64,000 nt of DNA from positions 12,199,869 through 12,263,868 of the forward strand of contig NC_088711.1 of NCBI RefSeq assembly GCF_963576615.1, written 5' to 3'. The notes below the pieces were generated by a model that was not told where the DNA came from, did not search any database, and worked only from the letters and a program-made list of their open reading frames with translations. The stretch is from Watersipora subatra (Eukaryota; Bryozoa; Gymnolaemata; Cheilostomatida; Watersiporidae). This document shows, one piece after another, positions 1 to 64,000 of the stretch. A program made the translations under genes and the position numbers. Every line of letters starts with the position of its first letter. Within the stretch, counting starts at the first letter, position 1.

Positions 1-423
1 CCACCATTGCTAGACATAATCATTCTTGCTCTCGTGGCCAACTCTGACAATGAAAGTTTTTCAACTGCTGAAATGAATTTTATCTGGGTAGCTACATCAA
101 TTGGTAACCCAGCCACAAAAGCACACTTCAATAAGGGTTCTGGTACAAATTGGCCAATCAGAGCTACTAGCCTACGCAAATCTGCCAGGTAGACATCAAC
201 AGTTTCTCTTTTTTTTTGTATATCCTTCTTTGTAGTTGCAGACAGAAAGAGTGGCACAAAAGATTTCAACTCCGTAACATTCTGCAAGCTCTAACTTGTC
301 ACACCACTCAGAAAAGTCACCACTCTTCTCTACGTCTTCATAGGTTTTAATTAAGTCTAAAAGTTCTACTGCCATTAGTGTCACACTTTTGCCGATATAG
401 CTTGTGGTATGTTTATCAAACAC
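1..423 (-). pseudogene. Frameshifted LTR-retrotransposon gag fragment
   Basis: On the minus strand a frame starting at 423 (FSEWCDKLELA) is continued in a different frame by one reading VYLADLRRLVALIGQF and LKCAFVAGLPIDVA down to base 1. The wording (hydrophobic helix, FVAGLP, LSELATRARMI) is that of capsid-like gag of Ty3/Gypsy-type elements. The frame is broken near 260-290, so this is a dead copy. The rest of the element would lie left of the window. Confidence 0.5.
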
Positions 424-958
424 TCAGTAAGCAACAGATCACTCTATTACGTTTATTCAAATCAAAAACGCAACTGAATAGTTCATGTACATAGTCTAAC
501 ACAGAGTCATTGCATCAAGCATGACGTAATGTAAGCATTGCGATAGGCTGTACATTCTACATAGGCAATACATTCTACATAACAGAGCTATCTAAAACTC
601 ATCAATAATATGTTTCATTTATATTTACCTGTGTGGGTGTTTGTGACATGAAATGCAACCCTCGAAAGCAAAGCATTTGGTGCATTGGTCGTAGCTTTTG
701 ACACTAGCAAGAGTTGAGTAGTCAGACGGCTATCGTTATATATGTTTGTCCAAGGCTTTGTATTAATAGTAAAAGCTGCTCTAGATAAAAACCTGTTTGA
801 AGCCATTTCCACAATTGTCCAAATGAGAATCACACTTTCTTGCTTAGTTTCTTAATATATAGTTAAGGGTACGTTAGCCTTAAATAATGTAACTTTTTGC
901 TAATCTTCTTATACGAATTTAGAACGCAACTAAATATCTCTTCTGTCCTTGACATAAA

Positions 959-1131
959 ATTGCGTTTAAATAGCCCCGCTCAGGGCCGTATAGCTTCGTA
1001 CTGAGTCCTGCGACCCAGCGTCGTATAGGGGTCCCGATACGACACTCCTGCGACCAACGGAAGCGCGTATGGGAGCTCCCTTGTTTCCAAACAAACAGGC
1101 CGCGCCCACTATTTTTATATAAGTTATAATG
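959..1131 (+). repeat. Dispersed repeat, copy A (first part)
   Basis: Begins TGCGTTTAAATAGCCCCGCT and ends TTTTTATATAAGTTA. The same block recurs at 1,809 (copy B), which lacks about 45 nt of its middle. The second part of copy A lies at 1,424-1,584, separated by about 290 bp not present in copy B. Family not recognised. Confidence 0.7.
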
Positions 1132-1423
1132 GAGAGGTTGCAACATTAACCAACAAAATTCACTCCCATGGACAGTTACTACGAAATTTATTGTTGTATT
1201 ATTCACCATTTGAACACAACTCCATACAAGAAGCTACCAATAGTTTTTGATCTAAAAAAATATAACCCTTTTAAGGCTCAAATTAAAACATGTCTTACCT
1301 AAATTGGCATATACCGGTAGCTCAAGTTTTTATTGGTTTTGTATCTGCAACCAGTTTCTGGTTTGGGTGTCTAGAAAAATTACGTTTTAATGTTTGTGTA
1401 AAAATCATGGATGCCACTACTAA

Positions 1424-1584
1424 ACAGATATGACATAGTGGCTGGCAGAAACATTCATTTGAATACTGTTTGTAGATACCGCTTTTTCATCTCTCCGTCT
1501 TACAAGTGCGCCAAGGTATGATCAGTTGAAAATCAATGAAGCAAACATATATGCAAAATATATTGTATACGGTATCGCAATACA
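1424..1584 (+). repeat. Dispersed repeat, copy A (second part)
   Basis: CAGATATGACATAGTGGCTG to the ATATTGTATACGGTA motif. It is closely matched by 1,935-2,086, where it follows the first part directly. Confidence 0.65.
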
Positions 1585-1808
1585 TATGTAAAACCAGGCT
1601 CAGGTAAGCAATTACTGATATTAAGATCATCTGCAAGTGATTAGATAAAAATATAGTTCATGTAGCAGTAACAAACAACAAAAACAAAACAATAGTGAAG
1701 TACATTTTGGAATTCTGTTAAAAAGGTTAACACTGCATTCGCAACACTGGTTTCAGGTGTGCAGTTGGATACTACTAATATTTTGACAATGTATTGAGGT
1801 GAAAAATA

Positions 1809-2086
1809 TTGCGTTTAAATAGCCCCGCTCAGGTGCAGTATAGCTTCACAGAGTCTTGCGACCAACGAAAGCGCATATGGGAGCTCCCTCGTTTCCAAAC
1901 AAACAGGCCACGCCTACTATTTTTATATAAGTTACAGATATGACATAGCGACTGGCAGCAATATTCATTTGAAGACTGTTTGTAGATACCTTTCCTTCAA
2001 CTCTCCGTTTCACAAGAGCGCCAAAGAACGATCAGCTGAAGATCGATTCAGCAAAACATATATGCAAAATATATTGTATACGGTAA
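1809..2086 (+). repeat. Dispersed repeat, copy B (continuous)
   Basis: Carries both halves of copy A joined without the 290-bp spacer, so the spacer in A is probably an insertion. Confidence 0.65.
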
Positions 2087-2194
2087 CCAAGTCTCACCAA
2101 ACTGTCCAACACTGCCAGGCTTATGAAAGATGCATAAGACGCATAAGACGCATGGCTGCTACTGCTCTGGTGTCGGCCTTCTATGGCCTTGTGC

Positions 2195-2334
2195 CTCTTG
2201 GCTCTCTCTGTCTGAGGGTGCGGTCTCTTGTGAGCAAATACAGTAGGGATAGCTCCAGTTTTCAAACGTCTCTTCTCAGTCTTAGTCAGGGTAAACCAAT
2301 GCTCTTCAAAATGTTTCAGGTAAATATTGATCAA
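2195..2334 (-). pseudogene. THAP-domain-like fragment
   Basis: The minus-strand frame reads KHFEEHWFTLTKTEKRRLKT followed by GAIPTVF, the pattern of the C-terminal half of a THAP zinc finger (HF..., then RRLK.GA.PT.F). The cysteine of the C-x2-H pair is a Tyr here and the N-terminal C-x-C half is not seen nearby. It is probably a remnant of a THAP gene or of a P-element-type transposase. Confidence 0.35.
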
Positions 2335-3044
2335 ACATATATATCATACATACTATATCATATAATTGTCAGTACACACATAAAATCAGGCCAGTAAGTA
2401 CATGTATAAGCAGTATAATTGCAGGCCTAAGGCTGCTGCTTGATTTTCTTCTTAAAACATATATTGATACGATCCATGTCATGGTGACGGTGGTGGTAAA
2501 GACTTCCTGTTTTTATCTACAATTCACCCAAATCAATGATACTCCACTCATTACTTTCTTTAATTCCCCTCGAGCCTAAAACAACAACTAGCTAAATGCC
2601 ATCAATGTTCCAGAAAAAGTACTAGAAAAAAGCAGATATACTATTATTATGAAAAAGGAACCCACCTCATAGAGTGCAGCTGCGTTGCCTGGCTCTAGAA
2701 GTTTAGGAACTCTTGGGTCTCTGTTTGCATCCGACCTATTGACATTTTGAATATGTATGTTTCTCAGTTAAACTGTCTCGAGGAAACCAAAATAACTGGA
2801 AACCGGCTTCAGATCGGTTTGTGCCACCTGCCCAGCAACTAACCATTTTTATAACCAAACTGCAATCGCATCTACGAGGCAAATGATCGAACAAGCTTTA
2901 AAAATTATTTCGGCGCTCGTTTTTGCTTAGACAGGTATTAATCAGATTAAAAATGATCGGAAACCACACTTCGTGTATATGGTTAGAAAGTAAAATTTTT
3001 GCTTTTCAAATGGTGTTGTATAGGTCTAAGTCAACGATCTTGTT

Positions 3045-3190
3045 CCTTCCAAAAAGTGAGGTATTGAGAGCGAGGTATGAATATTCCATTAAAGATCAGT
3101 ATGTTGATTGGGTTTGTTTGGAAACAAGCATTTTTGTTTCAGGTTTTGGTCGCAGGGCTCTGTGAAGCTATACGGCTCTGGTCCCACCTA
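3045..3190 (-). repeat. Dispersed repeat, copy C (inverted, partial)
   Basis: In reverse orientation, GTTTGTTTGGAAACAAG and GAAGCTATACGGCTCTGG match the complement of copies A and B. Diverged and truncated. Confidence 0.45.
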
Positions 3191-3292
3191 GCAAAGACCA
3201 GCATAGAGATACCCATAAACCTTACATTATGATGTAACAGAATATGCATGAATGTATATATATATACATGTATGTATATATATATACGTATA

Positions 3293-3660
3293 CTAGCTGT
3301 GCTGCCCGGCGTTGTCCGGGTATTAAATACCAGCTTAAAAACAATGAGAGGTAATAAGAGTTTCCTGCCACTTGCCATTAGCCTGGCACATTGCCAATGG
3401 ATAATTTGAGTAAGCTTACTAATAAGAGCTACCGCTTCTCATGACGTTACGCCATCACATTACATTGTGACGGAGAGCGGTAGCATATTTGCTCTCATAT
3501 ACCGGCATGTATCGCCTAAGGAATATATCAAGCTTGTGTGACTGAATTGATAAGGCGTTGAACTGGTGAAATGGAGGGTCCGAGATCAAATCTTCTGCCA
3601 TATGGATTATGTTTTCCAAGATTTTAAAAGCTATAGCTGGAATACATATAGCTGGCCTAT
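3293..3660 (-). mobile_element. Non-autonomous Helitron, copy 1 (3' end intact, 5' end lost)
   Basis: On the minus strand the 3' end reads ...CCGGGCAGCACAGCTAG/T: a GC-rich hairpin a few bases before CTAG, next to a host T, as in Helitrons. The body shares GCCACTTGCCATTAGCCTGG and AGCTATAGCTGGA with copies 2 and 3. The expected 5' TCTATATA... end is replaced by (TA)n. Confidence 0.6.
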
Positions 3661-3665
3661 ATATA

Positions 3666-3667
<2 letters not shown>

Positions 3668-3716
<49 letters not shown>
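3668..3716. repeat. (TA)n microsatellite left of the ribozyme element
   Basis: About 24 TA dinucleotides directly before the first hammerhead copy. Confidence 0.95.
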
Positions 3717-3718
<2 letters not shown>

Positions 3719-3727
3719 CAGCTCTGA

Positions 3728-3771
3728 GCTGCACTGATGAGGCTTCAATAGCCGAAACAGTAGTCTGTAGC
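3728..3771 (+). ncRNA. Type I hammerhead ribozyme, copy 1 (helix III damaged)
   Basis: Helix I GCTGCA pairs with TGTAGC. The core CTGATGA (3,734-3,740), helix II GGCT/AGCC with a 5-nt loop, then GAAA and GTC (cleavage after C3765) are all present. Helix III is CAGTAG, two bases shorter than copy 2, leaving about one base pair. Confidence 0.8.
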
Positions 3772-3985
3772 ATGAGTATTATGCTCCCTCACTTCGGTTT
3801 GGTTGAGCGCTCTGTGAGAGGTGCGGCACTACTAGCCTTTGTGCAAAGCTCATCACTTTTATGATTTGAGCACTCTGGTGCCAGCACATTGACTTTCTTA
3901 AAGTCTGTGAAGCAACTTAGTTGTTTCGTGGCAGGAAGTCAACTCTCATTGGTAATGGGATTTGTGTCCCTTGCTTAAGCTCTGA

Positions 3986-4031
3986 GCTGCACTGATGAGG
4001 CTTCAATAGCCGAAACAGTACTGTCTGTAGC
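3986..4031 (+). ncRNA. Type I hammerhead ribozyme, copy 2 (intact core)
   Basis: Helix I GCTGCA/TGTAGC (6 bp with one G-U), CTGATGA, helix II GGCT/AGCC, GAAA, helix III CAG-TA-CTG, then TC with the cleavage site after C4025. CAGTACTG is itself a palindrome, so two molecules could share helix III, as known for short-stem hammerheads that act as dimers. Confidence 0.85.

Positions 4032-4033
<2 letters not shown>

Positions 4034-4096
<63 letters not shown>
4034..4096. repeat. (TA)n microsatellite right of the ribozyme element
   Basis: About 30 TA units with one AA interruption, between the ribozyme element and Helitron copy 2. Confidence 0.95.
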
Positions 4097-4099
<3 letters not shown>

Positions 4100-4112
4100 C
4101 ATATATACATAA

Positions 4113-4563
4113 CTAGACGAATGCCCGGCGTTGCACGCGTATTAAAAACAACTTACAAACAGTTGCACGTTAATGTAGTTGCTTGCCATTAGCCTGACAC
4201 ATTGCCAATGGCTAATTTGAGTACGCTACTCGCCTTATTGCTAAACTGACCAATATGAGCCGTGAGAGCAAGCTTTAGTTGTGTAACGCAGAATGCTATG
4301 CCTATTTTAACCAACATAACAGCCCATATGGCCTCAGAATTCAATGCATCTCATGTAGATTAATTGATAACATATTATTTGCTTGATGAACAGGAGGTTG
4401 CAAGATCAAATCCAGCGTGAATCTCAGAGCCGTAAATTGAGTCTCGTAAATCCGCGGATTTGATCTCGTATCTTGAAATCCAGGTATTTCATTCCTAAAT
4501 TTTAATAGCTATAGCTGAACAAACCGAAACACACACAAACTTTGAGATTTAAATATATATAGA
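4113..4563 (-). mobile_element. Non-autonomous Helitron, copy 2 (complete, 451 bp)
   Basis: Read on the minus strand it starts A/TCTATATATATTTAAATCTC and ends ...CCGGGCATTCGTCTAG/T, so both the 5' TC and 3' CTAG ends and the A-T target are present. It has no ORF. A GATCAAATCC box preceded by a tRNA-like stretch lies on the plus strand at 4,350-4,415. Confidence 0.7.
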
Positions 4564-4619
4564 TTGTTTCCACACCCCTATGAACCCAAGTGGGTAGTAA
4601 TGTCTACTAGTTTGAGCAC

Positions 4620-4865
4620 TCATCTACAGAGCTTAGTCGTTCTCAAAAGCGTGTTTTTCTGCAACTGACTTGTGTTGATTGTTGCTGGTATCTGGGCAAG
4701 CCACATTTGATGTGTAGGGGTTACTACACCCAATGCTCCACCGGGATTACTACTGGAATTGCAGTCGTTCTTATATGTCAAGATAGCTGGCTGGTTTGCA
4801 CAGATCTGTTTGTCAGTCTGGATGTAAAAGCCCCAGAGGTCATTTTTATTGACCATGTCAGGTGC
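4620..4865 (-). pseudogene. LINE reverse-transcriptase-type polyprotein, C-terminal remnant
   Basis: The minus-strand frame reads GALGVVTPTHQMWLAQIP, then TSQLQKNTLLRTTKL. This resembles the conserved tail downstream of RT in many animal LINE proteins (GALGxV...WL..I......QK.ALLGTA). It is short, without the RT core. Confidence 0.4.
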
Positions 4866-5152
4866 TTCCCATCAATATTATGGTTTAGTAAGTTTTGGAG
4901 GTTTGGAATGTTAATCATATTCCTCTTCATTAGTGTTTCATTGTCAAATCAACCGAGTGGAATTTAGCCAGCAACTTGCCTATGGTGGCCATGAAGGCTG
5001 TATAAGTTTTTATGCTCTCATCTTTGTTCACTATCTGCTGTACACTTTTGCACCCATCTTTCCCACTATCGCACTATTTTAGCACTACCACACCTTAGGT
5101 GGAGTGCTCCATCCATGGTCAGCAACTTACAAGTTTTATGATGGATTTCTCA

Positions 5153-5198
5153 ATAGATATAATAAACCCATTATTATTTATGGGTTTATTATATCTAT
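5153..5198. repeat. Perfect fold-back, 18-bp stem, 10-nt loop
   Basis: Arms 5,153-5,170 (ATAGATATAATAAACCCA) and 5,181-5,198 are exact complements. Confidence 0.9.
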
Positions 5199-5399
5199 GA
5201 ATTTCCCAGTCCACTTTATTATGCCAGGTAGGTACCTTATAACTAGCAGTGCATAGGGCCATAGGCATTGATGTGGTTCCTTGCATTGATCTGGCTTCGC
5301 ACGACTTGCCAACCGCGTTTCTTGTATACAGTAACGGCTTTGTGACGGCCTTGTGACGCACTTGGATTTTTATAGTTTAGGTTGCTCTTTATAATCCTA

Positions 5400-8105
5400 T
5401 AAACCCCCCTCCTCTATATCCTTGATGGCACCAGTCGGCCAATTTGTATATAAATGTATATGTGTATATATTAGTACAGCTATTATACATTTGTTCCAGG
5501 GTTGTCAGGGTTGTAATGAATTAGAACTAGAATGCGTCACCACAGTGCAGTACGCAGTAATTTTGCAGTGGATTGCAACTTTCTAATGCACTTTCCAACG
5601 CATTCTTCAGAACTTGAAACTGCATACGTACTGTGACTGTGCATTAGTATGAAGTTAATCGTGTGGATCAACCGACGCTGTTGTCTTTTCAAGCATCTTT
5701 ACGGCATTGTATAAAATTATCAGATGCTATGTTCAGCAAGATCATGAACTTTAGCTCTAACACCATATCGTTTTGAAATATGGAGACAGGCATTATCACC
5801 ATTCTGATCAATGAAACTGGGGTCTCCGTATTATAATTTCATTAACATTATATATTAAAACCATGATAGATTTTCATTTCAATATATACAACATACTAAT
5901 GGTGGTCAATTATGTTGCAATCGAATAGTGATACACATTCTCAAGTTTGTGCAGCATTCACATCTCGCAATCAAGTCAACTCGACACTCGATTCTGTGCT
6001 ACTTGACTAGTTGATACTTGATTTAGTTTTCAGGAAAATTTGCTGTGCATGTATGTATGATGTAATACAAAAGTTCCTACTACATCTAGCACCGTGAAAT
6101 GCGGATTAGCATTTCGGATTAGCATCCCACTGCATACAGCACAGCACCCTGTGCAGTAAGTAATACCGCCACCGAACCAATACTGCTTACCACTATTTAG
6201 AAAATAGTTGTACTGCGCGGTAATAAAAGTTTGTAATGCAATTATACTGCATGGCTATGAAATGTTTGCTCCCGCACTGCTAATGCAACTAACTACATAG
6301 ATATCCAAGCAAAGGTTTACTGCAACTGCAATGCATTTTACATCTGGGCATCGGTGAGTACTTATCAATACGCAGTTATGGTCACAAACCTGATTTGTTC
6401 CTATTGTTTTTTGAAATCCATAAATTTACACATTTTCAGGATTATTATATATTTAGCTTGTACTCAGACTCAGAGCTACATACAGGAAGACCTACCAACC
6501 TAGTGGTGTGTAATGTCATAAGAGTTATGCTCCCTTGCTATCCTAATGTTTTTCAACGCACAATTAAAAGGTTACGCGTGGTCCCCACAAGAAAAGGTAC
6601 TACCTCATAACACTAGGGTACTATTAGCTTGTGTGCATTCGACAAAAGTTGAAGTCACTAACAGCATACTAGGCGCTTCCTTTGGTCAATACCAAAACCT
6701 TCCAACTCTACTGTAGCAGCCATCCTTTACACTATTTTTGGTCTTCTGCAACAGTGTAATCTTTCTGTATTCATTATTATATTTTGTGCTATTATATTTT
6801 ATTCCAATACTATATCAATGCAAGCGTCCTATTTCACTTGTTGGCGGCTGATAAATATCATACAAATTTTATACCATTCAACTATGATTGTGTGCATCAC
6901 TTGCATGAGAAGAGCAGATAATTTCTAAAGGTAACTTCCCATGATAGTATAGACATTGCCTTAGGTGGCAAATTCTAAGGTCAATGGTTTCATATGCATT
7001 TGAGTCATCAATATCACTACTTTCTACTTGCGTGGGAACTGCCTTCTAAAAATTGTACGCAAATAATTTACCAATCAACTCAACTATCAACAGCCGTTAT
7101 AGGTGGGATTGATTTGGTCAAAACTAATGCAACAATGCTGATCAAAACACAAAAGTTGTAAGGCAAGTGACTATTTGCACCAGATTACAATACGGTGCTC
7201 TCTCACTATTAAATTCAGTATTTGTCTAATTGATCTGTCTCTGGCAACACCTAGAAACTGAATAGCCATCCTCTGTCTGCTCAGTATTCTCAACATTGCC
7301 CTGCACTTTTTCTCGTGAAACCGTAACTATTAGGAACAGAAATGTTATAGAACTACCTGTCCATGCAATTAACTTAGTGGTGATAAATGTAATTATTTAC
7401 TATATACAGCCACAAGTGATTGCTATCAATGTAATGACCGGCACATAGGGACAGGTCTGTTATACATGCTGACATGATGATCAGCGTTACCATGTTCTTA
7501 TAGCAAGAAACCATAGAGATAAGTTATTCTTAGCTATTTGTTAGTTTTCAACATGGCATACTTGCATAAACCAGCAACCCTTTGAAGCTGATAGTTTACA
7601 TTTTTTGTCAAAAATGAGAGAAACTCATGCTAATGGGTGTGTAGACCAACACAAGAAGTTACTATACATATTAGTACAGTATATCCTCTAGGATACACCA
7701 CCCAGGGAGGAATAAGTTCCAACATCTAACAACATATTATCACAGGACTCTAGACATGCAGCTACTACGCGAGTGATATTTTTGCAATAGAACTTGAGCT
7801 AAATTAGCGATTCAAGTAAAAAAATTGTGTTAGCAACGCCCTCATACTAGTAGACATGGGCAATGAAATTTACTCTTGTGAATCTACAGTAATACATATG
7901 ACTGTCATAAGCTTCACATATGCTGCGGCACTATTACCCTCTGAACTGCTCTAAATGGGCATTAAAGTTCTTCAATTCAAACAAAAGCCCAGGTGTATAC
8001 TCACTAAAGGACAGCGGATAGTCAACAGTGTTTGGAACTAACATATGATACTAAGACAAGAGATATTTACTATCAGGATTACGGGCGTGTAGACTTATCC
8101 CTTCC
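5400..8105. other. Non-coding stretch left of the DNAJC14 gene
   Basis: No ORF with coding character was found on either strand. The part 5,520-6,330 is rich in scattered ACTGC/GCAGT words on both strands and may be an old inverted-repeat element; I could not define its ends. Confidence 0.5.
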
Positions 8106-8111
8106 TTTATT
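8106..8111 (-). terminator. Candidate polyadenylation signal for the DNAJC14 gene
   Basis: AATAAA on the minus strand, about 670 nt past the stop codon. It is the nearest canonical hexamer I noticed on that side. There is no transcript evidence. Confidence 0.3.
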
Positions 8112-8781
8112 TAATCTTTCAAGTCAAAAAGCTCAGGCCAACTGGGATAGTGAAAACTGAAAAACTTTGAGCGGTGTATTTAAGGCGTGAGACAGTGAAG
8201 TGGTATTTCTTTTATAAGGAACAACTAATAAAGCAAACGAGTGTTGATAGAACTACTAAAATCGCAATTAGGTAACAAAAATATTTACTGTTACAGCATT
8301 TGAAGCTCCCAGTGAGAAAAAATATTGACAAAAAAAATAATCTAAAACTTTGTGTTTGGTTTTAAGTGAGTCGCACACGAGACATGAGATGATTGTTCAG
8401 AAAACTGTGTTGCGTTTCATCAAAGCAGCCGAGCAGAACTAGAACAAATAGCATCACCTACCCTTGCCTAATACTTCATGACAACTACCATGGGGTGTGT
8501 GAAATACCGAGTTCTAGCAAAGTGAGAGGCTCGTGGCTCACCAGCCTCTGAACTTTACATAGTCATCCGATGCATCTAGCTAGAGATGAGTGTGTGCAGG
8601 TGACAGGTGTAGTTTAAACCAGCTATTAGCAAACATGTGCAGTTCTACTTGGATGAAAGCAAAACTATCTCGTCAATGACAAGATACAGCATGTTCATCT
8701 AATCCAAAGCGTAGACAACAGTAGGATTTCCCAAAACCAGTCCTGATAGGCGATAGGTGGTCACAAGGTTTGTCAAGTGCG

Positions 8782-11700
8782 CTAACGACGTTTCGCTCGT
8801 CGCTTTCCTTTTTTACTAGAAGCTGGTGTAGACTTGTTTGTAGAGCTATCCGTTTGAGAGTTGGCAGGGTTGGCAGGTTTACCAGGTGTAAATGGAGAAT
8901 TTTGTTGAGGAAACAAATTCTTTATCAAGTTCTCTAAGTTTTCCATATCACGAGCACCACTGGAGAAGAGACAAATCGACATCAAAACTAAACATTAGGG
9001 ATAACTTTGGATGCATCAGTGTATATTTGCTGTATATTTGTAGCAACAAAAGCACAGAGTCTGTAAAATACAGAAACATAAACATATACGATGAGAGTAG
9101 CATTCAGTCAACTTATACCTTCTTTTACTAAGGGTTATGGCATACGATGAATATTCTTTTTACAAATATTCAATTTAGTTAAAAATATTGTAGTATTCTG
9201 AAAAAGGTCAAAGCAACATTACAGAGAACACTGACTACAAAACAGCACATATACATTAGATCAGACAGTTCACAAAATACTGTCTGTAAACATCAGATAG
9301 TTATGCTTACGAGCCACGGGTGTTTTTGTTAAATCCATGTGAGGAAAAACAGCCTTTAAACACATAAGTTGCCACTACATGATTTTAAAGTTTCATTGTG
9401 ATTGTGAAACCAAGAGTACACAATGTGCCATTATAAGGTACTATAAAAGGTACTAACCCAAGACCAGAATCAGCTCGAGAGGAGTTGCCTCCATTAGGTG
9501 AATTTATTTTAACTTGGACGCCGTGAGAGTTAGGCCTCATGCTATTGTCTAGTCCCTGTAAAGTAAATGGAATCGAGCACTATACAAGGACAACAGTCAG
9601 ATATTTAGCTTATATAATTTAATAATTGAACCCAACCGCAAACACTAAGAGTAATGCCATAACAAAGTATTAGAATAGAAAATGTCTTCCAGAATATATA
9701 CAAAACATGCTACCAATGCTATTCACATGTTCAAATTCTTTGAATAGCAAGCAATAGAAAATTTGCCACACAACCCATATAGCAAGTAGCTAAAAGACAA
9801 ATTCACTAGGCTCAAATCGATGAGTGTCTAATTTTATTAAGATAATGCTTAAACAAGTTTCTAAAGAGAAGGCAACTCACAACACAGACCAAACAGCACA
9901 CTTCATAAATGTTTTTAGCACTCACTTATTCCAATTTTTAATAATTTGAAACATTTTAGGTTCAAAACCAGCTAGTTCTTCTAGCATTAATAAACTAGTT
10001 CAATGAGGGTATATCATCATACAAGGACGTGAGGTCTAAAAGAACAATAAGCGCTTACAGCTAAACGGGTGGAGACAAATTCTAATATAAACCTTACCTG
10101 GCACACTACCCAGTCCGTAACTTCATATATTGTATTTTGCATGCATGCGTAAAAATGCCATTTGAAGCCCATAAATGTTGTTTCTGCCCAAATTTCACCC
10201 TGCAAAATAACCAAACAGATTACAAGAAATGAAACAGTGGACCAGCAAAAGCCTCCACCCTCTTCAAATGCAAATGACTTGGTAGGTAAATGAGAGGAAA
10301 AGAAAAAGACAGTGACACAATAATTACAGGAAATTCTCCATTGTATGTTACTGTTGTCTTTAATTCTCTGTAGAAATTCACAGTAATATGGTACAGCCTT
10401 CATTTACTTCACTGACGCTGGCTTTCATTTGAGGCTTGCGAGTGTTGCGGTATTTTCATGCAATGTCTTTTTCAATTATTAGCATGAGGTATTCATGGGT
10501 CCTTACTAAAATAATACAAAAAATTTAAACTCGCTTGGATTTTTGTGCTTTCTCGGAAAAAACCAGCTATCGAGTCACTCTAGCTTTAATAGGTATCATC
10601 CTTTCCTTGGACATTATCCGCTGACAGTCAGCAGGCTTCTAGGCGCACACAAAATTGATTATTGATCTTCCTGTTGAACATTCAACTCAGATTAATATAT
10701 AATAGTGGTAATTTAGTCTGTAGCTCAAGGGCTTTAGAACTGGAGCGGGCTACAGGGCAGTGTCCGCAAGAAAAGACCATGCGTGTCAACCACTGGCTTC
10801 CTTCTAAGGCATTGCATCCAAACAAATTTGAAGATGAGAAGATTTAAAACGAAATTACTGACTGAAGAGCGGTGTCCTATTATCCTATATGTCCTAAGAG
10901 AATGTCCTATTATGAAAAAAAAGAACATCAAGCTGGAGAAACAGGACTACCAGCTCATCGAAAGTCGTCATTACATTAAGTGCATTAACACGAGTCTACT
11001 CATTCAAGAGCTTGACTAAACCCTTCTCTGTTTCTAACTGCAATAAAAATACTTGCGATGACATCAACATACCGAAATTACTGAAACAAAAGTCACTTAC
11101 TTCCTTTGCAGCGTGATAGCAACGGCAGCCATTGCATTTCCTAGCACTATAGACGGGCCTTTCTATTGGGTACCTTCTATGACGCTTGTCACACTTATTA
11201 CAATGTATCCATCTAGCAGCCTGCAAAAGAGAAGATAATGAGTGCAATCGGGTATGAATCGCAGCCACATCTGTTCACAAGACTCTTCTGCTAAGAGCAA
11301 GGGAGCGCCGCTTATAAAACATGTGCTTTCCTTGCAAAACCTCATGTTTTAAATCATAACAACTATAAAACGATATCAGCATAATTCTGAATTTCCAATT
11401 ATGCGTCTAAATATGGGGCATCTCAATGTTTCAAAAATGTTTTCTTGTTAAATAAAAGCCTGACTTATTAACACTTGTAATAATTTTCATTTAAATTGGG
11501 ATTAAATTTAAACCACTTTGATTCAATAGAACTTGTTTATTAATGACATAAAAACAAATTGTTCTAAAAACGTATTAATAGTAAGTTGTGTTGCTTTTAG
11601 CCAATTGAACGTACGTATTGCTAATTGGTTAGCTATTAGGCAAACGTAGAAATAATATGATGCTCTTAATGAGAAACAGCGGTTTCATAAATCAGTACCT

Positions 11701-14700
11701 ACATGTATGTACACAGTTCTTCCCATAGTTTGGTTCTACATGTACCTCGATCAAGCAATATCAAACAGCGCTCCACGCCTTTGTGTTTTAGTGTTAAAAT
11801 TATACATCTCCCCAAGAACGGTAAGGGTGGGAACAAAGGCAAAGCTTTATTTTAATATGAAAACAACAAATAATAGGAAAACATGAGCAAACAACTTCAG
11901 ATCCAGTTTTTAAAAAATCTTTGAAGCCATCTAATAGCTATTGTGAGGAAGAATAAGTAAGCTATAGTAAGAATGAGTAGTATAGCCTGAAAACTATAGT
12001 AAGAATGAGTAGTATAGCCTGAAAACTATAGTAAGAATGAGTAGTATAGCCTGATATGAGTTGAGTGGAGATTCTGTCATAACTAAAAAAATTTTAAATA
12101 TTGGATGCAAAGAAGAAAATATAATGTTACAATAAAAACCTTTACATATGTTTTACATATAATTTAATTTTTTAGCTCGATTTAGTTTTACATAGTCATA
12201 ATAAGTTGTTTTAATGCATAACGTAGCAGTTGAACTATCAACATGTGTAATGAATCAAACAGAAAACAAGTTTCTCTTATAATAATTTTTACTCTAACAA
12301 ATGACATTCGAAGCAAATATAGAAATGGATTAACTTTGTAATACTGGAATTAATACTATATTGGGTTTTATTTTTATTTTTCACTATACAACATACTATA
12401 ACATTTGAAAAAAATATAGAAATATGTTTATCAAAAAATACGAAAATAATGAAACCCATCTGCACATTGTTGTTCCATTTGTTCTATTTTAGATGCCGAA
12501 CAACTCACTGGAGTGTTCGTATTACCCAAATACTCCAATCATGCTAAGACAACACAAAAAACAGGCCTCACCTCTTCAAACTTTTCTCTCATTTTTTGGA
12601 GTAGGTCCTCAGTGTGGTTCTAAAAAAGCACAACAGAGATTTACAAATGAAGGTGTTAAAAATTTTAAGAACACTCAACTTAGAATAACCTAAAATATGG
12701 CCAATGACGCAAAAAATTGCATGGCAGGTATTTATAGCATGAATACATTTGGAAGAAATCTCGTAATGGCTAATAGTGATAACCAGTAAAATTAGCCAAG
12801 TATTAGGTACAATGGCCATGAGTGAGTTCGTTCACCTATCATTAATCTATATATATAACGAGCATTGAATAACGTGCATATTATCCAACTGTAAACTATT
12901 CCAATACGCAGCAGGCTAGCCAAGTGGCAGGTAATCTATTGATTTAAACACGCTTCTCCTTTCCATCAGCTAGAAATGTTCTAGAAGAGCATTTTTACAA
13001 CGAGTCGGGAATGTAAAATACAATCCATTCTGCACGCAGAGTTATGCACGCAAATTAGTTTTATTCATCAATTTTACATATGACTGGGTTACATATATAA
13101 GAGGTCATGAGATATATACATCGACCTAGAAGGTGAATTTCGATGAAATGCTGGTAAAATTACGTTTAAGTATGGTGAAATGTAAGTAAAGACATTCAGC
13201 AATCGGTTTATTATATATTAAACAGCGTTGTAGGTTCTGTGGCATCATAGCCACAGAACCTACAATGCATCAATGGGCCACTTGTTGCAAGCTGAGAATG
13301 TCTATTAAAATAATGCGTTATATGGTATTGGAATAGTTCGATGAAGAATGCTACTGGTGAGTGCAAAATGACCGCTAATTTAGTTGTTGATATTCATGAG
13401 ATGCGCTAACAAGCTCATGTTTTTGTCCTAAAAAATGTAACACAATAATTTCTGCACAAATAATACAAAGCCTCAAGCTTTATCACAGCAACACCAAACA
13501 TACCGGTAACTGTAACATAATTATCCTAACACCAAGAGAAAGGAAACAAATAATTGCACTAAAGAAATTTTAGCTGGGCCACAAAAACAATTATTGTGAA
13601 ATGCCTATATGTTTGTGCAATACTAACTCGTCATTTCGTTGGCTAAATCCATATACAAAAATCTTTTTTTTCAAATCCCAGTTCTGCCATCAATTCCATT
13701 TCTATGTAATTGCTAATAGAAGATGGTTGAACTGCACTTCTTATCAAGTAAATACAAATACTTGATAAGAGGTGCAGTTCTATCTTTTACTGGGTTCTCA
13801 TTCAGGAACTTTTAATATTATGTAATTCTATAAAAATAGCATAACAAATATATTGATAGTATATTATAATGAGGTTAAGACGGTATCTTCAAAGACGGTA
13901 TCAGGAGTAGGCAATGACAACGCAAGACTGTCATTAGTAACATATATTGATAACCTGAGTTCTTTACAAAAACTGACGCGTAGACCGTAAGCGGCTGCTC
14001 AAGGGTGTGAGCTTTATAAATCTAACACGTGGAGAAAAGGTTATGAAATGTTGGTTGTCATCCTACAGTTCAACACAGTAGTGATACAGTTGATATAGTT
14101 GGTATGTAGGTGATAGTGTAGGTGATATAGGTGATATAATTGATATGTAGGTGATATAGTGTAGGGATATAGGTGATATAATTGATATGTAGGTGATATA
14201 GTGTAGGTGATATAGGTGATATAATTGATATGTAGGTGATATAGTGTAGGTGATATAGGTGATATAATTGACAAACTAGGGATACATAAACAACTAACTC
14301 ATCTCAATCAAAAACTTACCCTCATTTCTTCAGACCATTTCTCATTCTCTATTTTTTGGTCATATACAGTTCTTTTTTCCTAAAATAAAAATTTCCATTT
14401 GACAATCTCATTGTCAAATGTGCTGCAAACTTGCTCCAATATATATCTCGTTATATGTCATAATAAGGGAGGGGTGTCGCGTAAAACATCTAAAGCATAG
14501 GAAACGTGCTTCTCAGAGCTTTTGTTGTTAGGCTGATGCTGTCTTAGTATTTCTAACGCCTCTTGTTTTACCTCTAAAATGACCATCAGTCTTAAGATAG
14601 CGGAGAGAGGAAGTGAGGGGGCTACGTAGAGGGAGAAGTAGAGAGAGAAAATGAAGTACAAACAGGTATACCATAGCAAGTGAAGCGCAACATAAGAACA

Positions 14701-15977
14701 AGATTCAATAGTATTGACCAGTTGTCAAATTACACAGCCCCAAACCAGTTATCGCTGTATCGGAGAATAACTTATACACACGATAGAGGAATTCAATTAC
14801 AATGAGCATATCAGCCAAGTGTTAAGGCTGATTCTTTCACTCCTTTGTTGTCTTTGACTAAAGCTGTTTGCCCAGCTTACACGAGTGTCTATTCAGAAAC
14901 GTTACAACATTGAGAGCTTCGAGCGGGTGTCTCTCAATACTTACTGGGGTTCCTATGAGCTCAAAGGCCTGTCCAAGTATCTTGAATGCCTCTTCAGCCC
15001 CTGGCTGCTTGTTCTAAAACAACGAGTCATCATTGAGCCATCATAGACAATGGAAAAGGAACGGGACTTCCTGCTATAGATCTAAAGAATTCAAGGATTG
15101 GCTCGTAGGCCCATGTTTAAGACCATTCATGTCTAGGGTTCCCCTAATACCTAGTCCTAGAATGCAAGTCAATGATATCTTCACGATGCTTTGTACAAAT
15201 CGCTATTTTTCACCAATATCTGCGCTGGTAGTATCTTGTTATGAACTTGGAGGCTCAAGTATATCTGCAAGCATCCCTTTATCTTTGTTAGTCATGAAAA
15301 GAACTAGCCAATAATATGGATATAATACAAAAACCAGTGAGTAATAGACTAGACAAAGAGTTATGGGATGTGAGTTATAAGATGCATGTGCTCCTGTATT
15401 GAGGGAAGCGTGTGCCAGTGTAGCCACATCTCCCACAGGAATGCAAAAGCTACATATCATTTTAAATATTTAATAAACAGTCGAGTATCTGTCTACGCAA
15501 TATATCACACATCGTATGTATGTCAGAACGTTGCTTTACATGTGCCACAGGCAGGTCAATAAAGCATTAACTCACAAAATACATAATAATTAGCACACTA
15601 CTTGACATGATAACTATTGCTATCCAGTGACTAGCAGAGTCAGCAACTAATAGCAGTATCCATTCGAACACAAGAATCATTAGTAAAAGAAACCACCATA
15701 AACTAGAAATTAACACAAATCCTGGTTAGAGCAGTCTAAGAGTCAGCGCTGCTCATAAAGAGAGAGAAGTCAGCGCTGCTCATAAAGAGAGAGAGAAGTC
15801 AGCGCTGCTCATAAAGAGAGAGAAGGATAACACGGTAGACCTTATCAGGATGTACAAGCACAGCCTGGCGCCGATAGTGCTTTCTGACGAGTTCATTAGA
15901 AGCTCCAAAGCGTAAACCAAGTATACTATATGGGTCTTTTCCTTGGCATGTGAGGAGCCGTCTCATAGCCTCTTCAC
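8782..15977 (-). CDS. DNAJC14: DNAJC14-type J protein, C-terminal part (J domain, Jiv90 domain, basic tail)
   Basis: Eight phase-consistent exons: 15841-15977, 14945-15013, 14320-14379, 12572-12619, 11101-11220, 10098-10199, 9458-9555 and 8782-8959 (stop TAG at 8782-8784). The first carries J-domain helices I-II (DPYSILGL) and the HPD tripeptide (VHPDK). The second (AEEAFKILGQAFELIG) and third (EKRTVYD) are helices III-IV. The 11.1-kb exon has paired CxxC motifs (CNKC, CNGC) around KRHRRYP, and the next reads GEIWAETTFMG and YEVTDWVVCQ; together these are the Jiv90 zinc-binding region that defines DNAJC14 (DRIP78). The tail ends in a Lys/Arg cluster (KKGKRRAKRR). In vertebrates the protein is an ER-membrane J protein that recruits Hsp70 and assists export of some receptors; that role here is inferred. 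The first exon needs one base from an upstream exon, so the gene continues to higher coordinates. Confidence 0.93.
11962..12055. repeat. 32-bp tandem repeat, about 3 copies
   Basis: Unit CTATAGTAAGAATGAGTAGT plus 12 more bases (ATAGCCTGAAAA), in a DNAJC14 intron. Confidence 0.85.
13228..13265. repeat. Perfect fold-back, 16-bp stem, 6-nt loop
   Basis: Arms TTGTAGGTTCTGTGGC (13,228-13,243) and its complement at 13,250-13,265. Confidence 0.9.
13729..13780. repeat. Fold-back, 22-bp stem with one mismatch, 8-nt loop
   Basis: Arms 13,729-13,750 (starts GAACTGCACTTC) and 13,759-13,780 (ends GGTGCAGTTC), in a DNAJC14 intron. Confidence 0.85.
14098..14270. repeat. 43-bp tandem repeat, about 4 copies
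   Basis: Built from GTAGGTGATATA-like blocks; the 43-bp period is clearest in the second half. It lies in a DNAJC14 intron. Confidence 0.75.
15743..15828. repeat. 27-29-bp tandem repeat, 3 copies
   Basis: GTCAGCGCTGCTCATAAAGA followed by GAGAGAA, with slight length change from GA slippage. It ends just beside the donor of the first J-domain exon (15,841). Confidence 0.85.
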
Positions 15978-16120
15978 CTAAAAACATATACTAAAACTCA
16001 TTCAAGATACCCAGTGGTTGGATGAACAGAGAACATTGAACTAGATGAGTTAAACTAAAAGAAAATTCCAGCTAAACCTCCAGATGAGCTAATGACAAAG
16101 GAAGGTAGTGAGGTCATATG

Positions 16121-16125
16121 AGAGG

Positions 16126-16184
<59 letters not shown>

Positions 16185-16533
16185 CCTACTTTTCTAGAGC
16201 AGTCCATAATCATTTATATATATATTTTTTAAATTTCAAATAGAAATGTTTTTCACATTATGCCATACAACAATAATAAAACAGAAACGAAAAAAGGCAA
16301 CAGTTAAGGGCCATTAAAATCAAATAAATCGTTTAACAAATAGTGTTTAAAATCAAATAAGAGGCCAATATATAGATACTATTTTTAGGCAGTCCATAAT
16401 TATTATTAAATTTTTTATATTTCAAATAAAAATCATTTTCAAATTATGCTATATAACAAAAATAAAGCAAAAAAAGGCACCAGTTAGCCAATAAAATCAT
16501 ATAAATAGTTTGATAAATACCGTTTAAAATACC
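16121..16533. repeat. Local tandem duplication of about 200 bp
   Basis: GAGGCCAATATA...CAGTCCATAAT...AAATTTC/TATTTC... at 16,121-16,355 is repeated with divergence at 16,360-16,533. Only the first copy has the TA expansion. Confidence 0.6.
16130..16180. repeat. (TA)n microsatellite
   Basis: About 25 TA units inside the first copy of a local duplication. Confidence 0.95.
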
Positions 16534-16549
16534 TTTCTCTGCTAAGGCA

Positions 16550-17345
16550 ACGGATATTAGGTGGAAGATTGTTAAAGCAGCTAGCTATGATATTTTCAAA
16601 ATAATTGGTAGTGTTGTATGCAACTTGTTCATATCACGTAAGTTTAAATAAGTGGAAAACCTGTAGTTGTCATGTAAAAAACGAGGACACAAACCATGAA
16701 AGATCTTGAAACCTTTAATTGAAGTAAAATAAATATTTAGCATATGTAAAGTGAGGAGATGCAACGATTAGGAAAGATCATCCGTTGGAATAAGATATGC
16801 TGGAATATGATGTAGATTTGCAATTAGTCAAAAGGGTCTTTTTTTACAACAAAAATAAATCCTTAGTGACATATCTTGGAGCTAGATTATAATAAATGTG
16901 GATACCATAAATAATATGGCCAAAAATAAACTGATAATAAAATGCAATGGCATATTTGGAGTTTAAGTATGGCCTCCATATTTTCTATAAGACATTTCTA
17001 TGTTTAGGTTAAAACCAAACAAGTTTAAGTATACATCTTATTTCTTTTGACAAAAGATTAAGAATAGCAATAAAACTGTTGAGTGCATCTTTTAGTAGGT
17101 AGAGAATAAAATCATCAGACCGTGGATGTCCGGCACTTGAGAATTGAAACATATCAATTATGTATGAAGGAGTTAAACCATTTAGCATTTTGAATCCAAC
17201 AATGTAAGTAAAATAAGCTAACATATCTGGCAGTGAGAGAACATCCACCGTTCTAAACAAGGATGTAGATGGTAGATAATACCAAGGAACGAAACACGAA
17301 TGAGTTAGCTGATAAGGTATGGATGAGAGTCATCGTGTAAGTTAA
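16550..17345 (-). pseudogene. Decayed non-LTR retrotransposon RT C-terminal region
   Basis: The minus-strand frame at 17,009-17,260 reads GFKMLNGLTPSYIIDMFQF and later SFIAILNLLSKEIRC. A second, more broken stretch (16,640-16,760) reads like FKIFHGLCPRFLHDNYRFST. Both look like the 'FK.l.GL.P.yl.dlf' part after LINE reverse transcriptase. Several stops. Confidence 0.45.
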
Positions 17346-17711
17346 AGGGTCAAACAGGAGTGCTATTCACCGTTTCCATGGACGCCTGTCATTCATTCAT
17401 TTGCACCAGTGAAGAAGTCATAAAACAATAGGCTATATCCAGGTAACTAATTGAATGGAGCTAGTAAACCTAGTCGGAGAACTTACTGTAAACAATACAT
17501 CATTGGAATATGTTTAGCGTCGAATAGAACTGAATAGAATAGAGTTAATGGTGAGAAACAAGGCTATACATGTACTTAGATACACAAATAATGGTCATTT
17601 TTTCCATTCATTTTGAATGAGCGTGTCTGCTTCGATTTTTATTAAAAATTGGAGTATTGAAGATAGCTATTTGTGATGCTAATTGTACACAGGGTTTCCT
17701 TTTAAACTCAC

Positions 17712-18210
17712 CAAAACAACTTTTATTATTTGCTCCAAGGAACTCTCAATAAGTTTAACGGCCATTTCACTATCTACATAGTGAGTTTGGTTTATGTATA
17801 CACAGAAACGGCATGACATACGCACTTTTAATTTCTCAAGCAGAACCTAACAGCCACTTGCCGCTGCCTGCCATAGTCTGCTGCCTGCCATAGCCTGTCA
17901 CACATCCTCAGACAGTTCACTTGACCCACAAGTGCTGCTGCAGAAGTTGTGTATGACGGTTTCCATGACACTTATTGATATATTAGTACTGCAGTAAGCT
18001 ACTTGACTTGTCCAGCAGGAATGGAGATCGCACTGGCTGTGACCAGCGACAGAGCAATGAACTTTTTCCATAAAATCAAAACTTCTGTACTTGAAGCTTG
18101 TAGCCAGCACCAAAGTAAAGCATACCTTCGTGTCGGGTTTTTATTAGCTGGTATTTAGCCGACAAGTCATTATTTGCTAGCTGAAGCGAAAGCAGTTTCT
18201 TCGCTGTTCG
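17712..18210 (-). CDS. Two tentative coiled-coil exons, gene unknown
   Basis: Exon 18126-18210 (acceptor TTGACAG, donor GTATGC) reads 28 codons including TAKKLLSLQLANNDLSAKY. It ends in phase 1, which fits the acceptor of exon 17712-17773, reading SEMAVKLIESSLEQIIKVVL before a GTGAGT donor. Both are open in this frame only and look helical. They lie inside the proposed large DNAJC14 intron, but their phases do not fit between its exons (phase 0 needed, 1 offered). They may belong to a small separate gene or be chance. I do not recognise the product. Confidence 0.3.
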
Positions 18211-19511
18211 CTGTCAAGATATCTTTCAATTTTACCGGCAAGAGAAGCATTTTATCAGTTTAAAAATAGAAACCAAATTAAAAAGAAAGGAAAAATAGAA
18301 TAAATTAATATTTTAGTGGATGAAATAGGAGAGAGAACAGGCTCAACTATTGCAGTATATCTATAGCTAGTATTCTACATGGCCAGCAAAATAGTAGTCG
18401 GGCTCCAAAGGATGCTAGTTAAACAATTACATAACAATAGGAAATGTGAATAGTCCAATCATTGCTTTTCTATCTGAGAATTCCTCGCGCAAAAAGACTC
18501 ACAAAGTAATGAAATCAAAAAAGTTGGTTCTTTGAGTAGGTAATATAAACTTTTTAAGTTGTAATGACCCTATCCAAACCATTTTATTTGCTCCCCAAAG
18601 GAAACTCACTAAGACCCATATTTACGTCATTCAATACTTAGCTGATGCTATATACCATTGGAAGAAAATATAATTACTTCCATTCCTAGATCTGCTTTCC
18701 ATGTCAAAGCAGTCTGTCTGTATCGGAGCAAATATTCTTATTAGTTCTATTCTTTATTCTATTATATTTCGTTATATTCTTGTTAAAATATGCTATAATT
18801 TATCTAATTCATTTCACAGACCAAAAACACACGATAACTGATAAATACTGCACATCATTAAAAACAAATCTATTATATATAAACTCAATTATACATAAAA
18901 AAAGTAAAGCAACAAAATGATAGATAATTAATAGATAATGATAGATAATAAAACTACATTAGGTTTGTAGCGACATTTCACCTTAATGACAGACAAACCA
19001 AAGTATAGGCTTGGCAATGCGCAGGTTCACATAATCTAGACAAAGTGAACTGTACACTAAATTGGTTATACATATTCCTTATTATACATGTATTGGTATT
19101 TTATGTGGATTATTTTTAATTTCAAAGAAAGTGGGAAAACGAAAAAGTCTACACAGTGTGCAAAAATGATAACAGAAGAGACAACTTTCCTTTAATCAGT
19201 AGTGCATTCCCATGAAACAAGTTCTAATCGTTCAGCACGCAAGAAGAAATCCAAGTTGATGACAGGAGCCAAGTCTTTTCATGATATAGTCGACTATCTA
19301 CTCAACTAACTAAATATTTAATGTTCTAGAAAACAATATCTTACGTCTTAAAGCACATCAATTACATAAGTAATGTTTCAGCTTATTCAGGTTCTTCAAT
19401 ATCTTGGCTTTCAAATGAGCCATTGTTTGACATGGTGAGACGGACATTGGTTGGTGTTTATAGGATTTCCCCAGAGCTCTACCACAGAAATGTTCAATGG
19501 TATAGGCTCGG

Positions 19512-19531
19512 AAATTGTGACGTCACAATTT
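19512..19531. promoter_or_regulatory. 20-bp perfect palindrome centred on a CRE site
   Basis: AAATTGTGACGTCACAATTT is self-complementary over 20 bp, with the full CREB/ATF site TGACGTCA at its centre. It could be a promoter or enhancer element; no gene start is known beside it. Confidence 0.45.
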
Positions 19532-22500
19532 TCATATTCGGTGTTGCGTGCTCTTACCGCTTATTTTATCGCTCACCGCTCATATTTATCAGCTACGATA
19601 ATTACGCTAGTGGCAGGCGAAGGTAGGACAACTCCAGAGAACCAATGAAGATGACAAAGGAATCAGTGTCATTTGCTCTCTATGTACAGATTATTTTTAT
19701 GATAAATAACTCAGATTCCAAGCACCATACTATATTGTCCCGATGATATTATGCACTAGCCCTCTCTTTTTATTGTGATGCTGAGGAGCACGACTGAGGC
19801 TAATTAATTTCAAGCATTGCGTGATCGCGCAAGAGTGCAATCTACATATAGTCCTAGGGCCATGCCACTGCAGGTCATAATCGATGTGATTTCATTACCT
19901 TTATCACCATGGGTGGTTAACAACCAGGTATGTTGGTAGTAGTCATTTCTGTTTTTGTTTAATTTTGTTGTAGAAATCAATTGAATTAAATCAATCGTTG
20001 GAGTTGACTCACTGCACTCCGAGATTGTTCAAAATAGAGAAGCCTACTGTAAATAACTTAATCTGCCTATGAGCTAGTATCATACACAAAGTGATTAATT
20101 TAACTGTCTAATACACCTGTTTTCTATTTTCCATATACTGAATTTATTCGAATATAATATAAATATTTTAATTTTTATATTTTTTCTTTTTGCTATTTAA
20201 TTACTAATTAGTTATTAATCATTTCTGTATGGGACAAACAATGCCATCATATAAAACGATGTGATAACAATTACTGTAAACGTTTAAAATGAACGAAAGA
20301 ATGAAAAAAGTAAACTCTAACAATCACCCGAAATCTGTTAACCCAGAACATGTGTTTGTATTGGTCGGGTGTCAACACGATCCCCAGGCATTGTTGATTA
20401 TCTAGAAACCTAGTTCATTATTAGCGCTCACTGGGTTTAAGAGCACCGATTGTCGCAAAAAAGCGCAGCCTCAATGGCAGCGAAAGGGTTCAATGAGCCA
20501 AGGCTAAATGATAATTATGACATCACATTGTAGGAACCACAACCAAGTGTTTTTTTATTGCAGGACATACTTTTGACACACTGTTTTTCATAGTTTTATT
20601 ATTCTTTGGGTATTTAATATAGGCTCATTCGAAAGCCAAGACTCTGATGTACTGAAATATATGATAAAAGTACTTATGTATTTTATGTGCTTTAAACTTT
20701 TGTAAAAATTTGCTTGCTTGAAGGTCAACTGGCCGCACAATTTTCTGCATAAACAGTACTAGATAACACTACAGATTGAGGTTGCAAACATATTTTTATG
20801 TAATTTTGACCAAGTACCAAAATTTATCAACATCTTCAAGATATGAAAATATACAGAAACATTCGCAATTTATGCAAAATATCATCTGTAAACAGCTGCA
20901 TCGCCATATTCTTATATTAGAATTGCTCATTTTTTGAACTAAAGTATTTAAAAAATTTTTTTATTAAAATCCTTATAAAAGCAGAGCATGCATTGATAGA
21001 TTTTGAACAAATAATTATCACGAATAGCTAATTTTTAAAGACAATTCTTCAAATTTTCCATTTATGTTGTGCAAAGGACGAATTTCTTACTAGCACACTC
21101 GACAGAATGTACGCACAAATCGATTGGTTTAATTCTATAACCACCACTGGAAAGTTAATGAATAAATACAACAAAAACTTTCTTGGGACTTATAAAATTT
21201 GCTTGAACCTTGCGTTATAATTATTTACCGTTTTGAGTAACCATAATAACGTAGCATGGCGATTAGAAAGAGACAATTTATAAAAATGGTGTCCAACAGA
21301 AGACCTTTTCTCCCAAGTTTTCGCATTGAATAATTGTCAGTGTTGACATCATAATTCATACGCCTGCATTTTATAAAAAAGAATGACTGCCTTATGCCAG
21401 TTTAGAGCATTACAAGTGTTTTTTTCTCAAAAACTGGTTTTTTGTTCTTCTAGCACCAAAATTATAGCCATAAAGAAAAATATTGGTTTTATTTATATTA
21501 TTGGATTATATTGGTATAAATAGAATTTTAAAATACTGCCAGTTAATCTTCAAGTCCACCAAATGTTCGTCATAAAAACAAATCTCATCACTAATGTAAT
21601 TATGGACGCGTTACCATTCCACCTAACTTTTCGATTGATACACTATACACCTTGCTAAACAATTTAAGTCAATCAATACAAGCTATATCATATCGTTATA
21701 GCTTGTTATTATCAAACTTATTTAGTTACATGTTATAGAAACAGTTCATGCCCAACCTCCCATTTTAAGCCGCTCTAAAAGTATGAAAACAGCCCAATTT
21801 TTGCTAGATATTATGGTGATCCTTACTACCTCATGCTTTGTATTTCACGGCCTCAGTTCCTCATGATATTTTTAATATACAGACATCCTTCGCAAGCGGC
21901 AAAAAGAATGGGGAAAAGCAAAATAAATTTGAAAATAGTTCCTACTAATAAAAAGCCTACAAGCCTTTAAGATTACTAACTAGATTCTCAAAACAACTAT
22001 TACTGGACTATCTTGTTGTTTACCACAGGCCACACAAGTGAAAGCTGTTCACAAGAATCATTGCATCTCCACAATTTCTTTACAGCGCATTTCTAAGCAT
22101 TAGAAAGATGAACAAGGAAGTCAGTGTGGCCGGTGGCTGTCAGGTTAAGCAACTCAGTGAACCAAATAGTTTAATTATAATGGGCTAGATCTGATTTACT
22201 CAAACTAGATTACAACATACAAACTACACTTGATCTGATGTGTGTAGGGTTGATAGTTGGATAAAGGACGGTTGATAGTACTCAGCAGTTCTTGACTTCT
22301 CACGATCAGTGTTAGTTATCATTAACCACTGTTAGCTAGGGATCACTGTATATAAACATGAAACAAAGATGTCTTCATTCAAATACCAGACACATCATCC
22401 ACATACTGATCTGAGCAACTTATCACTAAAAACTAACTAGACCCAGATAGTGATTTATGCATTTTATGTTGCAAGGTAGATGATTTCTTATTTTACAGGT

Positions 22501-22907
22501 ATATAAATAAAATATACATATATTCTTTTGTTAGTATTTTGAAGAAAAAAAAACAGAATATATTAGTTTAATTCAATTTATAATGTTAGTAAAAGGATGC
22601 ATTGCACTCCTAGGCAGTTGTAATAACTTTTTACTCTTGTAAATGGGAAATACAACACATTACCTACATCTTGACTACAGCTAGCAAAGTCTACACTGAG
22701 ATTATCATCTACGTAATTGAGGTATAGATAAAAGTGAAATGCTGGATGAGAATTCATTAGATATTTAAATCCGGTGATAAATACTTGTGGTCCACTTCAT
22801 TTATTAGTGTGGTAAGCTAAGATTCTATTACTCCAATCAATAGTGGCTTTGTGTAAAACATCTGATGTTTTTAGATGTATTTAAGAAAACATCTGTTAAC
22901 ATATCTT

Positions 22908-22954
22908 CAATATTTAGTTGAAGTAACTGATCCAGTTACTTCAAGTAAATATTG
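22908..22954. repeat. Fold-back, 22-bp stem with one mismatch, 3-nt loop
   Basis: Arms 22,908-22,929 (CAATATTTAGTTGAAGTAAC...) and 22,933-22,954, with loop ATC. Confidence 0.9.
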
Positions 22955-24306
22955 GCTACCAGTACCGGAGCAACCCTGACGATGCATTACATATACATTA
23001 CATTAATATGTGTATTCGTCAGCATTTCAACAACCAATTGCACAAAGGGCAGACCAAAGATGGCAAACCCATATAGCTACTGGCATGAAACTTTTAATCA
23101 TATCAGATCGTTAAAATTCTTTTGTCACAAATCCTTTACATACAAACAACCTCTAAAATGAGTCACAAACATTGTGAATGATGAAATTAAACAATCAGAA
23201 CAGGTTTATAACTACATATGAGAAATGCACTTACTAGTTTATTAGTTTACGAGACTACTTTGAATTAGACATGCCGGATTAAATTAAATGAATTTAATTA
23301 ATGACGGATTAACTAGAATTTATTAAGTCTGGCTAAGAATTTCTCCAGCTGTATGAAAGCCAGTTAGTAACATTTCTCAAGACAGAATAATGACTCATAA
23401 GGATAGGTTCAAAACGTGGTAGCGCAGTAACTCGATAGAGTACGAGAAAACCCAGCAGGATAAACGTTAAGGAACTTTTAACAATAACAGGTACTAACAC
23501 AGCAGGTCTCTAAAGTCGCTCATGTTATAGTCTTCGGTGAAATTTTGGAACACTTTTGCTACAAAAGATTTTTGTAGCAAAAACTTTACATTTATTCAAA
23601 ATGTAATTTCAAAACGTTCAACAGACCTTAGAAAGAAAATTATGCGTTGGGTGGGTAGATTTTAAGGTTTATAACATATTCAGTGATTTTCTAGCGATGG
23701 AAGAAACTACATATGACACGTTCAATAAAACCTTTCGACAATTAATTGTCTCGCCACTTGGTTGAACAATGATGTTACATGAATAAAACATCTCGGAGCC
23801 TATCTAACCTGAGAAACAATCCTAAGTAAGAATTAATACAGATTCATCTATTTTATAACTTTAAGGTAACTTACAGACCTGGTTTTATATAACAAATATG
23901 AGGTAGTAGTTATACTGAAATATTTTATGCTTGCTGAGAAATTAATTGTTTTACATTTCATAGTGGTAAAACTGTTACACCAGAATAAGTTTTAGAATAA
24001 ATATAAAAACAATTAGGCCCCTATAGATCTTCTTAATTATAGCTAATAATCACATGCAGTTGCACCAACAGAATTAAGACTACAGAATTAGGCTACCCTC
24101 ATATTATTAAACACGGAGGATGAAGCCCTCTGGTTGTGCCCAGCAACCAAAGGAATGGTGTTTAAAGGTTTGCGCTATAGAAATTGTAACTATAACAACA
24201 TATATATACAGGTAAAGCAACTAATCTGTGAATGTCTTTACCAAAATAGTATGCAATAGCAATATCTTTAAATTCATCAAAAGAGCTTCGGGACTCAAGG
24301 ACTCAC

Positions 24307-27300
24307 TTGTCTCAGGAAGTTGTATATTCTCATCACAGCCGTATATTTCAGAGTTTTTTGTAAATGAGTTATAGCTGAAGTCTTTTGGGGTACCGCTGTT
24401 TAAACCAACTTTGACAGCCAGATAGTTGAAGGTCGTTGTAACGATAACACTAGTGTGATACGCCACAAAGTAAACCCTGAAACAACAAACATTCCTCAGC
24501 TTTTGAAGTTGGGAGAGAATACAATTAAAACAGAAGCGAGTTTCTGCGATGGCAAGTGACTGCTACTCTTGACATGACCGACAAGGTACTACCAACTATC
24601 AACAGCTGAGCGTACATAACCACTCAAGTCCTGCACTCGTACTAGTAATCATTAATTGTAAATTTAACTTCTATATGATTTTATGTGCTACACAGAGCTT
24701 TGGTTAACATTACATAAATTTTTTCTTTAACTAGTAAAATACTTTGTTCAAATACATGTTTACACTGTGAAATGCTAACAAGAAAAACAGTTCAATTACA
24801 GCTTTATTAGGTTACCTGATAAGTGTATATGTCTCAGCCTATCCACGATAGTAAAACGCTGTTACAGAAACTTATAAATATTTGGGATGAAAAATAATAC
24901 AATTCTTTTTCATGCAAATACTTTTAAACAATCAAATGCAGACTCTTATGCTCATATAAATATCCTGATTTCTCATAATAGTTTGTGACAGTAGCTTTTG
25001 ATGTAAAAACAAAAACCTCAAAATGCCAGTTACCTTTATATCAATACATTACTGCAAACAATGACTTGAAAAACCTGGCCCGAGTTTGAGAGGAGTCATT
25101 AGCCTGTAATCTTAAGATTGTTAAAAGTGAACATCTACACAACATTCATTGTGGTTATGATAGCAATGGAGAAGCAAGGAATGTCCTCATTTAACATATA
25201 TTCTTATTACACGCAGCTTTAGTTTAAACATGACATTTTCATCTAAATTAAGTATCAAAAGCAAAATCTCTTGCAAATAAATATGGCAAAACATTTTTTT
25301 CATCCAGTTGGCAGCAGCTCAACCAAGATCGATGCGTGCATGTTTTATTTCGACTGCCCCATAGATGGCCTCATGAAGGGCATCATCAGAATAGGGTTCA
25401 CAAGTTTTGCTAAGTTTAACTTTCTACATTTTCTTAATGAAACTTGGGGGCAGAAGTTTACTTTAAAAATGCAATAATAATAGTTTATTATACATCACAA
25501 TTTTTTATCCAACTTCTTCAATGATTGCTGTTGATAAATATATAGCAAGTTGGCTTTAAAGAAGGAAGAGGAAGCCAGACACTTGAAAAATATGTCTATG
25601 TTATGATTGGAAACTTTCGAAGAACGAAAAAGCATGACTACAAAAGCTCCTACCACTGATGTTCATCGAAGAGCAAAAAACATTCCAGCTTGTCAACCTT
25701 ATATACTAAATACACGAGTCTTATATACTAAATACACTAGTCTTATATACTAAATACACGAGTCTTATATACTAAATACACGAGTCTTATATACTAAATA
25801 CACGAGTCTTATATACTAAATACACGAGTCTTATATACTAAATACACGAGTCTTATATACTAGATACATGAGTCTTATATACTCGATACACGAGTCTTAT
25901 ATACTAGATACTCGAGTCTCATATACTAGATACACGAGTCTTATGTACTAGATACACGAGTCTTATATACTAGATACACGAGTCTTATATACTAGACAAA
26001 AGAGCATTCTGTAGTTAAGAATTGGCAACTTGAGTAACTAGTTACCACTCTCTCTGCAGCTATTTATTTCTAATAATTTACAACTACGCAACCCCATCCA
26101 TAGCTGTTCAGCTGTTACCATGGTTACCATGGTTTATACATTATTCAAAAGCTTTGGATTCCAGCTTCAAGCAAATCCCAAACATGACTAATTTGTTATT
26201 GTATGAACATAATACCAACCAATTATATCAAGTAATAACTCAACAAAATACTTATTTGTTTCCCAAAACAGAATGCATATAATAACATTAAAACAATATA
26301 ACTTAAGATTTATTGATAGTTACACATAATGTAAAACATTGTAATTTACCGTAAAGTTATACACATTTTATAATATAAGATTAATTTCAAGACAAAAATA
26401 AATTGTGATGAATAACAATTTTATACTGCTTACAGCAACTATGATAATTTAATTATTTAAAAGTTTTACATCTACATATCGTATTTAATTCTATCTACTA
26501 CATTAATTCATTTCGGTGTTGGCATCGTAACGCAAAAATATCGTATACATGGGGTTAAGAAACACATAGTAATTATCTAATACAAACATCCCCTGGTAAA
26601 AGATCTCCAAATTTTATATATGTACTGTACATATTAAAAACTAGTAACAAAATAGTATATTAACCTTAGTAACTATAGTTGCCTACAGCAACTTTAATGT
26701 AGTTAGTGGTTATGATCTGCTAATGATTATGATTTTTACTTCTTTTAGTGGCATTATCAATCTTAGGATCCATGGCTAATGAATTTGAGTTAGATATGTA
26801 GTTATATAGTTATACACATATATAAAAAATTGAAGTTTATAGCAAATATTAGATCAAATGCTAAAATGCATAATAAATTGTCACTTTCGCTTACTTTTCA
26901 CTAGTTTTCATTTCACTCATGCAATATCAAACATTTATGAAACACGAAGAATGCTGCACTAAGAGAGCGAGCATTATATCCCTATCAGGCGTTGTGGGAG
27001 GGATTTCGGCAAACAGCAGATCGCCATTTTCGTTATTTCGCTGTATACATCACACCGGTCACCAAATTTGAATTTCAAGAGACATTTATGTCATAATGAG
27101 GAGACGAAAAAACATCGTGCTCCACGTCGTAAGGCGAAGCAACTGTAAAACAGGGACGTCGTAACCTAGGGTGCATTGTACTAAGTTAGAGGAAACATAT
27201 TCCTAACACACGAAAACATTTCTAAGACACCAGGACATGTAACAAACGAGTCTTCTCTCTTAGTATACCGACGATCGACCTCATAGTAACTTACCACAAC

Positions 27301-30300
27301 ATGACCTCATAGTAACATAGCCAATTTTTATGGTTTTACTAATTAATTACTATATAATTTTTCCTTTTTTTAAAGAACATACTGGACTATGAACATACAT
27401 TCATCTTCATCTCAACACTCTTCGCCTAATTCACTCTCTAAACGGTAAACAAATTCATCTAATTATTGTACATTACCTTCTAGGATGTATCGAGATGATA
27501 GAACATTTTACCTAATACGAACTTTCCATATTTAGAGGTTTCATTTCTTTTGACGCAACTACATATTTAAAGAAGGCTTCATATCTTTTGGCTCCACCCC
27601 ACCTAATATCAACAAAACTTGAACCAAAAGGAAGAGCTTGAACTTCGCTCTATCATTGAGAATAGTTCGTCCAATATTTAGCCAATCGAAACTAGTAAAA
27701 TTCCGTCACCTGACCAAAACAACTATAGCTGTCATCAGTAATTCACGGGAGACAACTCGGGATGAGTACAATCATAGGCAAACCACAACGCTTTATGTGA
27801 AAAAACTAGTACTTACGTCTGACTCGTCAATCCAAAAACAAACATGATAGCCATCAAAACATAAGCCAACAGTTCTGACATCATCACCTTGCCCAACTTT
27901 ATACTCCCAGAGAAATAGTAACCTGACAAGTAAAGAAATGCTTATAGATACTAGTGTTGTGGCACTTGTCTGCAAATGCCATGATAATGACTGTAACAGG
28001 CTATATCTGCACTATCTATTTCTTATCACTTGGCAAGCGAGAGCACCAATCACATTCACTAGATGCACCAGCGACAATAGAGATTGCCTTTGAGTGGAAA
28101 GCCATTGTGGGTGCAAAAGGTGTTAGTTAGATTTACCAATCCCCTCAGCCATCATATTCATCATCTAAGTAAATCATCTACAAGACATGCTCTCTATTTG
28201 ACATGAAATGTCGCTGTATCTGCCCATCATTTGGTTTTGTACATTCGACAGTATGTAGAACCAAGATCAATAAAGTTCAATGCACCAACCTGAAGCAATT
28301 TTAAGCATAGTCGATGCATTGCTCGCTAATCCTAGCGACAATTATTAAGACATTAATCGTGAATCTTAAAGAATTGTCTTATCCTGTTCTCAAGTATGTT
28401 TTCAAAAGTAGCTCTCTCATCTACATCATGAAGGTCACAGCTAATAGCAGAACCGATGGTTAAGTCTGTAATTCTTGATAATCTCCATGCAATGCTTCGA
28501 GCCAATATATTATTGTGTAATTGCTTTTTTGACAATAGTGGAAAGGAGTATTTTGGTTATCTCACTCAACAGCTTGTCATGCTGACATAACCAACTATGA
28601 TCCCTACAAGCTTGTGAGGAAAACCACGCGAACATTTAGGGTGCAGTACTAATTAATACAACTAGAATCAAGAATCATAGCATCTATAAAAACAACATTT
28701 CCAATATACAAACTACAAAGACTCTTACTCCTTCCCCTTTGAAAGCAGTTTAAGTGATTGCAAGTTTATGAAATACTATGGATTAACCCAAGAATGACTA
28801 AATGAAATTCAAACTAAGTATCACTCTGGCTGTTTCACTCATATCGAATCCTTCACAGACCGAACATTCAAATCATCAATTCAGATGAACACATGGAACC
28901 ATGGCTTATATGTACATCAGTAAATGTAACACATATTGCTGGAAACCTAACCTTGTAAATGAGTCACCATCAGCAATAGTGAATCAGTAGGCTGCATATA
29001 TTTGGTTAGGTAATCAGGGCAGAGACTAACAATAAAAAGTTACATAGATATGGAAAATTCTAGATATCTAACCCGCTGCTGAGGTTTCTGCCGCCTCTGG
29101 GTCCGTCTTCTCCACTCCCGTTGTTGGAGATTGAGCAGAGGGTTTAGGAGATTTCCCGACCATGCTATGCCCGTTCATGGCTGCAAAAGTAGATAGAACA
29201 TAGCTGTGAACATTAGCTAAATGTAATCATACTAAATGGAACAGGACAAAGTGGTCATTACTATAAGTTGTGATGGCTGAGGGTAAGCTAAAGTTATGTA
29301 ATCAGCGAGTCAGCGGAATAATTCAATAATAAGGTTGTAAAACAATTATCAAAGTTTTATGAAATTCAAGCTACATGTATTTAAATTGTCCAATGAAAAT
29401 GTGTAGAAATGGAGGAAACCACTTCAGACTACTCATTCCATCCTAATGACAATCACATATTAATGGCCAGTAATAGATCTAAACGCTACTGGTTTTGGAC
29501 AGAGAGGAATGTGTAGCCAAGTCAACAAAGACAAACATAGCTAAACATTTAATGCTCCCAAATAGAAATGTTGCAGCCTCGTCCATTACTAGAACAGGCA
29601 TTCAAATTCGAGCTATGTTTAAACAGCTTTGACAACATTTCGGTTTCATTGGCTGTTGCCGTGTGTTAAAAAGCATAACGAAGGAATCACTATTAAAAAA
29701 ATTACTAGAACTATTACAAGAGCCAATCATTAAATCAGCTGGCTACTCTACATCAGACCAAAATTGAACCATTACCTAATAGGAGAGCTTTAATGCAAAG
29801 ACGCAACAGTCCATGTATACTTTGGTTAATCTAACACGTCATTCATAGTCTGGCCAGACACTAAAATGTGACAAACACCAGGTCTCTAACACAACATTCG
29901 CCTATCACTCCTTTAATCATAACATCCCAACAAGATAAATCAACTTTCAAGATGTTATTTATTTTAAAGCAACTTTTCTCTATATGTAACCGAATCTTTT
30001 ATTACCCCTACACCAATTTCGTAACATCATTAGATGACCTTGAGTCACTGTTAGTTTAGCTACAAGATGACCTGATTCGCCCATTAGGTACTGTAATATG
30101 GAATTTGACATCCTAGCGATGTCTAGCGATCTCAAGGAGTAGTTTGTCCATGTTAGTAGCTATACCTAGGGAGAAGTTTGTAAGCAAGGTGCGTTGATGA
30201 AGGATGCCGCATACAGCAGACTGTATAGTAGTCATTATCACAGCTCAGGCAACATTACTCAATGATTAATTACATTCTGCTAATGGCAACGGCTAGGTAA

Positions 30301-33044
30301 AGTTGTGCTAAACCAGCCTAGTATGCTGATGGTCGTAACTAGGGCCAGTAATGGCTCACAGATAATTTAGAGCACCAGCCAAATTGGAGGCTTTTGATCG
30401 CTGAACAGACCTGGCATTGCTCTCTCACTGTTTGTCCGCTTGGAGGTTCTGGTATCATGCAGGTTGTTGATATACGGAGCATTACCTCTTCGTTCACTGC
30501 CCTTGGCACTTTGCTGCGTTCTACAACAATTACAAATGTTAACAAAACGCTAACAATGCTACATAACAAGGAGAGTTTTTCCTCCAACAGAGCTCTATCG
30601 AAAGCATATTAGTGTCAGATTACTGTGTAGGAGGGCCAGTATAAAAGGGCAACTAACGCAAACGATACATTCCACAATAAATTCCACTGCGCTCTCAAAT
30701 CTCACAACTTTCAGCTTGAAGGCTCATCCAGAGTGAATAGTACAATGGCTTTGGGCTATTCAGCTTCTGAAGATGACATTATCAGATTACTAATGTAAAC
30801 CAGTGTGTAACTGACCTAACAAAACTTTGGCAACCGAAATCACAAAAAGTAAAAACTAGTTATACGTCGCTGACAGTCCAAGTATTTATGATCTGCTGAT
30901 ACTTATAATGATTCGGTTATGTGATGGTATTTTGATCAACGCAGCACATTTTCATGCACAGTTGCTGGTCAGCGTACAGTGTCATTTAGTGTTTAGGAGA
31001 CCTCAAACTATTACCAAAAACTGAAATTGAAGGCTTAAACTGTTTTAGTATTTCCATGTGATATCATTTCGTTTAACCAACCAGTGAATGTTCGGTTTTT
31101 TAGTGCAATGAGTGATAATACATCAATTCGTCCACATTCCTCAGTAGAAGAGGTGGGGTATGACTGACCATTGTTCAATGTATTGACTAATTTGCTAATG
31201 TCGACAAACCGAATTTTCACCACACCCACCGCCCTATGGTAGACTATGATATTGCAATCACCAGCTGAGATGTATGAGATTTGTCAAGCTTAGGTATGAA
31301 TAAATCTCTTTCCCTTTCTATTGACTGTCTCAGAAAATTAGGCAACAGTTCAGTTGATACTGAAACTAGGGCAGACCACACTAATCAAACTGATTGCGTT
31401 GGTTTAATTGGGGAATGAGAAAGCCATAACTTCTTTGGTGATGAGTTATATTTACTGATATACGATTTTATTTGCAAGTTTGAGTCTGTTCGATTGCCAT
31501 TTTAGCTTTTCAAAATTATACAGCGACAACCAATTCTGCTGTTGATTGTAAAAATAAATATTTATACTGAAAAAATTTTTTTACTAATTGAACTTGCTGA
31601 TATTATGAGCAGTTTTATTAATTATTCTTCTGTATATAAGTACTTTAAATGTGAACCAGCTTTAATTCGTGTCAACTTGACTAACAAGGATCTTGTTTGT
31701 GCCCATAATCGCACAAATGCTATTAGAATTCTGGAGAGGCAGGGCCAGAAGCACTAATAAAGTGGAGTCTATGATGTGAGCACAGTTGTGGCAAGGTCTT
31801 AACCACACTGCACACACCGCTCAGGGCTTAATGAGCGCTGTGACAATTGCTCTCCTCATAAAGAACAATACACCATCATTAAGAACTTTTGAGCTCATAG
31901 ATAAATAAATTAAAAGAACTATAGCTGGCGGCTATAGCTTAATTACTACTGAGACTCTATCTTAAAGTAAACAAGGACTTGTGGGAAGGCTTCCTCTCTG
32001 CTTGCTATTACCTTAGCTACAAGCACTTCTGGAGTCAGCGCATCACCGTTGTTAATAAACTAACCTGACAGAAGCATTGTTGTTCAGGACAGTACCGCCA
32101 GGAACGCTCTCCGACCTTGACCGGGTATTCCCGTTCATGAAAATCCTTTTTGGGTCAAACCACTCTTGCTTCTCGTCACTCGAAGTCTTTCCAAACTGTT
32201 TACCGCTGCCAGGAAGCTCTTCCTCCATAAGCCCATCCAAACTGGGAGAAGCGTCCTCCGATGATCCGAAAGCATCGTTGCAGCTAAAGCTTCGTTCCAT
32301 CTTGCCGAAGGTTGGTTCATGCGCCTCAAAATCATCCAGGCCATACTTAGAATCGGGACTGATGGGCAAGGGCACGTGGTAACCACCATGCCTTGGGTGA
32401 GCGGGGCGAAAGGTTTTCTGTCTCGCCTTCCTCTCCAGCAGGGTGTTTAGCGACTCCTGGCTACCATAAATGGGCTCATCATTATTGAGACTAGGAGTTG
32501 GTGGTGGTTCACTTCCTGGAGAAGAGGGTTTCTTGGCTACATCAGCAAACGTGGGCCGACTGTTGGCTGACTGGCTGCGTCTAAGGGGAGATTTTTCTCT
32601 CAAAATAAGAGGGACATGTACGCCTTCCAAGTTGTCTATAACAGAGCTACTCCTGAAAGGATCATATATACCATCGGTACTTGTACATCCCGTGCCCCAC
32701 TTGCTGATATCGATGCCGTTGACACCCGAGTCGCATCGCCAGCTGGTATCGCTTCCAGCATCTGATTCGGGAGAGCTCAACGGTATATCCTTGGACGGAG
32801 AACCATTTATATAAGAGTTCTTGTAGGATGGCCAGTGAGACGAGGCTTGGTAACCATTATAGCAGAGAAAGTCGCTCGCAGCCACCCCAGAACAGCTTGA
32901 CCAGATGTTGCGCCCTCCCATTATATCTGCAGTTGCATTCAGCGTAGGTTCGCTAGAAGGGTCGGCATCTTTCAGCAGGTGCTCTATATTGAGCGAGTGC
33001 CGGTGCAATAGGTCATCTTCGGCAGCTAAGTCTGCCATCTTCAT
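24307..33044 (-). CDS. DNAJC14: Probable N-terminal exons of the same DNAJC14 gene (Ser-rich region and membrane segment)
   Basis: Exons: 32065-33044 (ATG at 33044, first two codons Met-Lys; acceptor at 33050 and in-frame TGA just before the ATG), 30411-30520, 29073-29180, 27817-27922 and 24307-24476. Donor and acceptor phases agree throughout (2,1,1,2,1). The last donor (CAA/GTGAGT) leaves one base that matches the first J-domain exon at 15977. The first ~330 residues are rich in Ser, Pro, Asp and Gly, without a domain I recognise. Residues ~400-460 are hydrophobic (SELLAYVLMAIMFVFGL, then VYFVAYHTSVIV), fitting one or two membrane spans. Joined to the downstream exons the model has 761 residues, in the range of vertebrate DNAJC14 (about 700), which likewise has a disordered N-terminus, membrane segments and then the J domain. 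Fewer membrane spans than in vertebrates suggest a missed exon in the 8.3-kb intron. The alternative is a separate 519-residue gene ending at the TAG at 24221. Confidence 0.6.
25700..25996. repeat. 22-bp minisatellite, about 13 copies
   Basis: Unit TATACTAAATACACGAGTCT plus TA. Early units have ACTAAATAC and later ones ACTAGATAC, so the array grew from at least two variants. Confidence 0.95.
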
Positions 33045-34292
33045 TCACCCTACTATTACAAAAAAAAATAGATTCATTTAGTTTGCTACTATTGCAGCAG
33101 AGATTGTTGCAGGTAGATTTATGATCCGTACGACACGAGGAAGTAGTCAGCATTAGAGTTAATCAGAAGCTTTGAAACAGATCTATGTACACGTAGGTTA
33201 TCTCGGCTGACATGACTGACATCCAGCTTGCTGCAATCTAGATAAGTAAATACTACAAAAGCTAACTATAGCTGGTTTCAGTGCTGATTGAGCTTGCTTG
33301 AAAGCAATGGGCTGTCGATAAACGGGATAGCGTTTAAGTTTTGTACAAAAAACAAGATATGTGTAACAAAACATAACTTAAAGATTACGTGACAATAAAA
33401 CTCACTTGTTACTGATTACAATTTTGATTTTCTTAAAAATTTAAATTTTCATATAAAAAAGTTGTTTACATGGCTTTTTACATGCATTCACTTTTATGCT
33501 ATGCGTAATTGCCTGTAGATTCTATTATGTAGTTAGCAGAGATTTTTGGGCAGAAGAACAAGTTAAATGAATTATAATACATTATTTTACAAAGTAAGTA
33601 TCTTAACGTATTAACTTTTATTTTGACCGTATACGTGCCAGCAAATATTAGTGAATGCTTGTTAAAATGCAGCAATGCTACTTCTTCTCAATCATACTCT
33701 ACAACTTTTGATAAGATGAAAAGATGGCAGGCTATTAAAACAGGCAAATATTTAGAATAGTATGGATAAGATTAGAAGACTGACAATGTGATCAGGACTC
33801 CACTCTTCCTCAACTACTAGCTAAGATAATATCAGCTCATTGATAAAGTAGTGAACATTGAAACACTCAAAACAGCATATATGGAGCGGTACGTTTTCTA
33901 CGCACATCCCTGAAGGGAGGCATGACAAATATCAAAAAATATCTATTGTAGAATGAGGTGCGCAATCAGCTTGATATTCACTTATATGTGCAGCCATAAA
34001 CTTAGTTATCATCTGCACATCACTTTCAGTGATATGCAGAAGACATTGTAAGTACTCTAATAGGGACTCAAAAACAAATGAAAGGGAACGTTGTAGTATA
34101 CTCCAAAAGTATTTCTCATAAGGCATCCGTCTGGTGATTGTTGCAGAAAAACCTTAAAATATTTATAAAGATCTTGGACTATGGATTTTAATAATGCATT
34201 GCCACACATGTGCTTAGCCAGGCATTAGACCCTATCGGATAATTATGGCTATTGCATACCTTCATGCACTACCATCAAAGACTAAACTATAT

Positions 34293-35051
34293 TCATACCT
34301 TGACATATGAGCACCCCAACACAGGAAAATTGAGACACGAGCATAATTTCAAGCAAGTTCTTTCCTTGAGATACATGTAATCTTTGAGATACGAGTAACC
34401 TTTGAGATACGAGCATACAAGCCGGTTGTCAATGGCTGCTATATGGTTAAGTATGCGAGAGGCCACTTTCGAGAACAGCATCGCTCGGTCTTTCTCGTCA
34501 GATCAGTTTGAAAAAGTTTTTTTCAAAGGTTGGCTAAAAGTTATGGTGAATGCAAGGCAAAAATCGCGAAACAGGTAACAAAAATTATACGCCAAAATAA
34601 ATGTAAGTTTAGTAAAAGATTAAAACATAGCTTAAAGTGTGTGTTTAGTAAGCTAAATTCATCTAAGTCAAATTCAAAGTTTGTTACATAGCGTCACATA
34701 TGTTTAGTGTACCGAACGCGTAGCTGTCCAGTTTCTCACAGACTACCATTGGCCACTACGCCTGTCTCAAAGGTAAAAATTTACAGCAGTGTACATAATA
34801 ATGTTACATTTTATTGTAGATTTTAACAACTAAATAGGTATTTGTTACTGTGTTAGTGTAAGTACTGAATTACAACAATCAAAAACACGTTTTTCCATAG
34901 TAATATCCTGTTTTATGTGACTTTTTCATATGATGGTAATGGATTAATTTGTATTTAGCTATTTTATATAGGAAACAGTTCCCAGAGACACGAGTAAATT
35001 GACATACGAGCTCAGTCCCAGAATGCATTAGGCTGGTATGTCGAGGTATGA
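34293..35051. mobile_element. Inverted-repeat element with TCATACCT(C/T)GACATA ends, about 760 bp
   Basis: The left end TTCATACCTTGACATATGAG and the complement of the right end TCATACCTCGACATACCAGC match, and TA-rich flanks (TATA) sit outside both. The inside has repeated GAGATACGAG words. It has no transposase, so it is probably a Tc1/mariner-type MITE. Confidence 0.45.
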
Positions 35052-35054
35052 CTA

Positions 35055-35130
35055 TACTGTGATTTTCATGAAATTGTAAGAGATACAAGTAGGGCATTCA
35101 AATGCATCATATGTACCCCATCGTGTAACC
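35055..35130 (+). repeat. Dispersed repeat shared with 41,176-41,250
   Basis: CATGAAATTGTAAGAGATAC...AGTAGGGCATTCAAATGCATC recurs at 41,184 as CATGAAATTGTAAGAGGTAT...GCATGCAAATGCCTC. Confidence 0.6.
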
Positions 35131-38100
35131 CTTCAAGTAGAAAATCCAAACGCAGCCATAACCTGACCGTAACAAGCAACAATCCTTTCCCGATAGCATC
35201 ATAAACACTGATATATTCAAGCTTTGTGCAACTGCCTTGACTTGGCTATAGAGTGACTCAAGCATATGAATACTAGAGGCAACTAAACAACTCCCTTGAG
35301 TAGCAGCACCATTATAGCAATGCGCTTACATGAATGTTTTATACTAAAATACGTCTACACCTAGATATCGATTGTCCTACGGGAACAAACAGGTCAGGTC
35401 CAGGCTGCTTGTAAGGATTATTCAACACAGCATAGCTAATGTTCTTTGACCAGCAGTGAACAAACTATTAATCTTGCATTGAGCTAGTAAAGAGGACTAC
35501 GCTAATGCTTGCAGACTACAAAGCATAAAATTAAATTATATTTCCATTGACGAAATTCATAGGAAATTCATAGGCGTAATTGAATGAGCTGGTGATGGAT
35601 TTTGCATCAGAATTAACTACTGTTTGCTAACAAAACTACTAGCAAGTAATTATGCAAAGACAGTATTTGGATAGCTAGTCCCGGTGACTACTGTTGACAT
35701 GTACTTAATTAAATTGTCTATGATTGTTCATGAAAAGTCAGGAGGCGATCGCTAACTGCACTACAGCGAAAGCTTGAACTACAATGGCCTTGGCTACCCT
35801 TATGCATCATTAGCATTCACAGTAAAATGCAACTGCCACCCTAAAGTCATGTTTCATAAAGAAACCGGACATTATATATATAGATGTCTGAGATAACGAA
35901 AGCGACCCATTAAAAATTTTAGCGTTCATCACTGATAGCAATTCATAAACCAAAGCCATTTTTAAATCTCTACATTTATGGTCTGGGAAATCTGGCATTC
36001 CGAAAGAAGCAACGCTCACAGTAGAGCATCTACTATGAGCTGCAGAAAATGCAACCCGCTACAATGTATTTGATTCTATGCACGTACAATCTATTATAAG
36101 ATCATTTATGTGCCAACTAAATGCCGCTGTATAACGGTCCATTGAAGCCCCTTAGCACCGAACAAAATGCCTTGGCTCACACATGCTAATGCTATTGTAT
36201 GCAGAGAGATGTCGCTCAAAAGCATAGTCTTTGATTCATCCAGGGGTAGTGAGTGACACTACAAATAGTGTCTTGCTCTAGTGGCATAATCGTATAAAAA
36301 TGCTGTGAGGCAATGTTAACAAGCTTAACAAACACTAAAACTACACCCACTCCACAAACTCACCTCTGATCTCAAAGTAAATAATCCGTCAACCATGTAA
36401 TTAATTTACATTAAAACTGACAAAATTTCTCAACAAAACCAAGGTGAAAGTTGAGTTGCCATGGAGCAACTTGGTTTATGATCATTAGCTAACAGTCCAA
36501 TAGCTGGGCCAGTAGGCCTGTTTATTAGTTTCAAAGAAAATAACTACCTTAGTTTAATTGAAGTAGCAGTAGCATCAGTATAGGCATAAGTTAAGTACTG
36601 CTTTGTAGAGTACATAGTACTTAACTGCATTTGCTCAGAGTTTAGTCAAGAATTAGGACAAGCATTTAAACAAATGATCTTTTAATTATCTATGCTACTA
36701 ATAGTCTTAAAAAACTATAAGCCGGCATGTGGCAACAATTTCTCATTCATTTTTTTAGATGCAAACAGTAACAACATTTGTGCTTTGTTCATAGCAAACA
36801 AGCCTATACTATGATGTGCAAACAAAAGAAACAACGAAGGAGACGTATTCCGAGGCTAAATAGCATTGATTTTGTAGTAGTCCCCTGTACCACAAACAAG
36901 GTTAGAATAGATATCAAACCCTGCAACACTTCACTGCACATATGTGGTTTTTTATAATGCCACATGAGCGGCACAGAAAAACTGAACCGAATTATACCTT
37001 TACAGAACCTACTTGCCAAGGTAAACAATGTTCCACTTGTAAAATCTGATAAATGATGTACAGCTGCATCAAATTGTGCATTGAACCGGTTACGTATCAC
37101 AAGCTTCACTGAAATTATGAATAGCGGAACGCGAATTTTTAAAGCAATTTTCAAACAGCATTAACAGTAGGTCCAGAAATTTTGCGAGTGTTGTTTAACA
37201 CAGTCGCGGTATCAGTAAACTTACTTAGCTTACGTTCCTATAAATTCATACATTAATTAACTGTGGTGTTACCAGCAAATATACATACAATAACTTTCAA
37301 ATATCTTTTAGGCGTTCATTGTCAATCCGTGCGACAAAAAAATCATGTATCATGACAATGCTGCACAAAAAGTAGCTTCGTCTTGAAATGACGTTTCTTA
37401 GTAAGCAATTAGTTAAGTAAGGGTACGGCTACAATACAATCATTAAAGCACAACAACTAGGAAAATACGAATGGCCCTCTCCACTATAGTTGAACATCAA
37501 ATAAAACAAGAAAGTAGCACTACCATACGTACATACAGACGTAAATTTACACAAATTAAATATGTAAATCAAAAAATACCACGACATACAATAATTGGCC
37601 AAACCTGTTTTTCTTGTGGACATACTTATATAGAAACGTATATTTTAGCGCTTTCCCATTTTTGTCGCCTTTTGTTCATAACTAAGGAAACGGGAACGGC
37701 ATGAAACGAAAAGCGATTTGATCACGTGATATTATCTAAATGTACGTTTTTGTTTATTAAATGTTATTATGATGAAAATTCATTATTTTTTGCAACAAAC
37801 AAAAACATAAAACGCTTAATAATGAAACAACGACCGAGTGATGTTTTGAGGGTAGGTGTCACAAAGAGGAGATAACTAAGACTACGCAAGTCCTTATTCA
37901 CAAATCCTCGCTTGTTTGTCACAGGCTTAGCGAAAATTTAATCAGTTTAAAATGTTTAAGATCGTTTGCAAATACCTTTGATTATTACCATGACATCTTA
38001 AACCAAAATAGTTTCTAAATAGTAAAATTTGTGTTATGAAAATATTCCTATTGTATTTTCCACTAGGAGAATCAACTGCAAATACCTGATCTTTGGCTAA

Positions 38101-38960
38101 TGCACTTGTTTATGCTTTACAGATTTGTTAAATATTGTATAGCATTTACCAAGTTTATAGTTTATTAAGTATTTAACTGATACCAAGTTCATTACACATT
38201 CTTATTTTTTAAGTTTTTTATATTGCAAAAACCAGTCTTAACTCTGTTTTAAAGGGGTTTTAAACAAGAATATATTTCAAAACAAAAAGTAACTTGTATA
38301 AACCAGTGTGAATTTTTTGACAAATATAATAATGTGTACCATGTTCATTTATAATAATATTTGCTAAAAATTATTTACTGAATTAGAAACAGAACAGCAT
38401 ATTCTTGATTGCATTTCCATTTTTAATTCAGTGTATTTTATGTATTAAATTTATTGATGTGTACTCTATTGTAACTTACAATTGTTGAGTGCTCTTGTGT
38501 ATATTTTTAGTGTATAAAATTGTATATTTTTAGCGTATAAAATGTTTTTTTACTGGAAACATAGTTCACTAAATACTAACACAAATACACACATCAATTG
38601 CTATAAAAAAAACATTGGTGGATGTGTATAATGTACCACAAAAACTCGTCAAATTTCAACAACAAAATTTTTTTTATCAGATTTAAGCTGAAAGGAAGTA
38701 AAGTCTATTGTCAGCAATTAGCAGCTAGCAAAAACACCTATAGTGATTTTAACATTTTAACGTTTCAAAGTACAGTATCAAGATGGTGTATTGTTTAATA
38801 AGGGCATCTCCAGTCTAAAGATAATTAACTGCATTCTCCTATAATTCTAGCTTCAAGACCCTGCTACCTAAAAAGGCATTTTCAGAGAACAAGAAGCTTT
38901 ACTGCAATTTTTAGTATGCTAAGGTATTTTAACTACATTGTATAACAAATATGTTTATTC

Positions 38961-39256
38961 ATAGATAAGTAGATAGATAGATAGATGGATAGATAGATAG
39001 ATAAATATATAGATAGATGGACAGATAGATCGATAGATTGATGAATAGATAGGTGGATAGATAGATACATGTAGATAGATAGACAAATAGATCGATAGAT
39101 TGATAGATATATGTAGAAAGATAGATATATCGATAGATGGGCAGATAAATCGGTAGATAGATAAATGGACAGATAGATCGATAGATTGATAGATAGGCCT
39201 ACATGTAGATAGATAAATCGACAGACAGGTAGATTGATAGACGGAGAGATAGATAT
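38961..39256. repeat. Interrupted (GATA)n microsatellite
   Basis: About 300 bp of GATA/TAGA units with interspersed GATGGATA, GATCGATA and GATTGATA variants. Confidence 0.95.
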
Positions 39257-41175
39257 GAACTTTATTATCACCATTCACATTAATGTCCATATTTATTTAA
39301 ATATCTTAATTGTCTAAGTATGCCAAGCACGAAAGCTTTAGAAAATTACTCAAAAGAGCTTTTATCGATTTCTTTATAATGTTGTAATAATATTAATTTT
39401 GCAAGTGATATAAAAGTTTTTAGAATTTTTTGTGTTAGCTCTTTTGTTGCAATCAGAGCTTACATGTACTACCATGTTATTGCCTTGAATAAAATTATGT
39501 TATTATGCTGTTATATGTTCAAATTATAAATAATCTATAGAAGTTTCATTACCAGCCTGGTGTAATTATACAGAAGCTTTTATCTCTCTTTGAAACTGTT
39601 AAAACCAAATTTTACTAAAATATTTTTAAAAAATAATGTGAATGCTACCAAGTAAAAAAAGTGAGATAACATAAAATGTTAGCCATATAATTATTATATT
39701 CTTTGCCCTTTCATTATAAGAAATATGTTTGTTATAGCTAGCTATCTGTTTGTCTGAACAGTATCAAAGTTGACTATATGCAATATATTTCTGAGTAGTA
39801 TTTCTTCAATGAAATTGTACAACCAAGGTAACTTGCCACTTTATTGCGCTAAATTTTTGTTTTAGATTGAATGTTATTTCTATAGAGGTTTTGTGGTGGG
39901 AAACCTCAACAGATGTTCTGTATTCTGTTTTTGCTTTTGGAATAAATAGTGCTACAGACAGTGATTGATGACGAGTTCAATAGTATTGCCCAATGCTCAA
40001 GGCTAGGCTCATTCCTAACATCAAAACTACAAAATTTACACAAAAATTTACATAAACATTTGTTATTGAAATTATACACATTTACTTGCTGACGGTATTG
40101 CATAAGAGATCGTCGTTCTCTTCTGGTCAATCTATGCCTTCAACCAAAGTGTTGTAAAATCTATGCCGGTACCAAATTTTTTTTAATGTGGAACTTCGCA
40201 GCGACTGGCAACCATTGAATAAGTATTTGTTGAGCTGCTAACATCAAATGGGTGCCTGAAAATTGATTGCCTTCAACAAAAGCTGAACTAATACTTATTT
40301 TTGTATTTTCCGTGTACATGTATTGAAAAATGCTAAAAAAATTAATTCAGTGAATAAAGCTATTGATTGTACAAAAATTCAGTATTGGAACAAATGGCTA
40401 TTGGTCAAAGTGCAGAGTTAAAATAATCTCTAGCAAATAATGGAGGCAGTTGTACCAGACTGTGGACTTACATAATTTACTCACTTACGGTATATGGAAA
40501 ATGCCAAATAGACAGTCAATTGGATAAAATACATTTTCAGCGAAATCATCTGATTGGAAAAATGACCATAATAGCTTTTGACAAACATATATTTTATTTT
40601 TAGTTCGCTCTTACACTCTTCATACACAAATAAACAAATTATAAAAACTGACAAAAGGAAGCAGCTAACAATTAGTTTTAAAAGACATGATGAATTTGTT
40701 TGTGTTACCCAAAGATAATTCTGTATTCTCATAGTACAGTTAAAAATATGCTACTCTATAAATTGTTGTTAGTGTTGTACAAAAATAAGGTGATCAATAT
40801 GTTATACATTCATTCGTTTGAGGTTACCTAGTTTATTTTTAAAAGGGTATTCACAACTAGCAACTGCTACAACCCTCTTTTTATGATTTTTTACAATACC
40901 GGTATATGGTAACCGTGAATCATATAATGATCACTGTAAGGATCAAAGGTTTGATTCTGATCACATTTTAGAATGAAATGTTTTATTTGAAAATCAGGCT
41001 TGATATAGAGAGTAGGCTAGTTAGAATTGATTGCATTAGAATCATGTAGTTAGTTAATAACAATACACAAGTAAAATGCATAGAGAGTACCTGCTAAACA
41101 TGACATAAAGTGACACTTATACTACCAGCCTAGTCCGCTCTACATGTTCAGCATTAGACTGTCTTACTCTCGTTA

Positions 41176-41250
41176 ATTCTCATGAAATTGTAAGAGGTAT
41201 GAGTAGGGCATGCAAATGCCTCACGTGTACTCTATTGGGTACCTTGATGT
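41176..41250 (+). repeat. Dispersed repeat, second copy
   Basis: Diverged partner of 35,055-35,130, without the adjoining inverted-repeat element end. Confidence 0.6.
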
Positions 41251-42120
41251 GTAGGTGATATGATAAGATTTCTACTGGTGAGAGATGTCGGTTACGTTTA
41301 TTTCTCTGGCGAAATTTGACTTTGAACATAAACTGGTTGAATGCGAGAAGAGCAATAGTGGCAATTTATTATTGCTGCCCGTGTATTATTTTAATTTTAC
41401 TAGACTGTGTACAGAGTAACCTTGTAGAAGTCTTCTTCTTTATGCTTTGTTAGTAGCCAGGAAAAGTTTTGGTAAAACATTTATTGAAAGAAGTTTTTAT
41501 AAAAAAAAGTAGACTACGTTATAATAAAATAATATTATACTTTTGTGCATGGTAAAATGGAAAAATAAGTGCTTTAAAATGGCCAAGCATACAGTGAATG
41601 GTACATAAGGACTGAGTACAAATGGACGTGAATAAGGAGAGGAAAGCCATTGCATGACTACTGGGAGAGTAAGTACAGAAAATGTATGCTGGAAACAAAT
41701 TGGAATTACACCTACAAAACAGTTTAAAGTCTGAAGGCGGCACTACAACTTAAATTAACAATACAGCAAAACAGGCCATATTTCAAATGGCAGCATTCTT
41801 TGTACTTCCAGAAATATTAAATACAATAAATCAAATTCGTCAAGATATTGAAGAATTACTTTGCCTTTCCGCTAAATCACTTTTTTACATTCTGATTTGC
41901 GTTGCTATGTACATCAATAACGTGAGAAGAAGATTCCAATAAATTAATGGTTAAGCGAAGTGAAAGCTTCTTGTTGGAAAAAGAGAGAGCTAGAGCGAGC
42001 TATGTACAAAGGTTCTACATTAAAGCTTGTAATATTATGCACATTATTAAAAGTATAAATCTCATAGATTTCTTCACAGGGAAGAAAATGAATACAAACA
42101 ACAGTATTTGTTCCTAACTC

Positions 42121-45100
42121 TTACATTTGACACAAGAAGCCTTTTGATTTATAACAGAGAGCGTCTCTCATAACTACAAGCCCATTCTCCTTAGTTATAT
42201 ATGGACAGAAATCAAAGTAACTGGCCATTTTGTTCTTCGACCTGAAGTTTTTCACCTTTATCCAGTATTGTTTTCCTTCAGAAACTTGAGCAGACAACTC
42301 TTTTGATCGTAACTCTTCTTCAGTCATATCCCACAGAGAAAGTCCTAGCTTTTGCTGCAAACAATGTACATACAATATACAATTGAATTATAAATTTATA
42401 CAAATCCCATATAAATGTTGTTCAGAAGGGTGACGCTATAACAGTGATCATTATCTCACAAAACCATGTGACATTCATATATATTCATAACTCCATAACT
42501 CCCAACAAGCCTCAAGTATAGCTGCAAGATCTATCTTTAGTCTAGAATATATCTATTGTCGTTTATGCTTTACATATTATCAATGTTGATGTCTATTGTG
42601 AGATATAAAGTGACTGAAGCTTGTCTCTGAAAAAAATGAAGCATTAAATTTTCCGTGAAGACAATATAATCGGGCATCTACAAACATCTTGCTATATAAT
42701 ATTACTAGCCAAATGCTCGGAATTGCACGGGCATTTAAAAACAGCTTATAAACAGTTACAGGTAATGTAGTTGTTTGCCACTTGCCATTAGCCTGGCACA
42801 TTGTCAATGACTGATTTGAGTTATTTACTATCCGGATTGCTAAACTTACTAATAAGAGCCGTGGGAGCAAGCTTTAGTGACGTTGCAAAAATTCAGAGTG
42901 CTATCCGTATTTTTACCGAAATAATGGCTCACGCCGCCTAATGAATCCATTTCGTAGCTTAATTGGTTAGGCTATTGCCTGGTGAACGGGCGGTAACGAT
43001 ATCAAATCCAGCACAATGCCGATCTTTCATTTCTAGATTTTAATAGCTATAGCTGGAAAGACCGAATGACAGACTTTGAGATTTATACATACAGTATATA
43101 GACTACTATAAACCATTCACTTCTGCAGATAAGGGGCCTATCGAGGATGTAAAAAGGAATTCCGTGGAAACCAGGCACTCGCAAGGGTTAGTTGAAGATT
43201 ATATGATCATTGTAACATAGGATGACATTTGAGGTAAACAAATGTCAGCATACCTGACACTCTAGCTCAGCTATATAAACTGGCCTAAGAGGAAACTCTA
43301 TGGCTCTAATGCAGCTTTTCTTTGTGTTCGCATACTCAAATGGACATGTGAGCTTCCCATTTTTCTTGATTGGTTTCTCTGGAGATTTGGTATTAAGCCA
43401 TACAGGGCTTCTTGTCACTTTGTTATCAACTGAAACAGTATAGTTTATTATATAAAAATGATTCTATAAAATAAATAAATCAACTTTGTAGGTAGTAGCT
43501 AGATAAAAAGTTAGATTCAAAATTTTTTTAAGTGTCAAGGTCAATTATTTCAATAGATGAGCTATTTACATCTGCAGCCAGGCTTTCTTATGCATCTATG
43601 CAATGTGCTGAATAAGCGGGAGGAGCATTCGATGCATAGAACTGAAAATATCAAAAAATAAAACATCAATGTACTCAGAAATTACCTTTATGTCAATTAT
43701 AAAATATATTACCTGATGTTGTTGGTTTAGTAGGTGGATTAGTAGGACAGTCATTGAGCTCAAAATACACCATTCTCGAATCACGAAACAAACGGATTCC
43801 CAAATCTTTAGCTGTTGTTGAACTCAAGTAGCACTGACGTCTAGCTTTCCAATAATCAAATGATCTGCACTCAAACATTGTCTCTTGCATGCAACGAGTC
43901 TTGCACTCCTCGATTGTTAATGAAAAACCAACATCTTCATTAAATCCCGGTATATAAGCATTGTCATACATTTTCCAGGGATCACATGCTGTAAATACAT
44001 GCAGGTCATGAAACGTTAGTAGTATTTCTCAATTCACATCTATATACAATGTGGTTTAGTGATATATATAACTCATCAACATCATGCATACATTAAACTG
44101 TGTGCCTGCAACATACTGTTAGTACTGAAGTAGTTCGTGCATTGTTAGGCAAATCATGGAGTTATCAAGATGTTTATGACATGAGAGAACAACTCTAAGT
44201 TAGGGATAACTATTCTCACCTTTCACTGCACTGATTGTCGTCTTTAGACCTCCGGTTGGATGTGGTCCTTGAATGTTGCTTGTTACAGTGCATGATTTCT
44301 GGTCTCCTGATGGGCAGACACACTTACAGGTATGATCAAGAAAACCTCCATCGATGCATTTTCGGTTGTATTTGTCACAGTTGGCTCGTTCTATGATAAA
44401 ACAAATAAATTTATGACCAGGTTTGTGACAGTAAAAGCGTATGAGAAAATCAAAGTTTAATCCTTATTTGTGTTATCATTTGTGTACCTTAAAGAATGTA
44501 ATTTCACTTTTAACCGATTGAGCCAAACCCATTCACAGCACAGCTAAAAACTGTTAAAAATTAAGCTAAAAATCCTCTATTTATGGTCTATTTATAGACT
44601 TCAACGTATAAAAACAACACGAAACTCCTTTAATAATCTATGCGAACTATAAAGTTCTATTCTCGGACGATGAGTAACGATAGTTGAGTGAAGTAATAAA
44701 TACCTGCACATTTATACATGAGATTTGCAAGCTTCACATCATTGAAACTGAGCCGGTTTCTTTGGCCGATCTTGCTCTGCGCTGATGGATCTCTTGTGAT
44801 CAATTCTCCATAGCTGGGGTAATGCATAATACTGCCGTAGTCATAAGGCACACCGTATGTGTTGATAAAGTCTGTGTCATGCTTCACATACTGTGACTTG
44901 TAATTTGGTGCCACCAAATCCCATTTGATCCTAAAATATGCAATCATAAGTCTAGGAATGTTTCCTATTGGCTCCAGCCAGAGTGTAGTGTTCGAACTGA
45001 ATTCTAGAAAAAGCGAACAACTCCCCAAAAGTAATCTGACTGAAACAGATTAAAGATGAGATTCTCAATAATTATTAAATCAATTATAATAATACTCTGA

Positions 45101-48100
45101 GCAATAGTGTAGTTGAAGAATACCAAACCAAAATACCTCTGCAAAAGATAAGATAACTCTAAAACTAAGGCGGTTCATTATAGAAAACCAGTTTCATTGT
45201 ATCTACTCGCGTTATGTGCCTTTTACTCTTTTTGATTATAGAGATAAAATATTTTAGCATGAAATCTTTGCACTTCTAATTATCCACATCAAATCTTACA
45301 AACTTTGCGTGGTCCAATAGAGCAAGCGGAGGCGGCATTGAAATCGAAATTATTGAAATTGCTTGTTAAACGAGTAATTCATCAAACTCACGTCACATAG
45401 TCATCCCTGTCTGGCCTTGCTTGCTCATGCACCCAACCAAGTGTGTGGCCAAGTTCATGTATCACCGTGCCAGTGTCCTATTGAAACAAACACAAGAGAT
45501 AAATATATCAAACCCATTACAGCTACTCACAAGCTTTTTACCTGATTGCTTGCTGATAGGTCGATATTTAAAGCGAGTAAAAACAAACAGAATGATTGTA
45601 ATAAAAATATGTGCAACTACTAAAACACCGATCAATAAACCAATGTGATGCGGGCACCTGTATTAGCTACTTGGAGACACGCATCACAGAATTCACCAAT
45701 TCAGGAGCTGAGATACGATCAGTTAGTTCTAAACTGACTAATTTTATTGCAACAATCTTTTTGTATTTTTTTTACTAATATACTGATTAAAAAATTTAAA
45801 TCAGAATTAAATTTTTTACTAAAATGGTACAAAAGCATAATAGTCAATAATTATACAGACTGGTGAACGTTTTATAAAAATTAAAAAAACATTCTTCATG
45901 AACTCAAACAACAAAATGCATATTGCATAACTATGAGAGTCTTATCAAGGGAGATAACAGATAGGAATGTGCAGTTGATAGTTTCGTAAGATTCATAAGC
46001 TAGGAATGTTATATGGGTCAAGAATACGAGATGAAAACATACACAGTCAAGAACCAATATATACAGATAATCAATAAAACACGAATGATGCAACAGATTA
46101 GATACGCAACTGAAAGCTTGTGACCTCATGAGGGGAATGCACAGCAATGCACTCCCAGATACTGGCTGTAAGAGCTATTTAGAATACACAATTTTGTTTT
46201 GATTACAAGAACTAAAATTGAAAGCAGAGGTGGCATACATATATACACATGGTTGAAAGCAACACTGTATTTAGTTCATCGTTAAGAGACAAACAAATGA
46301 TGAAATATTTTGAATTCCATTAAGGCAGCTGGCAGCGAGCTACGTAATCACTTGCACAGCTTCAGGTCATCCTGCGATCAGAAGAGTGCGTTATGTGTTG
46401 GAGAATTTTACAAAAATATTTGGCAAGCAATAACTGTTACGAGCATATTTTATTAGGCCAGCAGCACAGAAACCCCCTTATCACCAAGTCATGTCACTCT
46501 CAATAAAGGCCAGCGACCAAGGTCGGTTCTGTAGAAACAATGCTGTGCTTTTAGAGGGGTCGTGCAGAACACAATGATGACTTGTTAGATAGCCCAGAAT
46601 ATGATATGAATGTTTATGTTAAATATGAGTAATTCATTTTCAACACTCGATCTAGTAAAAGACAACATTGTAGTAGGCGTGTATTACAACACAATGCCTG
46701 TGATATCATCATAGGGCGTCTTTAAAAACATTTGCCACCTGATCTAAGGAATTGTTGAAAAAGATACCCAGGAGACATGTAGATTATGTAAAAATAGGGT
46801 GGCATTCATAACAATGGCCAAACATCTTCTATCAAAAGATGACATCCGTCTCAAATTATCTTCGCAGATTAGCATTGCGCTAAAGCTGGATGTTCATAAC
46901 ACAGATGAAATTAACAAAGAATGTTTTAACCTTCAGGGTTTACAGGCGGCTTTTTAAGAAAGCCTAATTGAAGAATTAATTTCAAAACTGGCTTTCATTT
47001 GTTGGAATATTTGATTGAATGAAACACAAAATATAACTGCCAGCCATAAGCTATGAGTGTACAACTTACCAAACAGCCGAGAGCTATGTATAATGGCTGA
47101 GCACCACCAGCCATGCCAAGTTTGGAGGCACACCACTGACCCTTCTGTATAATAACATAGTTGGTATGTTTTAAGGCGTTGTATTCCACAAACTTAACAC
47201 ACGACTGTTTTTGCCAGTGACCCATAGCTTTACTAATTCGGTACCTCGCCTCACTCGATACTGTATCTAAAACATAATCCAAAGGTTTCCTTCACCATAT
47301 AGTTGTTCATCCTATAGTTGTTCATCATACAAGCAGTATGCCAAGTCTCTATTGAAAAGATTACTCCAATACTAATGTTTTCAATCCATTCCGCTGTTTT
47401 TGGCAGCAAAATAGATTAATAGCAGTTTTAACAAGTGGGTTGACAACAAGAACTCCTCAAACGTATTCTAGCAAAAACTCTACCTAAACATAAAAAATAT
47501 TTTGATGAACTAACTGGATGAAACTCGGCGGTATGTTAAAGACCCTAACCAACTTTCTCATAGGTTTGGTGACATTCAACAACTTCTGAAGCACTCAAAC
47601 TTCCTGTCTATTGCACTCGACACGAATGATTGATTAATTACTTTGTTCACTTCAGGACTTTTTCTATTTACCACGCTGACAACTGTTAGCTAATAGTAGT
47701 TTAGAAGCCTCTTCATAAGCGAATCAGCTGTCTCCTCAACTGAAGGGCTGTGAAACTTTAGGCTAATTGGTTATCAATATGTCAGCTCGCTCGATGAGAA
47801 CCCAATCAGTGATTAGTGTCTTTATCTTAACCAGGCGACTATTCTTAGAATTTCATCTTACAATTTTTCCATTGTTTGCAGAATGTTTTATGTTATCAAT
47901 GCTGACAATATCAGGTAGATTCCAAAGTGTCAGAATATTCAGAATATTTGTATGTATTGGAGCGCTGGTGTATTAACTATCAGCAGCTAGAAGCTACGCG
48001 CCTTAACTTTTAATTCACTGCACTAAAAAGTTGCAAAGCAAACATATCCATGAACGAGAAGATAACTCACCAACACTTGAGTCTATCATATAGGGCACAA

Positions 48101-49208
48101 CTGCACCAGGCCAATGATATATGGAATGTCGCACTGCTTTTCGTTTTTCCCTAGTTGACTTTTTCGATTCATTCTCATTTCCAAAAGTCTTCACTGTTCC
48201 GAACTGGTCATCATCAAGAATAAGGTCAAACTCCACAACATGAGCATTGGATGGATCGGGCATCAATAGAGATTCTAACTTTAATTTTACAGAGTCTGTG
48301 TCACGACGTTGACGATGCATTGCATCTGTAAAGATAGGCTTTTCGATAACAACAATCTCTGCATAAGCATGTGATAAGGCTTTACTGTGATAGAAAACAA
48401 ACACAATTATCTAGATATGCAACAAACTAGCTTAATCAGTGCATGCCTTACTTATAAATATTACTGAGCATATCATGGCATCCTTCCAAAATACCTGCAT
48501 TATTTGGCAGATGTATCTAGCATTGACAAGAACAACTGATGATATATGTACAAGACATATTCCGCTGCCTTCTTTCACATTACCCGCGAGATTTACTACA
48601 TACAATAGTAAGAATAGAAATAAAATTTGTACTTTGTATATCTAATTGAAATAATCTTCAAAGAATCACTGGAATGTTGGAAGATGTTGTTAACTCCGAG
48701 GAGTCGTATTCTCTCGTTTCACAATCTTACCTTCAAAAGCTTTCTTCGCTGTGTCTATTATCAGCTTGCCACTTGACCTGTGTGCCTAAAAATATTCTGT
48801 TAGTGTAATTGATGAAATAGTAGCTATTGGCGACACTATGCCAACCGCCGCATTTTTATTTTAATATCCTCCAAACATAACATCACGTTTCCTACATGTG
48901 TGTACTCTCTCAACAATGACAAAATCTAGAACATCCTGGAAATTCAGTCGCCTGACAAGGTTAAGACAATGCCACGCTATTCAAATACAATTCATGAGCT
49001 TAAAATAATATTTTATGATAGATAGTTGCATTTGTGCTTTGGTATAAGCCATAAACAACATGCAGCCTTCAATAAATTATTTATTTTAGCAAGGTAAACA
49101 ATGACATTTAACCTGCATTTTCTGAGATTTAAATAGTGAAGATGCACTTACTGTTGCTGAACAGCTGAGCAGAGAGTGAATAACAATGATGAGGTGGGAC
49201 AACTCCAT
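42121..49208 (-). CDS. Secreted astacin-family zinc metalloprotease with EGF, PAN/apple and C-type-lectin-like domains
   Basis: Ten phase-consistent exons: 49152-49208, 48731-48785, 48071-48325, 47070-47266, 45392-45477, 44704-44930, 44220-44390, 43713-43988, 43254-43429 and 42121-42354; 577 residues. Residues 1-19 are a signal peptide (MELSHLIIVIHSLLSCSAT). The prodomain ends at a furin-like site (REKR, 96-99). The catalytic domain starts at WPGAVVPYMID (109-119). The zinc motif HELGHTLGWVHEQ (His195, Glu196, His199, His205) and Met-turn SIMHY (Met252, Tyr254) are intact, so an active peptidase is expected. Then come an EGF-like domain (~297-325), a PAN/apple domain (351-430), a Pro/Thr linker (431-441) and a six-cysteine C-type-lectin-like end (~465-577, finishing CYKSKGFLCQM). 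The add-on domains suggest matrix or carbohydrate binding outside the cell. The substrate is unknown. Confidence 0.92.
42705..43102 (-). mobile_element. Non-autonomous Helitron, copy 3, in the last astacin intron
   Basis: Minus-strand start TCTATATACTGTATGTATAA and end ...CGAGCATTTGGCTAG/T; 398 bp. The body matches copy 2. It lies between astacin exons 43,254-43,429 and 42,121-42,354, in the same orientation as the gene. Confidence 0.65.
42955..43011 (+). other. tRNA-like promoter boxes inside Helitron copy 3
   Basis: TAGCTTAATTGGTTAG (42,955-42,970) matches a tRNA D-arm/A box. GGTAACGATATCAAATCC (42,992-43,009) resembles a B box. It is too diverged to fold as a full tRNA. Confidence 0.4.
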
Positions 49209-49240
49209 CTAGAATGAATTCTGATCTGATATACGCGCAT

Positions 49241-49251
49241 TAAATATATAT
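49241..49251 (-). promoter_or_regulatory. Candidate TATA box of the astacin gene
   Basis: A TATATATTTAA run lies about 35-45 nt upstream of the astacin ATG on the minus strand, flanked by short TGCGC/GCGC boxes. If it works as a TATA box, the 5' leader would be only about 10 nt. Positional inference only. Confidence 0.35.
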
Positions 49252-50216
49252 GCGCAAAGATGCGTCAAGTCGCTGAAGTAATACTCTGTATATTTACTCA
49301 AAGAATGCCAGACACAAATAGGTTTTGGTCGAAACTATGTGAGCGGTTATATCCTATGTTCGTCAATTCAAGTGTGTGCGTAGCTAAGCAGCAAGTTTAT
49401 CAGCTGTCTGTCAACCCTAGAGCTTATCTTATATGGCTGTGCAGGCCTGATGTGCGCTTTTATACGGCTGATAGCACTGCGAAGCCAGTGCACGTGGTCA
49501 TTTCATACACTCAGTTGTTTGTTCGTGCAATGCATTGCTTTTTCAAACAAATAGCTCAGAAAGTGCTCTAAACATATACAGCTCAGCCCTTTTAGAATTG
49601 CGTATAATTTTACCGTATATGATATCTATATATCTAATATCCATAACTATACAAGTTCAGCAGAATTTACTGTTTTGTTCAGTTTTTCAATTGTGATTAG
49701 CAAAATTACAAGCATTTACAGTCCTATTATAAATATGGAAAGGCGGTAAATATTTATAAATACCTAATCATATTTTACACTTAAGGAGTTGACTGTACTG
49801 TATTAGTACTAAGTGATCTCAGTACTGATAGTCTGTAGCTTCTTAGATAAATCTGATTTAGAGTAGCATCAGCCCTGACCTGCTCCTAATTAACAACAGC
49901 TAGATAGAAAGGGCACAAATAAATATGAATAAATTCATTGACAAACAAACAACTATTTTGTGATTCATTACAATAATTAATTTATTATTTCAAATAGTTG
50001 CTCTAAGAGAATTAAAAAATAGCTTTATGAAAATATGACAGCCTTAAACGAAGAATTTTAGTTGGAAGATCTGGGATTGCATAAGAAATCCTTTGCATCA
50101 TCATAATCCAATTATATCAAGTACAAACAAATAGGTTGTAGCAAGACCTACCGCAATAATTAGAGGGAATTAGTACATTCTGGTAATGACGTAAAAAATT
50201 AGATTAAATTAAAAGG

Positions 50217-50222
50217 TTTATT
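50217..50222 (-). terminator. Candidate polyadenylation signal for uridine phosphorylase
   Basis: AATAAA on the minus strand about 180 nt past the stop codon, a usual distance. Confidence 0.5.
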
Positions 50223-50398
50223 TCTGAGGAGCACAAGCGAGTATAGAAAACATTCCAGTACAAAAAACGTCATCCAGCAAGCTTCCAATAATAGGGATAT
50301 GCACCAAATCAATAATGAAGATAGTGAAGACGTGAACAGGTATACCTAAAGATAAAATAATAAATTTAAAGCATTTCATTGACTGCTAAAAGATCCCC

Positions 50399-53300
50399 TT
50401 AGTTCTGCTGTCTCTGCAGTTCATTCAGCATGTACCTGGCCACCACCATAGCCGGTCTCTTTTCATACTCGGTAAGTGTCGAGTGGGGTGTGGTCACCTG
50501 GTCACCCTTCATACGGTTAAGCAAGGTAACGCACACTACAGCGGCTAGAAAAAGAGAATGCATGAGTTGTGCTCTCATTACATCACTAACATAGGCAATG
50601 ACTAACAATTGCATGCGGCTCTACATACTGCCTGAGAATGCTAATGAAACTTACCTGCTGTGTCTACAATTGTATTTACCCTAATATTCACCAACTGCCA
50701 CAATTTTTATTTTACACCTTTTGTCAAAACAAATGAGGTATGTACTTTAATACCTTTGATTCTTTTGCCACAAAAACCATGTTGAACTCACATATGGATT
50801 ATAACCCTTTGGCTAGGGAAACGACCAAAATGTCATTTATGTTCTGTGGGAAAACGACTTTTCTGTCGCTTTCGGTAGACGTTTACAAAGCTGTCGAATA
50901 GTAACAATAAACAAAGGATATACATGTAAATACTAGTAAATCTTAAATATTATCGACAAGATGTTAGCCGATGAATTACAAAATGAAATGATCATCTGAG
51001 AGGCGTTGCTTTGTGCTAAAAGCTAAAAAAAATCGTGAATCTTTTGAAAAAAATGGAAGTTGAAAAACCCAGTCAACATACGGCTCGACGTTCAGAACAA
51101 AAAAATAAAAATTTATTTGATCCCGCAATCGTCACTGATCTTTTGTCTGATCAGTATGATAATAATTCAGATGATGGTAGTGATGTCAACTCTGAAGGCG
51201 TTGAATATACAGAAAAAGTAATCGTTATGGTAGCTCGGAAGATGACGATCCCACTGGCGTTGGCTACGTTGTGGCGATGGACTCCGCCGAAAGGAATGCT
51301 TTCAAGAATTTCATACATAGACAATTGTACAACGTCATAGCTTTTCTGTAGTAGTAAATGAATGTTTATGTACAAAATATTTTGGTAATAAAAATAAATC
51401 TCAGTTTGAGCTATGCATGTTCATAGAATACCGATTTTATTGAATTTTCAAAAGTAAATTACACAATTTTTGGTTGATTTTGCGAGGGCTTTTACCCAAC
51501 CAAAGGGTTAAACAATGCTGTAGATATTTAAAAGAAGGCCTTATAACACCTCAAGACACTCGTGCGTATTCTGCCGAACCAACCAGACTTACAATAAATC
51601 CAATTGAAAACAACTAAATGTAAACTTTTTCACACCAATCTATTTTTAGCTTTTGGCATTATAATGTAATTTAAAACTAGCTGCAAGTAGACCGATTCAC
51701 ACAGAAGATGCTCATCTGATTTCTCTAAGGGCAAGTTATCACACAAATTAGATGTAACTTGCCTTCTGATATACTTTCGGTCTGCCTTTGAAATACGCAA
51801 ATGCTGCCAGAAGTTAAATCATTTGACTTTCTTATCGTCCTACATTCATTTTATCATATCTAGCAAATCCCATTAATAAAAAGCATAAAACTGTTTCCAA
51901 TTTAATTAAAGATTACAGTATTGAGAAAATTAAAAAGCCATCTCGTATAACATGAAATCATCTATCAGATGCTACAAAATGAAATGACTAAAAAAGAAAT
52001 TCTATGCATTAGCAGAGTCATCCATGAAACATCCTACATGCCTACGGAGTGGGAACGACCTAAAACACTTGACTATCTTTCATTTTAGTACGTTTTTGAT
52101 AGCAAATACACAAACACATTAATATTAATAGCAAGTATCATAACAATAGATGTCTGTTTCTACCTGAGCAGCGCATGAAATTGCTTGACACATTTATTAT
52201 ACCTACGAACATGCCTCGTTCGTTTTTAAATTCTAATAAAAAGTATTCGCACGGTCACTATTGGTTGTCAGAACATTGTTAATATTAGCAAAAGAGAAAG
52301 TTGCAGTGATTGGTACTGAAAAACCAAACGAGAACATAACTGTAAAAACTGTGGTAGTAGTAGCTGTAAGTTGTGTATAATCTATGGTAGTAGTAGCTGT
52401 AAGTTGTGTATAATCTATGGTAGTAGTAGCTGTAAGTTGTGTATAATCTATGGAAATAGTAGCTGTAAGTTGTGTATAATCATGATTTATACACAAATAA
52501 TTTATATGATTTATACTTTATTGTCAATAAAGTAATATATATATATATATATATAACTTACAGCTGGAAGCAGTGGGAGTATGTATAGTTTTTAAAGCGA
52601 ATGTTTAGAATATCTTGGACGGATCACATCACAAATGTGGAAATATTAAGAAGAGCAGGGAGGGAACTTAACAACAATCATGAAAAGACAGCTGGAGTTT
52701 TTTGGACACATAATGTAAAAGGAGGGTCTAGAGAATTAGACAGCGGCTGACCTACTTGGAAAGTCTAAGTCAATGGGTGGAGACTCAACTACCAGAAGTA
52801 GGAAGCAGAGGTATCAGAGCAAGTATTGTTTAAAAGAACAAAAAAAGGAAGTGGTTTAAAGCCATGATCACCCACATCCTCAAAGGACATGGCACTTAGT
52901 GAGAGAAGATAATAATAGCTTGTAGCGTGACTTGTGGAAATCTAACCTGAATAAACCATGATTGGCAAACCAAACGTTTATATGCCAATAATTTATAATT
53001 ATTTTATTTACAGTCTGTATTGTGTCTAAAAAGTAATTATGCTTTTTATTAAGTAATTAGTTCTTTTTAAATATGCAACTTAAATTTTTACATAAAATAA
53101 AATGATGATAATTAATATGCAACTATGGAGAAAATATTTTCATTTGGAGACTCATTGGTTGTCTAGATATAACAATTCATTGCCAATGTCAATATGATCC
53201 CTTCCCTTTGGTTGAAAATTTGAATCGTTAATTACCTATGCAAATAATTTAGATTAAAAAAAAGCGTGTAAATTCAATGACACTGGATTATCTGCAACCT

Positions 53301-56300
53301 CATAATAGCTATGACAATAATCAGAGTCAGTTTGAAGAGAAATCAAATATTGACAGTATGATTACATACATAAAATATTTAGATAAATTTTCGCATTAAT
53401 TGTAATACAATAAGTTGAACTTGAGATACTTCCTGCCTCGTTAAACGGACACTAAAAGCCTAAAACTCCTAGATATGACTAAGCTCTGACAAGTTCATAA
53501 GTAGGGTGCCGAGCAAAACAGTTTTCAAAATTAAACTAGCATATCAACTGTATTATATTATTCTAACTAGTTGTACATGTAGTATCACCTTTCTAACTTG
53601 CATAATAAAGTTAGGAAAGTTTATTAGGGTATGGAGCGTGATATGTTGATTAACACAAACGTTTATCGACACAAAATAACTATTTCAGCTCTAGCAGGTA
53701 CAAGCATAAAAATCTCCGAATACATTGTACTATCACCACAAAGCAATATTTCACAAGAAGACATTGCTGCAATTATGAGTTGGTAGTCAATAATTAGAAT
53801 GAGTGAAATAGACATCTGTATTATTTCAATACACAACGCTGTCAGTGCGCATCAGAGCCTTGGCTATCCTTTTGTAATAACAAATAAACATGACAATTAG
53901 ATGTAAGTGCACTTATCGCTTGGCATGACGATAGTGTCAAATATGTCGCCATTCAAATTATGAGGTCAGTGCTGCTGTTATGCTGCCGAGTTCACGAAGA
54001 GTCTGAACCCTTGGTGAAACAGAGGTGAAGCACAAGAAAACCTCCATAAAGCAAAAACTGCGCATGCTCATGCATATGTAATGTGGAACAGATGTTGATG
54101 ATCTAACATTGTTTACTGCCAAGTTGTCAACAGATCCCTAAAGCAGCACATTTTTCCTGATTGACTCATTAAACTGAGAGTAGAGAGGTGCTGACCTTCG
54201 TATAATCCTATACAAACTGAGACTATAGGATATTTGTTGTTTACCGGTGCAAGCTAGATCAAAATGTCACAAAGACCCCCATTAAAGACAACATCCGCTC
54301 AGGGGAAGCATGCTAATTTGCTCGAAGTTCACAATGCCTAAATAATGACAAATTTATTATATGGAGATATTTACTGCTCTGTTTAATGTATATATTTACA
54401 TGTCTAGATGATATGCTACCACTCTGTCTAATGTATATATTTACATGGCTGAATGATATGCTACCACTCTGTCTAATGTATATATTTACATGTCTGAATG
54501 ATATGCTACCACTCTGTCTAATGTATATATTTACATGTCTAAATTGTATGCTATCACTCTGTCTAATGTATATATTTACATGTCTAAATGATACGCTACC
54601 ACTCTGTCTAATGTATATATTTACATGTCTAAATTGTATGCTATCACTCTGTCTAATGTATATATTTACATGTCTAAATTATATGCTACCACTATGTCTA
54701 ATGTATATATTTACATGTCTAAATTATATGCTATCACTCTGTCTAATGTATATGTTTACATGTCTAAATTATATGCTACCACACTGCCTAATGTATATAT
54801 TTACATGTCTAAATGATATGCTACCACTCTGCCTAATGTATATATTTACATGTCTGAATGATATGCTATCACTCTGTCTAATGTATATATTTACATGTCT
54901 AAATGATATGCTACCACTCTGCCTAATGTATATATTTACATGTCTGAATGATATGCTATCACTCTGTCTAATGTATATGTTTACATGTCTAAATTATATG
55001 CTACCACACTGCCTAATGTATATATTTACATGTCTAAATGATATGCTACCACTCTGCCTAATGTATATATTTACATGTCTGAATGATATGCTATCACTCT
55101 GTCTAATGTATATATTTACATGTCTAAATGATACGCTACCACTCTGTCTAATGTATATATTTACATGTCTAAATTGTATGCTATCACTCTGTCTAATGTA
55201 TATATTTACATGTCTAAATTATATGCTACCACTATGTCTAATGTATATATTTACATGTCTAAATTATATGCTATCACTCTGTCTAATGTATATGTTTACA
55301 TGTCTAAATTATATGCTACCACACTGCCTAATGTATATATTTACATGTCTAAATGATATGCTACCACTCTGTCTAATGTATATATTACATGTCTAAATTA
55401 TATGCTATCACTCTGTCTAATGTATATGTTTACATGTCTAAATTATATGCTACCACTCTGTCTAATGTATATATTACATGTCTAAATTATATGCTATCAC
55501 TCTGTCTAATGTATATATTTACATGTCTAAATGATATGCTATCACTCTGTCTAATGTATATGTTTACATGTCTAAATTATATGCTACCACTCTGTCTAAT
55601 GTATATATTTACATGTCTAAATGATATGCTACCACTCTGTCTAATGTACATATTTACGTGTCTAAATAATATGCTACTATTCTGTCTAATGAATATATTT
55701 ACATGTCTAAATTATATGCTACCACTCTGTCTGATGTATATATTTACATGCCTAAATGATATGCTACCACTCTGTCTAATGTACATATTTACTTGTCTAG
55801 ATGATAAGCTACCACTCTGTCTAATGTATGTATTTACATGTCTAAATAATATACTACCACACTATCTAATGTACATATTTACATGTCTAGATGATATACT
55901 GATTGAATTATCCTTTAACAATTTTTATAATTTGTGCGTTGTGATTAGACAATTTCTTATTATATTATAGAATTATAAAATCCTCAACTAAACTGGTCTC
56001 TACCTTTTTCTTGTAGCATACAGATGGCAGTTTTCTAAATTTTTAAATACTTTTCAGAGCTGAAAAATTTGTTGAAAATAGTAGTGACACAGGTTAATCT
56101 TTCACAATTGGCATGGCTGAGTAAAGGTCTGCTCTTTTTATTATAGAGCTTCCAATTTGGTAACTGATTTTGCCTGAACCTTGTGACAGGGATGAATTTA
56201 GAATGCGTACAAAGCTGTCACCTGAGCATTTGTGTATGATGGAGCTCAGTGTACCGAGTCCCAGCTGAACAAATCTTGTCTACTTAAAAATGTAATGCCA

Positions 56301-59300
56301 CACTAAAATGTCAAATGCCACTCCATCATTTTAATGTGAGCAGCTAAAAACTTTAATATAGCATTAACACATGCAAACTAATCTTAAAAATTGCTATTGG
56401 CATATCCATGAATATTTAACAATTTTGAGGAAGAGTTGGGCTGGGATTATTGTCAAAATTTATAATAAAAAAAGAAGTCACAGCTCAAAACAAGTGAAAG
56501 TTCCAAACAAAATATCTAAAAACATAAGAATTTTTTTCTAAGTCAGCCAGCAGTTAACGCTTGAAAATATAGAAAACTCTGAGTACCTAAAATACTGATG
56601 TTTCTATAGACATCTATAGAAGCATTGACAACATTGAAGTATGTTTCTATAGATATCTATAGAAGCATTGACAACATTGAAGTATGTTTCTATAGACATC
56701 TATAGAAACATTGACAACATTGAAGTATGTTTCTATAGATATCTATAGAAGCATTGACAACATTGAAGTATGTTTCTATAGATATCTATAGAAACATTGA
56801 CAACATTGAAGTATGTTTTTATAGATATCTATAGAAACATTGACAACATTGAAGTATGTTTCTATAGATATCTATAGAAGCATTGACAACATTGAAGTAT
56901 GTTTCTATAGATATCTATAGAAACATTGACAACATTGAAGTATGTTTCTATAGATATCTATAGAAGTACATGAGACTGCAGGTAGCAGCAGTAGGTCAGT
57001 GTATATATTACATTATTGTATTAAATATAAAGCTTCATACAATACTAAGTAGAGATGCCCCGATTCTAATTTCACTAGCCGATTCAGATACCGATTCGAT
57101 ATACCGATTCTTATTGAAAAATAATCCGATTCAGATACCGATTTAGATCTTTTGCGTTGCATAGATAATTGTTAATTTTATTATGCAAATATAATGCAAA
57201 AAAACTATAAATATTGATGAATTATTCGTTTGTATTTATGGAAAAAAGATATACATGTATAATTACTAAGCTATGCTTAAGCAAGACTGTTGCCCACGCT
57301 CTGTCCTTTCCGTGTGACTTGAGATTGCAAACATGACAAGTGGTCTCGAGTGTGAGACCGAGTGTTAGACGCACGGATGCCGTGTTTGCATTGAACTCGT
57401 AGAGTATGCAAGACTAGGTAAGCGAGTTATTAAAACAGTGGCTGTAGGACTAAACTCCAAGGTAAACAAGTCCGTTGATTAAGAAAGAAAAGTCATCACT
57501 GAAAAGTACCTGACAGCACGGCTCATTGAGCGGCAGCTAAATTATAATTTAATAAAAATAGGTTAACAGAGCCCACATGGGTAATGAATGAAGGCCTAGA
57601 CCGGCTCAGGTAATCAGCCACAATGAACGCACACTCGCAGTCGTAGATCATAAGGTGCGTTCATATCTTCCGACTTTGAGCACAATACATTTACTCTATC
57701 ACCGCCAGTTGATGATTCAACACACACTACACCACACTTCTTATTATTTAGTACACGTCTGCTCAAAATTTTAAACGTCTGCTGGATGTCATTTACCTGC
57801 AAGTGCACAAAGCTCTTATAGTTATGAATGAAGGCATGTTTGTGGGAAAAAACATGAAGAATTTTTCTTGTTTTGTATTAAAGACAGAGAAATGAAGTAA
57901 AAGACAAACTGTCTTTAACAACTGCGACAAAACTGGAAGCTTGCAGAGAATTGAGTGAAATGAGAACTAACATTCTCAGGGCAGACCTACACCAAAAGTG
58001 GCTTAGAAACTCCTTGTTAAATCAGTCGCTGGTTAGCGATAAAGGCTAAAGAGTGTTGTTACAAAAAAAGATGATAATCACAAAGGAATTAGATCCCGTG
58101 ACAGTGATACTCGGATAGGTACAAAAAAGAGATATAAATACACTGGAATGCATCAGTGAATGAAATTATAAAATTTAGTTGGTGCAGTTCTCTACCTATG
58201 TAACAATTTATAAGTAGACTTTCAGTTCACTAACATGCTCTGCACTAAGGTAGCAGCAAGGAATAATAAAAACCAACAACTGACACATTGATAAGACTAA
58301 TTTTATTAAAAGCTGAAGTTTTTCCTAGCAGACTCACATCGAGGAAGAGTGCCAAACAGCCTTGTCTTTGTAATTTTAACATAATAAGCATTATAAGATT
58401 AGGTGCTGACTAACTATATCTATTTAAAGCAAGTTGTGCAACAGTGGAAAACATACTGCCTGAGGCTAGTTGTTACACATATCATTAAACAGACTCGAAC
58501 TTTCAGTTATAATTCGATACAGGTATATTTGTTGACTGTGATGCGGGGCTATAAGCACTCGCAAAATGATTTAGACAATCTACCGCTATGCCAGCGATAG
58601 ATTGTCAAATAATTAGAAGATAAAAAGTTGAAGGAACAAAGTCGACACTTAAAATGCCTGCTGGTGATATTTGTTAAAACATCCTTCCATAAATTAATAT
58701 AGAGAATGTCTAAATAGTGTACAACACAAAAACTGCTTCTTAGATGGTAATTGGAAATAATTGATAACTTAGCTCATCAACTAATCAGCATTTCAATAAA
58801 TTGAGGTCGTTGAACACCAATAAGGAATCCACCTGGTACACGATAATCTGATTTACGCAAGATACAAAAAGAACACTTGGACAATGCTGAAACACCTGGA
58901 AATGGAACTTACCAGGCAAGCTTGCGATAAGAAAATATTTTCAACTAAAACATGCAGACTAAACTTGATTTTTCTCAAGCAAAGGTATACCATTGCAATG
59001 CTTATGATTTGGACAAAGTAAACTTTCGAAGTTGATTGATAAAGAGTTATCCCCTCTACAACATATCCTGAAGCTAAGAAGACAACTCCGAAAGAGGATT
59101 TATATGTACTCGCAAGCCTGGCCTTGTTCATTTAAACTAAAAACTATGGTTTTTAGTTTACATGAAAGAGAGATAGATAGAGAGGGAGGGAGGGAAAAAG
59201 ATGGGGAGAAAGCAGGAGGGGAAAAAAGAGGAGGGAGATGGGGTGGAGGTGGAAGAGGGGAGGATGACAAGGAGGGGAGGACGAAGAGGAGGGTAGAGAA

Positions 59301-62300
59301 GGGGGGAAGACGAGGAGGTGGAATAAGGAGGGCAAGGACGAGAAGGAGGGGATGGAAAAGACACAGTAATTATTCAGATAGTTTGGCAGTACAAATAAAA
59401 GTATCAAAGACTGTGATGCGTGTAAGAAATCTAGTTAAAACATAGGAATAGTTGACACTCATTTGCATGCTTTTAACTTTTGCAGAATGTGGATAAGATA
59501 CTATCAACAGCCAAATCCCATGAGCAAAATACAGTCATGAATAAATAGCATCACTAATCAACTTCTTTTCTGAATGCCCTCTTTATTCATTTACCTTATT
59601 TACTGCAGGTCAAATTCTGTAGTTTTGTAGCGAAATAGTATTTACCATGTTTCTTAACAGCAAAGAGTGGTGATTGCACAGAGAACAAGCTTCATACAAA
59701 TATGTGAAACTAACCTTTCAGTTTAACCTTCCGGGTAATGGCAGCAAGCGCTACGCATTCCATTTCAAAATTTCTCACTCCTAATTTTTGGAGCTTCTCC
59801 AGATACCGAAACTTATCTTCCTCAGTGTGATTGCATATCGCTCCATCCACTCTCCCTTGCTCTGTTACAACAACCATTAACCATACAACTTGACAAGCAG
59901 TTTCATGATACAGTACAGAAGAATCACACCAGAATGCTTGTTATGGCTTGAGTCAGCTGCTTAACTTACAATAATCCTGCATCCAGTTATGACTAGAATG
60001 ATATTTTGTTGACTAAATTCGTATGCTGTTAGTAACCTTCTTGGATTATTAACTACTAAGGTACAAAGCTATACAACCAAGATTGACAACTTATAAAACA
60101 GATAAATTATCAATATCTACACTTCAGTAAAAGAGGGATTTTTCATATAATAACCGCGGTTTTTAAACATCTCACATCTCGAACTAATCACAGTCCATTT
60201 GAAAATATCTCAATTTTTTTGTTTTGGTGGCTGAACAAAGATACAAAACTCCAACACTTTCGAAATAACTCGAGTAAACTCAATGAGGCAATTCATTTGC
60301 AAACTTACACCACACTCTATTTCACATTATTTGTAGTACTTGACTTTTTTATTTTACACAAAAAACTGAGAAATGAAGGCTGGGGTACACATTGCAACAG
60401 ATACAGCAATACATACCCCAGCCTAGCCTCCTTCTCTGCTATTAGAGTATTTACAAACAATTCAGTGTATTTTATATGTTACCTTCTAACAGTTTAGGGT
60501 GTAAAATAATGAGAAAATGCTAGTTAGTCTTGGAATGTATGAAAATTATTTACACTATTTGTAACAAAAGGTTACGGATTTTGTACAATTCATTTTTCTT
60601 TTCAGAATAGATTGCGGGCAAAAGCCAAAATCAGACTGTACTTAGAGGTTAATTGACAGCATTTTAAAATTACATGTATTTATACCAACAAAAGTATGAT
60701 ATTTCGTTTTGCAGCAACATTTTTGATGTTAGAATGAAAACCCAGTTTTAGGAACAAAAACACGATACAAGTTCCAAGCTATAATGTAAGGAAGTCCTTT
60801 TTTGGCAAAACACAGACATATGTTTTGCAATATCGACGCTGACGACTGGCCAATATGTGAACGCGAAATAAAAGCACTTCGTTTACACATTTTATCCCAA
60901 TCTAGTTGCCACAATACGTCACTATGGTTACCCAATATGGCAGATAATTATAAAGCAAAATCGAAAACTGATTTGACAAATACCAAAAAAGTCTGCGTCG
61001 TATTTATATGTCCCGCATTAACATTTGAGCCATGGTTATCGAACTGCATTATTCGGCTTGTGTGTACACCCTGTGGAGCGAGCTGGCAAAAAACTCTTTC
61101 TTCACGCAAATGTAAAATTTTAAAAATTGTTCATAAAAATGAGCTATTCTTGAATGTCATCTGTTAAAAACCTCTTAATGTGTTCTATTCCTTCATGAAT
61201 AAGGATGTTGATTGAAATGTTTTTAGATCAACTAGTTACAAAAACGAATGAGTTTAATGTAATTATATCACATCACAGCTGTTTCCAAGTAATTTTTTGG
61301 AAAAATGGATAATCTTTCTGTCCATTCCACAACTTGAAATGTTGATAAAACCTGATATCTGTTCCAAATTACACAAAAATATTATTGAAAAAATATTATT
61401 GTTTTCATATACCGCATACCCCATGCGCTTGCTAATTATTTTAGCAATGCGCCCAAGCGTTACGATGCCCATGTTAAGAAATATTTTGGGACCTAAGTAT
61501 ATATTTTTCCCAGCTACATTATGTTTTTTGGATTCTGATTTGGTACCTTGCGCTCCACAATCATTAAATACAACAAAATTTTTGTTCGTTTAAAACATCT
61601 TTTTACGTTATTTCTTTTAGTTCCAATTAAAACATCTTGGCTTGTATGAATATTTTCCAATTTGTTATTTAATGATTATTTTAATAGCGATATAGTATAT
61701 TAACAAGCGCAAATTCCTCCCCTCAACAGACGAATATTGTGTTCATTACACACGTGTTTCACAGAAGTTCCTATCAGCGCTCGCTTTGTGTATTAGCTTA
61801 CACATCTTTCCTTCTAAACCTAACCAATTAGTAATTCGTAATATATTTCACATTTTACAACAAACATTATAACTTTTGAAGTTTATAATATATGTTTTAA
61901 AGTTTGTTTCATTATCGTTATTATTTCAACTTGCATTCTTTAAAACATAATTTGAGTATCGTGTTTGAAGTTTAAACATTATTCATTTTCCTATCACTGT
62001 TATTATTCCTATCACTGTTATTATTCCTATCACTGTTATTATTCCTATCACTGTTATTATTACCTAGTTTCCAATCTTAATTATTAATACTAATTTTTCA
62101 TTTTACCATTTTTGGCAGACATTGTTCTAATAAAATTTCAACTACAAAACACTACCATATTTTGTCATATTTTTTTATCAATCTGTTAAATACATGTATT
62201 CTCAGGAGTTACACATTGTCTCATGTCTGAAACAAAAAACCTGCAATGATTCCTCAGAGGAAAGAGAAGAAAGACTTAAAAAAAATAGGCTGAGGAAAAC

Positions 62301-63289
62301 CGCTGCTAAAGTCTTGGAAACTGAACATCAAAGAAACGAACGCTTAGCAAAGGCTAGAGAAAGGAGAGCACAACTTCGAGCATCACAGACTGATGAAAAA
62401 TGTGCACAAATTTTCGCATGCCAACACTGAAACGAACTAAAATCATATAATTGTATACCAAAGAACTTTTGATTGTAATCGTCACGAAATAAACTATCTT
62501 TAGCCATTACTCTCTAATGAGTTCACATTTACATTTAAACACATTTACGTTTTTATTTTTCCTTCTATTTTATTTCAACGAAACACTTCGTTCAGGTATA
62601 AAATTTTAAACTTCCAGTTGTTTGAAAACCTTCACATTTGTTTTATTTATTTTTAACTTAGTTATCCTGTACAAAACCTTTTCCTCATGATATGAAGTTT
62701 GAAAATTACAGTTGTTTGACAAAGTTTGAAAAAATGTACAGTTGCTTTTATTTTCTCTCTTAATTTATTTCAACTACACCAAACATTTCTCTCATGATAT
62801 GTAGTTAGAAAGCTGGAATGGCAAATGTTGTTATATGTTAAATACAAATCAATTTTCAGTCCAAAGACTCTTTTATTACCCGGGCAATGCTGGGTAGGAC
62901 AACTAGTATATTATATTAGTATAATATAATAGTATATATATTATGCTTAATTTAATATACTTGAAATCGCACTTACAGCAGAAAATTTAGCAACAAATTG
63001 AGCAAAGGCAGAAAGTGTGATATGGAAGCAGACTTTGCGCAAAGAAATCATAAGTTATGATAAAACATAATATGTGATATGACAGGGAAAGCAGAAAGCA
63101 TGAGATGATGAGGCAGAAAACATTTAGACAAGTATGAAGCACTGACTGACCTTGATAGAAATCATTGGCGCAAATAGTTTTTCCTCTCACCACGTCAAAG
63201 TCCAAATCTGCAGGCTGACAGTTCTTTATGGAATCACCGAGTTCCTCATCAAGCACGGCCTCGCTTGTCACTCTCTCCCCAAGTATGAT
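50399..63289 (-). CDS. UPP: Uridine phosphorylase, last three exons (N-terminus outside the window)
   Basis: Uridine phosphorylase splits uridine with phosphate into uracil and ribose-1-phosphate (cytosolic pyrimidine salvage). Exons are 63151-63289, 59715-59861 and 50399-50544, phases 0, 1, 1, with stop TAA at 50399-50401. The first reads IILGERVTSEAVLDEEL...ANDFYQ. The second has EQGRVDGAIC, with the Gln and Arg that in the family contact uracil, and the ribose-binding acidic motif as NFEMEC (vertebrates have EMES). The last reads AVVCVTLLNRMKGDQVTTP and ends in TEYEKRP...ELQRQQN. This is a near-colinear match to the C-terminal half of vertebrate UPP1/UPP2; which of the two cannot be told. 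The upstream exons with the phosphate-binding region must lie beyond 64,000. The 9.2-kb last intron holds two minisatellites, a piggyBac-like element and a LINE remnant. Confidence 0.94.
50805..51507 (+). mobile_element. PiggyBac-like element, 703 bp, internally deleted
   Basis: The left end CCCTTTGGCTAGGGAAA and the complement of the right end CCCTTTGGTTGGGTAAA are matching terminal inverted repeats. The right flank is TTAA (51,508) and the left is ATAA, the piggyBac target with one change. An internal frame (51,035-51,340) encodes an acidic stretch (LLSDQYDNNSDDGSDVNSEG) like the N-terminus of piggyBac transposases; the catalytic part is missing. Confidence 0.65.
52352..52480. repeat. 33-bp tandem repeat, about 4 copies
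   Basis: Unit TAGTAGTAGCTGTAAGTTGT plus 13 bases. The period is a multiple of three, so the minus strand stays open by chance. Confidence 0.9.
52535..52555. repeat. Short (TA)n tract
   Basis: About 10 TA units. Confidence 0.9.
52595..52925 (+). pseudogene. LINE polyprotein C-terminal remnant
   Basis: The plus-strand frame begins RISWTDHITNVEILRRAGRE, typical of the region after RT in animal LINEs (SW.DHI.N..VL.R...). It then breaks down into stops and frameshifts (FGHI-like and GR.R-like parts still visible). Confidence 0.6.
54376..55902. repeat. 45-bp minisatellite, about 34 units, with 540-bp higher-order period
   Basis: Unit ATGTATATATTTACATGTCT followed by AAATGATATGCTACCACTCTGTCTA split over variants. 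Variant patterns around 54,575-54,816 recur exactly 540 bp (12 units) later at 55,115-55,356. One-base losses at about 55,386 and 55,475 shift the frame. Confidence 0.97.
56600..56967. repeat. 43-bp minisatellite with an internal 20-bp palindrome
   Basis: About 8.6 units of GTTTCTATAGATATCTATAG plus AAGCATTGACAACATTGAAGTAT. Most units contain TTCTATAGATATCTATAGAA, a perfect palindrome; the first units carry a C variant. Confidence 0.95.
57048..57150. repeat. hAT-like transposon end (CCGATT repeats)
   Basis: TAGAGATGCCCCGATTCTAA followed by repeated CCGATTCAGATACCGATT resembles the AGRGATGC-CCGATT ends of hAT-type elements. The other end was not found. Confidence 0.35.
58574..58606. repeat. 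Fold-back, 14-bp stem with one mismatch
   Basis: GACAATCTACCGCT and AGCGATAGATTGTC with a 5-nt loop. Confidence 0.8.
59165..59360. repeat. Purine-rich (GA/GGAGG) tract of about 190 bp
   Basis: The plus strand is almost all A/G, with many GGG runs (GAGGGAGGGAGGGAAAAAGA at its start). It lies in the last uridine phosphorylase intron, preceded by a 12-bp fold-back (59,133-59,160). Confidence 0.9.
61989..62062. repeat. 18-bp tandem repeat, 4 copies
   Basis: Unit TCCTATCACTGTTATTAT. Confidence 0.9.
62194..62430 (+). pseudogene. Helitron replicase N-terminus-like remnant
   Basis: The frame encodes a charged repeat (EEREERLKKNRLRKTAAKVL, then HQRNERLAKARERRAQLRAS). This is like the Arg/Glu 'R..Rl...R...R...E' modules found before the Rep domain in animal Helitron proteins. 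No Rep or helicase part follows. A Helitron 3' end in the same orientation lies 470 bp downstream. Confidence 0.4.
62870..62906 (+). mobile_element. Helitron 3' terminus (plus strand)
   Basis: ACCCGGGCAATGCTGGGT forms an imperfect hairpin, followed by AGGACAA and CTAG/T: the Helitron 3' signature and the same family as the minus-strand copies at 3.3, 4.1 and 42.7 kb. The 5' end was not located. Confidence 0.6.
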
Positions 63290-63595
63290 CTAACAGTAAA
63301 GATAAAACAGAGAGTGATCCTTGCTTTAGTAGACTGTCTCAGCAAAACAAAAATACAGTCTTTTCTGATAATCCATTTATACGCCAGTATAGTTCGACTT
63401 TACATATGTGCTGTATACGACATACCAAAAACCTTTGATATCTTATACAATCAACAATTACTCAAACTAACTGCCAGCATCTGTATAACAGAAACTGGTT
63501 CTATCTCCGCAATTACAATTAGGCTTTCAGACAGGAATTACTGAACAAAGTTTGAGTAGCAAAAGCAAATGTTTCCAGAAAATAATGTGCACAAC

Positions 63596-63663
63596 AGCTA
63601 TTGTAGTTTAGCTTGTTACTTTCTGTAACAAGCTAAACTACAATAGCTTGTTACAGAAAGTAA
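63596..63663. repeat. Perfect fold-back with 23-bp stem and a second overlapping stem
   Basis: Arms 63,596-63,618 and 63,626-63,648 (7-nt loop) are exact complements. In addition, 63,616-63,634 is complementary to 63,645-63,663. So the same word is present three times in alternating orientation. Confidence 0.92.
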
Positions 63664-64000
63664 AACAAAATTTATTACAAGGAATTTATGACGTAGACCA
63701 TATCATAACAATACATACTACTTTGGCGTATCGGTGAAACGATGAATGATTTAAGCTTCAACAGCCTTTTCTAGTAGTTACATTTTTGCCAAATAGGCTT
63801 ATTGCCTGTTTAAGTACTTTGTTCAACAAATTTAATCTATCACAATGCAACAACATTCACTTCACATAATGGCTTAACTTCGTGTTACGCACTAGCATAC
63901 AGATTCGGTGCCGAGAAGAAAATAAACTACACGAAACATTTACTGACGCTAAAGGTCAAAACATTTACTGCGGCTAAAGGTTGTGTTAGTATGCTCAGCC

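Follow-up and report, generated by a model that had tools for sequence, protein, structure and literature searches.

The window analysed here comprises 64,000 nucleotides of contig NC_088711.1 of the bryozoan Watersipora subatra and contains, at 3720–4034, two type I hammerhead ribozyme (HHR) motifs in direct orientation, with predicted cleavage sites 260 nt apart. Both motifs follow the layout GCTGCA-CTGATGA-GGCT/TCAAT/AGCC-GAAA-helix III-TC-TGTAGC, and 43 identical bases are common to the two copies (3720–3762 and 3978–4020). Copy 1 occupies 3728–3771 (+) and copy 2 occupies 3986–4031 (+), the former identified by descriptor and the latter by descriptor and structure evaluation; by the HHR consensus, cleavage is presumed to fall after GTC at 3765/3766 (+) and again at 4025/4026 (+). 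The unit from cleavage site to cleavage site thus placed is 3766–4025 (+), and spacings of 259 and 260 nt recur across the genome. Aligned to this unit and compared with 73 other arrays, the whole insertion (3720–4034, +) measures 315 nt, or about 1.2 turns of a 260-nt circle. To its left lies a (TA)n tract at 3658–3717 (TRF period 2, 30 copies), taken as the target-site microsatellite; a second tract to its right (4035–4096, TRF) joins directly onto the insertion's 3′ end, which reaches 9 nt past the cleavage site (4026–4034, +), 14 nt being the commonest value in the family. An earlier note on this DNA had described a 260-nt unit without an ORF between two (TA)n tracts, and both statements hold: the unit is 46% GC and, read as an endless circle, has a longest stop-free run of 41 codons on the + strand and 49 on the − strand. 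The (TA)n on both flanks would hide any TSDs.

A strict type I descriptor finds exactly two matches in the window and none in 200 dinucleotide shuffles, in keeping with the conserved core claimed for both copies, and structure evaluation likewise returns the 6-bp helix I described for each, one of the six pairs being G-U. Copy 1 carries a 2-nt deletion in helix III (GAAACAGTA--GTC), leaving one C-G and an A-U pair, a rare variant found at 6 places genome-wide, the window locus included. Copy 2 has the family-type helix III (CA-GTAC-TG) and ends ATG|TATATA, without the GAG that would extend helix I; because it stops at ATG before (TA)n, it lacks the distal helix I (GCUC/GAGU) that is formed in the circle. 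These two defects make the window locus a poor example of its family, and with helix III damaged in one HHR and distal helix I missing in the other, it may release little 260-nt RNA.

The Rfam covariance search proposed as a check did not reach its cut-off. Nothing in the window attains a gathering score; in a 561-base search the best hammerhead score is 16.9 bits for HH9 (E 0.26; cut-off 52), with type III at 16.7 bits (E 1.2; cut-off 48.5), and the whole-window search has no hammerhead among its matches up to E 5. As a yes/no test of a hammerhead, such sub-threshold scores are not decisive. The circular fold of the unit is predicted at −83.6 kcal/mol (z −2.8 against 100 shuffles) with 72% of bases paired, while in the isolated motif the hammerhead fold, at −14.7, is not the minimum-energy structure, which lies at −18.3.

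Several other features are present in the window. A repeat bearing GCCCGGCGTTG close to its start flanks the (TA)n tracts as two same-orientation copies (3294–3657 and 4106–4560), and related stretches occur in a few of the fetched loci. A divergent relative of the 3′ region of an R2-type LINE (4560–5000, −) appears to begin immediately behind the second copy of that repeat and also adjoins TA-rich DNA. Further along are a piece of an astacin-type metalloprotease gene (44657–45046, −; Pfam Astacin, E 1.6e-17) and a tandem array of about 34 copies of a 45-bp unit (54377–55897), open on the + strand over 359 codons.

The unit is abundant. Its exact 25-nt core occurs at 1,253 places in the 783.7-Mb genome, with none for the reversed control, so the genome-wide copy search suggested earlier is positive; a 93-nt probe gives 891 candidates in a first pass, and of the 40 that were scored 36 are full-length matches at 100%. 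A 31-nt piece of the body occurs at 1,738 places when up to 3 mismatches are allowed. Copies are dispersed over contigs C1–C11, the window lying on C4. From 78 loci and the window, 74 distinct arrays were delimited; some loci are probably segmental duplicates, and dropping L044 and L047–L050 gives a set of 69 arrays. Array lengths before the tail range from 34 to 1,740 nt, with one matched stretch in 42 of the 74, two in 22 and three to seven in 10. Over 45 nt, 83 of 126 hammerhead instances (non-overlapping loci and the window) are identical, and the 16 unit columns with more than 15% variation among 52 full units all fall at unit positions 14–213, none of them inside the hammerhead region, defined as positions 214–260 and 1–9. 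Since the exact core, or the 93-nt probe of which it is part, served to pick every locus, core conservation is biased upward and short core-less fragments are missed.

The arrays have a characteristic footprint. In 73 of 74 the 3′ end falls a few bases beyond the cleavage site, and in 71 it is within 2 edits of TGTAGCATG; in L055 it comes after TGTA, and in L074 the same end as in other arrays stands behind a helix III deletion. The sole exception among the 74 (L061 1923–2393, −) extends as far as unit position 70, where it meets sequence that is not TA. The match to the circle past the cleavage site is exactly 14 nt in 42 of the 74 arrays and 9–13 nt in 17 more; of the 42, 39 continue with six bases drawn solely from A and T. 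Among the 38 arrays that make at least one full turn, 37 end just past the cleavage site, a result that is not forced by core seeding, as such arrays include the core whatever their endpoint. Directly next to the 3′ end, 46 of 74 arrays have an AT-only 12-mer, and 21 have one next to the 5′ end, compared with 3.4% of random places in the same loci. The 5′ ends are scattered over unit positions 1 to 227, and copies extend to almost seven turns; in the 69-array set, 15 of the 5′ ends lie close to whole turns, at positions 1–17 (binomial p 3e-5); the other 54 show no departure from uniform (p 0.12).

Units within an array resemble one another closely, with 99.3% identity (32 pairs, 9 arrays) versus 92.8% between arrays (1,294 pairs). 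The six full units of L059 are 100% identical, the nearest other array agreeing at 98.1%. In five of the nine arrays the units agree better mutually than with the nearest unit elsewhere; in L035 the two agreements are equal, and in L002, L004 and L078 (85.2% within) the nearest outside unit agrees better than the array's own units. Near-identical units within arrays that differ from each other by 7% on average suggest that mostly one monomer was copied, repeatedly. Together with 3′ ends that hardly vary and 5′ ends that scatter, this is the footprint expected of target-primed reverse transcription into (TA)n. Reverse transcription would begin at a single point immediately downstream of the hammerhead, and its template would span the cleavage junction; this junction-spanning RNA is best explained as a circle.

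On these sequence grounds, the window insertion is a member of a young family of metazoan-type, non-LTR retrozymes, and the retrozyme reading of the earlier note is supported, most of the testable features of that class being found. As in the metazoan elements described in PMC7229834, the hammerhead is of type I with a full core, PLEs (Penelope-like elements) occur in the same genome, and the GC content is below 50% in a non-coding, highly paired circle, here a predicted fold. The published elements form dispersed tandem repeats of ~170–400 nt (PMC7229834), and those of W. subatra are dispersed with a unit of 259–260 nt. The class is further delimited by repeats of ~150–450 bp from monomer to multimer, and the present arrays run from less than one unit to multimers; other criteria are the absence of LTR, PBS and PPT and, when present, TSDs of more than 4 bp. 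Circles have been demonstrated in coral, mussel and axolotl (PMC7229834). We found no description there of the two features seen in the present family, the (TA)n target and the nearly fixed 3′ end, most often 14 nt beyond the cleavage site. For Nematostella repeats, TSDs of 15 bp have been reported that resemble those of LINEs (PMC4918200).

Other hammerhead-bearing repeats resemble the family in part. Plant LTR retrozymes are also small non-coding elements bounded by hammerheads, with a circular RNA intermediate (PMC4918200, PMC7761336) that would have its counterpart in the putative circle here; they differ in having a type III hammerhead, a length of ~700 nt, LTR, PBS and PPT, and a 4-bp TSD (PMC4918200, PMC7761336). 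The type III hammerhead in LTRs that defines them is not found in the present family, whose topology is type I. The schistosome SMalpha and W elements are likewise short repeats with a type I hammerhead, but they are SINE-like (PMC8490949), whereas the retrozyme unit has no match to the Pol III A or B box patterns tried. Metazoan non-LTR retrozymes are known. In the literature listings and openly readable passages covered, we found no animal retrozyme described as having a (TA)n target or a fixed 3′ end, nor any account of a start site across the ligation junction or pairing with a defined PLE.

A PLE of the same genome is represented by L080 (1–2601), where an uninterrupted ORF of 709 aa lies between two direct hammerhead repeats 2,460 apart, with (TA)n at the 3′ end. 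Each pseudo-LTR contains a type I hammerhead with a distal helix I of 8 bp, a small internal loop, a helix I of 6 bp, a helix II of 4 bp and a short helix III, and the retrozyme hammerhead follows the same plan. The hammerhead region of the PLE has 464 places genome-wide, 82 of them exact; among the exact places are 5 direct pairs, 2,460–2,461 apart, and 20 inverted pairs within 4 kb, all of which are head-to-head and none tail-to-tail. Ends were sampled from 12 exact places without a partner in the list, and in 12 of 12 the CTGAGGA core is kept and CAAATAT, some 47 nt beyond the cleavage site, joins directly onto (TA)n; the longer PLE reads on as CAAATATTTCATACTCC where the sampled ends pass into (TA)n. 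From these 12 ends, the PLE and the retrozyme have in common a target, the plan of the hammerhead and a start a little downstream of it. A motif common to the two start sites, suggested by eye, is not significant (shuffle p 0.17; 81 of 2,470 PLE windows score as well) and was rejected as evidence. A subfamily of PLE ends with an extra GCAC in the helix II region (L072 3874–4011, −) has 10 places genome-wide at ≤3 mismatches.

The L080 ORF itself gives no match to Pfam GIY-YIG or RVT_1. Its homologue P0015, aligned to L080, reaches 26.2 bits for the C-terminal GIY-YIG endonuclease (cut-off 22.6), and only 2 of 32 homologues match this profile at E 0.1 or better. The model of P0016, a homologue 67% identical (pLDDT 88), has a reverse-transcriptase fold with RTs in the top rows: telomerase RTs fill Foldseek rows 1–5 (3du5, E 2.5e-8) and VIA ranks 1–4, tied in Z with DGR and group II intron RTs, although these rows barely probe the C-terminal part of the model. 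The top homologue of the ORF is from the bivalve Solemya velum. A Pfam GIY-YIG profile search of the genome gives one match among 16 scored candidates, which we take to be the host gene SLX1; the absence of PLEs that might be read from this single match is ruled out, as the PLE ORF itself scores no Pfam GIY-YIG. A regular expression for a PLE RT motif yields only two chance-like matches in the fetched loci and the window, and the L080-type PLE is without that motif. Pieces of more distant PLE proteins (L007, L009, L016, L055, L067), ~34–81% identical to the L080 ORF, indicate that several PLE families seem to be present.

The retrozyme family also resembles PLEs as known elsewhere. Hammerheads lie near or in the pseudo-LTRs of PLEs (PMC11167929, PMC3846280), a short way upstream of the internal point at which reverse transcription begins (PMC11167929), and AT-rich targets and tandem or partial-tandem copies are common ground (PMC11167929, PMC3846280). 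A PLE of a lizard initiates internally in vitro, cuts AT-rich DNA and extends both strands (PMC11167929). In Terminons, the telomeric PLEs, target-complementary repeats adjoin the hammerhead (reviewed in PMC12477314), but these are giant elements with a telomeric G-rich target, as opposed to a 260-nt unit and (TA)n. Unlike a PLE, the retrozyme has 260 nt, no ORF and no head-to-head excess: opposite-orientation pairs within 300 nt number 3 tail-to-tail (L040, L063, L073) and 2 head-to-head (L033, L040). Retrozyme copies or ends that meet tail-to-tail over a short stretch are seen in L040, L063 and L073 and at C1:64135759–64135798.

The PLE is not the sole candidate for the mobilising enzyme. 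An R2-type LINE of the same genome likewise inserts in (TA)n and might move the retrozyme instead; its RT has matches in Pfam RVT_1 and among solved R2 proteins, the exact 18-mer of its end has 2,147 places, its 3′ end mostly passes into T-rich and (TA)n sequence, and on C1, over the first 52 Mb, 4 of 41 retrozyme clusters have a LINE end no more than 300 nt away, against a random mean of 0.05. This proximity may, however, reflect only the (TA)n targets common to both, the LINE copies in the fetched loci contain no motif recognised by a relaxed hammerhead descriptor, and a start within the RNA next to a hammerhead resembles the PLE, which leaves the LINE an unlikely agent. This LINE is abundant, ends in (T)n(TA)n and is found beside retrozyme insertions in L066 (6525–8192, −), L054, L015 and L071. 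The form of the template can be questioned too: an uncleaved multimeric transcript would likewise cross the cleavage site, with ribozyme cleavage playing no role in movement, and a PLE ribozyme was dispensable for insertion in vitro (PMC11167929). We consider such a template quite improbable, since units that are mostly almost identical per array, in arrays differing by 7%, point to the copying of one monomer, with L078 and in part L002 and L004 as exceptions.

Two further readings dispense with a retrozyme altogether. Head-to-tail tandem units, mostly very uniform within arrays, would suit a satellite spread by DNA recombination, in which the hammerhead is incidental and neither RNA nor reverse transcription takes part; yet dispersal on contigs C1–C11, together with 3′ ends nearly fixed at one place, 5′ ends that scatter and a (TA)n partner, makes this very doubtful. 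That the hammerhead is a chance resemblance in an unrelated repeat would agree with the sub-threshold Rfam scores, but is scarcely credible when the descriptor has no match in 200 shuffles, insertions end beside the motif, and the 16 variable columns all lie outside the hammerhead region, a distribution partly biased by seeding.

The explanation that we prefer, and judge probable with its PLE step included, is a young non-LTR retrozyme that spreads by means of a circle copied into (TA)n. A transcript through a retrozyme copy would self-cleave at the type I hammerheads, as the motif suggests, and the 260-nt RNA released would be ligated into a circle. An enzyme would then cut genomic (TA)n, and the freed TA end would pair with a UAU located 12–14 nt beyond the ligated site of cleavage; the observation behind this step is that 3′ ends are nearly fixed just beyond the hammerhead, and priming is the proposed cause. 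Reverse transcription would proceed around the circle for anything from a fraction of a turn to almost seven turns, with scattered stops, consistent with the observed scatter of 5′ ends and the near-identical units. The enzyme would most likely come from the hammerhead-bearing PLE of the same genome, an element present in the assembly whose partnership with the retrozyme is conjectural; judged from sequence, this PLE is the likely mobilising agent. Against the partnership stand the inverted pairs of the retrozyme (3 tail-to-tail, 2 head-to-head), which are unlike those of the PLE, and the lack of significant similarity between the sequences surrounding the two start sites.

Two questions about animal retrozymes are which enzyme moves them and which form of RNA it copies, and for the enzyme the discussion in PMC7229834 names PLEs a strong candidate beside LINEs. 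The family in W. subatra would bear on both. We hold it to be an evenly balanced question whether this retrozyme is the parasite of a specific PLE, mimicking the plan of hammerhead plus start site, so that the PLE enzyme cuts (TA)n, starts on the circle just past the junction and copies it for up to several turns; its 3′ end would then be a genomic record of circles, not of linear RNAs. With a young family, a sharp insertion signature and a candidate partner that has an uninterrupted 709-aa ORF, the model is directly testable.
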